Shown: positions 1 through 64,000 of the stretch, one piece after another | Layout of the letters: every line of letters begins with the position of its first letter | How positions within the stretch are numbered: the first letter of the stretch is position 1 | NCBI GenBank assembly: GCA_039801085.1 | Contig: JBDRTY010000001.1 | Coordinates: forward strand, 374,852-438,851 | Length of the DNA stretch: 64,000 bases | Direction of reading: 5' to 3' | Source: a candidate division WOR-3 bacterium | GTDB taxonomy: Bacteria; Hydrothermota; Tepidihabitantia; Tepidihabitantales; Tepidihabitantaceae | Made by a program: the position numbers and the translations under genes | The notes under the pieces: generated by a model | Database searches by the model: none | What the model saw: only the letters and a program-made list of their open reading frames with translations | Told to the model about the DNA's origin: nothing

Positions 1-996
1 AATTCGGCTCTGAACAAGATTTATGTCTCCTGTTATGATTCGCTGCTGGTCATAGACGGCAATACCGATTCCATAAGCAAGGTGATTCACTGTGAGGACT
101 ACATTCTCGGCGGTTTTGTCTTCTGGGATTCGGTGGATAACTGCGTGTATGTGGGGTCGGAGGGCTGGGCAAGCCGCTACAATGTGACGGTTATTGACTG
201 TGCCACCGATTCAATCGTTGCAGTGATCCCGACGCGGGTGTTTTTGCCGTGCAATGCGGTTTACAGTCCCAAGCAGCACAAGCTGTATGTCGGGGGTGCG
301 GCTGAGGGTAACGAGGTTGCTGTTATTGACTGTTCAAGTAAGAGGCTGATCGGGCATATCCGCGGTATTGCCTACTATGTGGATTACTTTCCTGCGTACG
401 CCAGTGCCGGTGATAAAATTTACTGGCCAGCGGAGCCTGATTCCTGGGATGTAATCATAACCATAGATTGTCAGAACGACTCCATAACCGGCACAATCGA
501 CGAGATAGCAGGGATGAGATTTTATTTCTGCAGCCAGGCTTACTCCGAGGAGTGCAATCATGTATACATATCTTTTACGACCTGGGACTATCGCAGATGG
601 GTTGCTGTTCTGAATAGCAAAAACGATTCAGTCCTGAGTTACCTTAGCATTCAGGCGCGGGTTTTTCAGGATATGCTGTGGAATCCGGTTAATCGTAAGG
701 TATACCTTGCCGGGTACTGGGACTCCTGTATCTATGTCTTCCGGGACAGTCTGGTCGGGGTTGAGGAGCGGGGAGTGGTTTCATCGCCGGCAGAGGCTGA
801 ACCGACGCTGGTCCGCAGTATCCTGTATCTGCCGGAGCGGGCAGGAGCGGCAGGTAAGCCGGTGCTGGTGGACATCACCGGCAGGCGGGTGCGGGAGCTT
901 GTGCCCGGTGCCAATGATGTGCGGGGTCTGACACCAGGGGTGTATTTTATCCGCAGCAATGCCGGCGTGGAACGCAAAGTAGTGATTGCACGGTAG
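1..996 (+). CDS. Secreted YVTN-type beta-propeller protein with C-terminal sorting module (5' truncated)
   Basis: The reading frame is open from base 1, so the start and signal peptide lie outside the window; 331 residues are visible. Repeated units of about 45 residues contain pairs such as YVSCYDSLLVIDG and VAVIDCSSKRLIG, the blade pattern of YVTN/LVIVD-type propellers. The last 80 residues hold a compact beta-rich module with DITGRR, LTPGVYFIRS and a final KVVIAR, which resembles type IX secretion (Por) sorting domains. Export and surface display are inferred. The 3' quarter is nearly identical in DNA to the end of the gene at 3029-4510. The substrate or binding partner cannot be predicted. 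Confidence 0.85.
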   Translation, partial: NSALNKIYVSCYDSLLVIDGNTDSISKVIHCEDYILGGFVFWDSVDNCVYVGSEGWASRYNVTVIDCATDSIVAVIPTRVFLPCNAVYSPKQHKLYVGGAAEGNEVAVIDCSSKRLIGHIRGIAYYVDYFPAYASAGDKIYWPAEPDSWDVIITIDCQNDSITGTIDEIAGMRFYFCSQAYSEECNHVYISFTTWDYRRWVAVLNSKNDSVLSYLSIQARVFQDMLWNPVNRKVYLAGYWDSCIYVFRDSLVGVEERGVVSSPAEAEPTLVRSILYLPERAGAAGKPVLVDITGRRVRELVPGANDVRGLTPGVYFIRSNAGVERKVVIAR

Positions 997-1119
997 GAAA
1001 GGGATTTCTCCACTCCGGTCGAAATGACCCAAACAGGTTACTGCGGTCGGATAGACCTCTGCGGGTCGTTCCATGGCTTTGCTTTCTTGTCATTCCGAGT
1101 GAAGCGAAGCGGAATTGAG
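729..1119 (+). repeat. Direct repeat copy A1 (3' end of propeller gene plus downstream DNA)
   Basis: This stretch matches 4243-4633 at a constant offset of 3514 bp with only scattered mismatches. It covers the C-terminal sorting module (about 88 codons), the stop codon and about 120 bp of downstream DNA that includes the first inverted-repeat units. Mismatches are as rare in the non-coding part as in the coding part, which suggests a recent duplication or gene conversion. Confidence 0.9.
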
Positions 1120-1452
1120 GAATCTCTCTTTTACCAGGCCGGGAGGGATTTCTCGACTCCGCCCTTCGGGCTCCGCTCGAAATGACCGAAAGGGAAGTCA
1201 TTCCGCGCCTGTCGAGGAATCGCTTTTAAGGGATTTCTCCACTCCGCCTCGCTCTGCTCGGCTCCGCTCGAAATGACCTTTCCCTTTTTCTGCCATTCCG
1301 AGCTGAGCGGAACTGAGAAATCGCTCTTTCTCAGACTGAGAGGGATTTCTCGACTGCGCTCGAAATGACCAAAGGGGAGGTCATTCCGGGCGAGGTGTCA
1401 GCCGAGTCGAGGAATCGGTAAATCAGTGCAAAATGCAAAGTGCAGAATGCAA
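997..1452. repeat. Cluster of GTCATT...AATGAC inverted-repeat units (MITE/REP-like)
   Basis: This non-coding stretch alternates two half-units. One reads GTCATTCCGAGNGAAGC ending in GAGGAATC; the other reads GGGATTTCTCGACT ending in CGCTCGAAATGAC and is roughly its reverse complement. About four pairs are visible (around 1003-1027, 1089-1125, 1145-1184, 1197-1223, 1230-1277, 1292-1325, 1341-1369 and 1379-1420), so transcripts could form long hairpins. Short open frames here are repeat artefacts. It ends in A-rich AAAATGCAAAGTGC tandem text. No transposase is nearby; a non-autonomous element family is the likeliest reading. Confidence 0.8.
1201..1449 (+). repeat. Direct repeat copy B1 (distal part of repeat cluster)
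   Basis: This stretch matches 4802-5050 at a constant offset of 3601 bp. With repeat A1 (offset 3514) it shows that the whole 3'-end-plus-repeat block was duplicated, with a net 87-bp difference between the copies in the repeat units that lie between A and B. Confidence 0.88.
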
Positions 1453-1474
1453 AATGAAAAGATCTTTCGGGCTG

Positions 1475-1502
1475 TTGACAGAATTCAAATTCTGCTTATA
1501 AT
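1475..1502 (+). promoter_or_regulatory. Sigma70-type promoter for the 1690 gene
   Basis: TTGACA (1475-1480), a 16-bp spacer and TATAAT (1497-1502) make a consensus promoter. The predicted transcript has a long leader of about 180 nt that contains the pentanucleotide repeat at 1523-1547 and ends in a strong Shine-Dalgarno sequence (AAAGGAGG). Confidence 0.75.
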
Positions 1503-1522
1503 TACTGTGAGCCGATGAGTTT

Positions 1523-1547
1523 CTACTCTACTCTACTCTACTCTACT
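1523..1547 (+). repeat. Pentanucleotide microsatellite (CTACT)x5
   Basis: Five perfect CTACT units lie in the predicted 5' leader, about 20 bp after the -10 box and about 140 bp before the start of the small secreted protein. Such repeats can change length by slippage; an effect on expression is only a possibility. Confidence 0.85.
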
Positions 1548-1689
1548 TCCTTTTACTTCACAACCTCAACCCATCTGGTGAGGTGCGGGCGGGCAGGCGG
1601 TGCTGCTGGCGGCAGTCTGCTGCCAGCGGTTGGAAGTCAGCAGGCAACCTGATAGATTTAAATCATTAAAAGCGGAAAGGAGGTTGAGG

Positions 1690-2277
1690 ATGAAAAAGGC
1701 AAGTTTGTTCAGGTTGCTGATTTTAAGCACCGCAGTGCTCGCGGGCGGGGTCCGGGCAAATGTTAATACTTACTACTTCATAGGTCCTGATTCGGTGTTA
1801 GCTGAGGTTGTGGTACCTGATACTGTCTTTCCTCAGGCACCAGATGCAAGCTGGCGACTGATTAGTATTACGGAATTGCATAGTATTAGTCTGTACTCTC
1901 CAAGTGAATACGAAGCGATGGCAAGACAGCAGGGTAATTTCTGGACTCAAGAGACTGATGGTAACACTCGAGAGTCGGGTTGGTATGTTGTTGGTCAGTC
2001 TGGTAACACAAAATGGATTGTGAGTGGTGGGACATCGGAACGGATCTGGTATCGGTGCTGGCCTGGAAGAGTGTATGTTAAGACGGAGTTGTTTATGGAC
2101 GGCTATCAGAATCCGGTATCAGCAGGCACGGCAAATTTTGATCTGGCATATAAGGCAACAATAGTTACCTGGCCACGGAGCTGGACCGACGGTTCAGTTC
2201 ATCGCTGGCAAAACAAGACCACTCACTGGTATGGCAGCAACTGGATATATCTTGAATGGCAACTGATCTACTGGTAA
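1690..2277 (+). CDS. Small secreted protein of unknown function
   Basis: A protein of 195 residues. The ATG at 1690 is chosen because AAAGGAGG lies 6-8 bp upstream and because the protein then starts with a clear signal peptide (MKKASLFRLL, then a hydrophobic core ending around ARG-VRA-N). The upstream in-frame ATG at 1600 would bury that signal peptide. The mature part is rich in Trp, Tyr and Ser/Thr and has no motif that I recognise; it looks like an extracellular beta-rich domain. It is followed 8 bp later by an outer-membrane-like protein and then, after a hairpin, by a propeller protein; the three may form one surface operon. Confidence 0.75.
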   Translation: MKKASLFRLLILSTAVLAGGVRANVNTYYFIGPDSVLAEVVVPDTVFPQAPDASWRLISITELHSISLYSPSEYEAMARQQGNFWTQETDGNTRESGWYVVGQSGNTKWIVSGGTSERIWYRCWPGRVYVKTELFMDGYQNPVSAGTANFDLAYKATIVTWPRSWTDGSVHRWQNKTTHWYGSNWIYLEWQLIYW

Positions 2278-2285
2278 AATGGCGT

Positions 2286-2924
2286 ATGAGGAGAATTGCA
2301 ATTGTCTTGCTGGGGCTGGTGATTAATACAAGTCAGTTGTCAGCAGAGAAGGCGGGTATCGGTTTGAGTGGTTCCCTCTGCCGGACAAGACACAAAATCT
2401 TTCTGCAGTTTTTTGACCCATCTCAGCCCAGGCGTGAACTATGGCGGATTACATTCAAGGATGATTACTGGGGTATGGGATTGAATGTACTCTACGGTCC
2501 GGTCTGGCGTCTCTACGCCAGGATGACTCTGGCAGAACTGCAGTTGTATACTGCAGGTGGAGCGGGCGTCATGATTTTTCCGGGTCTCGGGCTGGATGTG
2601 CTTCTGACTCCGTTCAGGTGGCGGTTTGCGCCCTATCTCTGGGCAGGAGCCAGTTTCAGCGGCTTCTGGGGCAATCAGGGCACGCCGGATATGCGGTTTA
2701 ATGATGTGGGCGAGATTACGCCCTATTATGACCTTCGCGGTGGTGCCGGCTTAAGGTATCAGTTCAGCCGGTCACTCTGGGCTTTTGTTGAGACTCAAAA
2801 CTGGACCAGCATCTCAGTTCCTTCATTCTTACCGCACAACGGGTTCCGGCAGAACTGGGTATTCAGTGCTCTCGGACTGCTGCCGGTAAAAATTGGTGTA
2901 CATTACTGCTTTGCCCACGAATGA
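2286..2924 (+). CDS. Predicted outer-membrane beta-barrel protein
   Basis: A protein of 212 residues if translation starts at ATG 2286, which places a signal peptide (MRRIAIVLLGLVINTSQLSA) at the N terminus. An in-frame ATG at 2256 overlaps the previous gene and adds ten residues in front of the signal. The mature part alternates aromatic and small residues (for example GMGLNVLYGPVWRLYARM, and GAGLRYQFSRSLWAFVE), as expected for amphipathic strands of an eight- to ten-strand barrel. No family was recognised. It is cotranscribed with the preceding small secreted protein, probably by translational coupling because no good Shine-Dalgarno is visible. Confidence 0.7.
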   Translation: MRRIAIVLLGLVINTSQLSAEKAGIGLSGSLCRTRHKIFLQFFDPSQPRRELWRITFKDDYWGMGLNVLYGPVWRLYARMTLAELQLYTAGGAGVMIFPGLGLDVLLTPFRWRFAPYLWAGASFSGFWGNQGTPDMRFNDVGEITPYYDLRGGAGLRYQFSRSLWAFVETQNWTSISVPSFLPHNGFRQNWVFSALGLLPVKIGVHYCFAHE

Positions 2925-2985
2925 GGAGCGTATGCAGTGTCAACGGCAATGACACTGAAACTGCCGGTATGGTAGGCAGGAGTTG

Positions 2986-3012
2986 CCGGGGAGGGCTTTC
3001 TGCCCTCCCCGG
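2986..3012 (+). promoter_or_regulatory. Perfect 11-bp stem / 5-nt loop hairpin before propeller gene
   Basis: CCGGGGAGGGC (2986-2996), loop TTTCT, then GCCCTCCCCGG (3002-3012). The hairpin ends 16 nt before the GTG start of the propeller gene at 3029 and lies after the stop of the upstream small gene. No T-run follows on the plus strand, so a normal terminator is less likely than an mRNA-stability or attenuation element. A hairpin of the same design lies at 36886-36912. Confidence 0.75.
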
Positions 3013-3028
3013 AGAAAGGGTGGCATAA

Positions 3029-4510
3029 GTGAAACACACCTTGCTGGTGTTTATGTTCTTGTGTAGTGGATTGCTTTTTAGTCAAGTCCTAGATACTATA
3101 ATGAGATTTCCGTTTAAGCCCGCTTCTTTTTTTCATATTGTTCAGAATAACAAACTGTATGTGAATATGTATACAACAGATTCAGGAATTTACTATATCT
3201 ATGTGCTTGACTGTGATAGTAAACAGATTATCAGAACAATTTCTTATACGACAATGATCGGTACTTACCCTGGTTGTGGATTATTGCCGAGCAGACATCC
3301 CCAGAAGCTTTACTGGGGGTTGTATAATTATACTTCTCAAGATACTCCCGGACTTGCCGTGTTCGATATCGCGGATGACACAATGTGCAAGCTAATTCCG
3401 GCAGGTGTAACCTGCCCATTTAATCTCTATTCTATAAATGGACTGGGATATAGTTCAACTTCGGACCGGTTGTTCACCTCGGCTGCTCGAGATTGGCGGG
3501 AGGGGCAGATTTTTGTAATTGATTGTGCCTCAGACAGTATCGTGAACTGTATCCTTGGTTATCCTACAAGTGCTACGATGTGGTGGGATTCCGTTGGTAA
3601 TAAAATGTACCTTTCTTCAATCCAGGAGTTCGATCGGACAGACTGGATTACGGTGGTAAACTGTGTTTCTGGAGAGGTGCAGAAGGTGATAAGAACCGGA
3701 TTGTATAAACCAGCAGCAGGTATTTATCTTCCTCAGTATCGCAAAATTTATGTAGCGGGTGAACATGACGGGGTGGCAGTGATAGATTGTGAGTGCGATA
3801 CAGTAATCAAACGTTTTGATAACATAGTATTCTTCACCTCCGAATTGTCGATCTGGCAACCGGAATACGCCCCCTCAGTGAATAAGGTTTATTTTCCATC
3901 CGTTGTCACCAGAGCGCAAGGGCTTTATGGAGATACGATTCTAATAATTGATCCGCGGACGGACTCAATTATCGGCGGGATTCGTGTCCAGCCCTGGGTT
4001 ACGAGAAGCTCGAATTATCGTGCCGGCGAGTTCTGGGGAATGGATTATGCACCGTGGAGCAACCGGCTGTATGTGGTATCCTGCACTGCCGGGCAGGGGG
4101 TAGTTAGATCATTCATATCTGTTTATGATTGTACGACCGATTCACTCATCGGGCAAAGCTGCTATCAAATTCCCGTGATTGCTCAAATTTACTGCAACCC
4201 TCTTAACCGCAAAATCTATATTTCTTCTCCAGAGGATTTTGCTATCTATGTCTTCCGGGACAGTCTGGTCGGGGTTGAGGAGCGGGGAGTGGTTTCATCG
4301 CCGGCAGAGGCTGAACCGACGCTGGTCCGCAGTATCCTGTATCTGCCGGAGCGAGCAGGAGCGGCAGGTAAGCCGGTGCTGGTGGACATCACCGGCAGGC
4401 GGGTGCTGGAGCTTGTGCCCGGTGCCAATGATGTGCGGGGTCTGACACCAGGGGTGTATTTTGTCCGCAGTAATGCCGGTGTGGAACGCAAAGTAGTGAT
4501 TGCACGGTAG
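3029..4510 (+). CDS. Secreted YVTN-type beta-propeller protein with C-terminal sorting module
   Basis: A protein of 493 residues. The start is GTG 3029, preceded by GAGAAAGGGTGG; it gives a signal peptide (KHTLLVFMFLCSGLLFSQ). About seven to nine blade-like repeats follow, marked by phrases such as YIYVLDCDSKQIIR, IFVIDCASDSIV and VAVIDCECDTVIK. The C-terminal 80 residues (VFRDSLVGVEERG to KVVIAR) are the same sorting-like module as in the truncated gene at 1-996, with almost identical DNA. Likely exported and anchored to the cell surface; ligand unknown. Codon use in the N-terminal part is visibly more A/T-rich than in the duplicated C-terminal part, which fits a mosaic gene. Confidence 0.88.
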   Translation: MKHTLLVFMFLCSGLLFSQVLDTIMRFPFKPASFFHIVQNNKLYVNMYTTDSGIYYIYVLDCDSKQIIRTISYTTMIGTYPGCGLLPSRHPQKLYWGLYNYTSQDTPGLAVFDIADDTMCKLIPAGVTCPFNLYSINGLGYSSTSDRLFTSAARDWREGQIFVIDCASDSIVNCILGYPTSATMWWDSVGNKMYLSSIQEFDRTDWITVVNCVSGEVQKVIRTGLYKPAAGIYLPQYRKIYVAGEHDGVAVIDCECDTVIKRFDNIVFFTSELSIWQPEYAPSVNKVYFPSVVTRAQGLYGDTILIIDPRTDSIIGGIRVQPWVTRSSNYRAGEFWGMDYAPWSNRLYVVSCTAGQGVVRSFISVYDCTTDSLIGQSCYQIPVIAQIYCNPLNRKIYISSPEDFAIYVFRDSLVGVEERGVVSSPAEAEPTLVRSILYLPERAGAAGKPVLVDITGRRVLELVPGANDVRGLTPGVYFVRSNAGVERKVVIAR

Positions 4511-4633
4511 GAAAGGGATTTCTCCACTGCGGTCGAAATGACATAAACAGGTTACTGCGGTCGGATAGACCTCTGCGGGTCGTTCCATGGCTTTGCTTTC
4601 TTGTCATTCCGAGTGAAGCGAAGCGGAATCGAG
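4243..4633 (+). repeat. Direct repeat copy A2
   Basis: Partner of 729-1119 (offset 3514 bp). It covers the last 88 codons of the propeller gene, its stop codon and the first downstream repeat units. Confidence 0.9.
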
Positions 4634-5050
4634 GAATCCCTTTTTTCTTCTTCCGTCATTCCGCGCCTGTCGAGGAATCTCCTTCAAGAGATTTCTCGAC
4701 TCCGCCCTTCGGGCTCTGCTCGAAATGACCGTTTTATTATTGTGTCATTCCGAGCGAGGCGTCAGCCGAGTCGAGGAATCCCTTTGTTCATCCTTCTGTC
4801 ATTCCGCGCCTGTCGAGGAATCGCTTTTAAGGGATTTCTCCACTCCGCCTCGCTCTGCTCGGCTCCGGTCGAAATGACCTTTCCCTTTTTCTGCCATTCC
4901 GAGCGAAGCGGAACTGAGAAATCGCTCTTTCTCAGACGGAGCGGGATTTCTCGACTGCGCTCGAAATGACCAAAGGGGAGGTCATTCCGGGCGAGGCGTC
5001 AGCCGAGTCGAGGAATCGGTAAATCAGTGCAAAATGCAAAGTGCAAAATG
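4511..5050. repeat. Second cluster of GTCATT...AATGAC inverted-repeat units
   Basis: Same family as 997-1452, with extra units at about 4653-4680 and 4743-4783 relative to the first cluster. The distal part (4802-5050) is the direct-repeat partner of 1201-1449. The open frame readable across 4601-4969 is repetitive (repeated VIPRLSRN and CHSERS text) and is not a gene. The cluster sits between the 3' ends of a plus-strand propeller gene and a minus-strand transporter gene, so it could act as a bidirectional transcript end. Confidence 0.8.
4802..5050 (+). repeat. Direct repeat copy B2
   Basis: Partner of 1201-1449 (offset 3601 bp), with only a few mismatches across about 250 bp of non-coding repeat DNA. 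Confidence 0.88.
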
Positions 5051-5056
5051 TGGTGG

Positions 5057-6307
5057 TCAGATGTGGTGGAGCTGGGGGCGGATCAGGGTGACAATGGTAA
5101 GTGTCAAGAGGACAACAACCCCGGAAACAAGCAGTGCCGAACAGGCGCTCCAGCGCTGAGCAATTGAACCGCCGATCAGGCTGCCGAGCGGAAACATGCC
5201 GTTGAAGAAAAGGGAGAAGATGCTCATCACTCTGCCGCGGATGTAATCCGGTGTCAGGGTCTGAATCAGGGTGTTAGTCAGGGAGGCGATGCTGGTCTGG
5301 CAGAAGCCGACGAGCAGAAGCAGGATCAGGGCAAGGTGGTAACTGCGGCAGAAGGAAAAGGCTAAAAGGAGCAGTCCGAGGCTCAGGGTGCCGGCAAGAA
5401 GGATTTTGCCCCGGTGCCGGGTTCGGCTTAATGTTGCCAGAGTTAATCCGCCAGCCAACGCACCGGCACCCAGAGCGGTCATCATCAGACCGTAGCCGCG
5501 TGCTCCCTGTCCGAGGACATCCCGGGCAATGACCGGCAGCAGCGGAATGTAGACAATTCCGAATGAGGAGAAGATGCCGATAAGCAGGATGAGCAGGCGG
5601 ATGTCCGGATGGGACCGGACATAGCGCAAGCCGGAGACAAGCTGAGTGAGGAGCGGTTCCGGCTGGAGTTTATTTGCCGGTTGATCCAGCCGGATCAGGG
5701 CAAGGGCGAGGATGATGGCGAGAAAGCTGGTAGCGTTGATGGCAAATACCGGTGCCGGACCGGAGAAGGTCAGAACTGAGCCGGCGATCGCCGGTCCGAT
5801 CATCCGGGCGAGGTTGAACATTGAGGAGTTGAGGGCGATGGCGTTGAGCACATCCTTGCGGTTGACCAGTTCGGGCACAAGCGTCTGGGCAACGGGCGCA
5901 TTGAGCGCGACAAAGATGCCGGCAAGAAAGGAGATGAGAAGAATCTGATAGATGGTGATGACTTTTGTCCAGGTGAGGATTGCGAGCAGGAGGGCAAAGA
6001 AGGCGAGGACCGACTGGGTGACCAGCATCAGGTTGCGCTTGTTGAACCGGTCTGCCAGGACCCCGGCCGGAAGGGAGACAAGCCAGACCGGCAGCCAGTT
6101 CATCGCCGAGTCCAGGCCGACAAGGAATGGTGAGTTGGTAACTGAGAGTACAAGCCAGCTTTTGGCAACATTCTGCATCCAGGTGCCGGTAAATGAGATT
6201 ATGTTGCCGAACCAGTAGAGCCGGTAGTTTCTGTGCCGGAATGCGGCAAAGGTGGCGGGCAGGCGGATGGTCAGAACCGGACGGGTCTCTCCGTTTTCGG
6301 AAGGCAT
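5057..6307 (-). CDS. MFS transporter (EntS/MFS_3-like exporter)
   Basis: A protein of 416 residues with about 12 hydrophobic segments. The loop after TM2 carries the MFS signature GVLADRFNKRNLML, and a related segment occurs in the second half (TPDYIRGRVMSIFSLFF). The N terminus (FRHRNYRLYWFGNIISFTGTW) is typical of the MFS_3 group, which includes the enterobactin exporter EntS and many uncharacterised efflux proteins. It should sit in the inner membrane and export a small molecule by proton antiport; the substrate is not evident. A promoter lies 9 nt before the ATG, so the mRNA would have almost no leader. The gene stands alone between repeats and a secreted-protein gene. Confidence 0.88.
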   Translation of the reverse strand: MPSENGETRPVLTIRLPATFAAFRHRNYRLYWFGNIISFTGTWMQNVAKSWLVLSVTNSPFLVGLDSAMNWLPVWLVSLPAGVLADRFNKRNLMLVTQSVLAFFALLLAILTWTKVITIYQILLISFLAGIFVALNAPVAQTLVPELVNRKDVLNAIALNSSMFNLARMIGPAIAGSVLTFSGPAPVFAINATSFLAIILALALIRLDQPANKLQPEPLLTQLVSGLRYVRSHPDIRLLILLIGIFSSFGIVYIPLLPVIARDVLGQGARGYGLMMTALGAGALAGGLTLATLSRTRHRGKILLAGTLSLGLLLLAFSFCRSYHLALILLLLVGFCQTSIASLTNTLIQTLTPDYIRGRVMSIFSLFFNGMFPLGSLIGGSIAQRWSACSALLVSGVVVLLTLTIVTLIRPQLHHI

Positions 6308-6316
6308 GGAAATACA

Positions 6317-6344
6317 ATTTTAGCCCGTTCTGAACCGGATTCAA
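6317..6344 (-). promoter_or_regulatory. Promoter for the MFS gene (near-leaderless)
   Basis: Read on the minus strand: TTGAAT (6344-6339), 16-bp spacer, TAAAAT (6322-6317), then 9 nt to ATG 6307. Transcription should start within about 3 nt of the start codon. Confidence 0.6.
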
Positions 6345-6367
6345 ATCGGTGATGGACCGCCCGGAAT

Positions 6368-7948
6368 TTACCTTGTCAACACAAGTTTGCTTCTGGTATG
6401 CGCTCCTCCCGGATGAGCGATAAAATATATTCCCGGCGCAAGCCGGCTGAGGCTGTTGATTCCGGGTTTGAGGTCAAGTACCTTTCTGCCCCCAGCATCA
6501 ATCAGGATTAATCGGCTGGAGGAGAATATCCCGGGGTTCAGCTTCAGGAGCCCGCGGGTGACGGTGGCTGCCGGTTCTGCTGGCGGGGTCGGATCTCTGG
6601 CCAATTCGCTGATGCCGAGGAGTGAAACCGGCACAAACTGGCAGACGACCGGGTTGGTACTCATCGGTCCTTGGTTTTGAACATAGAATCCGGCGGTGGA
6701 GTCCATAATGTAGACGACCGCAATGGTATCCGGTGGACCGGCGAGCAGCTGGTCAACAATGCACGGAAAGCGATGGGAGACTTCGTTGCTCGGGGTGATC
6801 TGAAGTGGCGGACCCCAGGATTCGCCGTTGTCGGTGCTGGCAGCGAGAAAGATATTGGCGCGGAGAAGATTGGTCCTGGGTTCCACATTCAGGGAGTCAA
6901 ACTCCTCCCAGGCGACATACAGGTTACCTGTATTGTCGGTGCCGATGCTGGGATGGCAGCAGTAGTTGGCGTTGTAGCCGAGCGGTGCCCGGATCACCTC
7001 CAGCCGGCAGCCGGCACGCCGGATCTGGGACCACTGTGGTTCATTGATTTCGCACCAGTGCCAGATGCCGGCAGGCACGATGTAGGCGGTGTCGTTGATT
7101 ACCGGATAGACATCGGTAACGATGTGGAGCCAGCCCTGATGGTCAAACCAGGGGAAGGGACCGAAAAGGGAGATGCGGGTCAGGGTGTCACCCTGATAAG
7201 CCCGGGGCGGAGCAAGCGGTTCTGTTTCCCAGGTGGTACCGCCATCAGTGGAGCGGGCAAGGTAGATTGAGTCCTGGGTTATGCCGTCAACCCAGGTGAT
7301 GGCAATTTTCCGGCTGTTGTCAGGTGCGGCAGCGATGTTGAAACTGGGATAGCCCGGTTCACCAAGGGTGCGGGGCGCAGTCCAGTTGAGCCAGTCCGGA
7401 CAGGAGGTATAAATCACCCGCTCCCGCTGTCCGTCATCCATGACCGCAACCTGGGCACACCGGTCCGGGTCAAGGGCAAGCACGGGCCAGAGCAGTGAGT
7501 CGGGTCCCCATGAGAACTCAAAGATACCGGCACCGGGCTGGAGGTCACGGGCAAGGACCGGGTTTATCGAGCTGGAGGTGGCGATATGGGCAACCATCCA
7601 GGCAACACCGGTAACCGGATCCGCCTGCAGGTTGCCGAACCCGGCACGCTGGGGATAAACATTGCATCCGGAGCCGATGAATTCAGTTGCCAGAAAATGC
7701 CAGGAACGGGTGGTGAAATCATAGAAGTTATAGCGCAGGTTGCGGTCGGTAAACGGCTCCGGAAGCGCAGAGTAGAGCCAGAGGCAGTGCAGACCATGGG
7801 GTGGAGCGCTGACCAGGGTCCGTTTTACCGGTCCGCTCAGCTGCCAGTCATAGGTGGTGCCGCCGATCGTGTCAACCCTGCCGGTATAATTGCCGAGGGC
7901 AAAGGCGGTAGCGATGAGACTGAGGGTAATTAAAATGATTCGGCACAT
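6368..7948 (-). CDS. Secreted BNR/sialidase-like propeller protein with sorting module
   Basis: A protein of 526 residues. The ATG at 7948 follows AGGAGG closely and starts a signal peptide (CRIILITLSLIATAFALG). Asp-box-like turns are visible (ARSTDGGTTWETE; AASTDNGESWGPP), as in exo-sialidase/BNR propellers, but I do not see a complete sialidase active site, so an enzymatic role is not claimed. Residues from about 455 onward (LILIDAGGRKVLDLKPG, LAPGIYFIA, final KLVLTR) form the same C-terminal sorting-like module as the other secreted proteins here. Probably displayed on the surface. Confidence 0.8.
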   Translation of the reverse strand: MCRIILITLSLIATAFALGNYTGRVDTIGGTTYDWQLSGPVKRTLVSAPPHGLHCLWLYSALPEPFTDRNLRYNFYDFTTRSWHFLATEFIGSGCNVYPQRAGFGNLQADPVTGVAWMVAHIATSSSINPVLARDLQPGAGIFEFSWGPDSLLWPVLALDPDRCAQVAVMDDGQRERVIYTSCPDWLNWTAPRTLGEPGYPSFNIAAAPDNSRKIAITWVDGITQDSIYLARSTDGGTTWETEPLAPPRAYQGDTLTRISLFGPFPWFDHQGWLHIVTDVYPVINDTAYIVPAGIWHWCEINEPQWSQIRRAGCRLEVIRAPLGYNANYCCHPSIGTDNTGNLYVAWEEFDSLNVEPRTNLLRANIFLAASTDNGESWGPPLQITPSNEVSHRFPCIVDQLLAGPPDTIAVVYIMDSTAGFYVQNQGPMSTNPVVCQFVPVSLLGISELARDPTPPAEPAATVTRGLLKLNPGIFSSSRLILIDAGGRKVLDLKPGINSLSRLAPGIYFIAHPGGAHTRSKLVLTR

Positions 7949-7969
7949 TGGACCTCCTGTTCCATCGAA

Positions 7970-7997
7970 ATTATAATCCGGATCTGTTTTCTGTCAA
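7970..7997 (-). promoter_or_regulatory. Promoter for the BNR-like gene
   Basis: Minus strand: TTGACA (7997-7992), 16-bp spacer, TATAAT (7975-7970). The start codon is about 21 nt downstream with a strong Shine-Dalgarno sequence between them. Confidence 0.75.
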
Positions 7998-8007
7998 CCG
8001 GTTGACA
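7992..8007. promoter_or_regulatory. Perfect 16-bp palindrome overlapping the -35 box
   Basis: TGTCAACCGGTTGACA is its own reverse complement and contains the -35 box of the minus-strand promoter (and a second outward TTGACA on the plus strand with no plus-strand gene behind it). It could be an operator for a dimeric repressor; it could also be chance. Confidence 0.45.
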
Positions 8008-8018
8008 GATTCTGAATT

Positions 8019-8837
8019 TCAGTCCGCGAGGGGGATGAAGCGCCAGGTGATGGTATCGGGCTGGACCTCAAAGAGGAGAAATCCGGCTTCCCCGAAGTCC
8101 AGCGCCCGGGAGACCGCACCGGTGAGGAGGTGGCTGGTGCTGTCAATCTGCTGGTGGCGCAGGCCATGGATGTGCCCCGCACACCAGGCATACACCCGAT
8201 ATTTGCGCAGCAGGCTGAGCAGTTTTGCCCGTTCCGCAACCGAACCGAGCCGGAAGATGGAGGGGGTCTGGTCATCATAGAGCGGGAAGTGGGTGATGAT
8301 AATTTTGTATTTCTCCGGTGAGCTGAGTTCGGTCTCAAGCCAGCGGAACTGGGTGGCGCCTAATCTGCCTTCGCCGGTATCAAGGAAAATCAGCTTCAGG
8401 TGCAGGCCGGGGCGGATCGCATAGCAGGAGGGACCGAACCGGGTCTGATAATAATCCCAGCTGTTCGGCCGGTAGAGGTCGTGGTTGCCAAGCGTGACAT
8501 AGAAGTGCCGGTTTGTGTGCTGGAACAGATAGAGCACCGAGTCATATTCGGCAGTGGTGCCATGGTCGGTCAGATCACCGGCAGCACAGAAGAAGCTGAT
8601 ATTCAGGGAATCAAGGCACCGGACAAAGGTCTGCCAGTAACTGCCTGCCGGCTTGCCGATATGCAGGTCACTGAAAACGGCAAAACGCAGGGTATCGGGA
8701 AATGTTTCGGGTAGCAGGATGCAGTCCAGACTCTGCCGGACCCGGGTTTCAACATCAGGATGAAGCAGGACCGCCCGCGGGTCAATTTCACAGCCGGCAG
8801 TGATTAACAGTAGCAGGCAGAAAAGCCTATTTGCCAT
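8019..8837 (-). CDS. Lipoprotein metallophosphoesterase (calcineurin-like)
   Basis: A protein of 272 residues. The N terminus (MANRLFCLLLLITAGC) is a lipoprotein signal with lipobox ITAGC, so Cys16 is probably lipidated. The metal-binding motifs of the calcineurin-like phosphoesterase superfamily are all present and in order: FSDLHIG, AAGDLTDHG, TLGNHDLY, ITHFPLYD and AGHIHG. It should be a two-metal phosphoesterase at the cell envelope; the substrate is unknown. It overlaps the upstream beta-barrel gene by 11 bp, so the two are translationally coupled. No active-site residue appears to be missing. Confidence 0.88.
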   Translation of the reverse strand: MANRLFCLLLLITAGCEIDPRAVLLHPDVETRVRQSLDCILLPETFPDTLRFAVFSDLHIGKPAGSYWQTFVRCLDSLNISFFCAAGDLTDHGTTAEYDSVLYLFQHTNRHFYVTLGNHDLYRPNSWDYYQTRFGPSCYAIRPGLHLKLIFLDTGEGRLGATQFRWLETELSSPEKYKIIITHFPLYDDQTPSIFRLGSVAERAKLLSLLRKYRVYAWCAGHIHGLRHQQIDSTSHLLTGAVSRALDFGEAGFLLFEVQPDTITWRFIPLAD

Positions 8838-9480
8838 ACTTCACCCCGATCTCTGCCCGGAGCGCTGACGGATAGATCAATCCGGTGGAGAAACCGTTAA
8901 ACGCCAGTCGCGCCCTGCCAACGAGCTGCCACCGGGGAGTGAACCGGTAAGCGCCGTCAAGACTGATGGGAAACTGCTGGGGATTGAGGATTTCGAGCCG
9001 GTCAAGGTTGGTGAGTCGGGCGGTCAGGCCGAACTTTGGTGTCTCCAGCAGACGCCAGCCGAACCGGTAGATGATGTTCCACTCATTCATTCCCGGCGCA
9101 GGCAGACGCCGGCAGATGCCCAGACCCAGTTCCAGCCGGGATAGCGGTTCAACCTGCACCAGTCCGAACAGCCGGTTCTCGGATGTATTCCAGCCGGTCC
9201 AGCGCTGGTGCTGAAAGCCGGCGTCCATCCGGGGACTGAGAAAGCCGGGAAGTTTCAGCCCGCCGGTCAGGGCAAAGCCGGCAGGACCCGGATGCTCGAT
9301 GAAGCTGAAACCGGCAGTGCAATCAAGCGTAAGCAGGTTGAACAGCTCGGCGGTCAATCCGGCATTGAGCAGGCATTTTGCCTCAACACCGGTCTCGCCC
9401 TGATAGCCGAGTGCGAGATCGGCATTCAAGCCGGGTGCGGGCAGGAGCGTCAGCATTACCACCACCGGCAGACTGAGCAC
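8827..9480 (-). CDS. Predicted outer-membrane beta-barrel protein
   Basis: A protein of 217 residues with GTG start at 9480. The N terminus is hydrophobic (LSLPVVVMLTLLPAPGLNA) and fits a signal peptide. The rest alternates hydrophobic and polar residues with frequent Gly, Trp and Arg (for example LELGLGICRRLPAP, RFGWRLLETPKFGLTARL), as in outer-membrane barrels. No family recognised. It is the first gene of a two-gene unit with the lipoprotein phosphoesterase. The promoter -10 box ends 5 nt before the GTG, which suggests a leaderless mRNA. Confidence 0.65.
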   Translation of the reverse strand: MLSLPVVVMLTLLPAPGLNADLALGYQGETGVEAKCLLNAGLTAELFNLLTLDCTAGFSFIEHPGPAGFALTGGLKLPGFLSPRMDAGFQHQRWTGWNTSENRLFGLVQVEPLSRLELGLGICRRLPAPGMNEWNIIYRFGWRLLETPKFGLTARLTNLDRLEILNPQQFPISLDGAYRFTPRWQLVGRARLAFNGFSTGLIYPSALRAEIGVKYGK

Positions 9481-9485
9481 GATAT

Positions 9486-9514
9486 GATTTAACCGGACGG
9501 CGGGGCGATGTCAA
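9486..9514 (-). promoter_or_regulatory. Promoter for the barrel-phosphoesterase unit (leaderless)
   Basis: Minus strand: TTGACA (9514-9509), 17-bp spacer, TAAATC (9491-9486), then 5 nt to GTG 9480. It lies back to back with the divergent promoter at 9524-9552; the two -35 boxes are 9 bp apart. Confidence 0.55.
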
Positions 9515-9523
9515 ATCGGATGC

Positions 9524-9552
9524 TTGACAGAATCGGGAAGGCGGGTTAAAAT
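9524..9552 (+). promoter_or_regulatory. Promoter for the 9576 propeller gene
   Basis: TTGACA (9524-9529), 17-bp spacer, TAAAAT (9547-9552). A leader of about 16 nt remains, with AGGAGG placed for ATG 9576. Confidence 0.7.
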
Positions 9553-9575
9553 CTGAATGTCAACCAGGAGGTGGT

Positions 9576-11897
9576 ATGAAACAGGCGGCAGTTTTTTCTG
9601 CCCTGCTGGTGAGTGTCCTTACCGCCCAGTGGCTGGAGCGGTATATCTATTTCGGCGATTCGCTGAACGGACCGTATGCACCGGACCGGATATTTTACAA
9701 CCCCGGTAATAACAATGTCTTTGTGTTCGGCGATGACTGGGGGGTGCTGGTGTTTGACGGTGTGTCCGGCAGAAAGATCGCCCGGATTGACCTGCCCGAT
9801 TATCCTGCCGGCTTCTGTTACCACCCGCAGGCAAACAAGCTCTATGTTGCGGGCACGGAGGTGGTGGTGATTGATGCTGCCGCCTGCCGGATCATCCGGA
9901 CGATCAGTCCGGGTTATACTACCGAGCACATCTGCTATAATCCGGCGAACAACCGGGTTTATGCCGCGGGTGGCAATCTGCTCAGCGTCATTGATGCTGT
10001 CAGTGATACGCTGATTATGAGTGTCGGTCTGCCCGGTAGGGCAGCAGCGGTCGCCTGTGCCCCGCGAGTGAACAAGGTCTACTGTGTGATGACCAATGAA
10101 AGGGTGGCGGTATTTGACTGCGACCAGAACCGGGTGATCAGAACCTTCTATACCGGTGCCGGTCCCTATACGACACTTTATAATGAGCAGACCAACCGGC
10201 TTTATATCGCTGAGGGTTATGATGAGGACATTGCGGTGGTGGACTGTGAACGGGATTCGGTGCTCCGGTGGCTCGTTGCCGGCTACGAGCCGCACCGGCT
10301 GTGCCTGAATCCGGTCAGCGGAAAATTTTACTGTGCGGATGGTGATGGAAACTGGTTCGGCATCTACGATGCCCGGGCCGATACCCTGATCCGGTGGCTT
10401 TATCTCGGTGAGGAGGTGCAGGGCGGGATGGTCTGGGATTCAATTGACAATCTGGTCTATGTGTCGCTCACTGATCGTGACAGTCTGGCAGTGATTGACG
10501 GGGTCACCGATGAGCTGGTCCGGCAGGTGCCGACACCGGGGCGGGAGCCGTCCGGCCTGGCATACAATCCGCGTCAGAATCTGGTTTACTGTGCGGAGAC
10601 AGGAAGTGACCGTGTGACATTTTACGATGGAAGAACGAGTGCAGTGGTGGGCGAAGTATCGACCGAAGTTCCCGGAGCTTCAAAGCTGGTCTATATTTCC
10701 GCTACCGACCGGGTTTACTGTCTTGTTCACAGTGATAGCATCTTTCCCGTAGACTGCGCTACCGGCCGGATTGGTGTTCCGATTGAGCTGCCGTTTTCCC
10801 CGGATGAGCTGATTGAGGTTGCCGAGGTTAACCGGGTGTATCTGTTTCCGATGTGGGGAGAGGCGATCGCGGTGATTGAAATTGCAGGGGATACGCTCAG
10901 CAAAATCATCCCCGTGTCCGGAGTTCCGTTACAGCCGGTGCGGGCAACCGGGCAGAACCGGATCTATTTTGTCCTGTATGAACAAAGGACCGGGTTTTAC
11001 GGTTTGAACTGTGTTACCGACTCAATTGATGAATCTGTGATCACCGATTCCTTTCCTGCGCTGCTCGGCTATGCTGCCGGACGCCTCTACTTTGCGGAAG
11101 GCGCTGGTACCCGCCGGCTGGTCGCCTATGATGTTGCCGGGCGCCGGCGAGTGGCGGAGATCAGTCCGGGCTGCTATCCGCAAGCGCTGTATCCGCTGCC
11201 GGGACTGAATCTGGTGGCGGTGTCCTCCCGGTTTCAGGATTCGCTGGTGTTCATTGACTGTTCAACCCATACGGTTACCGGGGCGCTGCGTTTCCGTTAC
11301 GGTTTCTATTATTTGATTTACAATCCGGCGAACCGCCGGCTCTATCTTCCGGCATACGGTGATACAATGTATGTGGTCGATCCGGTCCTGCCGGCAGTGG
11401 TGGATACGGTGGCGGGCGATTTTGCCGGTCCGTGCCGGGCAGTGGATACGATTGCGAGCAAGCTCTACTTTGGTGACGAGCACCGGGTGACAGTTTTTGA
11501 CTGTCAGAGCAACCGGATTGTGGTTGTGATTCCGCTTCCGGGTTTGGCTTCGGGGTGTGCCTTCAGTCCGCCGAACCGGCGGATGTTTTTCAGTGTGTCG
11601 GGGGTTGGCGGGCTGGCGGTCATCCGGGATACGACAATGGTGGGTATCGGCGAACAGAGATCGGTTTTAAGCGACAGCCGTTCTCTGCCAACCGTGGTGT
11701 GCCGCCGGCTGAATCTTCCTCTTGAGTTTCAGGCTCCGGGCCGGCAGTTCTATCTTGCTGACCCGGCAGGCAGGCGGGTGCAGGTGCTCAAACCGGGGGT
11801 TAACGAGCTGGACCGACTGGCATCAGGAGTTTATTTTATCGTCAGCAGCAACCGGCAGGAGCAGGCACAAATCCGGAGGCTGATTATCGTCCGGTAA
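9576..11897 (+). CDS. Large secreted YVTN beta-propeller protein with sorting module
   Basis: A protein of 773 residues. The ATG follows AGGAGGTGGT and opens a signal peptide (KQAAVFSALLVSVLTAQ). About fourteen repeats of some 43 residues follow, each with a strand such as NRVYAAGGNLLSVIDA, NKVYCVMTNERVAVFDC or NRLYIAEGYDEDIAVVDC; this count would allow two seven-bladed propellers. The last 75 residues carry the sorting-like module (LADPAGRRVQVLKPG, LASGVYFIV, final RRLIIVR). Likely an extracellular binding or scaffold protein. It stands alone under its own promoter. Confidence 0.88.
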   Translation: MKQAAVFSALLVSVLTAQWLERYIYFGDSLNGPYAPDRIFYNPGNNNVFVFGDDWGVLVFDGVSGRKIARIDLPDYPAGFCYHPQANKLYVAGTEVVVIDAAACRIIRTISPGYTTEHICYNPANNRVYAAGGNLLSVIDAVSDTLIMSVGLPGRAAAVACAPRVNKVYCVMTNERVAVFDCDQNRVIRTFYTGAGPYTTLYNEQTNRLYIAEGYDEDIAVVDCERDSVLRWLVAGYEPHRLCLNPVSGKFYCADGDGNWFGIYDARADTLIRWLYLGEEVQGGMVWDSIDNLVYVSLTDRDSLAVIDGVTDELVRQVPTPGREPSGLAYNPRQNLVYCAETGSDRVTFYDGRTSAVVGEVSTEVPGASKLVYISATDRVYCLVHSDSIFPVDCATGRIGVPIELPFSPDELIEVAEVNRVYLFPMWGEAIAVIEIAGDTLSKIIPVSGVPLQPVRATGQNRIYFVLYEQRTGFYGLNCVTDSIDESVITDSFPALLGYAAGRLYFAEGAGTRRLVAYDVAGRRRVAEISPGCYPQALYPLPGLNLVAVSSRFQDSLVFIDCSTHTVTGALRFRYGFYYLIYNPANRRLYLPAYGDTMYVVDPVLPAVVDTVAGDFAGPCRAVDTIASKLYFGDEHRVTVFDCQSNRIVVVIPLPGLASGCAFSPPNRRMFFSVSGVGGLAVIRDTTMVGIGEQRSVLSDSRSLPTVVCRRLNLPLEFQAPGRQFYLADPAGRRVQVLKPGVNELDRLASGVYFIVSSNRQEQAQIRRLIIVR

Positions 11898-11919
11898 AGC
11901 AGATAGCGGGCAAGTAAAC

Positions 11920-11947
11920 TTGACTTTGATTTTTGACCGGTTATTTT
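11920..11947 (+). promoter_or_regulatory. Promoter for the tryptophanase-nitrilase operon
   Basis: TTGACT (11920-11925), 16-bp spacer, TATTTT (11942-11947). A leader of about 50 nt with AAGGAG precedes ATG 12003. Confidence 0.55.
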
Positions 11948-12002
11948 TCTGAGTGCACACGCGTCCGGGGTTTTCTCAGTCAGAAATGCCAAGGAGTGAA
12001 CA

Positions 12003-13679
12003 ATGACCGATAATAATATTGATTTTTTCATTTCCCGGTTTGAGGAGCTGTTCAGTCTTGCACCTCAGCCCGGAAGGTATTTTCAGCCCCGTGCCTACCG
12101 GAATGCGGCGGTCCGGTTCCGTGCCCATACCGGTCATGACTGTGAGCAGGTTCGGCATTTTTTCAATACGACCGGCTGTCCCCTGCATTCAGTGCGGGCG
12201 CGGCGGGAACTGGTAGAAAAAACCGGACTGAATCCGTTTCTCTATCCGGCGCAGCTCCTGCCCGGTTGTGACCTGCTTTCTGACTCCGGCACCACCACCA
12301 TGACCATGGAGCAGTGGGCGCAGCTGCTTCTGGGCGATGAGGCTTACGGCTCAAATGAGGGGTATTATGAACTGAATGAGCAGATCGGGAGAACCTTTGG
12401 TTCCCAGTGGCAGCAGGAGCTGACAAGTACCGTTCAGACGCTTTTTATCTTCCACCAGGGCCGGGCGGCTGAGCATGCGCTGTTTTCTAATCTGTCCCGG
12501 ATGCTGGGACAGCGGGATGTTCCGCCTCTTGTCGAGGTGCTGAACGGGGTTGCTGATCGGACCGGTGTTTTTGCCCGGCTGAGACGGGCGGCAGAACGGG
12601 TGCGGAAAAGGAGCGGTGCGGAACCGAGGTTTGTTATTCCGAGTAACGGCCATTTTGACACGACCGAAGCCAATATCGCCGACTGCAGTATCGTTCCGCT
12701 GAATCTCAACTGTGATGAGCACCGGCAGAATGATGAGCAGTTTCCGTTCCGGGGTAATATCAATCTCGGTGAGCTGGCGGAACTGCTGGACCGGATTCCT
12801 CAGCACATCCCGCTGGTCTATCTCACAATCACCAATAATACCGGCGGGGGGCAGCCGGTCTCAATGGCAAATATCCGGGCGGTGCGGGAGCTGACCCGGC
12901 AGAAAAATATCCCGTTCTTTTTTGATGCCTGCCGTTTTGCGGAAAACGCCTGGTTCGTCCGGGAACGGGAACCTGAGTTTCGAAATAAAGATGTTGCCGA
13001 AATCGTCCGGCAGATGTTTGAATACCCGGACGGGTTTCACATCAGTCTGAAAAAGGACGGGCTGGCAAATATCGGTGGCGCGCTGGTAATCCGGCCGGAC
13101 GGACTTTTTGCCCGGCTGGCCGATTATCAGCAGATTCTGCCCCGGCTCACCGATTATCAGATTCTGACTGAGGGTCATCCGACTTATGGCGGACTGGCGG
13201 GCAGAGACCTGAAGGCGATCGCCGAAGGGCTGCGGATGGTGGTGCGGAACGAGTATCTGTTTGCCCGGGTTGAGCAGGTCCGGCGTTTCGCAGAACGGCT
13301 TGCCAGTGATGGCATTCCCGTGCTCAAACCCGCAGGCGGCCATGCGGTCTATCTGGATGTGGACCGGTTCTTTGATGGTGTTCCGGTTCAGGACCGTGAC
13401 TATCCCGGAGTGGCGCTGGTGGCGCTGCTGCTTGTTGCCGGACACCGGCTGTGTGAGCTGGGGGTCTACGCCTTTGAGCTTGAGGATGTGACTCCACCGC
13501 GCAACAACTTTGTGCGGGCAGCGGTGCCCCGGCTTGCCTATGAGGACCAGGACCTGTCTGCCTGTGCGGAAGCGGTCCGGCTCGTTTATGAACACCGGGC
13601 ACGCATTCCCAAAGTTGAGGTAGTTTACGGTGCCGGACTGCTCCTGCGCCATTTCAAGAGCCGGTTCCGGTTTGTCTGA
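12003..13679 (+). CDS. tnaA: Tryptophanase-family beta-eliminating lyase
   Basis: A protein of 558 residues, some 85 longer than E. coli tryptophanase; the excess is an N-terminal extension of about 50 residues and an insertion near residues 165-200. PLP-enzyme landmarks are conserved: GDEAYGSNEGYYEL, HQGRAAEHAL, NNTGGGQPVS, FFDACRFAENA (Asp binding the pyridine N) and ISLKKDGLANIGG (Schiff-base Lys). The C-terminal LLRHFKSRF keeps the His that aligns with E. coli TnaA His463, where tyrosine phenol-lyase has Phe, so tryptophan to indole, pyruvate and ammonia is the favoured reaction. Cytosolic. Tyrosine phenol-lyase activity cannot be excluded. Followed 2 bp later by a nitrilase-family gene. 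Confidence 0.85.
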   Translation: MTDNNIDFFISRFEELFSLAPQPGRYFQPRAYRNAAVRFRAHTGHDCEQVRHFFNTTGCPLHSVRARRELVEKTGLNPFLYPAQLLPGCDLLSDSGTTTMTMEQWAQLLLGDEAYGSNEGYYELNEQIGRTFGSQWQQELTSTVQTLFIFHQGRAAEHALFSNLSRMLGQRDVPPLVEVLNGVADRTGVFARLRRAAERVRKRSGAEPRFVIPSNGHFDTTEANIADCSIVPLNLNCDEHRQNDEQFPFRGNINLGELAELLDRIPQHIPLVYLTITNNTGGGQPVSMANIRAVRELTRQKNIPFFFDACRFAENAWFVREREPEFRNKDVAEIVRQMFEYPDGFHISLKKDGLANIGGALVIRPDGLFARLADYQQILPRLTDYQILTEGHPTYGGLAGRDLKAIAEGLRMVVRNEYLFARVEQVRRFAERLASDGIPVLKPAGGHAVYLDVDRFFDGVPVQDRDYPGVALVALLLVAGHRLCELGVYAFELEDVTPPRNNFVRAAVPRLAYEDQDLSACAEAVRLVYEHRARIPKVEVVYGAGLLLRHFKSRFRFV

Positions 13680-13681
13680 GG

Positions 13682-14479
13682 ATGCGGGTCGGTTTCTATC
13701 AGTTTGAGCCCAGACCCAGAGCGATGGAGGAAAATTTGAACCGGATCTTTGAGCGGTTGAAAGGAGTAAGCGCTGATCTGATTGTGCTGCCGGAGTTGTG
13801 TCTGAGCGGATATCTGTTTGCCAGCCGGGAGGAGCTTGCCCGTTATGCGCTTGCGGTGCCGGATGCACCGGTCTGCAACCGGCTGGTTAACTTCTGTGCG
13901 GAGAAAAATCTCAGTCTGGTGCTCGGTGCCGCCGAAAAGGCGGGTGCCTGTATTTTTAATTCCGCGCTGCTTTTCACCCCGACCGGCTCAATTCATGTCT
14001 ACCGGAAGGTGCATCTGTTCAACGACGAGAAGGATCTTTTTGATCCCGGTGATCTGCCGTTTCCGGTGTTCAGAATTGATGCGGTTACGGTGGGGCTGCT
14101 GGTGTGCTTTGACTACTTTTTCCCGGAGAGCGCCCGATCGCTCCTGTTGCGGGGTGCGCAGATTGTCTGCCATCCGGCAAATCTGGTGCTGAATTATGCC
14201 CAGTCAATGACCATCACCCGGGCACAGGAGAACCGGGTCTTCTGGATTTTAGCCAACCGCACTGGCACTGAAGCGCTGGGCAGCCGGGTGATGAATTTTA
14301 CCGGTCAGAGTCAGATCATCAGTCCAGAAGGAACAGTGCTTGCCCGCGCCGGTGCTGAAGCTGAAGACCTGCAGATTGTGGATATTAATCCCGCGCTGGC
14401 ACTGAACAAGACGGTTACCCCGCGCAATGATCTGATCGCCGACCGCCGACCCGGGCTCTATTTTCCCGGAGCAGGATGA
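13682..14479 (+). CDS. Carbon-nitrogen hydrolase (nitrilase superfamily)
   Basis: A protein of 265 residues. The Glu-Lys-Cys catalytic triad is visible: Glu in VLPELCLSGY, Lys in VYRKVHLFNDE and Cys in LLVCFDYFFPE. A further conserved stretch is FTGQSQIISPEGTVLA. The family hydrolyses amides, nitriles or N-carbamoyl compounds; the sequence alone does not set the substrate. The gene starts 2 bp after the tryptophanase stop, so the two are one operon, and an amino-acid catabolic or nitrogen-release role is the natural guess. Its 3' end overlaps the convergent serpin gene by 22 bp. Confidence 0.85.
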   Translation: MRVGFYQFEPRPRAMEENLNRIFERLKGVSADLIVLPELCLSGYLFASREELARYALAVPDAPVCNRLVNFCAEKNLSLVLGAAEKAGACIFNSALLFTPTGSIHVYRKVHLFNDEKDLFDPGDLPFPVFRIDAVTVGLLVCFDYFFPESARSLLLRGAQIVCHPANLVLNYAQSMTITRAQENRVFWILANRTGTEALGSRVMNFTGQSQIISPEGTVLARAGAEAEDLQIVDINPALALNKTVTPRNDLIADRRPGLYFPGAG

Positions 14480-15648
14480 ACGACCGTGCCGATGAAGAGA
14501 ATTGTGCCGGTCGTGTTGTCCTGAATCAGAAACAGAAAGGGCCGGTTGAAAACCAGATTGAAACTGTTTACCGGAATTGCGGTCATCACCATTTCCACTG
14601 AGGTCACCGCTGCCGCTTCCGTGCCCTCCTCATTGACTTCAATGAAGCTTTTGTGCTTGACATCACCGATTGCCAGGCGCGGCTGGGAACACATGGCGGA
14701 AAAGTCTGCCCGGTTGAGGTCAAAAGCCAGTCCCATACCCAGCTGGCTCAGTGCCGGTTTCAGGCTCTGTTCATACTCAATCCGGAAGCGCGGCAGGGCA
14801 ATTTCTCCCTGGCGGGAGGCAAACCGGGCACGCCAGGCAGACCAGTTTTCCGGTGTGAGCTGTTTGAGCAGTGCCGGCAGGCCCGTTTTTTCTTCCGGCA
14901 GGAGTAGAAACATGCTGATTTTGCCCTGACCGTAGGGCAGTTCCACCGCTTCAAAGCCGGCGCCGGCAAAATAGCTGAACTTTCCGGACCGGTGCATCAT
15001 CTGGACCCTGACCGTGCGATTGTCCGGCAGATAGAAGATATCTTCGGCAGTCAGCTGGGGGTCAAAGGGCTGCTGCCACTTGCCCTTGAAATAGACCGCA
15101 TTGATCAGAAACAGCGCATGTTCGGGGTTGATCCGGCTGATGATCGAGCGGATTTTATCGTGGGTCCTGCGGCTGACCCAGCTGTTGATCCGGCTGGCAG
15201 CATCGGGTGAGTTGAAGTCAAGGGTGAACAGTTCGGCTGAGTAGAAGTGCTGCAGTTTCCGCCGGAAGACAGATTTGAAGGCAATCCCGTGCCGTGCCCA
15301 GATTGAATTTGCAATTTCCAGTGTTATATTCCGTCGGGCGGTAATCAGGGAATCGAGAAGGTTTTTCTCCCCGGCATTGAGCTCCTCAGTGCGGGTGCCG
15401 GATAATGACAGTGTCTTCAGTATCACATTCTTTGTTTCGCCTGCAGCTCCAGTTGCGGTCATTGTCAGTGCGGTAGCGATTGAATAGGGGGAGATGAGCA
15501 GATTTTCCGCCGGCTGGACCGCGGCAAGTTCATTCACCAGGGCAAAGCCAAAGCGGTTCTTGGCTGCCGCTAACAGCTCCGGTGCAACCGGCGGGTTGGC
15601 ACCGCGGAGCGGGGAGCTGAAAAGTGAAAGCAGTAATAAAGTGTACAT
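14458..15648 (-). CDS. Secreted serpin (serine protease inhibitor)
   Basis: A protein of 396 residues. ATG 15648 is chosen because it opens directly on a signal peptide (MYTLLLLSLFSSPLRGA) and lies 6 nt after a -10 box; a longer frame to 15729 adds residues with no signal character. Serpin landmarks are clear: NLLISPYSIATALTMT, LINAVYFKGKWQQPFD, and the signature-like FNRPFLFLIQD. The hinge of the reactive loop is EEGTEAAAVTS, the small-residue pattern of inhibitory serpins. Counting from the P17 Glu places P1-P1' at Thr-Ala within VMTAIPV, which suggests a protease with small or medium S1 preference; this is an inference. It would protect the cell surface or its exported proteins from proteolysis. 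Confidence 0.92.
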   Translation of the reverse strand: MYTLLLLSLFSSPLRGANPPVAPELLAAAKNRFGFALVNELAAVQPAENLLISPYSIATALTMTATGAAGETKNVILKTLSLSGTRTEELNAGEKNLLDSLITARRNITLEIANSIWARHGIAFKSVFRRKLQHFYSAELFTLDFNSPDAASRINSWVSRRTHDKIRSIISRINPEHALFLINAVYFKGKWQQPFDPQLTAEDIFYLPDNRTVRVQMMHRSGKFSYFAGAGFEAVELPYGQGKISMFLLLPEEKTGLPALLKQLTPENWSAWRARFASRQGEIALPRFRIEYEQSLKPALSQLGMGLAFDLNRADFSAMCSQPRLAIGDVKHKSFIEVNEEGTEAAAVTSVEMVMTAIPVNSFNLVFNRPFLFLIQDNTTGTILFIGTVVHPAPGK

Positions 15649-15654
15649 ATTAAA

Positions 15655-15684
15655 ACAATATGAGGTCTCAAGCCGGCAAGTCAA
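15655..15684 (-). promoter_or_regulatory. Promoter for the serpin gene (leaderless)
   Basis: Minus strand: TTGACT (15684-15679), 18-bp spacer, TATTGT (15660-15655), then 6 nt to ATG 15648. No Shine-Dalgarno is present. Confidence 0.5.
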
Positions 15685-15717
15685 ATCCACGCCATGATCA
15701 TAACAGGATCGACGCTC

Positions 15718-15745
15718 TTGACTTGTCAATTATGCCGGTTATGAT
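15718..15745 (+). promoter_or_regulatory. Promoter for the acyl-CoA synthetase gene
   Basis: TTGACT (15718-15723), 16-bp spacer, TATGAT (15740-15745). A leader of about 36 nt with GAAAGGTGG precedes ATG 15789. Confidence 0.6.
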
Positions 15746-15788
15746 ATCTGTTCCGCATCAAATTAAAAAAAGAAAGGTGGTATAAGTT

Positions 15789-17447
15789 ATGAAGCACAAT
15801 ATGGAAAATTATGAAGAGACCTATCGCAGCTTCAAGTGGGAAGTTCCTGAATTCTACAACTTCGCCTATGATACCGTAGACTCTTGGGCGGAGAAGGACC
15901 GGACGAAGCTGGCATTGATTTCGGTGAACGATGATCCTAAGGTAGCCCAGAAGCACACCTTCTGGGAGTTGAGCCGGCTGTCCAACCGGTTCGCCAATGT
16001 GCTGATGTCAGCCGGCGCCAGGCCGGGGGACCGGCTGCTGGTGCTGCTGCCCCGGATTCCGGAGTGGTATGTGGCGGTGCTCGGTGCAATGAAAGCCGGT
16101 GTCGTTTTCATGCCGACGCCAACGCTGTCAATGCCCAAGGATATTGAATACCGGCTTAACAGTTCCGGTGCCGCCTTTGCGATCACCGACGCTGATAATG
16201 CCTTCAAGATCAGAGATATTCAGCAGAACTGTCTGAATCTCAAGGCGGTGTTTATCGTTGGCGGGAACCAGGAAGGCTGGATTAGCTATGAGGAGGAGAT
16301 GGAGAAGGCGGCGCCTGAGGTAAAGGAACGAATTCGGACGCGGACGAGCGATCCGCTGCTCATTTACTTCACCTCCGGCACGGTCGGGTATCCGAAGATG
16401 GTTGAGCACACCCATGCCTATCCGCTCGCTCACATCGTCACCGCCAAATTTGTTCATGATCTCCAGCCTAATGATATCCACTGGACGATCGCCGATACCG
16501 GCTGGGCAAAGACCGCCTGGGGCAAGCTTTTCGGCCAGTGGATCATCGGCTGCACCGTGCTTCAGCGCAATCCGAAGGGCAGGTTTAATCCGAAGGCGGC
16601 GCTGGAGGTGCTGGAACGCTACGGTGTAACCACATTCTGCGCACCACCGACCGCTTACCGGCTTTTGATCCTTGAGGATCTGAAGAAGTACCGGCTGAGT
16701 CTGCGGCACTGCGTCTCTGCGGGTGAGCCTTTGAATCCGGAGGTCATCCGGGCATGGGAGGCAGGAACCGGACTTAAGATTTATGATTTTTACGGGCAGA
16801 CCGAAACCGTGGCAGTGCTGGCAAATTACCCCTGTCTGCCGATCAAGGAAGGTTCGATGGGCAAGCCGACACCGGGACATTATGTGGCAATTGTTGATGA
16901 TGAAGGTAATGAGTTGCCCGCTGGCGAGGAGGGACATATTGCCATCCGGATCAAGCCGTTTCATCCGCCGGGAATCTTCAAAGGCTATCTGAATCAGCCC
17001 GATGCCAATCTGGTGGCATTCCGGGGCGACTGGTACTACACCGGCGACAAGGCATATAAGGATGCGGAGGGCTATTTCTGGTTTGTCGGCCGGGCCGATG
17101 ATGTGATCAAGGCATCCGGTTACCGGATCGGACCGTTTGAGGTGGAGTCGGCGCTGATTGAACATCCGGCGGTTCAGGAGTCGGCGGTCATCGGTAAACC
17201 GGACCCGGTGCGTGGTGAGATTGTCAAGGCTTTCGTCATCCTCAAGCCGGGTTACGAGCCTTCAGAACAGCTGGTCAAGGAACTGCAGGAACATTGCAAA
17301 AGGGTGACCGCACCCTACAAGTATCCGCGCGAGATTGAGTTTGTAAAGGAGCTCCCCAAGACGATCAGCGGCAAGATCCGCCGGGGGGAACTGCGCCGGA
17401 TGGAGCTGGCACGGCTGGCAGCCGCTCGCGAGGGGAAACAGCAGTAA
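15789..17447 (+). CDS. AMP-forming acyl-CoA synthetase (medium-chain/ACSM-like)
   Basis: A protein of 552 residues of the adenylate-forming superfamily. Motifs in order: P-loop-like IYFTSGTVGYPKMVEH, YDFYGQTETV (adenine/AMP contact), WYYTGDKAYKD (Asp binding ribose hydroxyls), GRADDVIKASGYRIGP (hinge) and PKTISGKIRR, whose Lys is the catalytic adenylation residue. The protein should activate a carboxylic acid with ATP and transfer it to CoA in the cytosol. The arrangement matches the medium-chain/aromatic acyl-CoA synthetase group more than acetyl-CoA synthetase, which is longer. Substrate not fixed. It stands alone, divergent from the serpin. Confidence 0.88.
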   Translation: MKHNMENYEETYRSFKWEVPEFYNFAYDTVDSWAEKDRTKLALISVNDDPKVAQKHTFWELSRLSNRFANVLMSAGARPGDRLLVLLPRIPEWYVAVLGAMKAGVVFMPTPTLSMPKDIEYRLNSSGAAFAITDADNAFKIRDIQQNCLNLKAVFIVGGNQEGWISYEEEMEKAAPEVKERIRTRTSDPLLIYFTSGTVGYPKMVEHTHAYPLAHIVTAKFVHDLQPNDIHWTIADTGWAKTAWGKLFGQWIIGCTVLQRNPKGRFNPKAALEVLERYGVTTFCAPPTAYRLLILEDLKKYRLSLRHCVSAGEPLNPEVIRAWEAGTGLKIYDFYGQTETVAVLANYPCLPIKEGSMGKPTPGHYVAIVDDEGNELPAGEEGHIAIRIKPFHPPGIFKGYLNQPDANLVAFRGDWYYTGDKAYKDAEGYFWFVGRADDVIKASGYRIGPFEVESALIEHPAVQESAVIGKPDPVRGEIVKAFVILKPGYEPSEQLVKELQEHCKRVTAPYKYPREIEFVKELPKTISGKIRRGELRRMELARLAAAREGKQQ

Positions 17448-17483
17448 CCGCATAATCCCGGTTCGGGTTAAGCATATATAAAC

Positions 17484-17511
17484 TTGACCTGAACCGGGTT
17501 TGGTTTATGCT
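17484..17511 (+). promoter_or_regulatory. Promoter for rmuC (leaderless)
   Basis: TTGACC (17484-17489), 16-bp spacer, TATGCT (17506-17511), then 5 nt to ATG 17517. Predicted transcription start coincides with the start codon. Confidence 0.6.
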
Positions 17512-17516
17512 CAGTT

Positions 17517-18584
17517 ATGGCCGGTTCCGGGCTGGCGCTGCTCATTCTGCTCGTCTGTGCTCTTATTCTTGCCGTTCTCGTGCTGGTTTTGTTCAAGTTG
17601 CGGCGTCCCGGTGATACTGAGCCGTCGGCTGCGACACTGCTGCTCCAGCAGATTGAAACGGTTCGTCAGGAGCAGACTCGAGCACTGGAGGCAAATGCCC
17701 AGCTGCTGAATCAGCGGCTGGCGGAGATGCAGCAGGTGCTGCTGGAGAGCACAAACGCGGTCGGGGCGCGGCTTGATCATACTGCCCAGCTTAGTGGCGA
17801 GTTGAACCGGAGGCTGGGTGAGTTGGCAGCAGCGGCGCAGAATATTCTGGATGTGGGCAAAAATCTGGCGTCGCTGCAGGATATTCTGCGCGCACCCAAA
17901 CCGAGAGGCGTCCTGGGTGAATTTTTCCTCGGCAATATTCTTCAGGAGATGGTGCCGAACAATTATGAACTGCAGTATCGGTTCCGCAGTGGTGAGCGGG
18001 TTGATGCGGTGGTACGGCTCGGTGGAAAGCTGGTGCCGATTGATGCCAAGTTTCCACTTGAGGATTTTCAGCGGCTGCTGGCTGCCGGCGACGAGAATGA
18101 ACGTCTGACACTCCGGCGGCAGTTTTTGCAAAGGGTGAAAAAGCACATCGATGCCATCGCCCAGAAATACATTCTGCCGGATGAAGGGACTTTTGATTTT
18201 GCGCTGATGTACATCCCGGCAGAGAATGTTTACTATGAGACAATCGTTACTTCTGCAGAGCAGGAGGAGAGCGTTCTGAATTATGCGTTTGCCCGCAAGG
18301 TAATCCCGGTATCACCGGGAACAATTTATGCCTACCTGCAGGCGATTGTGCTTGGTCTGCGGGGGATGCAGGTCGAGCGGCAGGCACAGGAGATACTTGC
18401 CCATCTGGGCCGGCTGCAGTCCGATATCAGCCGGTTCCAGGAGAAGTTTCAGATTCTGGGTAACCATCTGACCAACGCCCATAACCGCTATGAGGAGGCG
18501 GCACGGGAACTGGAGCGCCTGACCGTCAGGCTGGCATCGGCTGTGCCGGTCGCAGACCGCAAATCTGAGAGCCGTCAAGCGTGA
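17517..18584 (+). CDS. rmuC: DNA recombination protein RmuC
   Basis: A protein of 355 residues. An N-terminal membrane anchor (ALLILLVCALILAVLVLVLF, residues about 6-27) is followed by a Gln/Glu/Leu-rich coiled coil (about 35-115) and the RmuC nuclease-like domain, with GEFFLGNILQEMVP, RVDAVVRLGGKLVPIDAK and MYIPAENVYYE. RmuC family proteins limit inversions and other rearrangements at short inverted repeats in E. coli, which is interesting next to the many inverted repeats here. ATG 17517 is chosen because the -10 box ends 5 nt before it. Confidence 0.9.
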   Translation: MAGSGLALLILLVCALILAVLVLVLFKLRRPGDTEPSAATLLLQQIETVRQEQTRALEANAQLLNQRLAEMQQVLLESTNAVGARLDHTAQLSGELNRRLGELAAAAQNILDVGKNLASLQDILRAPKPRGVLGEFFLGNILQEMVPNNYELQYRFRSGERVDAVVRLGGKLVPIDAKFPLEDFQRLLAAGDENERLTLRRQFLQRVKKHIDAIAQKYILPDEGTFDFALMYIPAENVYYETIVTSAEQEESVLNYAFARKVIPVSPGTIYAYLQAIVLGLRGMQVERQAQEILAHLGRLQSDISRFQEKFQILGNHLTNAHNRYEEAARELERLTVRLASAVPVADRKSESRQA

Positions 18585-18599
18585 TTCAGGAGGTGAAGG

Positions 18600-20792
18600 A
18601 TGAAATCCTGCCGTTTTGTTTTCTTAGTTTGCTTGATAATGGCGCTGGCATCCGGTGCCTGGCGGCAGCTGGGACCGGAAGGTGTCAGTGTCCGGGCAAT
18701 GAGCAACGTTCCCGGGTACCCGGATGAGCTGTTCATAATTACGGGCGGTTTTCCGAGTTACATTTGCTGGACTGGCAACGCGGGACAGACCTGGACCGTG
18801 CGCGAGACGATACCCGACCGGCTGAACGCGCTGACGGTCAATCCTCTTAATGTGAGAACGATGTTTGCTGGCGGTAATACGGGAAAAGTTTACCGCAGCA
18901 CCAACAGCGGTTACAGCTGGTCGGTTGTCGCTACTCTGCCGTCCGGGGTGCAGATTCAGCAGTTGGCGGTGAATGCGGAGAACGGCGCGGAAATCTGGGC
19001 ACTGGCAGAAATTGCGGCAGGAGATTCTGTCGGGCTCGGTTTTTACCGTTCTACTGATGGCGGTGCAAACTGGCAGGGCAGGGGTGTTGTCTGGTCATAT
19101 GCTGTTCAGGCACGGGCATTGGCGGTAGTGCCCGGAGATTCGGGGTGGGCATTGATCGGTGGTTCGGTGGCTAACCGGGCGCGGCTGTTTCTGACCACCG
19201 ATGGCGGGTCCAGCTGGGCAGACCGTTCGGTCGGGCTTGCGGGCAGCTGTGTTTACGGCGGTGCCTTTGTGCCGACCGGCAGCGGTGTGATTGTCTGTGC
19301 CACCGATTCCGGGATTTTCCGGTCAACCGATCTGGGAGTCACCTGGACCAGAAGGCTCAGCGCTCCGGCATATTCCATTGTCTTTGCGCCGTTGTCACCA
19401 TATTACGGATATGCGGGTGGCGAAAATCTGGTTTTCCGTTCAACTGATCTCGGTCTCAGCTGGCGGACCGATACTGTCAGTGTATTCACCGGCACCGGAA
19501 CCCGTTTTATTGCGGTTAACCCCAACAGTCCGCTGGAACTTTATGCCGGTAATGGTTTCGGGGTATTCTACAGTTATAATGGTGGTTACAACTGGATCAA
19601 CCGTTCATCCGGTTTCCGGCAGCTGGATGTATCGTTTTTGAAATTTTACCGGCCAGAAACTTTGTTTGCCGGGATTACCGGCTACGGGATTGTCCGGTCA
19701 AACGATGGCGGGCAGGGCTGGGAGCTCTGGGGCAGGATGTTTCCCGGCAGCGGCTGGGTCCGGGGACTGGCGGTGAATCCACGGCATCCTGATACTGTAA
19801 TCTGCGTAACCGGCTGGGACAGTAAGCTTCATCTGACGATCAATCGGGGCGACTCCTGGGAAACTTTTACCGTTGTCAGCCATTTTGAACCGATGGGTGT
19901 TGATTATCATCCCCGCGGACCGGATACGGTTTATGTCTGGGGAGGAAAACGGGATTCGGTTTCAGGACCGCTCCGGTTTGCAATTTACCGTTCAACTGAC
20001 CGGGGACAGCACTGGACTCTGGTTCTGGTCCGGAATGAAGGCTGGTGTCAGGGGATGATATTTTCCGGCACCGGCGATACACTAATCGCCTACGGCAAGG
20101 ACGGCAGCGGTCCTGCAGTTCTGCGTTCAACCGACCGTGGCAGGAACTGGATTTCCCTGACCAACGGTATCAGTGGTGCTTCTGTTGCCGACCTTAAGCT
20201 TGTTCCGGGCAGTTCAGAGCAGTGGTTATGTGCCACCCCGGCCGGCGTATTCCGGACCCAGAATTCCGGTTCCTACTGGAGCCGGCTCGGTCTTCAGGGT
20301 GTTACCTGTGTGCTTCCGGATACCATGAATCCGAATGTCATCTGGGCGGGAACCGATACTCAGGGGTTCTACTATACCACCAATCAGGGGGTCAGCTGGT
20401 GGCGGGATACTCTGGGTATTGCCGGTCGGTCGGTTTCGTTTCTTGTGTTTAACCCGTTCCGGCGCAGTGCAGTCTATGCTGGAATTACAGGTCACAGTCT
20501 CCTGGGAAGGAATGTGATCGGCATCGGCGAAACGGGGCAGGAACGGTTTCCGGAGATGGAACTGGGGGTCCTGCCCACAGCTGTCCGGAAAATCTGCCGG
20601 ATTATCGTCCCTCCCGGGACTGAGCGGATTGAGGTTTTTGACCCTGCGGGCAGGAAACGGGCTGAGATTCCGGTTTCGGGACGGAAAGAAGTCTGCTGGT
20701 CGATTCCCGGAGAGCTGAATCCGGGTGTTTACCTCCTGGTGCTCAGGCGCGCACAGGAAAGAACGGTGCGAAAGGTTCTGTTCCTGCCGTGA
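18600..20792 (+). CDS. Secreted BNR-repeat propeller protein with sorting-like C terminus
   Basis: A protein of 730 residues. ATG follows CAGGAGGTGAAGG; a signal peptide (CRFVFLVCLIMALASGA) comes first. At least ten Asp-box turns are visible, such as RSTNSGYSWS, RSTDGGANWQ, TTDGGSSWAD, RSTDLGVTWTR and RSTDRGQHWT, the pattern of sortilin/photosystem II assembly factor-type propellers. The last 80 residues carry a divergent version of the sorting module (VFDPAGRKRAEIP, LNPGVYLLVL, RKVLFLP). Probably secreted and held at the surface; no enzyme motif is evident. It starts 15 bp after rmuC, so they may be cotranscribed. Confidence 0.87.
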   Translation: MKSCRFVFLVCLIMALASGAWRQLGPEGVSVRAMSNVPGYPDELFIITGGFPSYICWTGNAGQTWTVRETIPDRLNALTVNPLNVRTMFAGGNTGKVYRSTNSGYSWSVVATLPSGVQIQQLAVNAENGAEIWALAEIAAGDSVGLGFYRSTDGGANWQGRGVVWSYAVQARALAVVPGDSGWALIGGSVANRARLFLTTDGGSSWADRSVGLAGSCVYGGAFVPTGSGVIVCATDSGIFRSTDLGVTWTRRLSAPAYSIVFAPLSPYYGYAGGENLVFRSTDLGLSWRTDTVSVFTGTGTRFIAVNPNSPLELYAGNGFGVFYSYNGGYNWINRSSGFRQLDVSFLKFYRPETLFAGITGYGIVRSNDGGQGWELWGRMFPGSGWVRGLAVNPRHPDTVICVTGWDSKLHLTINRGDSWETFTVVSHFEPMGVDYHPRGPDTVYVWGGKRDSVSGPLRFAIYRSTDRGQHWTLVLVRNEGWCQGMIFSGTGDTLIAYGKDGSGPAVLRSTDRGRNWISLTNGISGASVADLKLVPGSSEQWLCATPAGVFRTQNSGSYWSRLGLQGVTCVLPDTMNPNVIWAGTDTQGFYYTTNQGVSWWRDTLGIAGRSVSFLVFNPFRRSAVYAGITGHSLLGRNVIGIGETGQERFPEMELGVLPTAVRKICRIIVPPGTERIEVFDPAGRKRAEIPVSGRKEVCWSIPGELNPGVYLLVLRRAQERTVRKVLFLP

Positions 20793-20797
20793 CAAAG

Positions 20798-20826
20798 TTG
20801 ACAGGGAAGCCGGTTTTCGTTATGCT
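20798..20826 (+). promoter_or_regulatory. Promoter for the rpsP-trmD operon
   Basis: TTGACA (20798-20803), 17-bp spacer, TATGCT (20821-20826). A short leader with AAAAAAGGAG precedes the TTG start of rpsP. Confidence 0.65.
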
Positions 20827-20853
20827 AATGAACTGCAAAAAAGGAGTTGAAAA

Positions 20854-21213
20854 TTGGTCAGAATACGGCTTACACGACTGGGTGCTCGAAATAATCCGGT
20901 GTATCGGGTGGTCGCAATCGACTCCCGGCGGGCACGCGACAGCCAATACCTGGAGGCGTTAGGGCATTATGACCCGCGCCGCAAGGTGTTAAAGCTTAAT
21001 CTCGAACGGGTTGATTACTGGTTGTCAGTTGGTGCTCAACCTTCAAACACCGTGAACAGGTTAATCAAGCGTTACCGTCAAACTGTTCCGGTGGCGCAGT
21101 CTCCAGCAGCACCGGAACAGCCACCCCTCTCCCCGAAGACAGTCGGGGATACGGATGTTGAGCCGGAGCAGATTGAGGGGTCTGCTCCACACAAACCTGA
21201 GTCGGCAAACTAA
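20854..21213 (+). CDS. rpsP: 30S ribosomal protein S16
   Basis: A protein of 119 residues with TTG start, chosen because AAGGAG lies 9 bp upstream and VRIRLTRLGARNNPVYRVV is the universal S16 N terminus. The conserved core (YLEALGHYDPR, then DYWLSVGAQPSNTV) ends near residue 80. The remaining 40 residues are a Pro/Glu-rich tail of low complexity, longer than in most S16 proteins. S16 binds the 5' domain of 16S rRNA during 30S assembly. First gene of the rpsP-khpA-trmD-rplS-rnhB-yraN-comM operon. Confidence 0.97.
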   Translation: MVRIRLTRLGARNNPVYRVVAIDSRRARDSQYLEALGHYDPRRKVLKLNLERVDYWLSVGAQPSNTVNRLIKRYRQTVPVAQSPAAPEQPPLSPKTVGDTDVEPEQIEGSAPHKPESAN

Positions 21214-21225
21214 AAAGGAGGAACG

Positions 21226-21456
21226 ATGAAGGAACTGATCGAACACATCGCGAAAGCACTCGTTGACCATCCTGACAAGGTTGAGGTCAAGGAGATCGCC
21301 GGCGAAAAAACCCTGATTTACGAACTGCGTGTCGGACAGGGTGACCTGGGTAAGGTCATCGGCAAGGAAGGCAGGACCGCAAAGTCCATCCGCGCGATCA
21401 TCTCCGCGGCCGCGATGAAGCAGGGTAAGCGGGCGCAGCTCGAAATCCTCGAGTAG
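21226..21456 (+). CDS. khpA: KH-domain RNA-binding protein KhpA (YlqC family)
   Basis: A protein of 76 residues, the usual length. It consists of a single KH domain with the nucleic-acid-binding loop in [18 protein letters not shown]. KhpA proteins bind RNA broadly and in several bacteria act with KhpB in cell-envelope growth control. The start follows AAAAGGAGG. It lies 12 bp after rpsP and 42 bp before trmD; the rimM gene, which usually lies between khpA and trmD, is not present. Confidence 0.95.
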
Positions 21457-21498
21457 TCGCTACTGCTGACCCAGGTCCGCAGCCAAGGGCAGGCAACG

Positions 21499-22284
21499 GT
21501 GCGTATCGATCTAGTAACCATTTTTCCCGAGTTTTTTGTCGGTCCGTTTGATTGCGGTCCGACTCGAATTGCCCGGGAAAAAGGGGTGCTGGAGATCGGG
21601 ATTGTTAATCCCCGGGATTTCACCACCGACCTGCACCGCACCGTGGACGATTATCCGTTCGGGGGCGGTGCCGGCATGGTGATGAAACCGGAGCCGATTT
21701 TCCTTGCGGTTGAAAGCATCAGAAAACCTGAATCACGGGTGATTCTGCTTTCACCGCAGGGGGAGCGGTTTGACCAGCAGATGGCGCACCGGTTTTGCAG
21801 TCTGTCTCACCTGATTCTGATCTGCGGACGGTATAAAGGGGTGGACGAGCGCGTCCGGCTGCTGCTGATTGACCAGGAAGTGTCAATCGGCGATTATGTG
21901 CTCGCCGGAGGAGAGGCTGCGGCAGTGGTGATGATTGAAGCCATTGCCCGGCTTCTCCCCGGCGCGGTCGGCGATGAGGATTCAGTTGCTACCGATTCGT
22001 TTGAAAACGGTCTTCTGGATGCACCGGTCTATACCCGGCCACGGGAGTTTCGGGGTGTCTGTGTTCCGGAGGTGCTGATCTCGGGGAATCATGGTGCGGT
22101 GGCAAAATGGCGCCGGCAGCAGGCGCTCCTCAATACCGCCCGGCGCCGGCCGGAGCTGCTGCGCAATGTGTTACTGAGTGCTGAAGAGCGTGATTTTCTC
22201 CTGCGGGAACTGGGCGAGCTGCCGGCAGAGATTAAAGACGGTGAATGCGGAAGTGAAATCAAGAAGGTTTTTGAGAAGATTTGA
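21499..22284 (+). CDS. trmD: tRNA (guanine-N1-)-methyltransferase TrmD
   Basis: A protein of 261 residues with GTG start at 21499 (MRIDLVTIFPEFF). TrmD methylates G37 next to the anticodon and prevents frameshifting. The SPOUT-knot SAM site is intact: ICGRYKGVDERVR, SIGDYVLAGGEAA and DSFENGLLDAPVYTRP with VLISGNHGAVAKWR in the C-terminal part. It sits in the conserved rpsP-rplS operon. No strong Shine-Dalgarno precedes the GTG. The gene starts only 42 bp after khpA. Confidence 0.97.
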   Translation: MRIDLVTIFPEFFVGPFDCGPTRIAREKGVLEIGIVNPRDFTTDLHRTVDDYPFGGGAGMVMKPEPIFLAVESIRKPESRVILLSPQGERFDQQMAHRFCSLSHLILICGRYKGVDERVRLLLIDQEVSIGDYVLAGGEAAAVVMIEAIARLLPGAVGDEDSVATDSFENGLLDAPVYTRPREFRGVCVPEVLISGNHGAVAKWRRQQALLNTARRRPELLRNVLLSAEERDFLLRELGELPAEIKDGECGSEIKKVFEKI

Positions 22285-22299
22285 AAAGGAGTTAAGTTC

Positions 22300-22689
22300 A
22301 TGGCACAGAAGATTAAGGAGAAAAAAGGAAATTCCGGCGGCAATTCGCCTGCCAGCGTTGTAACCCCGGAACCGGGGGATCTGGTTGATGTTCACATCCG
22401 GATCCGGGAAGGTGATAAGGAGCGGATTCAGGTATTTCGGGGTTATGTGATTGCAGTGCGGGGCAAGGGTGCAGGCAGGACATTTACCGTGCGCCGGGTA
22501 AGCCAGGGAATCGGAATCGAACGGATATTCCCGGTGCAGGCGCCGGTTATTGCCAGAATCGAGGTCCGGCGCAAGAGCCGGGTCCGCCGGGCAAAGCTGT
22601 ATTATCTGCGCGAGAAGACCGGTCGCGAGGCGGTATTGAAGGAACTCAAAGCCGGTGCGCAATCTGGACCGCAGGCTGGCGAAGTTTAG
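22300..22689 (+). CDS. rplS: 50S ribosomal protein L19
   Basis: A protein of 129 residues. ATG 22300 follows AAAAGGAG. The N-terminal 25 residues are a Lys/Gly/Asn-rich extension before the L19 core ([59 protein letters not shown]). L19 lies at the 30S-50S interface. Its last 35 bp overlap the start of rnhB, so the two genes are translated in coupled fashion. Confidence 0.96.
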
Positions 22690-23326
22690 TGCCCTGGTCT
22701 GTGGCGTTGATGAAGTAGGCCGGGGCGCAATTGCCGGTCCGGTCGTGGCAGCAGCAGTGGTGCTGCCGAAGGGCACTTCAATTCGTGGTGTTGATGACTC
22801 CAAAAAATTGACACCGCGCCAGCGGGAGCTTCTTGTGCCGCTGATCCGGGCAAAAGCTTTAGCAGTCGGTATCGGTGCGGTCAGTCAGCAGGTGATTGAG
22901 CAGACCGACATCGCCCGGGCGACATTTCAGGCAATGAGGCTGGCGGTGGCGAGGGCGTTAAAACAGCTTGACCCTGCTTGCCGGAATCAGCTGCTGGTGC
23001 TCGCCGACGGCTGGGAAATACCCGGGCTGGAGGTACCCTGCATTGGAGTTGTCAATGGTGATGCCCGAAGTGCTGTGATCGCATCCGCATCAGTTATCGC
23101 CAAGGTTTACCGGGACAGCCTGATGTGCCGTTATGATGTCCGCTATCCGGGCTACGGATTTGCCCGGCACAAGGGGTATGGAACCCCGTTTCATATTGCC
23201 GCTCTTAAGCGGTTGGGGGCTGCACCGGTTCACCGTCGCAGCTTTGAGCCGGTCCGGAGTCTGGTCAACCCGGACAGCGGCAGCCCGCAATTTCTGCGGG
23301 AAAAGTTCGAGGCACCCGGATTCTGA
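22655..23326 (+). CDS. rnhB: Ribonuclease HII
   Basis: A protein of 223 residues; GTG 22655 is the start that leaves about 15 residues before the catalytic motif. The enzyme removes RNA from RNA-DNA hybrids and single ribonucleotides from DNA. Active-site acids are seen in [14 protein letters not shown] (Asp-Glu) and further on in [21 protein letters not shown], with the family Gly-Tyr region HKGYGTPFH. The start overlaps the end of rplS by 35 bp, unusually long for this operon. Confidence 0.95.
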
Positions 23327-23332
23327 TATTGT

Positions 23333-23683
23333 ATGCGCAGCCGGGACCTGGGCAGAGAGGGGGAAATTGCGGCGCAGGAGTTCCTGAAAAGGAGTGGCTA
23401 CCGGATTCTGGCAACCAATTACCGGTGCCGGTTCGGTGAGATTGACATTGTGAGTGAGCGGGATGGCACGGTTGTGTTTGTTGAGGTCAAGGCCCGGAGT
23501 TCAGACCGCTTCGGTCAGCCCGCCGAGGCGGTGACCAGGTCCAAGCAGGTCCGGCTTTACCGGCTGGCACAGGAGTTTCTCCTGAGGCACAACTTGGAGG
23601 ATGTGCCGGTGCGGTTTGATGTGCTGACTCTCGTCCGGTTCGGCGGGAATATGGAGATTGAGCATCTGGAAGGGGCTTTCTGA
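23333..23683 (+). CDS. yraN: YraN/UPF0102 family nuclease-like protein
   Basis: A protein of 116 residues, normal length. The fold is that of Holliday-junction-resolvase-like nucleases, with the family motif GEIDIVSERDGTVVFVEVK (Asp and Glu-x-Lys of the active site) and an upstream Glu in GREGEIAAQEFL. The exact role of UPF0102 proteins is not settled. Its place between rnhB and comM is common in bacteria and points to DNA processing. It overlaps the next gene by one base (TGATG). Confidence 0.93.
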   Translation: MRSRDLGREGEIAAQEFLKRSGYRILATNYRCRFGEIDIVSERDGTVVFVEVKARSSDRFGQPAEAVTRSKQVRLYRLAQEFLLRHNLEDVPVRFDVLTLVRFGGNMEIEHLEGAF

Positions 23684-25224
23684 TGCTGGCGCGGGTGCTT
23701 TCCAGTTCGGTGTTCGGGGTGGACGGTTATCTGGTGACGGTGGAGGTGGACATTGCCTACGGGTTGCCGGTATTTAATATTGTCGGGCTGCCGGATGCGG
23801 CGGTTAAGGAGTCTCAGCACCGGGTGCAGGCGGCAATCAAGAATTCCGGGCTGGCATTCCCGAACCGGCGGATTACTGTAAACCTGGCGCCGGCGGACAT
23901 CAAGAAGGAGGGCCCGGCTTTTGATCTGCCGATTGCGGTTGGAATAATTGCTGCCGCGGGCGGGATTGGTGCCGGTGCCCCTGATGGTTTTGTGCTGACC
24001 GGAGAGCTTTCGCTTGACGGCTCGGTCCGGCCGGTCAAGGGGGTGGTTTCGATGGCACTGGCTGCCCGTGCCGCACAGGTCCGGGGTCTGATAGTCCCCG
24101 CGGCGAACGGACTGGAGGCGGGTCTGGTGCCGGAGTTGACCGTTTACGGAGTCGGGTCGCTGGTCCAGACGCTGAATTTTCTGAATGGAACTGAAAAACT
24201 GGAACCGGTGCAGACCGATGCCCGCCGGCTTTTTGAGCAGGCGCGGGATGCCGGGATTGATTTTTCTGAAGTGCACGGTCATGAGCATGCGAAACGGGCG
24301 CTGGAGGTGGCGGCAGCAGGGGGGCACAATGTGCTCATGACCGGACCGCCGGGCAGTGGCAAGACGATGCTTGCCCGGCGTCTCCCGACGATCATGCCGC
24401 CACTGACTCTCGACGAGGCGCTGGAGGCAACCCGGATCCATTCGGTTGCCGGAACCCTGCCGGCGGATGTGCCGATTGTGGCGGTCCGGCCGTTCCGCTC
24501 TCCCCATCATAATGTGTCCGAAGCCGGGATGATTGGTGGCGGGACATTTCCCCGTCCGGGCGAGGCGTCACTGGCACACAACGGGGTACTTTTTCTGGAT
24601 GAGCTGCCGGAGTTCCGGCGGGATGTACTGGAGGCACTGCGCCAGCCCTTGGAGGATGGTGAGGTGACGATCGGCCGGGCGCGTTCAACCCTGACCTTTC
24701 CGGCGCGCTTCATGCTCGTGGGAGCAATGAACCCGTGTCCGTGTGGTTTTTTCGGGGATCCGAAGCATACCTGCACCTGCACCCCGCAGAAAATCCGACG
24801 CTACCGGAGCCGGATCTCCGGACCGCTGCTGGACCGGATTGACATTCATATTGAGGTGCCGGCACTGCGCTATGCCGATGTGGCAGACAAAAAGCCGGCA
24901 GAAAGTTCGGCAAAGGTCCGGGAACGGGTATTGAAGGCAAGGGAGATTCAGCTTGCCCGTTTCGGCAGTCTGAAACTCCGGCGCCCGGTTTACTGCAATG
25001 CCCAGATGACACCGGCACTCATCCGCCGGTTCTGTCCACTGACCAGGGAAGGCGATGAGGTGGTGCGTACCGCCATCGACCACTTCGGTCTTTCCACCCG
25101 TGCCTATCACCGGGTACTGAAGGTAGCACGCACTATTGCCGACCTTGAGGGCCGGGAACAGATTGAGCCCCGGCATCTGACCGAGGCGGTGCAGTACCGG
25201 AGTTTTGACCGTAATGTCTGGTAA
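23683..25224 (+). CDS. comM: YifB/ComM family Mg-chelatase-like AAA+ ATPase
   Basis: A protein of 513 residues. The N-terminal ChlI-like part (VEVDIAYGLPVFNIVGLPDAA) has a Lon-protease-like fold; the AAA+ core has Walker A GPPGSGKTMLARRL, Walker B GVLFLDELPEF, and the family motif AMNPCPCG with a Cys-rich segment (HTCTCTPQKIRRY). ComM proteins are hexameric helicases that drive branch migration during natural transformation in Gram-negative bacteria. Last gene of the rpsP operon. A ComEA-like HhH domain appears elsewhere in this window (50226-51896). Confidence 0.95.
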   Translation: MLARVLSSSVFGVDGYLVTVEVDIAYGLPVFNIVGLPDAAVKESQHRVQAAIKNSGLAFPNRRITVNLAPADIKKEGPAFDLPIAVGIIAAAGGIGAGAPDGFVLTGELSLDGSVRPVKGVVSMALAARAAQVRGLIVPAANGLEAGLVPELTVYGVGSLVQTLNFLNGTEKLEPVQTDARRLFEQARDAGIDFSEVHGHEHAKRALEVAAAGGHNVLMTGPPGSGKTMLARRLPTIMPPLTLDEALEATRIHSVAGTLPADVPIVAVRPFRSPHHNVSEAGMIGGGTFPRPGEASLAHNGVLFLDELPEFRRDVLEALRQPLEDGEVTIGRARSTLTFPARFMLVGAMNPCPCGFFGDPKHTCTCTPQKIRRYRSRISGPLLDRIDIHIEVPALRYADVADKKPAESSAKVRERVLKAREIQLARFGSLKLRRPVYCNAQMTPALIRRFCPLTREGDEVVRTAIDHFGLSTRAYHRVLKVARTIADLEGREQIEPRHLTEAVQYRSFDRNVW

Positions 25225-25239
25225 GGAAAGGAGTGTTTA

Positions 25240-26559
25240 ATGAGTAAACTTGTTCAGCAGATTGACCGCCGGCAGGCACGCGTGGCAGTGATCGGGATCG
25301 GTTATGTCGGTCTGCCGCTGGCGGTGGAGATCGCCCGCGCGGGTTACTACACGGTCGGAATCGATGTGGACGAAAACAAGGTTCAGGCGGTCAGGCAGGG
25401 GAAAAGCTATATCGGTGATGTACCGGCAGAGGATGTTGCCGAGCTGGTCAAAGCCGGCAGGCTGAAGGCGACCACCGATTACCGGCAGTGCCAAGAGTGT
25501 GAAATCATCAACATCTGTGTTCCGACGCCGTTTACTGCCACCAAGGACCCGGATGTTTCTTATATTGTTGAGGCGGGGAAGCGAGTAGCAGAAAACCTGA
25601 AGCCGGGGCGGCTGATCATCCTCCGCAGCACCACCTATCCGGAGACCACCGAAAAGGTGCTTTTGCCGATTCTGGAGCAGACCGGGCTGAAGGTCGGGCG
25701 CGACTTCTTCCTTTCCTTCGCACCGGAGCGGATTGACCCGGGCAACAAGAAATGGACAATCCGGACTACGCCGGTGGTGATTGGCGGGGTGACGAAAAAA
25801 TGCACCGAGCTTTCCTGCCGTTTTTATGAAAAGATTGTGGACCGGGTGGTGCCGGTCTCCTCGCCCCGGGTGGCGGAGATGTCCAAACTGCTGGAGAACA
25901 TCTTCCGGAGCGTGAATATTGCGCTGGTTAATGAGCTGGCACGGATGTGCGACCGGATGGGCAACATCGATGTCTGGGAGGTAATCAATGCGGCAGCGAC
26001 CAAGCCGTTCGGCTATATGCCCTTTTATCCCGGTCCGGGAATTGGCGGGCACTGTATCCTGATTGACCCCTACTATCTTGCCTGGAAGGCACGGGAGTAT
26101 GACTTCCATTCCAACTTCATTGAACTGGCAGCGGAGACCAATGAGGCGATGCCGTTCTTTGTTGTTGACCGGATTCTGGAGGTGCTGGGTATCAATGGTG
26201 TGCCGGCAAGAAAAGCCCGGATTCTGATCATCGGCGCCGCCTTCAAGCGGGATGTGGATGACACCCGCCATTCCCCGGCAATCAAGGTGATGGAACTGCT
26301 TCTGGACAAGGTGCGCCGGATTGAATATGTTGATCCGTATGTACCGGAAATTGAAATTGCCGGCAGAAAATTCCGGGCGCAGAAACTGACACCGGCGCTA
26401 CTGCGGGCAGCCGACTGCGTGGTCATTCTGACTGACCACACCTGTCTCGATTATGATCTGATTCTGCGGGAGAGCCGGCTTATTGTTGACACCAGGAATG
26501 CGATCAAGCACCGGCGGGTTAAGAAGCTTTATACGCTGGGCTACCGGGTTAAGGGTTAG
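25240..26559 (+). CDS. Nucleotide-sugar dehydrogenase (UDP-N-acetylhexosamine 6-dehydrogenase type)
   Basis: A protein of 439 residues; ATG follows GGAAAGGAG. It has an N-terminal NAD-binding Rossmann motif (VAVIGIGYVGLPLAVEIA), the central helix region (VSSPRVAEMSKLLENIFRSV) and the catalytic Cys in GPGIGGHCILIDPYY. The C-terminal domain (IIGAAFKRDVDDTRHSPA) binds the UDP-sugar. The spacing fits the WecC/WbpA group, which oxidises UDP-N-acetyl-mannosamine or -glucosamine to uronic acids for surface polysaccharide. No other polysaccharide gene is adjacent. It overlaps the convergent hycI gene by 4 bp. Confidence 0.92.
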   Translation: MSKLVQQIDRRQARVAVIGIGYVGLPLAVEIARAGYYTVGIDVDENKVQAVRQGKSYIGDVPAEDVAELVKAGRLKATTDYRQCQECEIINICVPTPFTATKDPDVSYIVEAGKRVAENLKPGRLIILRSTTYPETTEKVLLPILEQTGLKVGRDFFLSFAPERIDPGNKKWTIRTTPVVIGGVTKKCTELSCRFYEKIVDRVVPVSSPRVAEMSKLLENIFRSVNIALVNELARMCDRMGNIDVWEVINAAATKPFGYMPFYPGPGIGGHCILIDPYYLAWKAREYDFHSNFIELAAETNEAMPFFVVDRILEVLGINGVPARKARILIIGAAFKRDVDDTRHSPAIKVMELLLDKVRRIEYVDPYVPEIEIAGRKFRAQKLTPALLRAADCVVILTDHTCLDYDLILRESRLIVDTRNAIKHRRVKKLYTLGYRVKG

Positions 26560-27005
26560 ACACCACCTGCCCAAGCGGTAATAAAACTGACGATTTCCGG
26601 CAATGCCTGCCGGACTGCCGGCGAAAGTTCAGTGCCTGCTCTTGTGTCTGAGGGCATAATCCCCATAAGGTAAACTTCCGCGCCGGTTTCTGCTGCCAGC
26701 AGTTCGGCGATCATGTTGAGCGGCGGAGTATGGGTGGAGAAACCGGCTACTTCCAGCCGGTCAAATTCGGACCGGTCAAACAGCCGGAATTCCCCCGGTT
26801 CGCCACTGAACCGGCAGGCGTCAACAAATAGAATCCGGTCAGGCCGGGCTTTAATTACCGGTCCGAGATGGTTCTCCGGGACTGTCCGGGCATCAATCAG
26901 CACAATTCCGGGCAGATTCAGTGCCCCCAGCATTTCGGCAATATGGACGCCGACGCCGTCATCACCCCGTTCCGGATTGCCGATGCCAATGATTACGGTG
27001 CTCAT
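26556..27005 (-). CDS. hycI: Hydrogenase maturation endopeptidase (HycI type)
   Basis: A protein of 149 residues from ATG 27005, which overlaps the upstream stop codon (ATGA) and lines up with the family start (STVIIGIGNPERGDDGVG). Nickel-ligand positions of the family are visible: the acidic residue in GDDGVG, Asp in LFVDACRF and His in GFSTHTPPLN. This protease cuts the C terminus of a [NiFe]-hydrogenase large subunit after nickel insertion. STHTPPL resembles HycI/group-4 hydrogenase proteases. No hydrogenase structural gene lies in the window, but hypC is found 7.5 kb away. Confidence 0.9.
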   Translation of the reverse strand: MSTVIIGIGNPERGDDGVGVHIAEMLGALNLPGIVLIDARTVPENHLGPVIKARPDRILFVDACRFSGEPGEFRLFDRSEFDRLEVAGFSTHTPPLNMIAELLAAETGAEVYLMGIMPSDTRAGTELSPAVRQALPEIVSFITAWAGGV

Positions 27006-28003
27006 CCCCGCCCCTGCCGGTATTTCAGGGCTTTTGCCTCCCGGACATAACTGCCGAGCCAGGGGACCCGGGAGGCGTAGCACTCCAGAGCAATGATCCG
27101 GTTGGCATAATGGACCGCACTGTCGGCAACCCCCAGACCCTGCCAGGCGTATGCCAGCTTGAGCCAGTTTTCGGTCAGGCCGTAGCGGTTATCAGGAAAT
27201 GTCCGGCGGATGTCGGCATCAAGTTCTCTGCCGAGCGCAATCGCCTGCCGGTAATCACCCTTTGCCAGATAGACATCGCGCAGAAGCCTTCGTGCTGAGC
27301 GGTTGCCGGGATAGCGCCGGAGCAGATGTTGGCAGTAACGGATTGCGGCAGGATAGTCTCGATCCTCCTTATGCATGAACCCGAGCATGAACTCCGCCAT
27401 CGGCTGGAGCAGTTCTGCCTGAAGTCGTGCCTCCTCCATCTGCCGGTATGCCCGCTCCCGTGAGCCGAGCAGGCCGAGTCCGAGGCAGTAGCGGTCGGCG
27501 GTTGCCTTGAAATACTCAATGACGGCGAGACCGAACCGGGCATCGTGGAGTTGCGGGTCAAGCGTCAGCGCCCGTTTCAGATGGGATGGGACCCTGAGCA
27601 TGGTCCTGAAGGCGTCAAACTTCCGGTTCTGCCAGGAGAGGAGGTTTGCCCGGTTGAGCAGGGCAAGACCGAGATAGAGATGGGCTGATGCATCCTGCTC
27701 ATGCTCCTGGAGCCGGCGCCGGCAGGCGTCAAGCACCTGCTCGGTGCAGTGCTCAAACGAGTCCACGAGGGCGGTGTTGCCGGAGTCATAAATCAGCAGC
27801 TGCAGCAGGCACGCCTGCCAGAACAGTCCGGGAAGCCGGGTGTCGGGATGCTGTTTCAGCAGTTCCACCTTCTCCCGGGCAGTTTGATAAAGCTGACGAT
27901 AGGACAGGTCCCGGGCAAAGATGATTGATTCTCTGATCCCTGCCGGCTGCTGAGCGCTGAGAGCTGCCAGCAGAACGAGCTTAACGCAGAGCAACCGCCT
28001 CAA
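27002..28003 (-). CDS. Exported TPR-like protein
   Basis: About 333 residues from a TTG at 28003, the start that puts a signal peptide (RRLLCVKLVLLAALSAQ) at the N terminus; an upstream ATG at 28084 would place 27 polar residues in front of it, inside ridA. The protein is rich in helical repeats with TPR spacing (SAHLYLGLALLNRANLL, RYCQHLLRRYPGNRSARRL, AWQGLGVADSAVHYANRII). Function unknown; probably a periplasmic scaffold. It overlaps ridA by 23 bp upstream and hycI by 4 bp downstream, so the glnA-ridA-TPR-hycI genes are one unit. Confidence 0.7.
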   Translation of the reverse strand: MRRLLCVKLVLLAALSAQQPAGIRESIIFARDLSYRQLYQTAREKVELLKQHPDTRLPGLFWQACLLQLLIYDSGNTALVDSFEHCTEQVLDACRRRLQEHEQDASAHLYLGLALLNRANLLSWQNRKFDAFRTMLRVPSHLKRALTLDPQLHDARFGLAVIEYFKATADRYCLGLGLLGSRERAYRQMEEARLQAELLQPMAEFMLGFMHKEDRDYPAAIRYCQHLLRRYPGNRSARRLLRDVYLAKGDYRQAIALGRELDADIRRTFPDNRYGLTENWLKLAYAWQGLGVADSAVHYANRIIALECYASRVPWLGSYVREAKALKYRQGRG

Positions 28004-28358
28004 TTTCCACCATCGCACCCTTGGGCAGGGCTGATACCTGCACGGTGGAGCGGGCAGGATAGGGCTCCTGGAAATAGCGGGCATAGACCGCATTCACCCG
28101 GGCAAACTGGTTCATATCGGTGATGAAGATCATGGTCTTGACGACCCGGTCCAGACCGCTGCCTGCTGCCTCCAGCACCGCAGCAAGATTTTTCAGCACC
28201 TGCTCAGTCTCGGCTTCAATGCCACCCGGAACGAGTTCGCCGGTCCTGGGATCAATGCCGAGCTGACCTGAAGTCCAGACAAATTCACCGGCAATTACCG
28301 CCGGACTGTATGGTCCGACCGGCCTCGGTGCCTTTTCGGAGTGAACCGTTTGTTTCAT
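27981..28358 (-). CDS. ridA: RidA/YjgF family imine deaminase
   Basis: A protein of 125 residues, the family length. RidA hydrolyses reactive enamine/imine intermediates made by PLP enzymes. Typical segments are PRPVGPYSPAVIAGEFVWTSGQ, with the substrate-binding Arg in the C-terminal part (EPYPARSTVQVSALPKGAMV). ATG 28358 follows AAAGGAGAAG. It lies 11 bp after glnA. Confidence 0.95.
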   Translation of the reverse strand: MKQTVHSEKAPRPVGPYSPAVIAGEFVWTSGQLGIDPRTGELVPGGIEAETEQVLKNLAAVLEAAGSGLDRVVKTMIFITDMNQFARVNAVYARYFQEPYPARSTVQVSALPKGAMVEIEAVALR

Positions 28359-28369
28359 AACTTCTCCTT

Positions 28370-29752
28370 TCAGCAGCCGTAGTAAAGGTTGAACTCCCAG
28401 GGATGGGGGCGCCGGGCGATCGCCTCGGCTTCGATCCGCTTCAGCTCAATCCACTTGCGGATTGTCTCCTCGGCAAACACCCCCGGTCCGGTCAGAAACT
28501 GGTGGTCATTTTCCAGTTCCCGGAGCGCCTGCATCAGGTCGGACGGCACCGGTGTGCTTCTGGAGCGCATCTCCTCGGTGCCGCCCCGGACCGTCTGAGG
28601 CAGACCCGGATCAAGCCGGCGTCGGATACCGTCCAGCCCGGCAAGGAGAATTGCTGCCAGCGCCAGATAGGGGTTGGCGGTCGCATCCGGAACCCGGAAT
28701 TCCAGCGCCATCTTCTCCGGTTTGCGGATATAGCCCGGGATCCGGATCGCTGCGGTCCGGTTGGCAATCGAGAAGAACGCCTCGGTGGGTGCTTCATAGC
28801 CGGGCACGAGCCGGCGGTAGGAGTTGGTTGAAGGGTTGGTCAGGGCGCAGAGTGCGGGCACATGCTCAAGGATACCGCCGATGTAATTGAGCGCCAGCCG
28901 GCTCAGTCCGGTCGGGCTCTTGCGGTCGCCAAACAGTGATATTCCCTTTTTTGCCAGATACTGGTGGATATGCATTCCGGAGCCGGGTTCGTTATAAATC
29001 GGCTTGGGCATGAAGGTAGCGGTTCTGCCCTGCCGGAATGCCAGATTGCGGATCAGATACTTGGTCAGAATGACCGCATCACCGGCACGGGATGCCGGCA
29101 GATATCCGGGTTCAATCTCCACCTGCGCAAACCTGCCTCCCTCATGGTGATGGTATTTCACCGGGATGCCGCAGCGGTTCATCAGACAGACGAGCTGGTT
29201 GCGGAACTCCTGACTGCGGTCAAAGGGCGGGGCAACATGATAGGCAGAGCCCTTGAACAGGGCGGTGCCGGTCTGATCATCATGCTTGAGTTCCTCACTT
29301 GTCACCCGGTAAACTGCGGAGCTCTCATCGGTCCAGAACTCGGCCGAGGTGAAGAGATAGAACTCAAACTCGGGCAGAAACATGATCTCATCACAGCCGG
29401 TTGCTTTTTTTACCGTGCTCACCGCCTTCTCCAGGATGTAGCGCGGGTCATGCTCATAGCGCTGACCGGTCTGCGGGTGATAGATTTCGGCAAACATTGA
29501 GACGGTCGGCTCGCCGGCAAACGGTTCAACAAATGCGGTCTCCAGGTCGGGCTTGAGGATCATATCTCCGGACTCCACCTTGCCGAATCCCGCAACCGAG
29601 GAGCTGTCAAATCCGATCCCGTTTTCCACCGCCGATTTCAGATTTTCTGCCGGAATGGTCACATGGCGCAGTCTGCCCCAGAGGTCACAGTATTTGATGT
29701 CAATGAACTTTACCCTGATTTCCGGTCCTTTGCCTTTTGCCTTCTGCTCCAT
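28370..29752 (-). CDS. glnA: Glutamine synthetase (type I, GSI-alpha-like)
   Basis: A protein of 460 residues from ATG 29752, which fits the N terminus of the family (VKFIDIKYCDLWGRLRHVTIP); a longer frame to 29869 adds a non-conserved leader. Active-site motifs are intact: MFLPEFEFYLF (metal Glu), GSGMHIHQYL, NSYRRLVPGYEAP and NRTAAIRIPG, with EFRVPDATANPYLALAA near the end. Makes glutamine from glutamate, ammonia and ATP. The adenylylation loop of GSI-beta enzymes is not evident, which suits the alpha group. A TTGACA lies 29 bp upstream but the -10 box is poor. Confidence 0.93.
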   Translation of the reverse strand: MEQKAKGKGPEIRVKFIDIKYCDLWGRLRHVTIPAENLKSAVENGIGFDSSSVAGFGKVESGDMILKPDLETAFVEPFAGEPTVSMFAEIYHPQTGQRYEHDPRYILEKAVSTVKKATGCDEIMFLPEFEFYLFTSAEFWTDESSAVYRVTSEELKHDDQTGTALFKGSAYHVAPPFDRSQEFRNQLVCLMNRCGIPVKYHHHEGGRFAQVEIEPGYLPASRAGDAVILTKYLIRNLAFRQGRTATFMPKPIYNEPGSGMHIHQYLAKKGISLFGDRKSPTGLSRLALNYIGGILEHVPALCALTNPSTNSYRRLVPGYEAPTEAFFSIANRTAAIRIPGYIRKPEKMALEFRVPDATANPYLALAAILLAGLDGIRRRLDPGLPQTVRGGTEEMRSRSTPVPSDLMQALRELENDHQFLTGPGVFAEETIRKWIELKRIEAEAIARRPHPWEFNLYYGC

Positions 29753-30001
29753 ATATAGTAGCTTGCCGGAAATCAGGCCGGTGTCAACTTGTTCTGTCCG
29801 ATCTCCAGACGCACCGCTGGCACTGAGCCCGGGACCCATATTATGCCCGACGGTGTAGGGAACTGCCACCCGGGCAGGGGTAAGAATAACGAAAATAAAT
29901 CTGTAACTTGTTGATATTAAAAAACCTGCAATTCCGGGGCAGAATCAGGCGGTGAATTTTTCTCCTCGGGCGGACTCTAACTGATAATGGGAAATTTGCG
30001 T
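29753..30001. other. Spacer between glnA and RNase P RNA
   Basis: No gene is supported here. The frame that could be read on the minus strand (29841-30119) runs into the RNase P RNA and has no protein-like features. The stretch holds the probable glnA promoter region and the rnpB terminator at 29919-29949. Confidence 0.6.
29919..29949 (-). terminator. Probable terminator of RNase P RNA
   Basis: Minus strand: CCTGATTC, loop TGCCCCG, GAAT-TG-CAGG (8-bp stem with a 2-nt bulge), followed by six T (29924-29919). Confidence 0.5.
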
Positions 30002-30380
30002 GAAGGCGGGTCTGTAAGCCGGGTTCTGTACCCCTTGCGGGGCGACGGTCATTTCTCTGGGGCTGACAGTTGCCCGTCAGCCTCAAGCAACCTACCCGGG
30101 AATCAGACGGACCGGGCAAGTCCTCTTCCCTGTTGGTCTTGCACCAGGCAGGGTTTGTCCATCCGGCATGTCACCATGCCGGATAGTGCGCTCTTACCGC
30201 ACTATTTCACCCTTACCCGCACCGGCAACCTCAACCGGTGCAGGCGGTGTCGTTTCTGTGACACTTTCCGTCGGCATGCGGTTACCCGCATACCGCCTCG
30301 CGCTTAACGAGTGCCTTGCCCTGTGGTGCCCGGACTTTCCTCCCCGGAAAAAATCCGGGGCGACCGTCCGACCCGCCTTC
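30002..30380 (-). ncRNA. rnpB: RNase P RNA, bacterial type A
   Basis: The catalytic RNA that removes 5' leaders from pre-tRNAs. The minus strand starts GAAGGCGGGTCGGACGG (P1) and includes GAGGAAAGTCCGGGC (the conserved J3/4-P4 region at about 30346-30332) and, near the 3' end, ACAGAACCCGGCTTACAGAC. The first and last 11 nt (GAAGGCGGGTC and GACCCGCCTTC) pair perfectly as helix P1, which sets both ends. Length is about 379 nt, normal for type A. A consensus promoter lies 5 bp upstream. Confidence 0.97.
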
Positions 30381-30385
30381 ACCCA

Positions 30386-30413
30386 ATTATATCATGACGC
30401 ATTCAGCTGGCAA
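30386..30413 (-). promoter_or_regulatory. Promoter for rnpB
   Basis: Minus strand: TTGCCA (30413-30408), 16-bp spacer, TATAAT (30391-30386). It overlaps the 3' end of the upstream methyltransferase gene. Confidence 0.75.
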
Positions 30414-30981
30414 CCGGTTGCAGCAGGGTGAAATAATGGAACCGGTTGAGGTCATCATGGTTGACGATGTCAAATCCGGTCTGGCGCGCCAGCTGGAAGA
30501 TTGTGCCCGGATCCAGCCGTTCCTTCTCCGGTGGTCCGGGTGGCGGTTTTATTTTGTGCCACTCCACAATCAGCAGTCTGCCATCAGGTTTGAGCAGACG
30601 CCGGGCTTCCCGGAGTGCGGCTGTGGGTTCAGCGATTTCGTGGAGCACCAGCGCCATCAGGATCCGGTCCGCACATCTGTCTGGCAGAGGTATCCCCACC
30701 GCATCGGCAATCAGGGTCTGCACCTCAGCCCGGGTGGAGCCCAGGTTTTTCCTTAACTCCCCCAGCATCACCGGTGCGATGTCAATTGCGATCAGTCTGC
30801 CATGCGGACCCAGCTGCCGGAGCAGGGCACGGGCAAAGTATCCGACCCCGGCACCGATGTCCAGCACTGTATTGTCAGGTGCGATGTCCAGTTCACGGAC
30901 AATCCGGGTTGCGGGCAGCCGTTTCCGGCGCTCCGGTGCCAGCAGATGGCGTCGCTCTGCCGGATTGAAGCGGTGGGGCAC
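30403..30981 (-). CDS. Class I SAM-dependent methyltransferase
   Basis: A protein of 192 residues. Motif I VLDIGAGVGYFARALL and the acidic residue ending strand 2 (LIAIDIAPVML) mark the SAM site; ALVLHEIAEPTAALREARRLL and LKPDGRLLIVEWH are the UbiE/type-11 motifs IV-VI. The N-terminal MPHRFNPAERRHLLAPERR resembles a recurring small-methyltransferase family in anaerobes. Substrate unknown. It starts directly after the DUF2703 stop codon, so the pair is an operon. Its 3' end contains the rnpB promoter. Confidence 0.85.
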   Translation of the reverse strand: MPHRFNPAERRHLLAPERRKRLPATRIVRELDIAPDNTVLDIGAGVGYFARALLRQLGPHGRLIAIDIAPVMLGELRKNLGSTRAEVQTLIADAVGIPLPDRCADRILMALVLHEIAEPTAALREARRLLKPDGRLLIVEWHKIKPPPGPPEKERLDPGTIFQLARQTGFDIVNHDDLNRFHYFTLLQPVAS

Positions 30982-30982
30982 T

Positions 30983-31375
30983 TTACTCCTGACGGAGCTT
31001 CTGGAGGGCGTTCAGCACCGCCTGAACGATCAGTTCCGCGGGCACCGCCTCATAAGTCCGGTTCTCCAGCTCCACGGTCCGGCATTGAGCAGGTCCGCAC
31101 ACATCACAGCACGGGCTCTGTCCGGTTGTGGCAGCAAGCCAGGATTCCAGCGGTCTGTTGTTGATCAGAATCCGGTTGGAGCGCAGGGGGTTCTGCCGGA
31201 ATTCCTCCAGCGTCAGCGCCCGTTGCTCAACACTCAGTTCCACACCTGCCTGACTGAGTACCGGTTTCAGCAGGGCAACCGCCTGCTTTAGCTCCTCACC
31301 GGTTGAGCTGCAGCGGGGACAGGTGCGGTTGTCCTCAACCAGCCGTTCCCAGATGATGGTGATTTTCCGGTCCAT
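30983..31375 (-). CDS. DUF2703 family protein (thioredoxin-like)
   Basis: A protein of 130 residues. DUF2703 features are seen: IIWERLVEDNRTCPRCSSTG with a CxxC pair at about residues 19-22, the SNRILINNRPLESWL segment, and a second Cys cluster (SPCCDVCGPAQC). The family has no settled function; the Cys pairs suggest a thioredoxin-like redox or metal/metalloid-binding role. It is the first gene of an operon with the methyltransferase. A TAAAAT box ends 6 nt before ATG 31375, so the mRNA should be leaderless. Confidence 0.85.
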   Translation of the reverse strand: MDRKITIIWERLVEDNRTCPRCSSTGEELKQAVALLKPVLSQAGVELSVEQRALTLEEFRQNPLRSNRILINNRPLESWLAATTGQSPCCDVCGPAQCRTVELENRTYEAVPAELIVQAVLNALQKLRQE

Positions 31376-31381
31376 TAGAAC

Positions 31382-31409
31382 ATTTTAGCCGATGCCGGAT
31401 CAAAGGCAA
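31382..31409 (-). promoter_or_regulatory. Promoter for DUF2703-methyltransferase (leaderless)
   Basis: Minus strand: TTGCCT (31409-31404), 16-bp spacer, TAAAAT (31387-31382), 6 nt to ATG. Divergent from the arcC promoter 15 bp away. Confidence 0.6.
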
Positions 31410-31423
31410 CTGCAGCACCCGGC

Positions 31424-31451
31424 TTGATTATCAATGCCCGGTGGCTATTAT
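31424..31451 (+). promoter_or_regulatory. Promoter for arcC operon (leaderless)
   Basis: TTGATT (31424-31429), 16-bp spacer, TATTAT (31446-31451), 7 nt to ATG 31459. It overlaps an in-frame GTG at 31441, which therefore cannot be the start if this promoter is used. Confidence 0.6.
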
Positions 31452-31458
31452 TAACGGT

Positions 31459-32391
31459 ATGACTGCAGTCCTGGCGATCGGCGGCAACTCACTCATCCGC
31501 TCCAAGGAGCAGATCTCGTTTGCTGACCAGCTGGCGACCCTGAAGGCAAGCTGTGAACCGCTGGTGGCGCTCGTCCGACAGGGCGAGCGGGTAGTGATTA
31601 CTCATGGCAACGGTCCGCAGGTCGGGTTCATTCTCCTCCGCTCCTATCTGGCGCGCAACCGTCTGCCTGAAATTCCGCTCGATGCCGCCAACGCCCAGAC
31701 TCAGGCGGAGATCGGCTACATGATTCAGCAGGTGCTCGGCAACCTTTTCCTTCAGGCGGGAATCAGTCAGCCGGTGGTGACGGTGGTAACCCGGGTGCTG
31801 GTGGACAGAGATGACCCGGCATTTGCCAAGCCTTCAAAGCCGGTCGGTCCGTTCTATACCCGTGCCGAGGCGGTGAAACTGGAGCAGGAGCTGGGCTGGA
31901 CCGTCAGGGAGGATTCAGGCCGGGGCTACCGTCGGATGGTGGCGTCGCCCCTGCCGCAGGCGGTAATTGAGCTTGAGGAGATCCGGAGTCTGGTCAATGC
32001 CGGTGCGGTGGTCATCGCCTGCGGTGGTGGCGGAATTCCGGTGATCCGGGAGAATGGTGAGCTGAAGGGGGTGGCAGCGGTGATTGACAAGGACCTGGCT
32101 TCTGCCCTGCTCGCCAACCTGCTGGGTGCGGAGCGGATGATCATCACCACCGCGGTCGACCGGGTGTATCTCAATTACGGCAAACCGGATGCCCAGCCGC
32201 TTGCGCAGGTGCGCGCCGGCGAGCTGGCGGAGTATCAGAAACAGGGACATTTTCCCGAGGGAAGCATGGGTCCGAAGATTGAGGCGGCGCTCAGGTTTCT
32301 TGCCGGTGGCGGTAAGGAGGTGCTGATCACCGATCCGGACCATCTGCTGGCAGCGCTTGAGGGCAGGGCAGGCACAAGGATTACAGAATGA
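31459..32391 (+). CDS. arcC: Carbamate kinase
   Basis: A protein of 310 residues from ATG 31459; a GTG at 31441 is in frame but lies inside the promoter. Family motifs: VLAIGGNSLIR, ITHGNGPQVG, CGGGGIPVI, VIDKDLASALLA and GSMGPKIEAA. The enzyme interconverts ATP plus carbamate with ADP plus carbamoyl phosphate. No arginine deiminase or ornithine carbamoyltransferase gene is nearby. It starts an overlapping run of genes that ends in hypC, so a link to carbamoyl-phosphate use in hydrogenase assembly is possible. Confidence 0.95.
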   Translation: MTAVLAIGGNSLIRSKEQISFADQLATLKASCEPLVALVRQGERVVITHGNGPQVGFILLRSYLARNRLPEIPLDAANAQTQAEIGYMIQQVLGNLFLQAGISQPVVTVVTRVLVDRDDPAFAKPSKPVGPFYTRAEAVKLEQELGWTVREDSGRGYRRMVASPLPQAVIELEEIRSLVNAGAVVIACGGGGIPVIRENGELKGVAAVIDKDLASALLANLLGAERMIITTAVDRVYLNYGKPDAQPLAQVRAGELAEYQKQGHFPEGSMGPKIEAALRFLAGGGKEVLITDPDHLLAALEGRAGTRITE

Positions 32392-33644
32392 GCCTCCGGA
32401 GCCGGCTGGTTGCGGTGGCACTGCTGGTGGTTGCGGTGCTGGGTGCCCAGGAGCAGATTCTGATTCCGATGGACTTGACCCAGACCGACCATCTGAAGGC
32501 ATACGGCATCGCCTACCGGCTCCTGCAGCGGGGCACCAGGGTGGAGTGGCTGCTCAACTACCGGGGCGGGTCATTTCTCTTTCCGGTGGAAAATCAGGCG
32601 CTGCGGGAGTGCCGGCTTAACGGGGTCTATTATGAGCCGGTATCACCTTCAAAGCTTGTCGAGATCCGGCAGACGATTGAGGCAAACAACATGGCATCGG
32701 TGATCCTGGAACGGCCGACCCGGGTTGCGGTCTATGCTCCACCGACCGCGGACCCCTGGGATGATGCGGTCCGGCTGGCACTGGACTATGCGGGCATACC
32801 CTATGATGTGGTCTGGGATCCGGATGTGCTGGCAGGCAGACTTTCCCAGTATGACTGGCTTCATCTCCATCATGAGGACTTTACCGGTCAGTTCGGCAAG
32901 TTCTACTCCTCCTACCGGCAGGAGAAATGGTATCAGGAGGAGGTGGCGCTCAACCTCCAGACCGCAAAAAGGTTCGGGTTCAGCAAGGTGAGCCGGCTCA
33001 AGCTGGCGGTGCTGGAGAAGATCCGGGAGTATGTGGCAGCGGGCGGGATGCTGTTTGCGATGTGCTCGGCAACCGACACCCCGGACATCGCCTGGGCGGC
33101 AAGGAATACCGACATCTGTGCCGAGGTTTTTGACGGTGATCCGGTTGACCCGCAGTATCAGAAAAAGCTTGACTATGATGGTTGTCTTGCCTTTGAGAAC
33201 TTCCAGGTGATCACCGACCCGTATCTTTATGAGCATTCCAATATTGACACCTATCTGGAGACCTCAGGCCGGGGTCCGGATGTGTATTTCTCCCTCTTTG
33301 ACTTCTCCGCCAAGTATGACCCGGTGCCGACGATGCTCGTCCAGAACCATGTCGGGCTGGTCCGGGAGTTTCTGGGGCAGAACTGCGGTTTCCGGCGCGA
33401 GCTTCTGAAAAAGGATGTCCTGATTCTGGGTGAGGTGGAGAACACCGAGGAGGTGAAATACATCCATGGCCAGTTCGGCAAGGGGACCTTCACCTTTCTG
33501 GGCGGACATGATCCTGAGGACTATGCCCACCGGATCGGTGATCCGCCGACCGACCTCAACCTGCACAAGAATTCGCCCGGCTACCGGCTGATTCTCAACA
33601 ATGTCCTTTTCCCGGCAGCGGAGAAAAAACCGCTCAAGACCTGA
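32388..33644 (+). CDS. Conserved secreted protein, function unknown
   Basis: A protein of 418 residues; ATG overlaps the arcC stop (ATGA). A signal peptide (RLVAVALLVVAVLGAQ) comes first. The rest is conserved-looking (QILIPMDLTQTDHLKAYGIA, WLLNYRGGSF, GKGTFTFLGGHDPEDYAHR) and I recall homologues in FCB genomes that carry the label asparagine synthetase B. That label is not supported: there is no N-terminal glutaminase Cys and no PP-loop. Alternating hydrophobic strands with YDWLHLHHEDF and EYVAAGGMLFAMCSA resemble a glutamine-amidotransferase-like or DUF4159-like flavodoxin fold. It is probably envelope-located; its place between two cytosolic enzymes is unexplained. Confidence 0.75.
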   Translation: MSLRSRLVAVALLVVAVLGAQEQILIPMDLTQTDHLKAYGIAYRLLQRGTRVEWLLNYRGGSFLFPVENQALRECRLNGVYYEPVSPSKLVEIRQTIEANNMASVILERPTRVAVYAPPTADPWDDAVRLALDYAGIPYDVVWDPDVLAGRLSQYDWLHLHHEDFTGQFGKFYSSYRQEKWYQEEVALNLQTAKRFGFSKVSRLKLAVLEKIREYVAAGGMLFAMCSATDTPDIAWAARNTDICAEVFDGDPVDPQYQKKLDYDGCLAFENFQVITDPYLYEHSNIDTYLETSGRGPDVYFSLFDFSAKYDPVPTMLVQNHVGLVREFLGQNCGFRRELLKKDVLILGEVENTEEVKYIHGQFGKGTFTFLGGHDPEDYAHRIGDPPTDLNLHKNSPGYRLILNNVLFPAAEKKPLKT

Positions 33645-33646
33645 GG

Positions 33647-34495
33647 ATGAACTCCACACCCAAGTGTCTGGAATGCGGACTGGAGCAGTGCCGCCGGATT
33701 TACCGGCTGGTCCGGGGTGATGATGACGGCTGGGAGCAGGTTCAGCAGGAGCTGGCGGTGCTCGTGCCGGCACTGGACCTGAGCGAGCCGCCCGGCACCA
33801 TGACCGCAAAACTGCTCGTCCGGACGACGGGACTGCTCGGCACAACCGATCCATTCCGGGAGATAAAGCAGGAGCAGAACCGGCAGGCGGCAGAGCTGGC
33901 GGTGACGCTGGATGGACAGCTGGGCAGGGATGAAGCCGGGCTGAGGCGGGCGATGATGCTTGCCGCAGCCGGCAATGTGCTTGATGTCGGGCCCGGACAG
34001 AAATTTGACCTCAACACACTGCTTGATTCGCTCCGGTTTGCCCATGACGACTCAGAAAAACTGATTGAGCGTTTAAGGCGGGTCCGCCGGGTAATGTATA
34101 TCCTGGACAACTGCGGTGAGGTGATGTTTGACCGGCTGGTGCTCAGCCGGCTGCCCCGGACTGAGCTGACAATTGTTGCCCGCTCATCTCCAATCCTCAA
34201 CGATGTCACGGTTGAAGAGGCGGTGGCGCTCGGGCTGGGTGAATTCGGCAGGGTCATCGGCACCGGCTCGCCCTACCTCGGGATTGACTTCCAGACTGTG
34301 AGTCCTGAGTTCCGCGCTGCCTATGAGCAGGCGGAGCTGGTGATTGCCAAGGGCCACGCCAATTTTGAGGCGCTGGTGGACGGACCGCGGGACGGGTTCT
34401 ATCTTCTGACCGCCAAGTGTGAACTGGTCGCAGACCGGCTCGGGGTCGGGCTGGGTCAGTCGGTCTGCTACTATTCAGCAGGGGCCGGGAGGTAG
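33647..34495 (+). CDS. DUF89/ARMT1-like damage-control phosphatase
   Basis: A protein of 282 residues. The subfamily CxxC at the N terminus (CLECGLEQCRR) and the metal-site motifs are seen: AAAGNVLDVG, YILDNCGEVMFDRL (Asp-Asn of the DUF89 core) and IAKGHANFEAL. DUF89 proteins are metal-dependent phosphatases that hydrolyse sugar phosphates and damaged phosphometabolites. This short subfamily is found in archaea and anaerobic bacteria. It starts 2 bp after the previous gene and ends directly before hypC, so all four genes from arcC are one operon. Confidence 0.88.
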   Translation: MNSTPKCLECGLEQCRRIYRLVRGDDDGWEQVQQELAVLVPALDLSEPPGTMTAKLLVRTTGLLGTTDPFREIKQEQNRQAAELAVTLDGQLGRDEAGLRRAMMLAAAGNVLDVGPGQKFDLNTLLDSLRFAHDDSEKLIERLRRVRRVMYILDNCGEVMFDRLVLSRLPRTELTIVARSSPILNDVTVEEAVALGLGEFGRVIGTGSPYLGIDFQTVSPEFRAAYEQAELVIAKGHANFEALVDGPRDGFYLLTAKCELVADRLGVGLGQSVCYYSAGAGR

Positions 34496-34496
34496 T

Positions 34497-34751
34497 ATGT
34501 GCCTGGCGATTCCGGTCCGGATTGTCCGGATTGAAGGTGAGACCGCAATTGGTGAGGTGGGCGGGGTGGAGCGTGAGGTTTCGCTTGTCATGACCCCGGA
34601 GGCAAAGGTGGGTGATTATGTCATCGTCCATGCCGGGTTTGCGATTCAGATTCTGGACCGGCAGGCGGCAGAGGAGACGCGTCAGCTCTTTGACCGGATG
34701 GCGCAGGCAGTTCAGGAGCGGCGCCAGCGGGCGAAGAGAAAGACCGGTTAG
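34497..34751 (+). CDS. hypC: Hydrogenase assembly chaperone HypC/HybG
   Basis: A protein of 84 residues from ATG 34497 (after GGGAGGTAGT), as the essential N-terminal Met-Cys (MCLAIPVRIVRI) must be exposed. HypC holds the Fe(CN)2CO unit with HypD during [NiFe]-hydrogenase maturation, bound through that Cys. Conserved segment: VGDYVIVHAGFAIQILD. A short Arg/Gln-rich tail follows. Last gene of the arcC operon; its end overlaps the convergent propeller gene by 4 bp. Confidence 0.95.
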   Translation: MCLAIPVRIVRIEGETAIGEVGGVEREVSLVMTPEAKVGDYVIVHAGFAIQILDRQAAEETRQLFDRMAQAVQERRQRAKRKTG

Positions 34752-36874
34752 CGGACGACCAGTTTCGCCCGGAGCGCCTGAGGTTCAAGCCGGATAAAGT
34801 AGACGCCGGGTTGCAGGTTCAAAGGGAAAATCGTGAATTCCTCCTTATTCCTGTTAGTGGTGGTGATGCTTGTGGATAGCACACAGCCGCCGGCGATATT
34901 GAAAATCTTTATCTTTTCAAGCACCAGATGGGTGGGCAGCGCCTTAATCCCCAGCTTTCTGGCACCCGGCAGGTAGTAAACAAGCGGGCAGCCGGACCGG
35001 CCCGGTTCGGTAACCTCGCCGATTCCCGGTCCCGGACCGTAGTATTCAAGAATATACCATCCCTCTTCATCTGCCACATAAATCCGGTGGTTGCGGACAC
35101 GCAGCCGGCAGGCAAAGGTCGGGGTGATGTAATAGCCCACCTCTACGGGCATCAGGGTCTGGGAGACATCGATCGCCCGGACGCCATCAAGTCCGGTGGC
35201 GACAAAGGCGATATTGTGCTCAAGCTCAAAGTCATAACCGTAATCCGGGGTCAGGTAATAGGTCAGCCATACCGGGTTTGCCGGGTCCGAGATGTCAAAT
35301 ACAAGCAGACCGTAGCCACCTGAAAAGAACGCATAGGGATAGCGTATCTCTACCCGTTCGAGACTGGCGGTAGTGTCGCATTTTCCCAGAAAAACCGGGT
35401 TTGCCGGGCTGGAAATGTCAAAGGTCCTCATTCCCGCATCCTGCTCAGCGGTAACAAGCAGGTTTCCGTAAACGGCACAACCGGCAAAGTCCTGATTTCG
35501 CTGTCGGGGAATCCGGCTGATGATTACGGGGTTTGCGGGATCAGCAACATTGACAATCAGCAGACGATTTCCCCCAATAAAGAGCAGACTGTCTTTGAGC
35601 AAGAGTCTGCCTGCCGGTGTGTCAAGCGTGGCGATGAGTTCCGGGTTTTCAGGATCACGGACATTCAGAACCATCAGTCCCGGTGCGGTGTTACAGGCAA
35701 CATAGGCGATGGTATCGTGAATCAGAATGTCTTTTACCCGTTTCTCCGGGGCATAATGGGTGCAGAGACGGGGCTGGTGCGGATCGGCTGCATCGTAGAT
35801 CATAATGCCGTTATATCGGGGTGCAGTAAACACATAACTGTCGGCAACAGCAATACCTTCCGTATGTGTATGAAATCCGGTCATCCTGCCCAGAATCTCC
35901 GGGTTTGCTGGATCAGAGATGTCAATTACCAGAAGCGTGTCCAGAAAATATCTGCCCAGAGTGTCTTCGGTGATGCAGAACAGGCGGTTGTGGTATACCG
36001 CTGATGTCCCGGTGCGATTAACCGTTGCAATCAGACGGGGTGAGACGGGGTTGGCGATGTTGAAGATGCGCGTCTTTGGCGGCAATCCGCCTTCAATTGC
36101 CAGTGCCAGCGTTTCGTTGAAGATTGTCACCTTCCTGGCATAGCTCCCGGGTATTGAGCAGATCTCCGCCGGCTGGCGGGGATTGGCAATGTTCCAGAGC
36201 CGTAGCCCTGAATTATACCAGGCAATGAGGGCAACCGTATCCTTAACCGCTATTGAGACCGCCGGTCTGGGCAGGCGGTGATTAAATACCAGCTCCGGCC
36301 GGGCAGGGTTGGCGATATTAATGACATTGAAGCCGCCGAGCCAGTTGACCACATAGGCAAAAGAATCCTTTACTTCAACATCATAAGTTGTGTAGGGCAA
36401 ATCCAGACTGCCGGCTTCACGAGGATGAAAAGGATCGGAGTAATCAATAATCCGCAAGCCTGCTTCATAGCAGGCAACATAGGCGTAGGGAAAGGCAAGG
36501 GTGCATCCTCGGGGAATATCGGGAGTAAGATAGTTACTGATCAGCCGGGGGGATTTTTGCTGAGCGATATTGTAAAGGCTGATGCCGGATTTGAATTCCG
36601 GGGAAAGCAGGAATGTGTCAGTAATTGAGGAGTAAGAGCCGGGTGCTCCGGGCCAGACCGGTGAGGTAAAGGAATCCAGTTTGACGGGGGTCTGCGGGGT
36701 TGAAACATCGACGATATAAGCAGCCCAGCCTGCGTTTACATAGATGATGCTATCAGATACCGGAATGATATTATAAGTTACGGAAAAGGGCCAGCCGCCG
36801 AGCAGACGGATATTGGCTGAGTCCCGCATCTGAAGCGTAAAAATAAAAGATAGTAAAATAATCTGAGAGCCCAT
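34748..36874 (-). CDS. Secreted LVIVD-repeat propeller protein with sorting module
   Basis: A protein of 708 residues. A short hydrophobic N terminus (GSQIILLSFIFTLQM) acts as signal. About twelve repeats follow with the LVIVD hallmark, such as GLRIIDYSDPFHPREAG, LLVIDISDPANPEILG and LMVLNVRDPENPELIA. The last 85 residues hold the sorting-like module (IFNIAGGCVL, LQPGVYFIRLEP, AKLVVR). It is the second gene of a cassette with the small secreted protein at 36922-37482, separated by an 11-bp hairpin. No Shine-Dalgarno is seen between the hairpin and the ATG. Surface-located; ligand unknown. Confidence 0.86.
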   Translation of the reverse strand: MGSQIILLSFIFTLQMRDSANIRLLGGWPFSVTYNIIPVSDSIIYVNAGWAAYIVDVSTPQTPVKLDSFTSPVWPGAPGSYSSITDTFLLSPEFKSGISLYNIAQQKSPRLISNYLTPDIPRGCTLAFPYAYVACYEAGLRIIDYSDPFHPREAGSLDLPYTTYDVEVKDSFAYVVNWLGGFNVINIANPARPELVFNHRLPRPAVSIAVKDTVALIAWYNSGLRLWNIANPRQPAEICSIPGSYARKVTIFNETLALAIEGGLPPKTRIFNIANPVSPRLIATVNRTGTSAVYHNRLFCITEDTLGRYFLDTLLVIDISDPANPEILGRMTGFHTHTEGIAVADSYVFTAPRYNGIMIYDAADPHQPRLCTHYAPEKRVKDILIHDTIAYVACNTAPGLMVLNVRDPENPELIATLDTPAGRLLLKDSLLFIGGNRLLIVNVADPANPVIISRIPRQRNQDFAGCAVYGNLLVTAEQDAGMRTFDISSPANPVFLGKCDTTASLERVEIRYPYAFFSGGYGLLVFDISDPANPVWLTYYLTPDYGYDFELEHNIAFVATGLDGVRAIDVSQTLMPVEVGYYITPTFACRLRVRNHRIYVADEEGWYILEYYGPGPGIGEVTEPGRSGCPLVYYLPGARKLGIKALPTHLVLEKIKIFNIAGGCVLSTSITTTNRNKEEFTIFPLNLQPGVYFIRLEPQALRAKLVVR

Positions 36875-36885
36875 TTTAATTTATT

Positions 36886-36912
36886 CCGGGGCTGGGGACA
36901 GCCCAGCCCCGG
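36886..36912 (-). promoter_or_regulatory. Perfect 11-bp stem / 5-nt loop hairpin before LVIVD gene
   Basis: On the minus strand CCGGGGCTGGG, loop CTGTC, CCCAGCCCCGG. It lies 9 nt after the stop of the small secreted gene and 11 nt before the start of the propeller gene. The only T-run is on the plus-strand side (36913 onward), where no transcript is expected. Same design as 2986-3012. Confidence 0.75.
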
Positions 36913-36921
36913 TTTTTATTA

Positions 36922-37482
36922 TTACCAGCTGATCGCATCGCCTCTCAGGCAGGGATCAATAAAGATTTGAGATTTTTCCGGTCTGTAGGGGACTTCAGTT
37001 AGATAAGTGGGGGAGAAAACCGTTCCGGTTGCCCATTCAGGAGGCGGAAAGGGACCGGGTTGGGTAATTGGCGGTGTTTCAATCCGATCCTTGGGAATCC
37101 AGCGCAGTGCCTTGATATAATAGTAATGATCCCATGGTATTGAGTGATAAGGGATATTCCGGTTGTGGACATAATAGGCGGTATGAATGGACCAGTAGGT
37201 GTGGACCCACGCATTGATGCCGGAATCATCTTTTGCCTGTGCATATACCCAGGAGTAGTCGGCAGGTTGCCTGTTGGGCCAGTGAACCAGTTCCTGAATT
37301 CCTTCCGGCCTTGGTTCTGGAGGATAATATTCTGGGCATACTGAAGTGCCAATCTGTATATCACCGTTTGTAATCTCCTGCTGCATTTCCTGATAGAAGG
37401 TCAGCTCAGGGTTGATGGCGATTGCCGTGCCGGCAATCAGCAGGGCTGCCAGAAAGGCAACCAGCAGTTTCGGGTATGACAT
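36922..37482 (-). CDS. Small secreted protein, cassette paralogue 1
   Basis: A protein of 186 residues from ATG 37482 (GAAAGGAGCAGAG upstream). The signal peptide SYPKLLVAFLAALLIAGTAIA is identical in DNA and protein to that of the gene at 39123-39596. The mature part is unrelated in sequence: it is Pro/Trp/Tyr-rich (RWIPKDRIETPPITQPGP) and has two Cys (VCPEYYPPEPR and DPCLRG) that could form a disulfide. No known domain. First gene of a two-gene unit with the LVIVD propeller. Confidence 0.75.
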   Translation of the reverse strand: MSYPKLLVAFLAALLIAGTAIAINPELTFYQEMQQEITNGDIQIGTSVCPEYYPPEPRPEGIQELVHWPNRQPADYSWVYAQAKDDSGINAWVHTYWSIHTAYYVHNRNIPYHSIPWDHYYYIKALRWIPKDRIETPPITQPGPFPPPEWATGTVFSPTYLTEVPYRPEKSQIFIDPCLRGDAISW

Positions 37483-37569
37483 CTCTGCTCCTTTCACAGT
37501 CAGACCACTGCCTTGCTGACTGCAGGCAGATTATAATAAACTCGCTCTCTCTCCTGTCAAGCGGTCCTG
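37417..37569 (-). repeat. Duplicated promoter + RBS + signal-peptide cassette, copy 1
   Basis: These 153 bp match 39531-39683 (offset 2114) with one mismatch seen. The block starts just past the stop of the neighbouring upstream-lying gene and ends exactly where the two signal peptides end, so it carries promoter, leader, Shine-Dalgarno and the first 22 codons but nothing of the mature proteins. Confidence 0.92.
37530..37560 (-). promoter_or_regulatory. Promoter of cassette 1
   Basis: Minus strand: TTGACA (37560-37555), then either TATTAT (37538-37533, spacer 16) or TATAAT (37535-37530, spacer 19). A leader of about 45 nt with AAAGGAG follows. Confidence 0.7.
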
Positions 37570-37572
37570 TGG

Positions 37573-39114
37573 TCAGTTGCCGACAATGAATTTGGCGGAA
37601 ATGGGGCGAATGCCGTTTTTAAGACGCAGCTGGACAAAGTAGACGCCGGGTCTGATGCTGGTAAGCTGGAGCTGGTGCCCGGTAATGGTTCCGGTCTGCA
37701 GGAGTCTGCCCGAGCTGTCAAAGAGCCGGACCTCACCGGTTTCTGCCGGCAGATCAAGCACCGCACCGGGACGCACCGGGTTGGGCAGGAGGAGAGAAGG
37801 GTTTGAGGCGGTCGCTGGCTTTTCGGTAATCCCCGGTCCGGTTGGCGGATACTTGATTGTGCACCAGTCGTAATCGTATGCCTGCCGGGTGCCGGTGATG
37901 ACAAATCCGGTGGTGATGACATTGTCCTCGTTGTCAATCGCCAGCGCATAGATCCAGCCGGCGATACTGTCCGGGCTGACATACCTTGCCTCCCAGACAA
38001 GGTTGCCCTCCGGGTCATATTTAATCAGCGTGTAATCATCTCCCCAGTAGATGCCGACAGTATCCCTCGGTCCCTGGCTCCAGCCACCGACATAGACATT
38101 GCCCCGGCTGTCAACACCGATGGCAAAGGGGTAGTCATCACCGATTGTGTCGTTGTAGCGCCGTTCCCAGAGCCGGGTGCCGTCAGGAGTGTATTTGATG
38201 GTCAGGAAGTCGAAGGAGGGCATGATGCCGGCGCGGCGGGCGCTCGGACCGGTGACATAGCAGTTGCCCTGGGCATCAATATCCAGGCTCTGACCGATGT
38301 CGTAGCCCGGTCCGTCATAGACATCCCACCAGAGCTCCTGCCCCTGGCTGTTGAGTTTTACGGTGTAAACCGCCTGATAGTAGGGCAGGGATCCGGTTGC
38401 ATAGACATCGCCGGCGGGTGTTGCCTTAACTTTGAAGGCATAACCTGAGACCTGCTGGTAACGCCAGAGCAGTTCTCCATCCGGGCTGTATTTAAGTATC
38501 ATAAACATTGCATCTCTGCTATACCCGGCGGTATAAACATTGCCGGCACTGTCCAGTGCAATGCTTACGGTGTGCCATCCTATTGAATCGATAGCGGTCC
38601 ACAGATCATGCCCGGCCGAATCGTATTTGATAGTAATGGCAAAACTCGGATCAGCACCAATGCTTCCCGTAGTATACACACAGTTCTGCCGGTCAACGGT
38701 GATATCGCTGCCCCCTGGAGTTCGTACCCAGGCGATATTACCATATTTATCGTATTTTACAGTGCCTCTGTCCCCGGTTACATAGGCGTTGCCCGATGAG
38801 TCGGCAGCAATCGCACTGGCAAAGCCGGGTCCAAGAAGCCGGACCCAGTGGCGGGTTCCATCCGGTCCGTATTTCATGGTGCAGTAGTAGGAGGTAGTAT
38901 CACCGTTACTTTCAATTATACCGGCATGGCCGGTAAGGAGCACATTGCCCTCTGGATCAAGGGCAACCGCCATTGACTTGTCCCATGCGTGGGAGGGTCC
39001 GTCATAGGTCCGGACCCAGAGCTGGGCAGACAGCGGTCCGGTCAGCATCAGCGGGAGCAGGAGCAGGCCGGTGACTATGAGTTTTTTCCGACCGTCCTGC
39101 TCCCGCAAGCGCAT
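37573..39114 (-). CDS. Secreted SBBP-repeat propeller protein with sorting module
   Basis: A protein of 513 residues. A signal peptide lies at residues about 10-30 (LIVTGLLLLPLMLTGPLSA). Ten or so repeats carry the SBBP pattern, DSSGNAYVTG, DSAGNVYTAGYS, DAQGNCYVTGPS, DSRGNVYVGGWS, each joined to a TIKYDPDG-type strand. The C-terminal module (LFDSSGRLLQTGTI, IRPGVYFVQL, AKFIVGN) is the sorting-like domain. It is 8 bp downstream of the small secreted gene at 39123-39596, with AGGAAAG as ribosome site, and forms a cassette with it. Confidence 0.87.
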   Translation of the reverse strand: MRLREQDGRKKLIVTGLLLLPLMLTGPLSAQLWVRTYDGPSHAWDKSMAVALDPEGNVLLTGHAGIIESNGDTTSYYCTMKYGPDGTRHWVRLLGPGFASAIAADSSGNAYVTGDRGTVKYDKYGNIAWVRTPGGSDITVDRQNCVYTTGSIGADPSFAITIKYDSAGHDLWTAIDSIGWHTVSIALDSAGNVYTAGYSRDAMFMILKYSPDGELLWRYQQVSGYAFKVKATPAGDVYATGSLPYYQAVYTVKLNSQGQELWWDVYDGPGYDIGQSLDIDAQGNCYVTGPSARRAGIMPSFDFLTIKYTPDGTRLWERRYNDTIGDDYPFAIGVDSRGNVYVGGWSQGPRDTVGIYWGDDYTLIKYDPEGNLVWEARYVSPDSIAGWIYALAIDNEDNVITTGFVITGTRQAYDYDWCTIKYPPTGPGITEKPATASNPSLLLPNPVRPGAVLDLPAETGEVRLFDSSGRLLQTGTITGHQLQLTSIRPGVYFVQLRLKNGIRPISAKFIVGN

Positions 39115-39122
39115 CTTTCCTG

Positions 39123-39596
39123 CTATTCCTGAGTGTAATACGGTGGAATCGGGTCGGGCGGTGAGGTGCGGGTCAGATAGAGGAAGTCGTAATCATAACG
39201 GTTGTCAGGAGAATAGATCATCTCCTTGCTCCAGTCGCTGTAATAGGTGGTGCCGTTAATTTCCTTGTAGGCATAGAACCGCCAGCGATACCGGCCATCA
39301 CAGGGAATGGCATATCCGGGTGGAATAATTTCCTGTCGGGCAAACCGACAGGTGTTGTAGTTTGGGGGATACTCACTCTGACCATTCGGTCCGGTATAGC
39401 CGGTGATGTAGTGTGATGCCCGCTGGTTTGCAGAGTAGATATCATAGACATAGGCGGCGACATAGGATGATTCAGGTAAGCCAGAACGGAGTGTATACAG
39501 GAACAACCCTTCGGGTGTGGGGTTGTCGTTGGCGATTGCCGTGCCGGCAATCAGCAGGGCTGCCAGAAAGGCAACCAGCAGTTTCGGGTATGACAT
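39123..39596 (-). CDS. Small secreted protein, cassette paralogue 2
   Basis: A protein of 157 residues from ATG 39596. The N-terminal 22 codons are the duplicated signal peptide shared with 36922-37482. The mature part is Tyr/Pro/Asn-rich with a Cys pair (NTCRFARQE and AIPCDGRYRW) and contains a fibronectin-like stretch (YRWRFYAYKEINGTTYYSDWS). No recognised family. First gene of a unit with the SBBP propeller. Confidence 0.75.
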   Translation of the reverse strand: MSYPKLLVAFLAALLIAGTAIANDNPTPEGLFLYTLRSGLPESSYVAAYVYDIYSANQRASHYITGYTGPNGQSEYPPNYNTCRFARQEIIPPGYAIPCDGRYRWRFYAYKEINGTTYYSDWSKEMIYSPDNRYDYDFLYLTRTSPPDPIPPYYTQE

Positions 39597-39683
39597 CTCT
39601 GCTCCTTTCACAGTCAGACCACTACCTTGCTGACTGCAGGCAGATTATAATAAACTCGCTCTCTCTCCTGTCAAGCGGTCCTG
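39531..39683 (-). repeat. Duplicated promoter + RBS + signal-peptide cassette, copy 2
   Basis: Partner of 37417-37569 (offset 2114). Confidence 0.92.
39644..39674 (-). promoter_or_regulatory. Promoter of cassette 2
   Basis: Same boxes as cassette 1: TTGACA at 39674-39669 and TATTAT or TATAAT at 39652-39644 on the minus strand. Confidence 0.7.
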
Positions 39684-39689
39684 GTTTTT

Positions 39690-40187
39690 TCAGCAGACCG
39701 GCTCAATCAGTCCTTCGCTGCCTTCCTCCTGCTTCTGGGCGATGGTGGCGATGATCTTTGCCGCATCGGCAGCGGTCGGAGCGTTGAGCGCCAGACGCCG
39801 GACCGGTTCCAGATGCAGGGCCCGGGCAAGGGCGGCGAGCACCTGCAGGTAGACCGAATAAAGGGAGGGTGGGGAGATCAGGGCGACCACGAGGCTGACC
39901 GGCTCGTTGTCCCGGGCATGCCAGTCCAGCGCCGGATTGACCCGGGTGACGACCACGACAATCCGGTCAACCGCATCGGTGGCGGAGTGGGGCAGGGCAA
40001 CACCATGGCCGACACCGGTTGAGCACAGCTCCTCCCGCTTGCGGAAGCCTTCAATCAGCGAGTCATGGTCGGTGGTGATGCCGGCACTGAGCAGGCGGTC
40101 GGCGATCAGGCCAAACAGCTGCTCCTGGGTGCCAACCGGCGGAGCATCAAAGGCAAGCTCGGGCAGGACAATATCCTTCAGGTTCAT
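39690..40187 (-). CDS. PTS EIIA (fructose/nitrogen-type) domain protein
   Basis: A protein of 165 residues, a stand-alone EIIA-2 domain. The phosphorylatable His is His67 in GVGHGVALPHSAT, with His61 as the supporting residue. Stand-alone EIIA proteins of this type (PtsN-like) are usually regulators rather than transporters, phosphorylated from EI/HPr. No other PTS gene is in the window. It overlaps the aminotransferase gene by 4 bp (ATGA) and is cotranscribed with it. Confidence 0.88.
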   Translation of the reverse strand: MNLKDIVLPELAFDAPPVGTQEQLFGLIADRLLSAGITTDHDSLIEGFRKREELCSTGVGHGVALPHSATDAVDRIVVVVTRVNPALDWHARDNEPVSLVVALISPPSLYSVYLQVLAALARALHLEPVRRLALNAPTAADAAKIIATIAQKQEEGSEGLIEPVC

Positions 40188-41197
40188 GACACCGTCCGGA
40201 AAAATTCCTGTATCTTATTAATAATGAGTCCCTGCTCGTGAAATGTCAAACTGTGCCGGACTGGCAGGCAGAGGATTTCGCTTGCCACCCTGGCGGCGAC
40301 CGGCAGGGGATAAAGGGGGTCGGGGTAGTAAATCATGGTCTGGATGCCGTTTTCGCTCAGAAACTGGCGCAGCCGGTCCCGGTCAGGGGTGAGGATTGCA
40401 AACTGGTGGCAGTTGGGCAGGGAGTCGGGATGGGAGGTGGCGAACCGGACCCAGGGGTGAAGTGCCAGCCGGTAGCGCTCGGCAAGCTCCCGGCGCCGGG
40501 CGTTCCAGTCGTCAAGATGGGGCAGTTTGAGCCGGAGAAACCCTGCCTGCAGTTCGTCAAGCCGGGCGGAGTTGGGGACCTCCAGCGGGCGGTTGAGGAC
40601 CAGGGCACCGCCGTTGCCCAGTGCGCCGAGGTTCTTGGTCGGATAGAAGCTGAAGATGGCGGCATTACCGAAACTGCCCAGCTTCCGCCCCTGAAATTCG
40701 GCACCGAGCGCCTGTGCCGCATCCTCAATTAAAAGCAGGTTGTTTGACCGGCAGAGCCGGACAAACCGGTCCAGATCACCACAGTTGCCGAAAAGATGCA
40801 CCAGCACAATCGCCCGGGTCCTGGCGGTCAGCTGTTCCGCACACCGCTCAGGGTCAAGGCAGAGTGTGATCGGCTCAATGTCGGCAAAGACCGGGGTTGC
40901 CCCGGTGCGGGTGATCGCCTCCACGGTTGCGGAAAAGGTGAAGGGGCTGGTGAGCACCTCATCACCCGGACCGATGCCCAGCGCCTTCAGTCCGTAGTAG
41001 AGGGCGTCGGTGCCGCTCTTGAGGCAGGTAACCTGCGGCACACCGAGGTAGTCTGCCAGTTCAGATTCAAACGCCTGGAGTTCGTTGCCGAGGACAAACC
41101 GGCCTGAGTCCAGCACCCGTTCCAGCACCTGATGAAACCGGGGACCAAACTCCTGATTTTCGGCCGTCAGGGTGTAGAAGCTGACTGTCTCTGACAT
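40184..41197 (-). CDS. DegT/DnrJ/EryC1 aminotransferase
   Basis: A protein of 337 residues from ATG 41197, which lies 7 nt after a TATCAT box; the longer frame to 41305 is non-conserved. PLP-family motifs: CLKSGTDALYYGL, IEDAAQALGAEFQGRKLG and SFYPTKNLGALGNGG, whose Lys forms the Schiff base. These enzymes transfer an amino group to a keto-sugar nucleotide for surface glycans or antibiotics. A shortened C-terminal domain relative to the usual 370-400 residues is notable. Confidence 0.9.
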   Translation of the reverse strand: MSETVSFYTLTAENQEFGPRFHQVLERVLDSGRFVLGNELQAFESELADYLGVPQVTCLKSGTDALYYGLKALGIGPGDEVLTSPFTFSATVEAITRTGATPVFADIEPITLCLDPERCAEQLTARTRAIVLVHLFGNCGDLDRFVRLCRSNNLLLIEDAAQALGAEFQGRKLGSFGNAAIFSFYPTKNLGALGNGGALVLNRPLEVPNSARLDELQAGFLRLKLPHLDDWNARRRELAERYRLALHPWVRFATSHPDSLPNCHQFAILTPDRDRLRQFLSENGIQTMIYYPDPLYPLPVAARVASEILCLPVRHSLTFHEQGLIINKIQEFFRTVS

Positions 41198-41204
41198 AAT
41201 GGAT

Positions 41205-41233
41205 ATGATAGAATGCAGTGCGCGGCGAATCAA
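41205..41233 (-). promoter_or_regulatory. Promoter for the aminotransferase-EIIA operon (leaderless)
   Basis: Minus strand: TTGATT (41233-41228), 17-bp spacer, TATCAT (41210-41205), 7 nt to ATG 41197. Confidence 0.6.
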
Positions 41234-41251
41234 CGATTGCCGGCTGTAAGG

Positions 41252-41280
41252 TTGACAGCGGGATGAATTTTCGCAAGAAT
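41252..41280 (+). promoter_or_regulatory. Promoter for ligA operon (leaderless)
   Basis: TTGACA (41252-41257), 17-bp spacer, AAGAAT (41275-41280), 3 nt to the ATGATG at 41284. Transcription would start on or near the second ATG. Confidence 0.5.
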
Positions 41281-41283
41281 TAA

Positions 41284-43284
<2,001 letters not shown>

Positions 43285-45360
43285 TTGACCCGACCGGAAA
43301 AGGGACTCGCAACACCGGTTCAGTATCTCAAGGGGATCGGGCCTAAGCGGGCGGCACTGCTGGAACGGCTCGGAGTCGTTACCGTGCGCGACCTGCTGTT
43401 TCTGGTGCCGCGGCGGTATCTGGACCGTTCGCAGGTGCTCCCGATCAGCGAACTGCGGGTCGGAGATGAGGCGACGGTGCTTGCCCGGGTTATGGCGGTT
43501 TCTGCCCGGAAGACCAGAAACGGACGGGAGCTGGTCAGCTGTCTGGTCCAGGACCAAAGTGATGTGATTGAGGTGCTGTGGTTCAACCGGCCGGATCTGA
43601 AAAACCGGTTCAAGCCCGGACAGGAGATTCTGATCTCGGGCCGGGTGACCCGGTTCCAGCATAAACAGTTTGTCAATCCCAGTTTTGAGCTCAGTGAGAC
43701 GGGCGGTTTTTCCTTTGCCCATGCGATCATCCCGGTCTACCCGCTGACCGCGGGACTTTCACTCTGGGTTATCCGCAGGGCGCTGCGTACCGCCCTGGAC
43801 CTTTACGGAGGTGACCTGCAGGAGACACTGTTACCGGAGATCATCCGGCAGTACCGGTTTATGGAAATTAAACCGGCGCTCGAGGCAGTTCATTTTCCGA
43901 AGAGTCTCGTGGTGGCACAGCGGGCACGGGAGCGGCTGATTTATGATGAGCTTTTCTTTTTCCAGCTGCTTTTGGCACTCCGGCGCCGGGCAGCAAAAGG
44001 GGTGGAGAAACCAGCACCGGTGATTGAGAAGGGAAATCTGACGCGCCGTTTTCTTGCCAGTCTGAAATTCCGGCTGACCCGGGCACAGGAGCGGGTGATT
44101 GATGAGATCCGTCAGGATCTGGCACAGAAGCGGTGCATGAACCGGCTGCTGCAGGGGGATGTTGGATCGGGAAAGACCGTGGTCGCCCTTTACGCCCTGC
44201 TCATCGCCTGTGAGAACGGACTTCAGGGGGCGCTGATGGCACCGACCGAAATTCTTGCCGAACAGCACTATCATAACTACGCACCGGTACTGCAGGAGCT
44301 GGGGGTCAGGTGCGCCCTGCTCACCGGTTCCACCAAAAGCAGCGAACGGGCAGAAATCCTTTCCGGACTGGAGCAGGGCACGGTGCAGATTGTTTTTGGT
44401 ACCCACGCGCTGATTGAGGAGGGGGTGCGGTTTGAGCGGCTCGGGCTGGTGGTAGTGGATGAACAGCACCGGTTCGGGGTGATGCAGCGGGCAGCACTGC
44501 TGAACAAGGGGCTTAATCCTGATTTTCTGGTAATGACCGCAACCCCGATCCCCCGGACATTGACCCTGACCGTCTACGGTGATCTGGATCTGTCGGTTCT
44601 GGATGAGAAGCCGCCGGGCAGAATGCCGGTCATTACCCGGCTGGTGACCGAACGGCAGCGGGAACGGGTTTATGAAGGGTTGAGGCGCCGGCTGGCGCTC
44701 GGCGAGCAGGTGTTTGTTGTCTGTCCGGTGATTGAGGAGAGTGAACGGCTGGAGCTGACTTCGGCGGTTGAGACCTACGAGCGCATGCGGCAGGTTTTCA
44801 GTCAGTTCCGCATCGGTCTTGTTCACGGCCGGCTCCGGGCAGAGGAGCGCCGGCGGCTGATGGAGCGGTTCCGGCACGGTGAGCTGGACATTCTGGTGGC
44901 GACACCGGTGATTGAGGTTGGAGTTGATATTCCGAATGCAACGGTGATGCTTATTGAGCATCCGGAGCGGTTCGGGCTGGCACAGCTGCATCAGCTGCGG
45001 GGCAGAATCGGCCGGGGTGACCGGCAGGCATTCTGCATTCTGATTGCTGGTGATGAGGAGCTGGCAGAGGCAAGTGAGCGGCTGCGCTATTTCGTTGCAA
45101 CTACCGACGGGTTCAAACTGGCGGAAAAGGATCTGGAGCTGCGGGGTCCGGGAGAGATTTTCGGTACCCGTCAGCATGGACTGCCGGATCTGCGGGTCGC
45201 AGATATTTTCCGGGACCGGGAGATTCTGCTCCGGGCAAGAAGAGACGCATTCCGGCTGGTGGAGGCTGATCCGGAACTCGAGGCTCCAGAGCATAAGCGG
45301 CTGAAAGCTACACTCCTGGAGCGGTTCGGTGATCGCGCCGGGCTGCTACGGGTGGGTTAG
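43285..45360 (+). CDS. recG: ATP-dependent DNA helicase RecG
   Basis: A protein of 691 residues with TTG start directly after the ligA stop. An N-terminal wedge/OB domain ([13 protein letters not shown]) precedes the helicase core: Walker [66 protein letters not shown] and [10 protein letters not shown]. The C-terminal wing motif [15 protein letters not shown] completes it. RecG remodels stalled forks and Holliday junctions. No ribosome site is needed if coupled to ligA. Confidence 0.97.
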
Positions 45361-45369
45361 GAGGCAGAG

Positions 45370-46347
45370 ATGAGATTTTTGCGCAGGTTTCAGCAAGGCG
45401 GGGTGGGGCTGGCAGTTCTGGTCCTCTGTCTGTGCACCGGTTCCCTGCCCAAATCTATCGGCAGATTGCAGGAGGTGACGATTATTACCGACTACTGGAA
45501 CCTGGTGAGTGGTCAGGTGAAGGCAGTTCTGGAACAGCCTGTCTTTACCCCTCAGCCCGAGCCGGAGTTTCTGCTGCGGGTCGGCGGATTTGACCGTTTC
45601 CCAAGTTATTCCCGGATGCGGATCGTTTTTCTGATCGGCACCGTCCGGGATTCAATCATCCGAGGTGTGCTGGGTGGCCGTGCCGATTCGCTCGGTGAGG
45701 AAGGCTTCGGGTTGTTCAAGTTCCCCAATGCCTGGGTAGATAATCAGCAGGTGCTTCTGTTTGTTGCCCGGGACACAGAACGGCTGATTGAGGGACTGCG
45801 GGTTTACGGAGCACGACTCTATCGCACGGTTACCGAGATGGTGCTGGAGCAGATGACCGCCGCCACCTATTTCCGGGGCAGGGATGATGGGGCAGGCCGG
45901 CAGCTGGCACGGTTCGGTTTCAGTCTGGATGTGCCGAAAGAGTGGCTGATTCAGGATAAGGACAGTGCGGAGCGGTTTATTTACATTCACGGTCATTTCC
46001 CGGACCGGAGTGTATTCGTCCACTGGCAGGATACCGTTTTTCCACTGGTGTCCGATTCTGTTCTTCAGCTGCGGGACCGGCTGACCGCAAAGTTCTACGA
46101 TGGTGATTATGTGGACCGGAATGCGGTGCGGGCTGAGAGTATTGAATTTCTGGGTGTTCCCTGCCTCCGGATTCGGGGGGTGTGGCAGAATCAGAAACAG
46201 GTAATTGGCGGACCGTTTGTGCTCTATGCGTTTAATTATCAGGAGCGGTTTTTCCTCCTCGACGGGATGGTGTTCAATCCGGGAGAGAAAAAGGTAAGCA
46301 GTCTGTTTCAGGTAGAGGCAATCATCAGGACTTTTCTGCCCCGATGA
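45370..46347 (+). CDS. DUF4837 family envelope protein
   Basis: A protein of 325 residues; ATG follows TAGGAGGCAGAG. A hydrophobic signal (GLAVLVLCLCTGS) ends with a Cys that might be a lipoprotein site. The order LPKSIGRLQEVTIITD, FPNAWVDNQQVLLFVA and FSLDVPKEWLIQDKD is that of DUF4837, a family known mostly from Bacteroidetes and relatives and without a function. Location: envelope. Cotranscribed with recG. Confidence 0.8.
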   Translation: MRFLRRFQQGGVGLAVLVLCLCTGSLPKSIGRLQEVTIITDYWNLVSGQVKAVLEQPVFTPQPEPEFLLRVGGFDRFPSYSRMRIVFLIGTVRDSIIRGVLGGRADSLGEEGFGLFKFPNAWVDNQQVLLFVARDTERLIEGLRVYGARLYRTVTEMVLEQMTAATYFRGRDDGAGRQLARFGFSLDVPKEWLIQDKDSAERFIYIHGHFPDRSVFVHWQDTVFPLVSDSVLQLRDRLTAKFYDGDYVDRNAVRAESIEFLGVPCLRIRGVWQNQKQVIGGPFVLYAFNYQERFFLLDGMVFNPGEKKVSSLFQVEAIIRTFLPR

Positions 46348-46348
46348 G

Positions 46349-47467
46349 TCAGAGTTGACTCTGGTAGACCCGGTAGGTGCGATACAGCCTGCCGCCCCAC
46401 ATCAGGATCGGGCGGATGATTGAGTAGTTGTCTTCCAGAATCCAGGAGACCTCTCCTTCGGTATAGCCGAGCCGTTTTGCTCCCATGAATGACTCATAGT
46501 AGAGCAGGGAGTCAAATCCGAGATTGTGGAATTTCCGCTTTACCCCCAGCGCCCAGAGCCGGGCACGGGTGATGCGGTTTTTGTAGAGCAGAAATTTCAG
46601 CCAGCCGAAGGGAAAGAGTCTGCCCTTGAGCCGGTTGAGCACCTGGTTGTAATCGGGCAGGGCGATGCACATGCCCGCCGGTTCCCCCTGATAGAAGACA
46701 AGCGGGCAGATGGCGGGCTGGATGATGGGTTTCAGCTGCCGGGCAAGGTCGTCAATCTCCTCATCGGTCATCGGTGCAAAGTCCCAGTTCTGGGACCAGG
46801 AGTCGTTGTAAATCTCCTTGATGTATTTCAGATCGGTCTTCAGGTCCTGCAGATTCACCGGCCGGACCGAAAGACCGGGTTTGTTTTTCAGCGCATTAAG
46901 AACACGCTGCAGCTTTTCCGGAATCGGCTGGTCAAGCGGAACCGCATAGGCATACAGATCTTTAACTTTGGTAAACCCGCAGGCTTCAATGAGCACCGGA
47001 TAATAGGAGGGGTTGTAGCTCATCTTGATGTAGGGCATGCCATCAAACGGTTCGATCAGCAGCCCGGCTTCGTCATTCAGACTCGGATTTGCCGGGCCGT
47101 AGATCAGTTTCATTCCTGCCTGACGCAGATACTCCCGCACCGCCTGGAAAAGTGCCTGGGCAGTTTCAATGCTGTTTTCACATTCAAAGAATCCGAAGAA
47201 GCCGATTGCGGTCTGGTGATACTCGTTGTAATTACGGTCAACCGTGGCGCAGATCCTGCCGGCAGGCTGGCCTTTGCGTTCGGCAAGAAACAGCCGGCGC
47301 TCGGCATGGGACCAGAACGGATTCTGACCCGGTGTCAGGGTGCGTTTGACATCACTGAGCAGAGGCGGGACCCAGTAGGGGTCGTTACGGTAAAGCGCAA
47401 ATGGCAGGCGCACAAAACGGTTAAGCTCAGCTGCGGTTGTTACCGGACGGACGGTCAGTCCGCTCAA
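46349..47467 (-). CDS. GNAT-superfamily acyltransferase (candidate ceramide-type N-acyltransferase)
   Basis: A protein of 372 residues. An N-terminal GNAT-like half (LFLAERKGQPAGRICATVD) and a second half (FYQGEPAGMCIALPDYNQV, GYTEGEVSWILEDNYSIIRP) are seen; the C-terminal half has the acyl-CoA-binding layout of this family. Homologues are widespread and mostly labelled hypothetical. It starts inside the end of the alpha-oxoamine synthase (4-bp overlap), so the two act together. From memory, the Caulobacter ceramide synthase belongs to the GNAT superfamily, so N-acylation of a sphingoid-like base is a plausible role; this is inference. Confidence 0.7.
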   Translation of the reverse strand: MSGLTVRPVTTAAELNRFVRLPFALYRNDPYWVPPLLSDVKRTLTPGQNPFWSHAERRLFLAERKGQPAGRICATVDRNYNEYHQTAIGFFGFFECENSIETAQALFQAVREYLRQAGMKLIYGPANPSLNDEAGLLIEPFDGMPYIKMSYNPSYYPVLIEACGFTKVKDLYAYAVPLDQPIPEKLQRVLNALKNKPGLSVRPVNLQDLKTDLKYIKEIYNDSWSQNWDFAPMTDEEIDDLARQLKPIIQPAICPLVFYQGEPAGMCIALPDYNQVLNRLKGRLFPFGWLKFLLYKNRITRARLWALGVKRKFHNLGFDSLLYYESFMGAKRLGYTEGEVSWILEDNYSIIRPILMWGGRLYRTYRVYQSQL

Positions 47468-48651
47468 GGAATCAGCCCCTCTTTTTTCCCGACCTTTTCA
47501 AAAATCTCCAGTGCCTGAGTGATGTCTTCGTCGGTGTGGGTTGCCATATAACTGGTCCGGATGAGGGAGCGGTTGGGCGGGACAGCAGGGGGCAGGACCG
47601 GATTGGCAAAGATGCCGGCATCAAAAAGTTTGCGCCAGAAAAGCAGGGTTTTCATGTCATCGCCGATATGGATCGGGATGATCGGGGTTGCGGTGGTGCC
47701 GATGTTGTAGCCCATGGAACGCAGTCCTGCCATCATTCTGCGGGCATTACGCCAGAGCTGAGTGCGCCGTTCCGGCTCCGATTTGATAATCTTCAGGGCG
47801 GCGAGCACAGTGGCAACTGCGGTGGGGGGTATGGCGGCAGAGAAGATCAGCGGCCGTGCCTGATGGCGGATAAAGGTAATTACTTTGTGCTCACCAACTA
47901 CATAACCGCCGATCGTGGCGAATGACTTGGAAAATGTGCCCATGATCAGGTCAACCTTATCTTCCACCCCGAAATGTTCAGCGGTGCCCCGGCCGTGCCG
48001 GCCCAGGACACCGACCGCATGGGCGTCATCCACCATCAGCCGGCAGTGGTATTTCTGCATCAGCGGCACAATCCGGTCAAGCGGTGCAATGTCACCCTCC
48101 ATTGAGAACACGCCGTCAACGATTACCAGCTTACCCGCATCCCGGGGCAGATCTTTGAGCAGGGTTTCCAGCGATTCCGGGTCATTGTGGGTAAAGCGCT
48201 TGATCTGGCCATAGGACATCTGACAGCCGTCAACAATCGATGCATGGTCCAGTTTGTCGGTGATCGCAATGTCCCCGCGCCGGACCAGTGCGGAAACTAC
48301 GCCCAGATTGGTCTGATAACCGGTGGAAAAGACAATGCAGTCTTCTTTTTTGTAGAAACCGGCTAGTTCCGATTCCAGCTGGACATGAAGATCGAGCGTG
48401 CCGTTAAGGAACCGGGAGCCGGTGCAGCCGGTGCCGTATTTTCTGATTGCATCAATTGCTGCCTGCTTGACCCGCGGATCGGTTGTCAGCCCGAGATAAT
48501 TGTTGGAACCGAGCATGATCAGCTCCTTGCCGTTGATGGTAACCCGGCGGTCCGGCTCGGAATTCAGGGGAATAAAGTAAGGATAGTATCCTGCCCGCTT
48601 TGCCCGGTCAACGATCGGATAATATTCACTGCATTTGGCAAATAAATCCAT
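47464..48651 (-). CDS. Alpha-oxoamine synthase (serine palmitoyltransferase / KBL / BioF family)
   Basis: A protein of 395 residues from ATG 48651, 7 nt after a TAAAAT box; the 13 extra residues of the longer frame lie in the promoter. PLP motifs: SNNYLGLTTD, GTGCTGSRFLNGT, DKLDHASIVDG, VDDAHAVGVLG and GTFSKSFATIGG (Schiff-base Lys). These enzymes condense an amino acid with an acyl-CoA. Length and the NPxDLFAKC N terminus fit serine palmitoyltransferase-like members better than BioF, and no biotin gene is nearby. The coupled GNAT gene supports a lipid role. Confidence 0.88.
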   Translation of the reverse strand: MDLFAKCSEYYPIVDRAKRAGYYPYFIPLNSEPDRRVTINGKELIMLGSNNYLGLTTDPRVKQAAIDAIRKYGTGCTGSRFLNGTLDLHVQLESELAGFYKKEDCIVFSTGYQTNLGVVSALVRRGDIAITDKLDHASIVDGCQMSYGQIKRFTHNDPESLETLLKDLPRDAGKLVIVDGVFSMEGDIAPLDRIVPLMQKYHCRLMVDDAHAVGVLGRHGRGTAEHFGVEDKVDLIMGTFSKSFATIGGYVVGEHKVITFIRHQARPLIFSAAIPPTAVATVLAALKIIKSEPERRTQLWRNARRMMAGLRSMGYNIGTTATPIIPIHIGDDMKTLLFWRKLFDAGIFANPVLPPAVPPNRSLIRTSYMATHTDEDITQALEIFEKVGKKEGLIP

Positions 48652-48658
48652 CGGGTTG

Positions 48659-48686
48659 ATTTTAAGCTGTTGCTTGGATATGTCAA
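48659..48686 (-). promoter_or_regulatory. Promoter for the oxoamine synthase-GNAT operon (leaderless)
   Basis: Minus strand: TTGACA (48686-48681), 16-bp spacer, TAAAAT (48664-48659), 7 nt to ATG 48651. Confidence 0.65.
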
Positions 48687-48732
48687 GCAAGATGCCAGTT
48701 TCGGGTTATTTCTGTCCTTCCGCGAGTCATAC

Positions 48733-48760
48733 TTGACTGATTTCGAGAGCTGATTAATAT
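48733..48760 (+). promoter_or_regulatory. Promoter for proS (leaderless)
   Basis: TTGACT (48733-48738), 16-bp spacer, TAATAT (48755-48760), 6 nt to ATG 48767. Confidence 0.65.
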
Positions 48761-48766
48761 TGCCCT

Positions 48767-50206
48767 ATGAAGGATGAAGGTCAGGTAAGAGAAATTCCGG
48801 CAAAGAGCGGTAATTTTTCCGAGTGGTATACCGCAGTGGTGCTGAAGGCGGAACTTGCCGATTACGCACCGGTCCGGGGCTGTATGGTGATCCGGCCCTA
48901 TGGCTATGCGCTGTGGGAAAACATGCAGGCACGGCTGGATGCCCGGTTTAAAGCCACCGGACATGTCAATGCCTATTTTCCAACTCTGATTCCCGAAAGT
49001 TTTCTTAAAAAAGAGGCGGAGCATGTGAAGGGGTTTTCGCCCCAGGTCGCCTGGGTAACGAGAGGCGGGGATTCGGATCTGACCGAACCGCTGGCGCTCC
49101 GCCCCACGAGTGAGGCGATTATCAACTACATGTACGCCCGCTGGGTCAGAAGTTATCGGGACCTGCCGGTGCTGATCAACCAGTGGTGCAACATCTTCCG
49201 CTGGGAAAAGACTACCCGGCTGTTTCTGCGCACCCTGGAGTTTCTCTGGCAGGAGGGGCATACGCTGCACCGGACTCAGGAGGAGGCACAGGAGGAGACA
49301 CTGCGGATATTAAACATCTATGTTGATTTTGTGGAGAATGACCTGGCGGTACCGGTAATTGCCGGGCAGAAGCCGGAAAGTGAGAAGTTCCCAGGTGCCC
49401 TGGCGACCTATTCCATTGAGGCGCTGATGCCGGACGGTCAGGCACTCCAGGCCGGAACCTCGCATAATCTCGGCCAGAACTTCACCCGGGCTTTTGATAT
49501 CCGTTATCTGGATGAGGATAATACCGAGAAGTATCCCTGGGGGACATCTTGGGGTGTTTCCAGCCGCCTGATCGGCGCGGTGATCATGACCCATGGTGAT
49601 GACAAGGGGCTCTTTCTGCCGCCCCGAGTGGCACCGGTCCAGGTGGTAATCGTGCCGATCCTCTATGGCAAGGAGGATGAGGCGGTCTTAAGCCAGTGCC
49701 GGAAGGTCCGGGAAATGCTTTCGCTATTCCGGGTAAAACTTGACGACCGGCTTCAGTATACCGCCGGCTGGAAGTTCAATGAGTATGAGATGCGCGGAGT
49801 GCCGCTGCGGATTGAGGTCGGTCCCCGCGATGTGAAGAACGGTCAGGTGGTACTCGTGCCCCGGGATGGCAGTGGTAAACTGGCGGTCAGTCTGGAACGG
49901 CTGCCGGACGAGACCGGAAAACTGCTGGACCAGATTCAGCGGAATATGCTGGAACGGGCACGGCGGTGGGTGATGAGTGTTACCACCAGTGCGGCGACGA
50001 TTGATGAGTTCAAGCATAACCTTGCGGCGAAGCCGGGGTTTGTCAAGGTCCACTGGTGCGGTGCCCCGGAGTGTGAAAACCGGCTGATCGATGAGACCAA
50101 GACCACGCCGCGCAATATGCCCTTGAATGAGCAGGACAGCGTAGGGAAATGCATCATCTGCGGCAAGGAGACGAGGATCCTGATTTATTACGCCCGGACA
50201 TATTAG
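48767..50206 (+). CDS. proS: Prolyl-tRNA synthetase, archaeal/eukaryotic type
   Basis: A protein of 479 residues. It lacks the editing (INS) domain that bacterial-type ProRS has between motifs 2 and 3 and carries the C-terminal zinc-binding domain (VHWCGAPECE, GKCIICGKETRI, ending in YYARTY) of the short form found in archaea and some bacteria. Class II motifs: motif 1 around GCMVIRPYGYALWE, motif 2 FRWEKTTRLFLRTLEFLWQEGH, motif 3 GVSSRLIGAVIMTHGD. Start chosen by the leaderless promoter. Confidence 0.95.
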   Translation: MKDEGQVREIPAKSGNFSEWYTAVVLKAELADYAPVRGCMVIRPYGYALWENMQARLDARFKATGHVNAYFPTLIPESFLKKEAEHVKGFSPQVAWVTRGGDSDLTEPLALRPTSEAIINYMYARWVRSYRDLPVLINQWCNIFRWEKTTRLFLRTLEFLWQEGHTLHRTQEEAQEETLRILNIYVDFVENDLAVPVIAGQKPESEKFPGALATYSIEALMPDGQALQAGTSHNLGQNFTRAFDIRYLDEDNTEKYPWGTSWGVSSRLIGAVIMTHGDDKGLFLPPRVAPVQVVIVPILYGKEDEAVLSQCRKVREMLSLFRVKLDDRLQYTAGWKFNEYEMRGVPLRIEVGPRDVKNGQVVLVPRDGSGKLAVSLERLPDETGKLLDQIQRNMLERARRWVMSVTTSAATIDEFKHNLAAKPGFVKVHWCGAPECENRLIDETKTTPRNMPLNEQDSVGKCIICGKETRILIYYARTY

Positions 50207-50225
50207 CCAATTTTGATTCCTTTCT

Positions 50226-51896
50226 CTACCGTACAGTAATCAGGTTCTTGATCTGCTCAAACTTCTTGGGTCCTATGCCCCGGACATTCATGATCTCCTC
50301 CACCGATTTGAATTTGCCGTGGGTCTGACGGTATTCAATGATGCGCTGGGCGGTTTTGGGTCCGATGCCCGGCAGTTGACAGAGCAGTTCCAGATCAGCG
50401 GTGTTGATGTTGATTAAGCCGGTTTTGGGTTTTTGTGTCCGCAGGGCCTGAAGGGCGGTTGCCGGATAAAGGCGGGGCGGCGGGCAGGTGATGATTGAGC
50501 CTTTTTCCGAGGCATATCTGAGCCAGAAATCGGTCAGGTTTTCGGTCAGGGTTTTGCCTTTTTCCGTCAGCCCGGACATTTCCAGCCAGGTTTCGGTCGT
50601 GATCAGTTTGTAATCTCCTCTTTTTCTGTCTCTGAGCCTGATACCGGCGACATCGGCAAGGGTGCGGAGCTGGCTGGTGTCCCCCAGTACAAAGAGATCG
50701 GCACCGGCAACTGCAGGAGCAGGCAGATTTTCATTGATACCGGCGGGTTTGAGGATCTGATTGAGCAGACTCTCCGGCAGGGTGAGCATTTTCAGTTTTT
50801 CCTGATAAGGGACTGCATTGAATAAATCCCGACGGGTGAGCGGAGCGGAAGGAAGTCCGGCTTCAGTTGCCGAGAGCGGCAGAATGACCAGATCCGCATT
50901 ATATTTCTGACGCAGAGCTTCGGCAATGGCAAGCGCGAGCTGAAGGCGTCCGGATTCATCCGGAAAGAACTCGTTGGTGGAATAGGCGGCGGTGGTATCA
51001 TATCGGTTAAGGATAAACTGTTTGAGCTGGGGAACGGTTTCGGTTCCGGGCTGAACATTGAGAAGCTGGGCTTCAATCGCATACACCCGGCGCTCCGTCT
51101 TGTGAAAGAGAATATCGGCAATCCCAAGCCGCTGGCCGTAGACGCCGCCGCTGACAATAGCCGCCTTGCCGGAACGGGGTAGCTGGCTTTCCAGCTGCTG
51201 TTCCCCCCGGCAGATTACTAGATCAATTCCCGGCAGACTTTCGGTGATGATCCGTCCCTGTTCAGCTGTAATATGACCGAGGACGATCACGATTTCTGCC
51301 GATTCAGCCTTTACTGCTGGAAGCAGACGCCGTGCCTGATAGAGCGGTTCATCAATGACCATCCCCGGAATTCTTTCCGGGGCGTTAAGCAGTGTGATTT
51401 CCGGATCAGACAGACCGATAATACCCACTTTGACCCCGCGGACATCCTTGACCAGATAGGGTCGGAAGAGGGGTGTCTGCCGGTTGAGTAAAATGTTGAG
51501 TATGGGGTCGGCAAGAATCGGGAAACCGGCAGAACGGGCAAGCAGTTCAATGTTCACCAGTCCGTCCCTGAAGTCGCGGGCACCGAGTACCGCCGCATCA
51601 TAGCCGAGACGGTTCATAAAGAAGGTCATTACCCTGCCCTGGGAGCTGTCACCTTCTGGTGAACCGAAGGCAAAGTCGCCGTTATCCAGCAGCAGGGTTG
51701 CGGGTGTTTTCTGCTCCTGAATCAGGTGGATCAGTCCGGTGATGCCGCCCAGCTGACGGCGGGGGGTGCCGGGTGAGGCAAAGTCAGGGGTCGGCAGCAG
51801 CTGGGCATGCAGGTCTGAGGTCCAGATCACCCGCACGACGGTAAAATCGGATTTGCCGGCAGATGGGGCAAGCAGTAAAAGCCAGAACAGGGGCAT
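50226..51896 (-). CDS. 5'-nucleotidase-like phosphoesterase fused to ComEA-type HhH domain
   Basis: A protein of 556 residues with signal peptide (LFWLLLLAPSAGKS). Residues about 20-270 follow the 5'-nucleotidase/cyclic phosphodiesterase metallophosphatase fold and 290-470 its substrate domain. The first metal motifs are kept (VIWTSDLHAQ, LLDNGDFAFGS, IVLGHITAEQ), but the GNHE motif reads GARD and the GHSH motif reads CRGEQ, so key metal ligands are missing. Residues 492-556 (INTADLELLCQLPGIGPKT, then VRGIGPKKFEQIKNLI) are two helix-hairpin-helix units as in ComEA, a DNA-binding receptor of natural transformation. Likely a degenerate phosphatase in the periplasm that binds DNA. Confidence 0.85.
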   Translation of the reverse strand: MPLFWLLLLAPSAGKSDFTVVRVIWTSDLHAQLLPTPDFASPGTPRRQLGGITGLIHLIQEQKTPATLLLDNGDFAFGSPEGDSSQGRVMTFFMNRLGYDAAVLGARDFRDGLVNIELLARSAGFPILADPILNILLNRQTPLFRPYLVKDVRGVKVGIIGLSDPEITLLNAPERIPGMVIDEPLYQARRLLPAVKAESAEIVIVLGHITAEQGRIITESLPGIDLVICRGEQQLESQLPRSGKAAIVSGGVYGQRLGIADILFHKTERRVYAIEAQLLNVQPGTETVPQLKQFILNRYDTTAAYSTNEFFPDESGRLQLALAIAEALRQKYNADLVILPLSATEAGLPSAPLTRRDLFNAVPYQEKLKMLTLPESLLNQILKPAGINENLPAPAVAGADLFVLGDTSQLRTLADVAGIRLRDRKRGDYKLITTETWLEMSGLTEKGKTLTENLTDFWLRYASEKGSIITCPPPRLYPATALQALRTQKPKTGLININTADLELLCQLPGIGPKTAQRIIEYRQTHGKFKSVEEIMNVRGIGPKKFEQIKNLITVR

Positions 51897-51947
51897 GGTT
51901 CTAAATAGTGCCCTAATTTTCTGGTAATTTCAAGCAGTTCCCGCCGG

Positions 51948-51976
51948 TTGACAGATTCTTAAATCACCCTTATACT
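51948..51976 (+). promoter_or_regulatory. Promoter for the 52000 gene
   Basis: TTGACA (51948-51953), 17-bp spacer, TATACT (51971-51976). Short leader with AGGAGG before ATG 52000. Confidence 0.7.
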
Positions 51977-51999
51977 GTTAGTGTCAACAGGAGGAAGCC

Positions 52000-53607
52000 A
52001 TGACCCGCATCCTTTTCTGGGGTTTGATATTTTTCTGTGGTTATGTTTTGGCTGCCGATGTCGGGGTGGTGGCAATCACCGGACCGGCGGAGCCCAGAGT
52101 TCAACCCGGACAGGAAATAGTCCTGGCGGCAATTATCAGGAATTTCGATTCCCAGCCGGCTGGCGGGTATGCAGTTGTCTTTCAGGTTGATTCTAGCGGG
52201 CAGATGATTTATGAGGAGACAGCAACTCCGGATTCACTGCCACCGGGTGGAGAAAGGACGGTATCGTCACCGAGAGTCTGGGTGCCGCAACCGGTGTTGT
52301 GGTCCGGCTATACGCTGAGAGTTTACACAAGGCATCCTGGTGATTCGTTTCCCGGCAATGACACCTTGGAGATGAGGGTGCTGTTTACCAGTGATACGGT
52401 CCGGGCGTTTTTTTCGGAGCTGGGAGTTCCGGTAATAGATGGCAATATTGAACCGGAAGAATGGTCTTGGGCGGGGTTTATGAGTTCAGCAAACTTCGCC
52501 CGCCGCGGTAACTCCTCAATTCAGCATCAGTCCTATGCTTGGTATATGAGCGGCGATAGTTTCCTCTATGCGGCATTTTCTCTGCCTGAGATCTCCACCC
52601 GTTCACCTGCCGACGAAATCTGTCTGTTCATTGACGAGAATAACAACAGCCGGTGGGAACCGGACTCTTCAGAGGGTAATTATCAGATAGTTATTGACAG
52701 CGGTGGTGTGGACCGGGTGTATTACTATCCATGGACATCATCGGGCCCCTCATTAGTGCCGCTGCCGGTTCCCGGTGCCCTTGCCGCCTCCTCGGTCAGT
52801 TCCGGAAACCTGCAGTTTGAATGCCGGATTCCGTTCGGCAGTGAACGCTGGCAGTTGAACCTCCATCCTGATGCCGATACCTGCAGGCTGTTTTTCTTCC
52901 AGAAAGATGCAGGAGAGTTTCACGGCTGGTGGCCGATGGTGGTTGATGACACCACCGGCTGGCAGGACCCGGCATTCTACGGCAAACTTCTACTCACTCC
53001 ACTCCAGAGCGATTTCGGCTGGCGCCGGATCATTTCTCCTGCCGGCATAGTTGATACCAATATCTTTGTGCTGCCGAGGGCGGAGCTGGCAGGTTTTGGC
53101 AGCGGCGGCAGGGTGAGGGTCTGGTTTTATATTTACACTCCAGATAGTGCCCGGGTTTATGCTGATTCGGAGGAGGTGTTTTTCTCTGCTGGAGGGGGCG
53201 CGATAATCGTGGATTTTGACAGCTTTTATGTAAACAACCGCACCGGCATCTGGGGTACCAAGTGTTCCCTTTACTCCCGCTACGATATCAATTCCCAGAA
53301 CGATGTCCGCACTGGTTATTTTATCGTCAGCGGTCAGGGGGTGGCAGAAGACCGGAATTGGGGAGATAATACCGGGCTGGCGGTATTCCCGCAGGTCGTC
53401 AGTGAGCGGGTACGGGTGCGGAATGCGGAGGCAGGCAATTTTCTTCTTTATGATGCAACCGGGCGCCTCCGGCTTGAACAGTCACTGCGTCAATCATCAG
53501 CAGGGGAGGTTGATGTTGATCTACAAAGCCTTGAACCCGGAATATACTTTATCCGGTTGCCGGGCAGCAGAAGTGTGGTACGAAAACTGCTGTTCGTCCG
53601 GAAGTAA
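52000..53607 (+). CDS. Secreted CARDB-like/CBM9-like protein with sorting module
   Basis: A protein of 535 residues. A signal peptide (RILFWGLIFFCGYVLA) is followed by a CARDB/APHP-like immunoglobulin domain at about 20-110 (RVQPGQEIVLAAIIRNFDSQ). Next comes a domain starting ELGVPVIDGNIEPEEWSWAG and including EICLFIDENNNSRWEPD, the pattern of CBM9-like carbohydrate-binding modules. The C-terminal 75 residues (LYDATGRLRLEQSL, LEPGIYFIRLPG, RKLLFVRK) are the sorting-like module. Probably a surface carbohydrate-binding protein. It stands alone under its own promoter. Confidence 0.83.
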   Translation: MTRILFWGLIFFCGYVLAADVGVVAITGPAEPRVQPGQEIVLAAIIRNFDSQPAGGYAVVFQVDSSGQMIYEETATPDSLPPGGERTVSSPRVWVPQPVLWSGYTLRVYTRHPGDSFPGNDTLEMRVLFTSDTVRAFFSELGVPVIDGNIEPEEWSWAGFMSSANFARRGNSSIQHQSYAWYMSGDSFLYAAFSLPEISTRSPADEICLFIDENNNSRWEPDSSEGNYQIVIDSGGVDRVYYYPWTSSGPSLVPLPVPGALAASSVSSGNLQFECRIPFGSERWQLNLHPDADTCRLFFFQKDAGEFHGWWPMVVDDTTGWQDPAFYGKLLLTPLQSDFGWRRIISPAGIVDTNIFVLPRAELAGFGSGGRVRVWFYIYTPDSARVYADSEEVFFSAGGGAIIVDFDSFYVNNRTGIWGTKCSLYSRYDINSQNDVRTGYFIVSGQGVAEDRNWGDNTGLAVFPQVVSERVRVRNAEAGNFLLYDATGRLRLEQSLRQSSAGEVDVDLQSLEPGIYFIRLPGSRSVVRKLLFVRK

Positions 53608-53628
53608 AATTCGGTAATAGGCTGTTTT

Positions 53629-53841
53629 TTACTGTCCCAGCGACCGGCCGAGATAATAAGGCCAGATAACGAGGGCGAGCACACCCTTCCAGAAAAATGG
53701 CAGCTGGAGATAGCCGATGGTAAACAGCCATCCGATAAACCAGACCGGTCCCATAATGTCCGGACCGCGCCATTTGTGGACTATTTTCATTTTACCCCCA
53801 TTCTTACAATCGGTTTCCTGCGCTCTGTTTTCTTCCGGCAT
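53629..53841 (-). CDS. Small membrane protein
   Basis: A protein of 70 residues from ATG 53841, with GAGGAGG 5 bp upstream. The first 17 residues are polar; then HKWRGPDIMGPVWFIGWLF and two hydrophobic segments follow (about residues 31-45 and 48-65), ending YYLGRSLGQ. Small proteins of this shape are common in bacteria with no known function. It lies 20 bp after the 3' end of the initiator tRNA on the same strand with no terminator between them, so the tRNA promoter may drive it. Confidence 0.7.
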   Translation of the reverse strand: MPEENRAQETDCKNGGKMKIVHKWRGPDIMGPVWFIGWLFTIGYLQLPFFWKGVLALVIWPYYLGRSLGQ

Positions 53842-53870
53842 CAAACCTCCTCTGAATTCAAAAAAGAAAG

Positions 53871-53944
53871 TAGCGGGGGCTGGATTCGAACCAGCGACCT
53901 TGAGGTTATGAGCCTCACGAGCTACCAGGCTGCTCCACCCCGCA
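53871..53944 (-). tRNA. Initiator tRNA-fMet (CAU)
   Basis: 74 nt, CCA not encoded. Anticodon CAT in loop CTCATAA. Initiator marks: the first and last acceptor bases (U1 and U72) do not pair, the D-stem has A11-U24 and the anticodon stem ends in G30-C40 and G31-C39. Unusual points are U1-U72 instead of C1-A72, and A29-U41 instead of the third G-C pair. T-arm GCTGG TTCGAAT CCAGC is regular. Confidence 0.95.
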
Positions 53945-53955
53945 GTTAATACAAT

Positions 53956-53983
53956 ATCATAACAAGGTTCTACCGGCTGTCAA
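53956..53983 (-). promoter_or_regulatory. Promoter for tRNA-fMet
   Basis: Minus strand: TTGACA (53983-53978), 16-bp spacer, TATGAT (53961-53956), 11 nt before the mature tRNA. Confidence 0.7.
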
Positions 53984-54007
53984 TATTTGTTTAGGCAATC
54001 TGAAAAG

Positions 54008-54035
54008 TTGACTTTTCTTAAAATTACGGTATAAT
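54008..54035 (+). promoter_or_regulatory. Promoter for nfnAB-ddl operon
   Basis: TTGACT (54008-54013), 16-bp spacer, TATAAT (54030-54035). A leader of about 70 nt with TGGAGG precedes ATG 54115. Confidence 0.7.
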
Positions 54036-54114
54036 ACCTGATTGTATTTACCAGGTCCGAATAAGAACAGTTGAAAATGTAGAGCTTATTTTTATTAAGT
54101 AAAATGGAGGCAGA

Positions 54115-54972
54115 ATGGTTAAGATATTGAAAAAAAGTATACTTGCACCTGGTGTTAAACGCCTGGAGCTGGATGCACCCGAAATTGCCCGTAAAGCCCT
54201 GCCCGGGCAGTTTGTAGTTTTGCGAATTCACGAGGAGGGGGAGCGGATTCCGCTGACAATCGCTGATGCCCGACCTGATGAAGGGGTACTGGTAATTGTA
54301 TTTCAGGAGGTGGGTAAATCAACCATGCTCTTGGGGACGCTGAATGATGGGGATGGCATAATGGATCTTATCGGTCCGCTGGGCAGGCCGACTGAAATTG
54401 AGCGGTTCGGGACGGTGGTGTGTGTTGGTGGCGGGGTTGGCACACCGGAAATTTATCCGGTTGCCCGGGCACTGCGTCAGGCAAACAACAGGGTGATTGG
54501 AATTATCGGTTTCCGGAATCGGGAGCTGATTCTGATGGAGGAGGAGATGCGGCGGGTGGTTGATGAACTTATTGTGTGTACTGATGACGGCTCGAATGGC
54601 AATAAGGGGCTGGTCACCGATATGCTTCAGCAGGTAATTGATCGGGGGGAGAAGATCGACCGGTGTTTCGCCGTCGGTCCGGTAATTATGATGAAGATGG
54701 TTTCCCTGTTGACGAAGAAGTATGGTATTCCGACGATCGTGAGTCTGAATCCGATCATGCTCGATGCGACCGGGATGTGCGGGGTGTGCCGGGTGGAGGT
54801 TGATGGACAGACCAAATTTGCCTGTGTGGATGGTCCGGAGTTTGACGGTCACAAGGTGAACTTTGACCTGCTGATGGCGCGTTTGAAAACTTATGTAAAC
54901 GAGGAGCGGCAGGCGGTGGAGCTGTTCCGGCAGGCACAAACCGGCTGCGGCTGCGGCCGAAGGGGGGCATAA
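54115..54972 (+). CDS. nfnA: NfnA/SudB-type ferredoxin-NADP+ oxidoreductase alpha subunit
   Basis: A protein of 285 residues. FAD-binding RIPLTIAD, NAD(P)-binding VCVGGGVGTPEIYPVARAL and the C-terminal [2Fe-2S] motif (GMCGVCRVEVDG, then FACVDGPEFDGHKV) are as in dihydroorotate-dehydrogenase electron-transfer subunits. With the next gene it forms NfnAB, which couples NADH and ferredoxin oxidation to NADPH formation by electron bifurcation, or a sulfide dehydrogenase in some archaea. The Cys-rich tail CGCGRRGA is unusual. Confidence 0.9.
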   Translation: MVKILKKSILAPGVKRLELDAPEIARKALPGQFVVLRIHEEGERIPLTIADARPDEGVLVIVFQEVGKSTMLLGTLNDGDGIMDLIGPLGRPTEIERFGTVVCVGGGVGTPEIYPVARALRQANNRVIGIIGFRNRELILMEEEMRRVVDELIVCTDDGSNGNKGLVTDMLQQVIDRGEKIDRCFAVGPVIMMKMVSLLTKKYGIPTIVSLNPIMLDATGMCGVCRVEVDGQTKFACVDGPEFDGHKVNFDLLMARLKTYVNEERQAVELFRQAQTGCGCGRRGA

Positions 54973-56370
54973 ATGGCAAAAATCAGTCCCAAGCGCACAC
55001 CGATGAAGGAGCAGGCACCTGAGGTGCGCCGGCACAACTTTGATGAGGTTCCGTTCGGTTATACTCCGGAAGAGGCAAAGGTCGAGGCGCAGCGCTGTCT
55101 CCGGTGCAAAAAACCCGGCTGTGTTGAGGGGTGTCCGGTGCAGGTAGATATTCCCGGTTTTATCCGGCATATTGCCGAAGGCAACTTTCTTGAGGCAATG
55201 AAGGTGATGAAGCGGACCAATGTCCTGCCGGCGATCTGCGGTCGCGTCTGTCCGCAGGAGACGCAGTGTGAGGGCGCCTGTGTCCTGGGAAAAAAGATGG
55301 AGCCAGTGGCGATCGGTAATCTGGAACGGTTCATTGCGGACTGGGAGGCAACCCAGCCGGAGTGTGTGATGTGCGAAATTCAGCCCGCAACCGGCAAGAA
55401 GGTGGCGGTAATCGGTTCCGGGCCGGCCGGATTGACTCTTGCCGGAGATATGCGGAAACTGGGGCATGAAGTAACAATTTTTGAAGCACTGCACAAGCCA
55501 GGCGGGGTATTGATGTACGGGATCCCGGAATTCCGTCTGCCCAAGGCAATTGTTGAGCGGGAGGTGAACTTTGTCCGTTCTATGGGGGTGAGGCTGGAGC
55601 TCAATTATGTGGTGGGTAAACTGAAGACCGTGGATGAGCTGCTTGAGGAGTTTGATGCCGTATTTATCGGTACCGGCGCCGGACTGCCACTGTTCATGAA
55701 TATTCCGGGCGAGAACTATCTCGGAGTTTATTCGGCAAATGAGTATCTTACCAGGTCCAATCTGATGAAGGCATATCTGTTTCCCCAATACGATACTCCG
55801 ATTGTCAAAGGTAAGAATGTGGCAGTAGTTGGCGGCGGTAATGTGGCGATGGATGCCGCCCGGACTGCGCTGCGTCTGGGAGCACAGCGGTCCATCCTGA
55901 TTTACCGGCGGTCCAGGGATGAGATGCCGGCGCGGGCAGCAGAAATTCATCATGCCGAGGAAGAAGGGGTGGAGTTTCAGCTTTTGACCAATCCGGTGCG
56001 TTATATTGCCGATGAGAATGGCTGGGTCCGGGAGGTGGAATGTATCCGGATGGAACTGGGGGAGCCGGATGCATCTGGCAGACGCCGTCCAGTGCCCGTG
56101 CCGGGAAGTGAGTTCCGTATCCCGGTGGATACCGTGGTGATTGCAATCGGTAACAGCCCGAATCCGCTGATTCCTCAGACAACACCAGGTCTGGAGGTTT
56201 CGAAGCGGGGGACGATCGTGGTGGATCCAGATACCGGCAGGACCTCAAAGCGGGGCGTGTTTGCTGGAGGGGACATTGTGACCGGTGCGGCAACCGTAAT
56301 TCTGGCGATGGGTGCGGGCAGAATTGCCGCCCGCTCCATGGATGAGTATCTGCGGACCGGCCGATGGTGA
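54973..56370 (+). CDS. nfnB: NfnB/SudA, glutamate synthase small-subunit-like flavoprotein
   Basis: A protein of 465 residues, full length. N-terminal [4Fe-4S] cluster motifs (RCLRCKKPGCVEGCPVQVD and CGRVCPQETQCEGAC), FAD motif VAVIGSGPAGLTLAGDM and NADPH motif VAVVGGGNVAMDAARTALR are all intact. C-terminal FAD contact: RGVFAGGDIVTGAATVI. It starts directly after the nfnA stop codon. Glutamate synthase beta subunit is the alternative, but no large subunit gene is present. Confidence 0.92.
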   Translation: MAKISPKRTPMKEQAPEVRRHNFDEVPFGYTPEEAKVEAQRCLRCKKPGCVEGCPVQVDIPGFIRHIAEGNFLEAMKVMKRTNVLPAICGRVCPQETQCEGACVLGKKMEPVAIGNLERFIADWEATQPECVMCEIQPATGKKVAVIGSGPAGLTLAGDMRKLGHEVTIFEALHKPGGVLMYGIPEFRLPKAIVEREVNFVRSMGVRLELNYVVGKLKTVDELLEEFDAVFIGTGAGLPLFMNIPGENYLGVYSANEYLTRSNLMKAYLFPQYDTPIVKGKNVAVVGGGNVAMDAARTALRLGAQRSILIYRRSRDEMPARAAEIHHAEEEGVEFQLLTNPVRYIADENGWVREVECIRMELGEPDASGRRRPVPVPGSEFRIPVDTVVIAIGNSPNPLIPQTTPGLEVSKRGTIVVDPDTGRTSKRGVFAGGDIVTGAATVILAMGAGRIAARSMDEYLRTGRW

Positions 56371-56390
56371 GCCGGGAAAGGGGTGAAAGA

Positions 56391-57338
56391 ATGAGTAGAA
56401 GCGATATCGTCCGCCGCCTGCGCAAACGCCGGATCGGTGTCCTGATGGGCGGCTGGTCGAGCGAACGGGAGGTTTCACTCCTTTCGGGCCAGCGGGTGCT
56501 GGAGTCGCTAAGGCGGCAGGGTTATCAGGCGGTCGGGATCGATATCAATCGCAGTTTTGTCGATCAAATCCGCCAGGCAAAGATTGATATGGCATTCATC
56601 GCCCTGCACGGCAAACCGGGCGAGGATGGGACAATGCAGGGATTTCTGGAACTGATGGGAATACCGTATACCGGTTCCGGTGTGACCGCATCAGCGATTG
56701 CAATCGACAAGGTGTTCACCAAGATGATCTTCCGGCAGACCGGAATCCCGACTCCGGATTTTGTGGCGGTTGGTGCAGATGATGATGTGGCTGAAGGTCT
56801 GGCTGAAGCGGAGAAGCGGTTTGGTTACCCGATGATTGTCAAACCGCGGTGCGAGGGGTCGAGCGTCGGAATTGAACTGCTTGAGGGCCGGAGGGGAGCA
56901 CTGGATCACTGCGAACGGGTCTGGCGCGGGTTTGGTGATCTGCTGATCGAGCCTTTTGTCCGGGGGGTGATTGCTACAGTGGGAATTCTCGGGCAGGAGG
57001 TGCTGCCGATTCTGGAGCTGGTGCCCAAGAGCCATGAATACTACAGCTATGAAGCCAAATATACACGCGGAGAGACTGAGTTCATCATTCCGGCCCGGCT
57101 GGACAGCCGAACCGAAAAGAAGGTCAAGGAGCTGGCGCTCAAGGCGCATAACAGCTTGGGTTGCAAGGGGTTTTCCCGGCTGGATCTGATTATCAAAGAC
57201 AGCCGGTATCCTTATTTTCTTGAGATCAACACAATTCCCGGGCTGACTGATCTTTCGGACCTGCCGGCTCAGGCTGAGCACGCCGGAATTTCCTATGACG
57301 AGCTGATCTTCCGGATTCTGGCCGATGCGCTGGTTTGA
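56391..57338 (+). CDS. ddl: D-alanine--D-alanine ligase
   Basis: A protein of 315 residues from ATG 56391 (GGGAAAGGGGTGAAAG upstream); an earlier ATG at 56364 overlaps nfnB and is not conserved. ATP-grasp motifs: VLMGGWSSEREVSLLSG, ALHGKPGEDGTMQGFLE, IVKPRCEGSSVGI and the metal-binding EINTIPGLTDLS. It makes the D-Ala-D-Ala dipeptide of peptidoglycan in the cytosol, so the host has a normal murein wall. Third gene of the nfn operon, overlapping nothing downstream. Confidence 0.95.
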   Translation: MSRSDIVRRLRKRRIGVLMGGWSSEREVSLLSGQRVLESLRRQGYQAVGIDINRSFVDQIRQAKIDMAFIALHGKPGEDGTMQGFLELMGIPYTGSGVTASAIAIDKVFTKMIFRQTGIPTPDFVAVGADDDVAEGLAEAEKRFGYPMIVKPRCEGSSVGIELLEGRRGALDHCERVWRGFGDLLIEPFVRGVIATVGILGQEVLPILELVPKSHEYYSYEAKYTRGETEFIIPARLDSRTEKKVKELALKAHNSLGCKGFSRLDLIIKDSRYPYFLEINTIPGLTDLSDLPAQAEHAGISYDELIFRILADALV

Positions 57339-57355
57339 TGCCGTTATGTGTTTTC

Positions 57356-57383
57356 TTGACAGGGGAAAATTAGTGAATAGTAT
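57356..57383 (+). promoter_or_regulatory. Promoter for rplR operon (near-leaderless)
   Basis: TTGACA (57356-57361), 16-bp spacer, TAGTAT (57378-57383), 8 nt to ATG 57392. Confidence 0.65.
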
Positions 57384-57391
57384 TGAAAGCT

Positions 57392-57739
57392 ATGATTCGT
57401 GATCGCAGGTTAAAACGGCATCTGAGTATCCGACACCGGATCAGCGGAACCCCGGAGCGGCCGCGGCTGTGTGTGTTCCGCAGTAACAAGCATATTTACG
57501 CCCAGCTGATTGATGACACGACCAGCCGGGTGCTGACGACAGCCTCTACGCTCGCACCCGAGTTGAGAGATAAGAAACTCAAGCCGGTTGAGGTTTCTGC
57601 CGAGGTGGGCAAGCTGCTTGCTCAGAAGGCGCAGGCGCTCGGGGTGAAAAAGGTGGTGTTTGACCGTGCCGGTTATCGCTATCACGGCCGGGTGAAGGCA
57701 CTGGCAGAAGGTGCCCGGCAAGGAGGGCTGGAATTTTGA
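57392..57739 (+). CDS. rplR: 50S ribosomal protein L18
   Basis: A protein of 115 residues from ATG 57392; the in-frame TTG at 57383 lies in the -10 box. Conserved L18 features: [39 protein letters not shown] and [23 protein letters not shown]. Binds 5S rRNA. It starts a five-gene operon under its own promoter, whereas the usual neighbours upstream (rplF, rpsH) are absent. Confidence 0.96.
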
Positions 57740-58293
57740 GAGACATTACCACTGTTGATACCGAAACGGTTCAGCCTGAACCGGAACTGATTGAGCGGGT
57801 AATCAATATCAAGCGTATTTCCAAGGTGATGAAGGGCGGCAAGCGGATGCGGATTTCAGCAACGGTTGTGGTCGGCGATGGCAAGGGGCAGGTCGGGGTC
57901 GGCCATGGGAAGGCGGTTGAAGTAGCGGCGGCAGTGCGTAAGGCGGCGGTGCAGGCGCAGAAACAGATGGTGAAAATTGGCTTCCGGGGGCATACGATTC
58001 CTCACGAAACTTGGGGAAAGTTCGGTGCCAGCAAAGTGCTGGTCAAGCCGGCAGCGCCGGGAACTGGCCTGATCGCCTGTCCGCAGGTGCGGGCGGTGCT
58101 TGAGGCGGCGGGTTTAAGCGATGCCCTGAGCAAGGCATTCGGTTCCCGGAACCACTATAATACCGCCAAGGCGACCATTCTGGCACTGCAGAAACTGCGG
58201 ACGATTGACATGACCGCTCAGGCACGCAACAAGCCGATCCGTCATTTTGTGGAAAGAAGGCAGGATGAAAAGGTTGAAAGTCCGGCTGGTTAA
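57736..58293 (+). CDS. rpsE: 30S ribosomal protein S5
   Basis: A protein of 185 residues. TTG start overlaps the rplR stop (TTGA), with AAGGAGGG 8 bp upstream. Typical segments: [58 protein letters not shown] and [20 protein letters not shown]5 helps translational accuracy. Overlaps rpmD by 29 bp. Confidence 0.97.
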
Positions 58294-58444
58294 GAGCTTG
58301 ATTGACGAGAAGGAAGAGCACAAGCGCACCGCCCGGGCGCTCGGTCTGCGCCGGGTCGGGGCGGAACGGGAGCATGAGGATACTCCGGTGATCCGCGGGA
58401 TGATATTCCAGATCAGGCATCTGGTGGAAGTGGAGGAACTGTGA
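58265..58444 (+). CDS. rpmD: 50S ribosomal protein L30
   Basis: A protein of 59 residues from ATG 58265, preceded by AAGAAGGCAGG. The L30 core [22 protein letters not shown] and [19 protein letters not shown] is clear. Its start lies within the end of rpsE and its stop overlaps the GTG of rplO. Confidence 0.95.
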
Positions 58445-58902
58445 AGTTAAGTGAGCTGAAACCGGCACCAGGGGCAAAAAGGCGCAAGAAAAGGGTAGGT
58501 TGCGGTCCGGGCTCGGGGCATGGCAAGACCTCCTGCCGGGGGCATAAGGGTGCAGGCCAGCATTCGGCTCCGGAGTTTGATGCCCGGTTTGAAGGCGGAC
58601 AGATGCCCTTCTACCGTCGAATTCCGAAGCGCGGTTTCCAGAATCCGACCCGGGTGGAATACAGCGTGGTTAATCTGGATGATCTGGCTGAACTGGGTGC
58701 GGATAATGTTACGATTGAACTGCTTCTGGAGCGGAAACTGGTGCGGCGCGGCATGCCGGTAAAGGTGCTCGGCCGGGGGGGGATCAGCCGTCCGATTACA
58801 GTAACTGCCCACGCCTTTTCTGAATCAGCAAGGCAGAAGATTGAGGCTGCCGGGGGTAAGGCGGTTCTGCTGCAACCGCAAGGGACCGAGGAAGGAAAGT
58901 AA
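58441..58902 (+). CDS. rplO: 50S ribosomal protein L15
   Basis: A protein of 153 residues with GTG start overlapping the rpmD stop. Typical [19 protein letters not shown] near the N terminus (with an unusual Cys), [17 protein letters not shown] in the middle, and the C-terminal [20 protein letters not shown]15 organises the 23S rRNA core late in assembly. Confidence 0.97.
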
Positions 58903-58903
58903 A

Positions 58904-60208
58904 TTGACCGGCGGTGTAACTGGCGTCTTCAAAATTCCCGATCTGCGGAAAAAGATTCTCTTTACGCTGGCAATGGTGGTGGTATACCGTCTGGGTACCC
59001 ATATCCCGGTTCCCGGAATTAATGCCCAGGCGCTCGGCTGGGTTCTCTCCCAGCTGCAGGGCACGGTCTTCGGACTTTACGATATCTTTGTTGGCGGTGC
59101 TTTGTCTCGGGCATCAGTGTTTGCCCTCGGGGTGATGCCCTACATTTCGGCGTCAATCGTATTTCAGCTCCTCGGTTCGGTCTTCCCGTTTCTGGAGAAG
59201 TTACAGCGGGATGAAGAGGGAAGAAAGAAACTCAATCAGTATACCCGCTATGCCACGGTCGGTCTGGCGATCATTCAGGCCGCAAGCATTGCGGTCTATC
59301 TTGAGTCTCAGCCGCCGACCGAGTTCGGGCCGATTGTGCTTCAGCCCGGGCTGTTTTTCCGGCTGATGACGATCTTTACCCTGACCGCTGGGACGATTTT
59401 TGTGATGTGGCTCGGCGAGCAGATTACCGACCGGGGTATCGGCAACGGCATCTCCTTCATCATTCTCATCGGCTGTCTTGACAGTACGCCTCAGGATTTT
59501 GCCCGGACCTTCCAGCAGGCGCGGATCAGCTCCTGGCTCTGGCTGCTGATCGTTGCGGCGCTGGTGTTTGTGGTCTATGCGGCGGTTGTGCTGATGACGA
59601 TGGCGATCCGTAAGATTCCGGTTCAGTATCCGAAGCGGATTGTCGGCCGGCGGATGTACGGAGGTCAGAGTACCCACATCCCGCTCCGGCTGATCACCGC
59701 GGGCGTGATTCCGATCATCTTTGCCCAGAGCCTGATTGTCTTTCCTTCGACCTTTGCCACATTTTTGAAACTGCCCTTCCTTGAGTGGCTGCAGCGTTAT
59801 CTTTCACCGGGCGGCTGGCTCTACAATCTGCTGTATGCGGTGTTGATAGTTTTCTTCACCTACTTTTACACCTCGATCGTGTTCAATCCGCGTGATTTGG
59901 CCGATAACATGCAGCGCTACGGCGGTTTCATTCCCGGAATCCGGCCCGGGGAAAAGACCGCTGCCTATATTGACCGCAGCCTGTCGCTGCTGACCCTGCC
60001 CGGGGCACTGTTTCTGGTGGTGATTGCCCTCCTGCCCTGGCTGCTGATGAGTGCCTTCCGCGTGCCGTTCTACTTCGGGGGCACCACGCTTTTGATTATC
60101 GTCGGCGTGGCACTTGATACCCTCCAGCAGATTGAAGCCCATCTGGTGATGCGGCACTACGAAGGGCTGGTCAAGGGTGGCAAGTTTCTGGGCCGGCGCT
60201 TCGGATAA
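58904..60208 (+). CDS. secY: Protein translocase subunit SecY
   Basis: A protein of 434 residues with TTG start right after rplO (GAGGAAGGAAAG upstream). Ten hydrophobic segments. Signature regions: YRLGTHIPVPGIN, GGALSRASVFALGVMPYISASI and the cytosolic loop YGGQSTHIPLRLITAGVIPIIFA. It forms the SecYEG channel for exported proteins such as the many signal-peptide proteins here. The C-terminal tail EAHLVMRHYEGLVKG is normal. Confidence 0.97.
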   Translation: MTGGVTGVFKIPDLRKKILFTLAMVVVYRLGTHIPVPGINAQALGWVLSQLQGTVFGLYDIFVGGALSRASVFALGVMPYISASIVFQLLGSVFPFLEKLQRDEEGRKKLNQYTRYATVGLAIIQAASIAVYLESQPPTEFGPIVLQPGLFFRLMTIFTLTAGTIFVMWLGEQITDRGIGNGISFIILIGCLDSTPQDFARTFQQARISSWLWLLIVAALVFVVYAAVVLMTMAIRKIPVQYPKRIVGRRMYGGQSTHIPLRLITAGVIPIIFAQSLIVFPSTFATFLKLPFLEWLQRYLSPGGWLYNLLYAVLIVFFTYFYTSIVFNPRDLADNMQRYGGFIPGIRPGEKTAAYIDRSLSLLTLPGALFLVVIALLPWLLMSAFRVPFYFGGTTLLIIVGVALDTLQQIEAHLVMRHYEGLVKGGKFLGRRFG

Positions 60209-60223
60209 TTTCCATTTTCCAAA

Positions 60224-61630
60224 GTGGACTTCCTGAGTCTGCTCCGGCGCAAACAGGCACGGGGCAGACTGCGGGCGGAGGAAATCGCCTGGCTGGTGGA
60301 CAGCTATGTCAAAGGTGAGATTCCGGACTACCAGATGGCCGCCTGGCTGATGGCGGTCTATCTGCGTGGACTGGACAAGTCGGAAACGGTTACCCTGACC
60401 CGGGCGATCATGAACTCGGGTGTGATTCTGGATCTGAGTGCCATTCCGGGTCCGAAGATTGACAAACACTCCACCGGCGGTGTCGGTGACAAGGTCTCGC
60501 TGGTGCTGTCGCCACTGGTTGCCGCCTGCGGGGTCGTGGTGCCGATGATTTCGGGAAGAAGCCTTGGTCACACCGGCGGCACGCTGGACAAACTGGAGTC
60601 GATTCCCGGCTTCCGGACCAATCTTACAGTGGCGGAATTCCGGGCCGCGCTGGAGAAAAACGGGGTGGCGCTCGCCGGGCAGACTGACGAGCTCTGTCCG
60701 GCGGACCGCAAGCTTTACGCCCTGCGGGATGTTACCGGTACGGTGGATTCGATACCGCTGATTGCTGCCAGTATCATGTCCAAGAAGCTGGCAGAAGGAA
60801 TTGACGGGCTGGTGCTGGATGTCAAGACGGGCCGGGGGGCGTTCATGTCAACCCGGCGCCAGGCGCGCAAGCTCGCCCGGCTGATGATTGAGATCGGCAG
60901 TGCCCTGGGGTGCCGGGTGCGGGCACTCCTGACCAGCATGTCTCAGCCCCTAGGCCGGGCAGTCGGCAATGCACTTGAGGTCCGGGAGGCGATCGCTACG
61001 CTCCGGGGTGACGGTCCTGAAGACCTGCTCGAGGTGACGTTGACGCTCGGCAGTGAGATGTTGCTTCTGGCCGGTCTCGCTCAGAAACCGCAGCAGGCGC
61101 GGCGGCTGCTGCTGCGGGCGCTGCATCAGGGCAGGGGGCTGGAAAAGTTCCGGGCGGTGATTGCGACGCAGGGAGGTGATCCGGCGGTGGTAGACAATCC
61201 TGATCTGCTGCCCCAGGCCCGATATCAGCAGCCGGTATATGCCACCGGTTCAGGTTATGTCAAGTCAATCGATGCCCTCGAGGTCGGACTGCTGGGGCTG
61301 GAGATCGGTCTTGGCCGGAAGAAACTTGATGATGTCATCGACCCCGGAGCGGGTTTCATCTTTCTCAAGAAGGTTGGCGAACTGGTGAAGAAGGGGGAGA
61401 CGGTGGCGGTGGTGCATGCCGGCACCCTGCAGTTGGCGGAGAAGACAGGAGCGGCACTGGCACAATGTTTCACCTATTCTGACCGGAAGGTGGAGCCGGA
61501 GGAACTAGTGCTGGAACGGCTGGGGGATGTAGAGGAAAGGCGGAAGGTGAGGAAAGTGCTCAGACTGCGCCAGCGTTATTCCGGATCACAAGCAGCTTCC
61601 CTTAAGGTTCAGGACCAGAGACCAGATTGA
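60224..61630 (+). CDS. Pyrimidine-nucleoside/thymidine phosphorylase
   Basis: A protein of 468 residues with GTG start at 60224, 15 bp after secY. Signature around residues 110-125: ISGRSLGHTGGTLDKLE, with the glycine-rich PKIDKHSTGGVGDKVSL binding phosphate. It splits pyrimidine nucleosides with phosphate to base plus (deoxy)ribose-1-phosphate. About 30 residues longer than B. subtilis Pdp because of a charged C-terminal tail (EERRKVRKVLRLRQRY). It probably shares the rplR-secY transcript. The 222 bp after it hold no gene. Confidence 0.93.
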   Translation: MDFLSLLRRKQARGRLRAEEIAWLVDSYVKGEIPDYQMAAWLMAVYLRGLDKSETVTLTRAIMNSGVILDLSAIPGPKIDKHSTGGVGDKVSLVLSPLVAACGVVVPMISGRSLGHTGGTLDKLESIPGFRTNLTVAEFRAALEKNGVALAGQTDELCPADRKLYALRDVTGTVDSIPLIAASIMSKKLAEGIDGLVLDVKTGRGAFMSTRRQARKLARLMIEIGSALGCRVRALLTSMSQPLGRAVGNALEVREAIATLRGDGPEDLLEVTLTLGSEMLLLAGLAQKPQQARRLLLRALHQGRGLEKFRAVIATQGGDPAVVDNPDLLPQARYQQPVYATGSGYVKSIDALEVGLLGLEIGLGRKKLDDVIDPGAGFIFLKKVGELVKKGETVAVVHAGTLQLAEKTGAALAQCFTYSDRKVEPEELVLERLGDVEERRKVRKVLRLRQRYSGSQAASLKVQDQRPD

Positions 61631-61799
61631 CAACCGGGCTGACAGTTACCCGGAGTATACCCCGGAAAATCGGAATTGCAACTGGAAACCGATTCGCTAA
61701 CAACTTGCCATTTCAAGAATTATAAGAAAATGCCGAAGAATTCCGCATCCCCCTGATGTGAAAAAACAGCTGTTTATGGCTCTAATTTATTTAATTGGC

Positions 61800-61828
61800 T
61801 TGACTTGCTGGGGAGAATGATTTAAAAT
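61800..61828 (+). promoter_or_regulatory. Promoter for the 61853 gene
   Basis: TTGACT (61800-61805), 17-bp spacer, TAAAAT (61823-61828); leader with TAGGAGGT before the ATG. Confidence 0.65.
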
Positions 61829-61852
61829 TAAGATAATAGGAGGTAGAGAGCA

Positions 61853-62611
61853 ATGATGCTGATAGCACTGTTAATTCTTTTTAACGGCTATGAGGTGGAA
61901 TGGCAGTTTCCGGTCCAGAAGGGTTGGGTGACTGTAGGACCGGATGTCGACGGCGACAGTCTGCCCGAACTGGTGATCAGATACGGTTATGCGCACCGGG
62001 ATTCCTTGGGTTTTGTCAGCGGTGTCACCCGGCAGTTGTTCTGGACCGTCCCCAACCCTTATCCCGGCTGGCACAACTGGGAGGTAATTGGTGCTGGGAA
62101 CATGGATGGTGACGCTGCCAAGGAGCTGCTGGTTTACGGCTTCAGCTACTCCTATCCCAGTTACTCCCTGAGGTTCCGCATCTACGACTGTGCCACTCAG
62201 ACCGTTGAATTTGAGAGTCCGGAGTTCACAAGTTATGAGTTTCCCTATCCACTGCTTTCCGATCTCGATGGAGACCACAGAGCCGAGGTCATCGTCAACT
62301 ATGGTGACACCTTGAACAGCACCTGTCTTGTTTACGGCTGGACCGGTGCCGGTATCAGCGGGTATGAATTAAAGAATCAGCGCGGCACAACCGCGCTGCC
62401 GGTGCCGGCGTCGCGCCGGGTCCTGATTCCGGCGGTCCGGGGTTATCCGGTGAGCATCCGGGATGCAGCGGGCAGGGTGATTCGGAGATTGACGGCGGAG
62501 CAGGAGTTTCTTTTCTGGGACGGAATTGATGCAGCGGGTCAGCCGGTTGTGCCGGGAATCTACTTTTATGACAATGGAGCGACACAGGGGAAAATTGAGC
62601 TGATGCAGTGA
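61853..62611 (+). CDS. Secreted FG-GAP-like protein with C-terminal FlgD-like module
   Basis: A protein of 252 residues; ATG 61853 follows TAGGAGG. A short hydrophobic N terminus (MLIALLILFNG) is the probable signal. Calcium-loop-like FG-GAP repeats are seen (GPDVDGDSLPELVIRYG, GNMDGDAAKELLVYG, LSDLDGDHRAEVIVNYG). The C-terminal 75 residues resemble the FlgD Ig-like/sorting domain (IRDAAGRVIRRLTAEQEF, GIDAAGQPVVPGIYFYD) without the terminal Lys/Arg tail of the others. Surface location inferred. Confidence 0.75.
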   Translation: MMLIALLILFNGYEVEWQFPVQKGWVTVGPDVDGDSLPELVIRYGYAHRDSLGFVSGVTRQLFWTVPNPYPGWHNWEVIGAGNMDGDAAKELLVYGFSYSYPSYSLRFRIYDCATQTVEFESPEFTSYEFPYPLLSDLDGDHRAEVIVNYGDTLNSTCLVYGWTGAGISGYELKNQRGTTALPVPASRRVLIPAVRGYPVSIRDAAGRVIRRLTAEQEFLFWDGIDAAGQPVVPGIYFYDNGATQGKIELMQ

Positions 62612-62636
62612 ACCGGTCTCAGCCGGGTGATTTTGA

Positions 62637-62664
62637 TTGCCTCCTGACAGCGGTTCATTATATT
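62637..62664 (+). promoter_or_regulatory. Promoter for the 62673 gene (near-leaderless)
   Basis: TTGCCT (62637-62642), 16-bp spacer, TATATT (62659-62664), 8 nt to GTG 62673. Confidence 0.45.
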
Positions 62665-62672
62665 CCCAGATA

Positions 62673-64000
62673 GTGAAAGAACTGGAAGTGGTTGCCGATC
62701 CGACGATTCAGAGTCGGGTACAGGAGTTACTCCAGCCCCGGTTTTACGGTTCCGGAGTCCGGCGGGTAAAACTGATTCAGACCCACACCTCCTGGGTTTT
62801 CATCGCCGGCGAGTTTGCCTACAAGGTGAAGAAGCCGGTAAACTTCGGGTTTCTGGACTATACCACCCTTTCAGCACGGAAATTTTTCTGCTACGAGGAG
62901 CTGCGGTTGAACCGGCAGCTGGCGCCCGAGCTTTACCTTGATGTTCTGCCGATTACAGAAGAAAGGGGAAGATTGAGGCTGGGCGGTCAGGGAAAGGTGG
63001 TTGACTACTGTGTGAAGATGCAGGCGCTGCCCCAGTCGGCAATCATGACTGAAAGGCTGAAAAATGGTCAGGTGACCTTTGAACAGATTGACGAAATTGC
63101 CCGGCTCGTTGCCCGCTTTCACCAGCAGGCGGAGCGGGGCGAGGAGATCAGCCGTTACGGTTCAAGCGAGATCATCAGACTGAACTGGGATGAGAACTTC
63201 GCCCAGACACTGGATTTTATCGGCAGGACGATCAGCCGGCGGGCTTTTGACGAAATCAGAAGCCTGGTGGAGCGGTTTATCAGCGGGCACCGGGAGGTTT
63301 TCCGGCAGCGGCGGCGCCAGGGGTTTGTGCGCCGGTGCCATGGTGATCTGCACTCGAAAAACATCTTTCTTGCTGACCGGACCTACATCTTTGACTGCAT
63401 TGAGTTCAACCCCCGGTTTTCCTGTTCGGATGTTGCGTCGGAGATCGCCTTCATGGCGATGGACTTGGACTTTCATCAGCGGCATGACCTGGCGAATTTC
63501 TTTGTTGAGCGCTACTGGGCGCTCACCGGGGATCAGGGCATGCTCGGTCTGCTCCGATTTTATCAATGTTATCGTGCCTATGTCCGGGGCAAGGTTACGG
63601 GTTTTCAGCTGAATGATCCTGGTGTGCCGGCTGATATCCGGCGGCAGGCGCAATTAACTGCCCGGCGCTATTTTGACTTGGCGCTACGCTATGCCCGGCT
63701 GCTGGAGGCAAAGCCGTTTCTGGTTGTTTTCGCCGGTCTGCCCGGTGTGGGCAAGAGTTTTCTTGCCCGGCACTTTGCCGCCCGGACACTGGCGATGCAT
63801 CTGCTTTCCGATTCAATCCGCAAGCAGCTTTGCGGTATTCCGGTCAGCGCACGCCGGTTTGACGGCTACGGCAGGGGGATATATGCGCCCGAGGTGAGCC
63901 AGCGAACGTATGATGAACTTTTCCACCGGGCTGAGGTATTTCTCGTTGGAGGAATCAGTGTGGTGCTGGATGCCACTTTTACCGGCGAAGAGAGCCGGCA
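62673..64000 (+). CDS. Two-domain kinase: APH-like domain plus AAA-type P-loop kinase (3' truncated)
   Basis: 442 residues are visible from GTG 62673 and the frame is open at the window end. The N-terminal 340 residues are an aminoglycoside-phosphotransferase-like domain (COG2187 type) with AYKVKKPVNFGFLDY (Lys) and the catalytic loop VRRCHGDLHSKNIF plus FDCIEFNP. From about residue 350 a P-loop kinase domain (COG0645 type) begins: FAGLPGVGKSFLARHFAA (Walker A), then SDSIRKQL and VVLDATFTGEESR. Such fusions are widespread and uncharacterised; a small-molecule kinase role is likely, antibiotic resistance is not implied. Confidence 0.85.
   Translation, partial: MKELEVVADPTIQSRVQELLQPRFYGSGVRRVKLIQTHTSWVFIAGEFAYKVKKPVNFGFLDYTTLSARKFFCYEELRLNRQLAPELYLDVLPITEERGRLRLGGQGKVVDYCVKMQALPQSAIMTERLKNGQVTFEQIDEIARLVARFHQQAERGEEISRYGSSEIIRLNWDENFAQTLDFIGRTISRRAFDEIRSLVERFISGHREVFRQRRRQGFVRRCHGDLHSKNIFLADRTYIFDCIEFNPRFSCSDVASEIAFMAMDLDFHQRHDLANFFVERYWALTGDQGMLGLLRFYQCYRAYVRGKVTGFQLNDPGVPADIRRQAQLTARRYFDLALRYARLLEAKPFLVVFAGLPGVGKSFLARHFAARTLAMHLLSDSIRKQLCGIPVSARRFDGYGRGIYAPEVSQRTYDELFHRAEVFLVGGISVVLDATFTGEESR

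Follow-up and report, generated by a model that had tools for sequence, protein, structure and literature searches.

A carbamate kinase gene linked to hydrogenase-assembly genes in a candidate division WOR-3 bacterium

In a 64,000-nucleotide stretch of the genome of a candidate division WOR-3 bacterium (the window), a carbamate kinase gene, arcC, lies in one operon with the hydrogenase maturation gene hypC. Synthesis of the cyanide ligands of hydrogenase by HypF needs carbamoyl phosphate (CP), and a first-pass annotation of the window proposed that the kinase supplies it. The source of CP for these ligands is known genetically only from E. coli, where it is CP synthetase (CPS), and, since 2026, from T. 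kodakarensis, where it is arginine (PMC13260591). Does ArcC in this lineage make CP for hydrogenase assembly, or does it use CP made by another route? We compared the organism's own genome with 120 genomes of relatives, among which the arcC-hyp linkage is conserved, 45 encode HypF but lack CPS, and natural losses, of arcC in G021 and G042 and of the ArcE-like gene described below in G109 and G116, separate two candidate CP sources.

The operon and its conservation

The coordinates bear out the first-pass description of arcC, P2 (a conserved protein), DUF89, and hypC as co-linear genes joined by a 4-bp overlap and then gaps of 2 and 1 bp, as well as the presence of hycI in the window (Table 1). 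The arcC product matches the carbamate kinase model over its full length (residues 8-315 against positions 2-308 of 309), and its top relative of solved structure is the carbamate kinase 1e19 (E 5e-86); an alternative in-frame GTG start lies at 31441. HypC carries its PF01455 domain above cut-off and the expected N-terminal Met-Cys (MCLAIP). The DUF89 protein scores below both NCBIfam equivalog cut-offs (NF040824, 172.1 against 440 bits; NF041594, 111.1 against 500 bits). HypC-HydE fusions occur in relatives; no report of such a fusion was found among the literature matches listed.

Table 1. Coordinates of the operon and of related genes; positions prefixed G000:C2 lie elsewhere in the organism's own genome, the others in the window
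Feature	Position	Strand	Evidence
arcC, carbamate kinase	31459-32391	+	ATG start 31459; TIGR00746 379.8 bits (cut-off 358.25)
P2, 418-aa conserved protein	32388-33644	+	Overlaps arcC by 4 bp; predicted class-I glutamine-amidotransferase/ThuA-like fold
DUF89/ARMT1-like (damage-control phosphatase family)	33647-34495	+	2-bp gap after P2; PF01937 178.7 bits (over cut-off)
hypC, hydrogenase maturation chaperone	34497-34751	+	1-bp gap after DUF89; PF01455 93.8 bits; TIGR00074 86.7 bits (cut-off 48)
hycI-type hydrogenase maturation protease	26556-27083	-	PF01750 55.2 bits (cut-off 23); outside operon
Ornithine carbamoyltransferase (OTC)	G000:C2:155049-155957		TIGR00658 402.7 bits (cut-off 280.85)
ArcE-like, "cyclic 2,3-diphosphoglycerate synthetase" (cDPGS)-like family	G000:C2:106531-107862		623.9 bits

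The link between arcC and hypC, whose absence from all relatives would have told against the proposal, is retained: the order arcC-P2-(DUF89)-hypC is kept in 16 of the 18 genomes of the organism's own family (f1). The arrangement is not mere chance, since arcC-P2-hypC persists in every f1 genome that has arcC (16/16) although the flanks vary: among 16 stretches examined from relatives, only four were found to hold the flanking DUF2703 gene. The sister family (f4) has arcC-P2-hypF in four of five genomes, the contig of the fifth stopping at that point. The sites of attachment differ, being hypC in f1 and a hypF-dnaA site in f4. This bacterial lineage does link a carbamate kinase gene to genes of hydrogenase assembly, a connection on which, among the literature matches listed, we found nothing beyond a study of T. 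kodakarensis (PMC13260591) and a review (PMC6022934).

P2 is the constant 3' partner of arcC across four families. The two genes are adjacent in 32 genomes, only 20 of which have a hyp neighbour; families f8 (G030) and f3 (G019) each provide a genome in which DUF89, but no hypC, comes after the pair, and at two loci (L073 and L082) P2 adjoins the ArcE-like gene. These arrangements would suit an explanation in which the real unit is P2 plus arcC, with hypC, hypF, and DUF89 as neighbours inherited from one ancestral cluster, and the linkage carries no message about CP. We consider this unlikely, because the same pair is joined to one hyp gene in f1 and to another, at a separate site, in f4 and because the f1 block has outlasted changes in its flanks.

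Candidate sources of carbamoyl phosphate

As the first-pass annotation predicted, carA and carB are missing from the organism's own genome, where neither PF00988 nor PF02787 found a match; both searches were positive in all 14 controls. Both genes are also missing in 74 of the 120 relatives. That arcC is then the CP source does not follow, since an ArcE-like protein together with OTC constitutes a second candidate source.

The further statement that no gene of the arginine deiminase (ADI) pathway is present stands for ADI itself, for which PF02274 has no match anywhere in the own genome, but not for OTC. A canonical ADI pathway was rejected, partial matches of approximately 20-39 bits being confined to nine genomes. 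OTC is above cut-off in 107 of the 120 genomes. An assignment of the own-genome OTC to an arginine-biosynthesis operon was also rejected: its neighbours, hslU and thioredoxin reductase, give no direction, and searches for argG and argC were used instead. The own genome has no argG, and argC is above cut-off in none of the 120 genomes, as against 13 of 14 controls; OTC therefore probably runs backwards, from citrulline to ornithine and CP. Counting argG only above 200 bits (some match occurs in 83 genomes, and 20 of the 29 that pass the cut-off score approximately 27-38 bits), it is present in nine genomes, every one with CPS, the pattern reported for Thermococcales.

The ArcE-like protein is found in 107 of the 120 genomes; in 18 genomes, from eight families, its gene precedes arcC by no more than 100 bp. 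In the own genome and in an f4 genome (G027) it directly follows a gene for L-glutamate gamma-semialdehyde dehydrogenase (TIGR01237, 727 and 721 bits), a neighbour that fits arginine-ornithine-glutamate catabolism. We take its cDPGS-like family to be that of T. kodakarensis TK2200 (ArcE), reportedly named in a 2024 paper; on this basis and from the gene context, the protein is probably ArcE, an arginine synthetase. A 444-aa gene upstream of arcC at another locus (L058) was rejected as ArcE, having only a weak TMEM260-like match. Provided that the protein is ArcE, the complete pathway of arginine degradation that the first-pass annotation regarded as contrary evidence is in substance present elsewhere in the genome, although ADI is not.

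In T. kodakarensis, which lacks CPS, the arginine route of ArcE and OTC, not ArcC, feeds hydrogenase maturation: deletion of arcB abolishes hydrogenase-dependent growth and deletion of arcC has little effect (PMC13260591). In the same study, carbamate kinase was seen to make CP only when ammonia and bicarbonate were very high, and the anabolic role of the Pyrococcus enzyme is now questioned (PMC13260591). That ArcE-ArcB-ArcC system and ours have in common the lack of CPS, ADI, and argG, the presence of OTC and ArcC, and a HypF that needs CP, with a candidate ArcE here; they differ in that our host is bacterial, that arcC lies with hypC (or hypF) and P2, and that ArcE is assigned by context. 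The arginine deiminase operon arcABC likewise combines OTC and carbamate kinase; unlike it, the genes here are scattered and none encodes ADI.

Supplier or consumer

The first-pass expectation that arcC would co-occur with hyp genes in relatives holds for physical linkage in f1 and f4 but not for presence across the 120 genomes. Among genomes with and without arcC, hypC is present in 79/105 and 11/15 (p=1) and hypF in 78/105 and 9/15 (p=0.35), leaving 27 arcC-bearing genomes without HypF. (The 87 genomes scored as having HypF comprise 81 over cut-off and six, G007, G029, G038, G041, G055, and G099, in which hypF falls on more than one contig or frame; a 22-bit arcC match in G066 and a 20-bit, below-cut-off carB match in G026 were left out before counting.) Because arcC tracks neither gene, its dedication to hydrogenase as a general rule was rejected.

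We favour, with a probability of roughly 0.55, a reading in which the operon belongs to a cell that draws CP from arginine, without CPS, and ArcC is mainly a consumer of CP. The ArcE-like arginine synthetase would convert arginine to citrulline, which OTC would cleave to ornithine and CP; this pool would serve pyrimidines, HypF (for the cyanide ligands), and ArcC, which would turn CP into ATP. The position of arcC among hyp genes might reflect the CP pool that its product shares with HypF, ArcC being more likely a competing user than a supplier. An arginine source is favoured by the lack of carAB, ADI, argG, and above-cut-off argC, by the wide occurrence of OTC, and by the frequency of the ArcE-like gene, its placement upstream of arcC, its dehydrogenase neighbour, and its co-occurrence with arcC (98/105 with arcC against 9/15 without, p=0.0014). 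The restriction of argG to CPS-bearing genomes counts in the same direction, as does G021 (96% complete), which encodes aspartate carbamoyltransferase (346 bits), OTC, and the ArcE-like protein but neither arcC nor CPS, so that CP there must come from elsewhere.

Several observations count against an arginine source. The ArcE-like protein is present in 41 of the 46 genomes with CPS. G109 and G116 (96% and 94% complete; aspartate carbamoyltransferase 325 bits in the latter) have arcC and OTC but neither the ArcE-like protein nor CPS, so arcC or another citrulline source must serve there. The aspartate carbamoyltransferase of the own genome was not located, two lower-scoring family matches being present, and a consumer role for ArcC gives no specific reason to expect arcC beside hyp genes.

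Some of this evidence would suit the original proposal in a wider form, in which ArcC is anabolic and uses ATP to convert ammonia and bicarbonate to CP, for HypF and, CPS being lost, probably for pyrimidines too. That proposal gains from the linkage to hypC and hypF, from an own genome that encodes HypF (704.8 bits) and lacks carAB, and from G109 and G116. Moreover, arcC is present in 44 of the 45 CPS-less genomes with HypF, and CPS is commoner where arcC is missing (10/15 against 36/105, p=0.023). The nearest solved relative, from Pyrococcus furiosus, was once called a carbamate kinase-like CPS (1e19; PMC6022934). That system shares with ours the enzyme family and the missing CPS; ours differs in having a candidate alternative CP source in the genome. 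We nevertheless regard an anabolic ArcC as rather doubtful: the second candidate source occurs in the same genome and in 39 of those 45 CPS-less genomes, the presence of arcC follows neither hypC nor hypF, and the T. kodakarensis results point the other way.

The P2 protein

P2 has no match in Pfam or NCBIfam, and its profile found none among PDB sequences up to E 1. A structure model built from a 64-row alignment reached pLDDT 92.9 (as against a poor 68.9 when just 20 close rows were used). Compared with known structures (VIA-align), it gave Z scores up to 13.2, with ThuA-like and GATase1 chains at 11-12.7, including the ThuA-like 4pxy (Z 12.7, rmsd 3.5 over 204 residues). Residues ~109-414 are thus predicted to adopt a class-I glutamine-amidotransferase/ThuA-like fold. 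P2 differs from such proteins in its additional N-terminal ~108 residues, an identity of 10-14%, and the lack of a matching family model. C226, H374, and E377, a candidate Cys-His-Glu triad, are invariant across the 64 rows, C226 directly following strand 221-225 in the model.

In a more specific scheme, the arcC-P2-hyp block would serve solely to supply the cyanide ligands, with ArcC giving CP to HypF, P2, as a protein of amidotransferase fold, supplying or guarding ammonia, and DUF89 clearing damaged phosphoesters. We judge this very improbable; if true, it would mean a bacterial lineage with carbamate kinase in place of CP synthetase specifically for hydrogenase assembly.

P2 was first described as secreted, and here the 24 residues preceding IPMD do resemble a signal peptide. 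In the homologues examined from f8 and f3, however, this segment is only 13 and 10 residues long, respectively, and secretion is not certain for all homologues. The comparison brings out P2 as a family without a model that recurs beside arcC or the ArcE-like gene. It occurs across Bacteroidota and related phyla, and may resemble the Bacteroidota proteins annotated "asparagine synthetase B."

Linkage of arcC to hydrogenase maturation genes

The four genes from arcC to hypC are co-directional and tightly packed, with a 4-bp overlap between arcC and P2 (a 418-aa conserved protein) followed by gaps of 2 bp and 1 bp around DUF89. This arrangement, and the presence of hycI in the window, agree with the first-pass annotation. 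The genome, G000, comprises 1.91 Mb in 7 contigs and is 96.8% complete.

Locations of the features discussed (unprefixed coordinates refer to the window)
Feature	Location	Strand	Evidence
arcC	31459-32391	+	TIGR00746, 379.8 bits (cut-off 358.25)
P2	32388-33644	as arcC	conserved protein
DUF89	33647-34495	as arcC	PF01937
hypC	34497-34751	as arcC	PF01455
hycI	26556-27083	-	
FAD/NAD-binding protein, gltA	54115-56370		
ArcE-like gene	G000:C2:106531-107862		A2 profile, 623.9 bits
hypF	G000:C2:46308-48557; L046:8264-8741		
P2 remnant with DUF89-hypC, G004	L162:8837-10663		
HypC-HydE fusion, G019	L176:1407-2585		
HypC-HydE fusion, G021	L177:1046-2308		
Carbamoyltransferase-family genes, G070	G070:C10:22827-26140		

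Within family f1 (18 genomes, G000-G017), arcC is present in 16 genomes and the order arcC-P2-hypC is kept in 16/16 of these, with DUF89 between P2 and hypC in eight. Profile searches of G007 found neither arcC nor P2. In G004, which has carA and carB, arcC is gone and P2 is reduced to 42 residues ahead of DUF89 and hypC, a remnant that may be a scar of arcC-P2 loss or a misassembly. Flanking regions are variable: of the 16 relatives' stretches examined, several of them short contigs, only those of G001, G002, G003, and G009 share the window's upstream DUF2703 gene.

Family f4, which belongs to the same order as f1, has hypF directly after arcC-P2 in G020, G023, G025, and G027; the G026 contig stops within P2, and in G027 DUF89 and hypC lie less than 3 kb away on the opposite side of arcC. 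Since dnaA follows hypF in G000 as well as in G023 and G025, the arcC-P2 pair has met two different hyp loci. The pair is adjacent without a hyp gene in families f3 (three genomes) and f8 (eight genomes), and DUF89 follows it in G019 and G030, the two genomes mapped from these families. The physical association of arcC with genes for hydrogenase maturation is real and conserved.

The first-pass annotation had suggested co-occurrence with hyp genes as a check, and across the 120-genome relative set arcC does not track them: hypC is found in 79/105 genomes with arcC versus 11/15 without (p = 1) and hypF in 78/105 versus 9/15 (p = 0.35), tests that ignore relatedness and are indicative only, and HypF is missing from 27 arcC-containing genomes. 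We regard an arcC-hyp linkage devoid of meaning as unlikely.

Sources and fate of carbamoyl phosphate

As predicted, G000 yielded no match to carA (PF00988) or carB (PF02787), for both of which all 14 control genomes were positive. Both genes are missing in 74 of the 120 relatives, 69 of which have arcC. Carbamoyl phosphate synthetase (CPS) is commoner in genomes lacking arcC (10/15 versus 36/105, p = 0.023, indicative since relatedness is ignored), which fits some functional overlap between arcC and CPS.

Michimori and others (PMC13260591) showed that CPS-less Thermococcus kodakarensis makes carbamoyl phosphate from arginine via arginine synthetase (ArcE) and ornithine carbamoyltransferase (OTC); deletion of arcB abolished growth under hydrogenase-dependent conditions, and deletion of arcC had hardly any effect. 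ArcE was therefore sought in these genomes. Several families encode, directly upstream of arcC, a protein of 441-450 aa whose weak matches among solved structures are chains named "cyclic 2,3-diphosphoglycerate synthetase" (9sxb, E 1.8e-9; 8ork, E 0.0003). A profile built from four such proteins (A2) detected this ArcE-like family, to which TK2200 presumably belongs, in 107/120 genomes. The gene precedes arcC by at most 100 bp in 18 genomes from eight families (G067, G069, G071, G074, G075, G081, G083, G085, G086, G088, G090, G092, G094, G096, G100, G102, G106, and G108), and on a haloarchaeal plasmid a member annotated "cyclic 2,3-diphosphoglycerate synthase" is divergent from arcC. In G000 and G027 it follows the gene for L-glutamate gamma-semialdehyde dehydrogenase (TIGR01237, 727 and 721 bits), the last step in the breakdown of arginine and ornithine to glutamate.

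OTC exceeds its cut-off in 107/120 genomes, including G000. No genome has argC over cut-off (0/120, versus 13/14 controls); weaker matches occur in 89 genomes, the best reaching 80 bits where 233.6 is required, which leaves a small possibility of a divergent argC. Matches to argG above 200 bits are confined to nine genomes, each of which has CPS and none of which is G000; the same association between CPS and argG is reported in Thermococcales (PMC13260591). With neither ornithine synthesis nor argininosuccinate synthetase, cleavage of citrulline is the most likely reaction of OTC.

Natural gene losses point both ways, and any single absence may be an assembly gap. G021 (96% complete) encodes OTC, the ArcE-like protein, and an aspartate carbamoyltransferase (TIGR00670, 346 bits), with no arcC or CPS found, and G042 (92%) has OTC and the ArcE-like gene, with arcC and CPS missing; these sets favour arginine as the source of carbamoyl phosphate. 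G109 (96%) and G116 (94%; aspartate carbamoyltransferase, 325 bits) have arcC and OTC, with the ArcE-like gene and CPS missing, and count against it.

The first-pass annotation had proposed that, if carAB are missing, ArcC is probably the supplier of carbamoyl phosphate to HypF. This argument is weakened by the ArcE-OTC route that G000 itself likely has and by the genetics of the archaeon T. kodakarensis, which shares this gene set; an anabolic ArcC, which G109 and G116 would suit, we consider unlikely. We favour, at a probability of roughly 55%, an ArcC that would consume carbamoyl phosphate to form ATP, drawing on a pool common with HypF.

The P2 protein

P2 is present in 104/120 genomes, consistently accompanies arcC in four families, and is often better conserved than arcC (e.g., 77% versus 66% in G005). 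Its relatives are widespread in Bacteroidota and related phyla (at least 593 confirmed stretches, 80 kept), and among the named matches listed are Candidatus Stahlbacteria and candidate division WOR-3, probably the phylum of the genomes analysed here. ArcC adjoins P2 at one kept locus (L068) and an ArcE-like gene at two (L073 and L082); no query gene lies close to P2 at the other 77, many of which are on short stretches. A model from a 64-row alignment (pLDDT 92.9) predicts a fold of the class-I glutamine-amidotransferase/ThuA-like type (Z 11-13). Cys226, which directly follows a strand, is invariant, as are His374 and Glu377. Our guess is that P2 is a hydrolase.

Other loci

The window also encodes a sulfide/dihydroorotate dehydrogenase-like FAD/NAD-binding protein followed by an NADPH-dependent glutamate synthase (gltA), a pair that we take to be NfnAB-like. 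The hypF frame of G000 is open and full length, with no ATG, GTG, or TTG ahead of about residue 144 of the profile, so either translation begins at an unusual codon or the first bases are misread.

In G019 and G021, a HypC-like domain (PF01455, 54-69 bits) is fused N-terminally to HydE, the [FeFe]-hydrogenase maturase (TIGR03956, 245.7 bits, just below the 254.6 cut-off, and 268.3 bits); judged by open-frame length, the fusion also occurs in G022, G024, and G042. The domain begins MCYAIP or MCLTIP, the gene directly adjoins HydG, and the host genomes lack HypF. It would be unusual for [FeFe] maturation to involve a HypC module, and a literature search found no paper on such a fusion.

Carbamoyltransferase genes adjoin arcC in two further genomes. 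In G033 (L060), one lies with a dihydroorotase-like amidohydrolase divergent from arcC, possibly a pyrB-pyrC pair; in G070, arcC is directly preceded by two divergent carbamoyltransferase-family genes, likely a catabolic carbamoyltransferase operon.

Follow-up and report, generated by a model that had tools for sequence, protein, structure and literature searches.

The interval between a PTS EIIA gene and a HypC-like gene, in the 64,000-nucleotide stretch of WOR-3 DNA analyzed here (the window), is probably an occupied insertion site for surface-protein cassettes, at which bodies would be added, removed and replaced by homologous recombination between constant ends. Two cassettes lie there, each consisting of a small secreted protein gene followed by the gene of a large beta-propeller protein (Table 1). 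Sequence comparison shows constant ends, differing bodies at one site, a hybrid tail and empty sites; since leaders and tails are shared, the bodies differ and the sites are empty in relatives, the bodies appear to have been exchanged, gained or lost between the constant ends.

Table 1. Coordinates of the two cassettes, their shared elements and the flanking genes, in positions of the window.
Feature	Position	Strand	Evidence
Constant 5' block copy 1, cassette 1 (promoter, leader, RBS, signal peptide)	39530..39683	-	sequence comparison
Constant 5' block copy 2, cassette 2	37416..37569	-	one mismatch to copy 1
Promoter 1: TTGACA, 19-bp GA-repeat spacer, TATAAT	39644..39674	-	pattern search
Promoter 2: TTGACA, 19-bp GA-repeat spacer, TATAAT	37530..37560	-	pattern search
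5' leader hairpin 1, abutting AAAGGAG (39602-39608)	39609..39638	-	covariation in 9 leaders
5' leader hairpin 2, abutting AAAGGAG (37488-37494)	37495..37524	-	covariation in 9 leaders
Small secreted protein A, 157 aa; signal peptide 39531-39596	39123..39596	-	ORF
SBBP beta-propeller, T9SS type A sorting tail residues 444-502	37573..39114	-	PF06739 3e-20; TIGR04183 31.3 bits, cutoff 23
Small secreted protein B, 186 aa; signal peptide 37417-37482	36922..37482	-	ORF
LVIVD beta-propeller, C-terminal sorting-like tail	34748..36874	-	TIGR04183 20.6 bits, below cutoff 23
Sorting-tail segment common to SBBP and G001 LVIVD propeller, 86% over 165 bp	37628..37792	-	sequence comparison
24-bp repeat (PGVYF codons), 92% to 37628-37651; crossover point implied by G001 hybrid tail	34788..34811	-	sequence comparison
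Flank: PTS EIIA gene	39690..40187	-	domain match; directly beside HypC in G002, G003, G009, L120 (empty site)
Flank: HypC-like gene, convergent to cassettes	34419..34751	+	ORF

The two copies of the 5' block are direct repeats on the minus strand that match over 154 bp with a single mismatch (39624/37510; E=2e-75 within the region). A preliminary description of this DNA had reported near-identical blocks of 153 bp with one mismatch, running from the -35 region to the end of the signal peptide, in ORFs of 157 and 186 residues, and all of this was borne out, the match beginning upstream of the -35 box. The order within the block is TTGACA, a 19-bp spacer (GGAGAGAGAGCGAGTTTAT), TATAAT, the leader, AAAGGAG-CAGAG-ATG and a 22-codon signal peptide. 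At its 3' limit the block reaches one base into the mature part, past the 22-aa signal peptide, while its 5' limit falls 7 bp past the EIIA stop codon in copy 1 and 4 bp past the SBBP stop codon in copy 2. The block in front of cassette 2 is probably a recent copy of the 5' end of cassette 1. Further copies had been proposed as a check; at high identity the host genome holds only these two, both in the window, but related leaders lie at four further host places, three of them before small secreted genes.

Behind the signal peptides the proteins are unrelated, as had been proposed: a profile comparison of A and B gave a probability of 19.6% with the alignment mainly on the shared signal peptide, and A and B have separate sets of homologues elsewhere. 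The locus is thus no plain tandem duplication of homologous genes, the mature parts being not alignable and belonging to separate families. The small secreted proteins tested had no Pfam or NCBIfam match in the searches made, and the predicted structures of A and B (mean pLDDT 50 and 36) were too poor to use. A viral origin of A was also considered and rejected, as a scan of viral contigs yielded no relative. Domain matches confirmed that a different propeller, SBBP or LVIVD, follows each small gene. The same pairing recurs elsewhere: family A is followed by an SBBP propeller three times in the window genome (G000) and in G003 and G027, family B by an LVIVD propeller in G000, G002, G011, G016 and G022, and family C by another LVIVD propeller in G001, G003 and G009; in G009 and G002 a fourth family, D, precedes a 586-589-aa protein without family assignment. 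In each of families A, B and C the small protein is found with its cognate propeller in different genera, so the exchanged unit would be the pair of small protein and propeller. The earlier proposal of a swap behind a constant expression block therefore stands as regards the block, but the unit is a two-gene body, not a mature domain. Four of the five propellers tested score above the TIGR04183 cutoff of 23 (the window SBBP protein at 31.3, the G001 LVIVD protein at 27.8 and two G009 propellers at 56.3 and 54.4), the window LVIVD protein falling just below it at 20.6. In the literature searched, no paper linked WOR-3 with type IX secretion.

Several members of these families are damaged. Mid-gene frameshifts split the ORFs of an A paralogue (L027:8463-8960; G000:C1:315474-315943) and of a B homologue in G002 (L030:17643-18150; contig C29). 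The intact D-type arrangement, a 112-aa secreted protein ending in SIEPIE and a 586-aa protein without Pfam or NCBIfam match (L053:1745-3849), recurs in G002, and decayed forms of it occur in G000 and G001. In these last two genomes the D-type cassette lies at what is apparently the same site (G000:C1:244656-244720, L052; G001:C12:108162, L103), with the small gene frameshifted and the downstream gene seemingly disrupted, so that these cassettes look to be decaying with the leader still conserved.

Between EIIA and HypC there are two cassettes in the window, one in G001, a sister species, and none in G002, G003, G009 or L120, G002 being of the same genus as the window genome. At the position where the window has A and its SBBP propeller, G001 carries a family C gene and its LVIVD propeller. 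From EIIA toward the start codon of the small gene the two genomes are 91% identical, with 93% in the leader; past the start codon the bodies are completely different until the shared sorting-tail segment, and past the tail the sequences align at 88.5% into HypC. The constant part had been described as including export, which holds for the window pair with its shared signal peptide, but the start codon is as far as the constant part extends in G001 and G009, and a cassette defined by the signal peptide only is ruled out on the same ground.

The tail of the G001 propeller is a hybrid. It follows the tail of the first window propeller up to PGVYF and then the end of the second (94% over the last 64 bp), the two parts being joined at the 24-bp repeat. 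In the window the two parts of the ancestral tail thus lie on different propellers, the outcome expected from one crossover at PGVYF; either a cassette circle could have integrated in the window lineage, or G001 could have undergone a deletion. The window's own two tails have no similarity beyond the 24 bp, so that its two cassettes differ at their 3' ends; as a constant 3' end, the sorting tail would be a feature of the individual site.

The serious rival is an ordinary tandem array with differential loss, in which an ancestral set of several cassettes was thinned out by deletion between repeats, leaving different ones in G000 and in G001, and no DNA came in from outside. It relies on the same repeats as the exchange of bodies: tandem arrays do exist in G000 and G009, and the geometry of the hybrid tail in G001 is exactly that of a deletion between the two 24-bp repeats. 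However, it presupposes that at least three bodies once stood together at a site where the same-genus G002, like all the other relatives checked, has none, and the distribution of the families (C absent from G000, A and B absent from G001) goes against it, as does the GC content of the bodies, 49-57% against 60-61% in the flanks of the window site. We consider this explanation rather unlikely, though with a real share of the probability. The events are few, G000 against G001 at the EIIA/HypC site plus G009 elsewhere, and since one assembly per species was sampled, exchange or repeat change within a population would go unseen.

An independent case is provided by G009, from a second genus, where a tandem pair of cassettes occurs. 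The similarity of the two leaders sets in 87 bp before the -35 box and lasts to the start codon, with 89.9% identity overall and 97% between the -10 box and the RBS; the spacer is the main difference. The genes of the unrelated SBBP and LVIVD propellers behind them are 98.6% identical over their C-terminal 222 bp, from the start of the sorting domain to the stop codon. No other copy of this 222-bp tail was found in the six genomes searched. Together with the different gene pair behind a 93% identical leader in G001, the G009 pair supports the suggestion of the preliminary description that the locus may diversify surface genes by recombination behind a constant block. The same two observations weigh against a one-off gene conversion or local duplication, by which the 5' end of A would have overwritten the promoter and signal peptide of a pre-existing B with no cassette behavior involved: G009 shows the pattern independently and with both ends shared, and G001 bears a different body behind the same leader. 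Although the 99% identical copies number only two in the genome and the B homologue of G002 has its own leader and signal peptide, both of which favor such an event, we regard it as improbable. Least credible of all is a chimeric metagenome join that made the second block or the tandem order, for while G001 is recorded as a WOR-3 MAG (SKW181), the window genome with its 7 contigs may be one too, and near-identical repeats of 150 bp are a risk in short-read assembly, the site is embedded in a contig of 935 kb and its flanks are collinear with G001, the signal peptide of B is joined in frame, and the G009 case comes from another genome.

Two other cassettes of the host genome also differ in G001. 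The one at 315386 is missing there (120 bp against 2336 bp, with flanks at 89 and 92%), and the one at 257740 is replaced (2232 bp against 2272 bp, flanks at 91 and 89%), the replacement being an unrelated gene for a 401-aa protein with UspA1/beta-roll-like repeats (L111:3370-4575).

The block belongs to a family of about 15 leaders, spread over five genomes, that share a plan of TTGACA, a spacer of 8-22 bp with a GA, GT or AGT repeat, TATAAT, a covarying hairpin and AAAGGAG, most of them preceding a small secreted protein with a large partner, usually a propeller with a T9SS sorting tail. A pattern indifferent to the spacer (TTGACA-N-TATAAT-N-GTGAAANGAG) hit the host genome at five places and three relatives at four in all, while the reversed control gave no match. 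A covariance model built from nine leaders added G000:C2:456500, G001:C12:108162 and G009:C3:5690 at E<1e-3, and a pattern for the repeat spacer gave three more in G002, one of which the covariance model also found. The hairpin lies just before the RBS; across the nine leaders 98.6% of cells are paired, four of the eight pairs are changed on both sides, 0 of 500 shuffles reached the covariation score, and the folds of single sequences agree for most leaders. No Rfam family matched the leader in the region. Neither the hairpin nor the spacer repeat nor a constant 3' end had figured in the preliminary description; all three were found here.

A simple repeat, (GA)n, (GT)n or (AGT)n, stands between the -35 and -10 boxes in nearly every leader, and dinucleotide runs of at least 9 bp in 18 stretches (about 318 kb) fall within leader spacers in 11 of 13 cases, a count biased by the inclusion of L030, L054 and L055, whose leaders came through the repeat pattern. 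Spacer lengths are 8, 10, 11, 14, 14, 14, 15, 15, 17, 19, 19, 19, 19, 22 and 22 bp. They differ within three otherwise similar pairs of leaders, at the EIIA site of G000 and G001 (19 and 15), in the G009 tandem pair (22 and 10) and in the D leader of G000 and G001 (14 and 11); in the window pair they are equal (19 bp each). As the usual optimum between -35 and -10 is 17 bp, many of these promoters would be weak or off, and changes in repeat number would probably switch them on and off. The leaders nearest to the window pair are each other and that of G001, not those of the A paralogues. Pooled identities of leaders from the same genome (0.66) and from the same family (0.70) do not separate, and only nearest neighbors at the level of the site do. 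Leaders elsewhere in the host genome are only about 60-70% identical to one another, and recent exchange with them is therefore unsupported.

Two of the repeat promoters stand before genes of another kind. At G000:C2:456500 (L102:8501-12000) the repeat promoter and hairpin are followed by a short ORF, a radical SAM/SPASM peptide maturase (CcpM/RumMC-like) and a transporter-like ORF, probably a RiPP locus under the same type of leader, so that the leader is not limited to propeller operons. At G002:C25:25795 (L054) the first gene behind the repeat promoter encodes 95 aa (MANNSTYGVLNTKNFQQLLDD...) that lack a clear signal peptide, possibly a peptide precursor, and the next a 508-aa protein.

By analogy, the nearest precedent in mechanism is the displacement of Rhs C-terminal tips, in which homologous recombination swaps and stacks variable segments that follow a conserved part, the proposed route being a circular intermediate and a single crossover (PMC2935791). 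The likeness lies in different bodies at one site beside conserved sequence, and the circle and single-crossover geometry would also fit the split tail. Here, however, the constancy extends to both ends, the body comprises two genes in an operon that has its own start, and the products are surface propellers, not toxins; partial copies downstream, silent or displaced, were not seen, since in both G000 and G009 the second copy is a full cassette with its own promoter. Because these defining features differ, we do not file the locus as Rhs. In the sap S-layer genes of Campylobacter fetus, a conserved 5' region lets recombination place different proteins behind one expression signal, with one promoter and inversion within a resident family, whereas here each cassette has its promoter, no inversion was seen and the bodies come from unrelated families. 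A site-specific inversion system, such as a shufflon or an invertible promoter, was rejected, since the blocks are direct repeats and no recombinase occurs among the cassette genes. For the promoters, the parallel is hifA/hifB of H. influenzae, where the length of a (TA)n repeat between -35 and -10 alters the spacing and gives phase variation (PMC2651432). The repeat-in-spacer architecture is the same; here the repeat is GA, GT or AGT and occurs at several loci per genome in spacers of 8-22 bp. The leader hairpin is comparable in position to the mRNA-stabilizing 5' UTR stem-loop of ompA, near the 5' end and just upstream of the Shine-Dalgarno sequence, though its sequence is unrelated. Such stem-loops protect mRNA (reviewed in PMC7509114). 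The hairpin here would likewise protect or tune the mRNA.

Put together, the cassette at the EIIA/HypC site would begin with a sigma-70-like promoter whose -35 and -10 boxes enclose a simple repeat, followed by a hairpin leader, a strong RBS and, in the window, the signal peptide. Its body would be a small secreted protein with its cognate large protein (in the window a beta-propeller), and the sorting tail would form its 3' end. As neither a recombinase nor a mobile element was found among the cassette genes, the route of exchange is one that we infer, namely RecA-type homologous recombination. More tentatively, and with the odds somewhat against so broad a statement, surface diversification in WOR-3 might combine the exchange of operon bodies between promoter-leader and T9SS sorting-tail ends with phase-variable repeat promoters for each cassette, so that repertoire and expression would both be varied. 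Most known examples of surfaces that vary through recombination or through promoter repeats come from pathogens under immune attack. If the proposal is true, both modes of variation, with a T9SS tail as an end of exchange, would operate in an uncultured and probably free-living candidate phylum, which would point to pressure from phages or predators, and a constant leader together with a constant tail would provide a simple recipe to find such systems in metagenomes.
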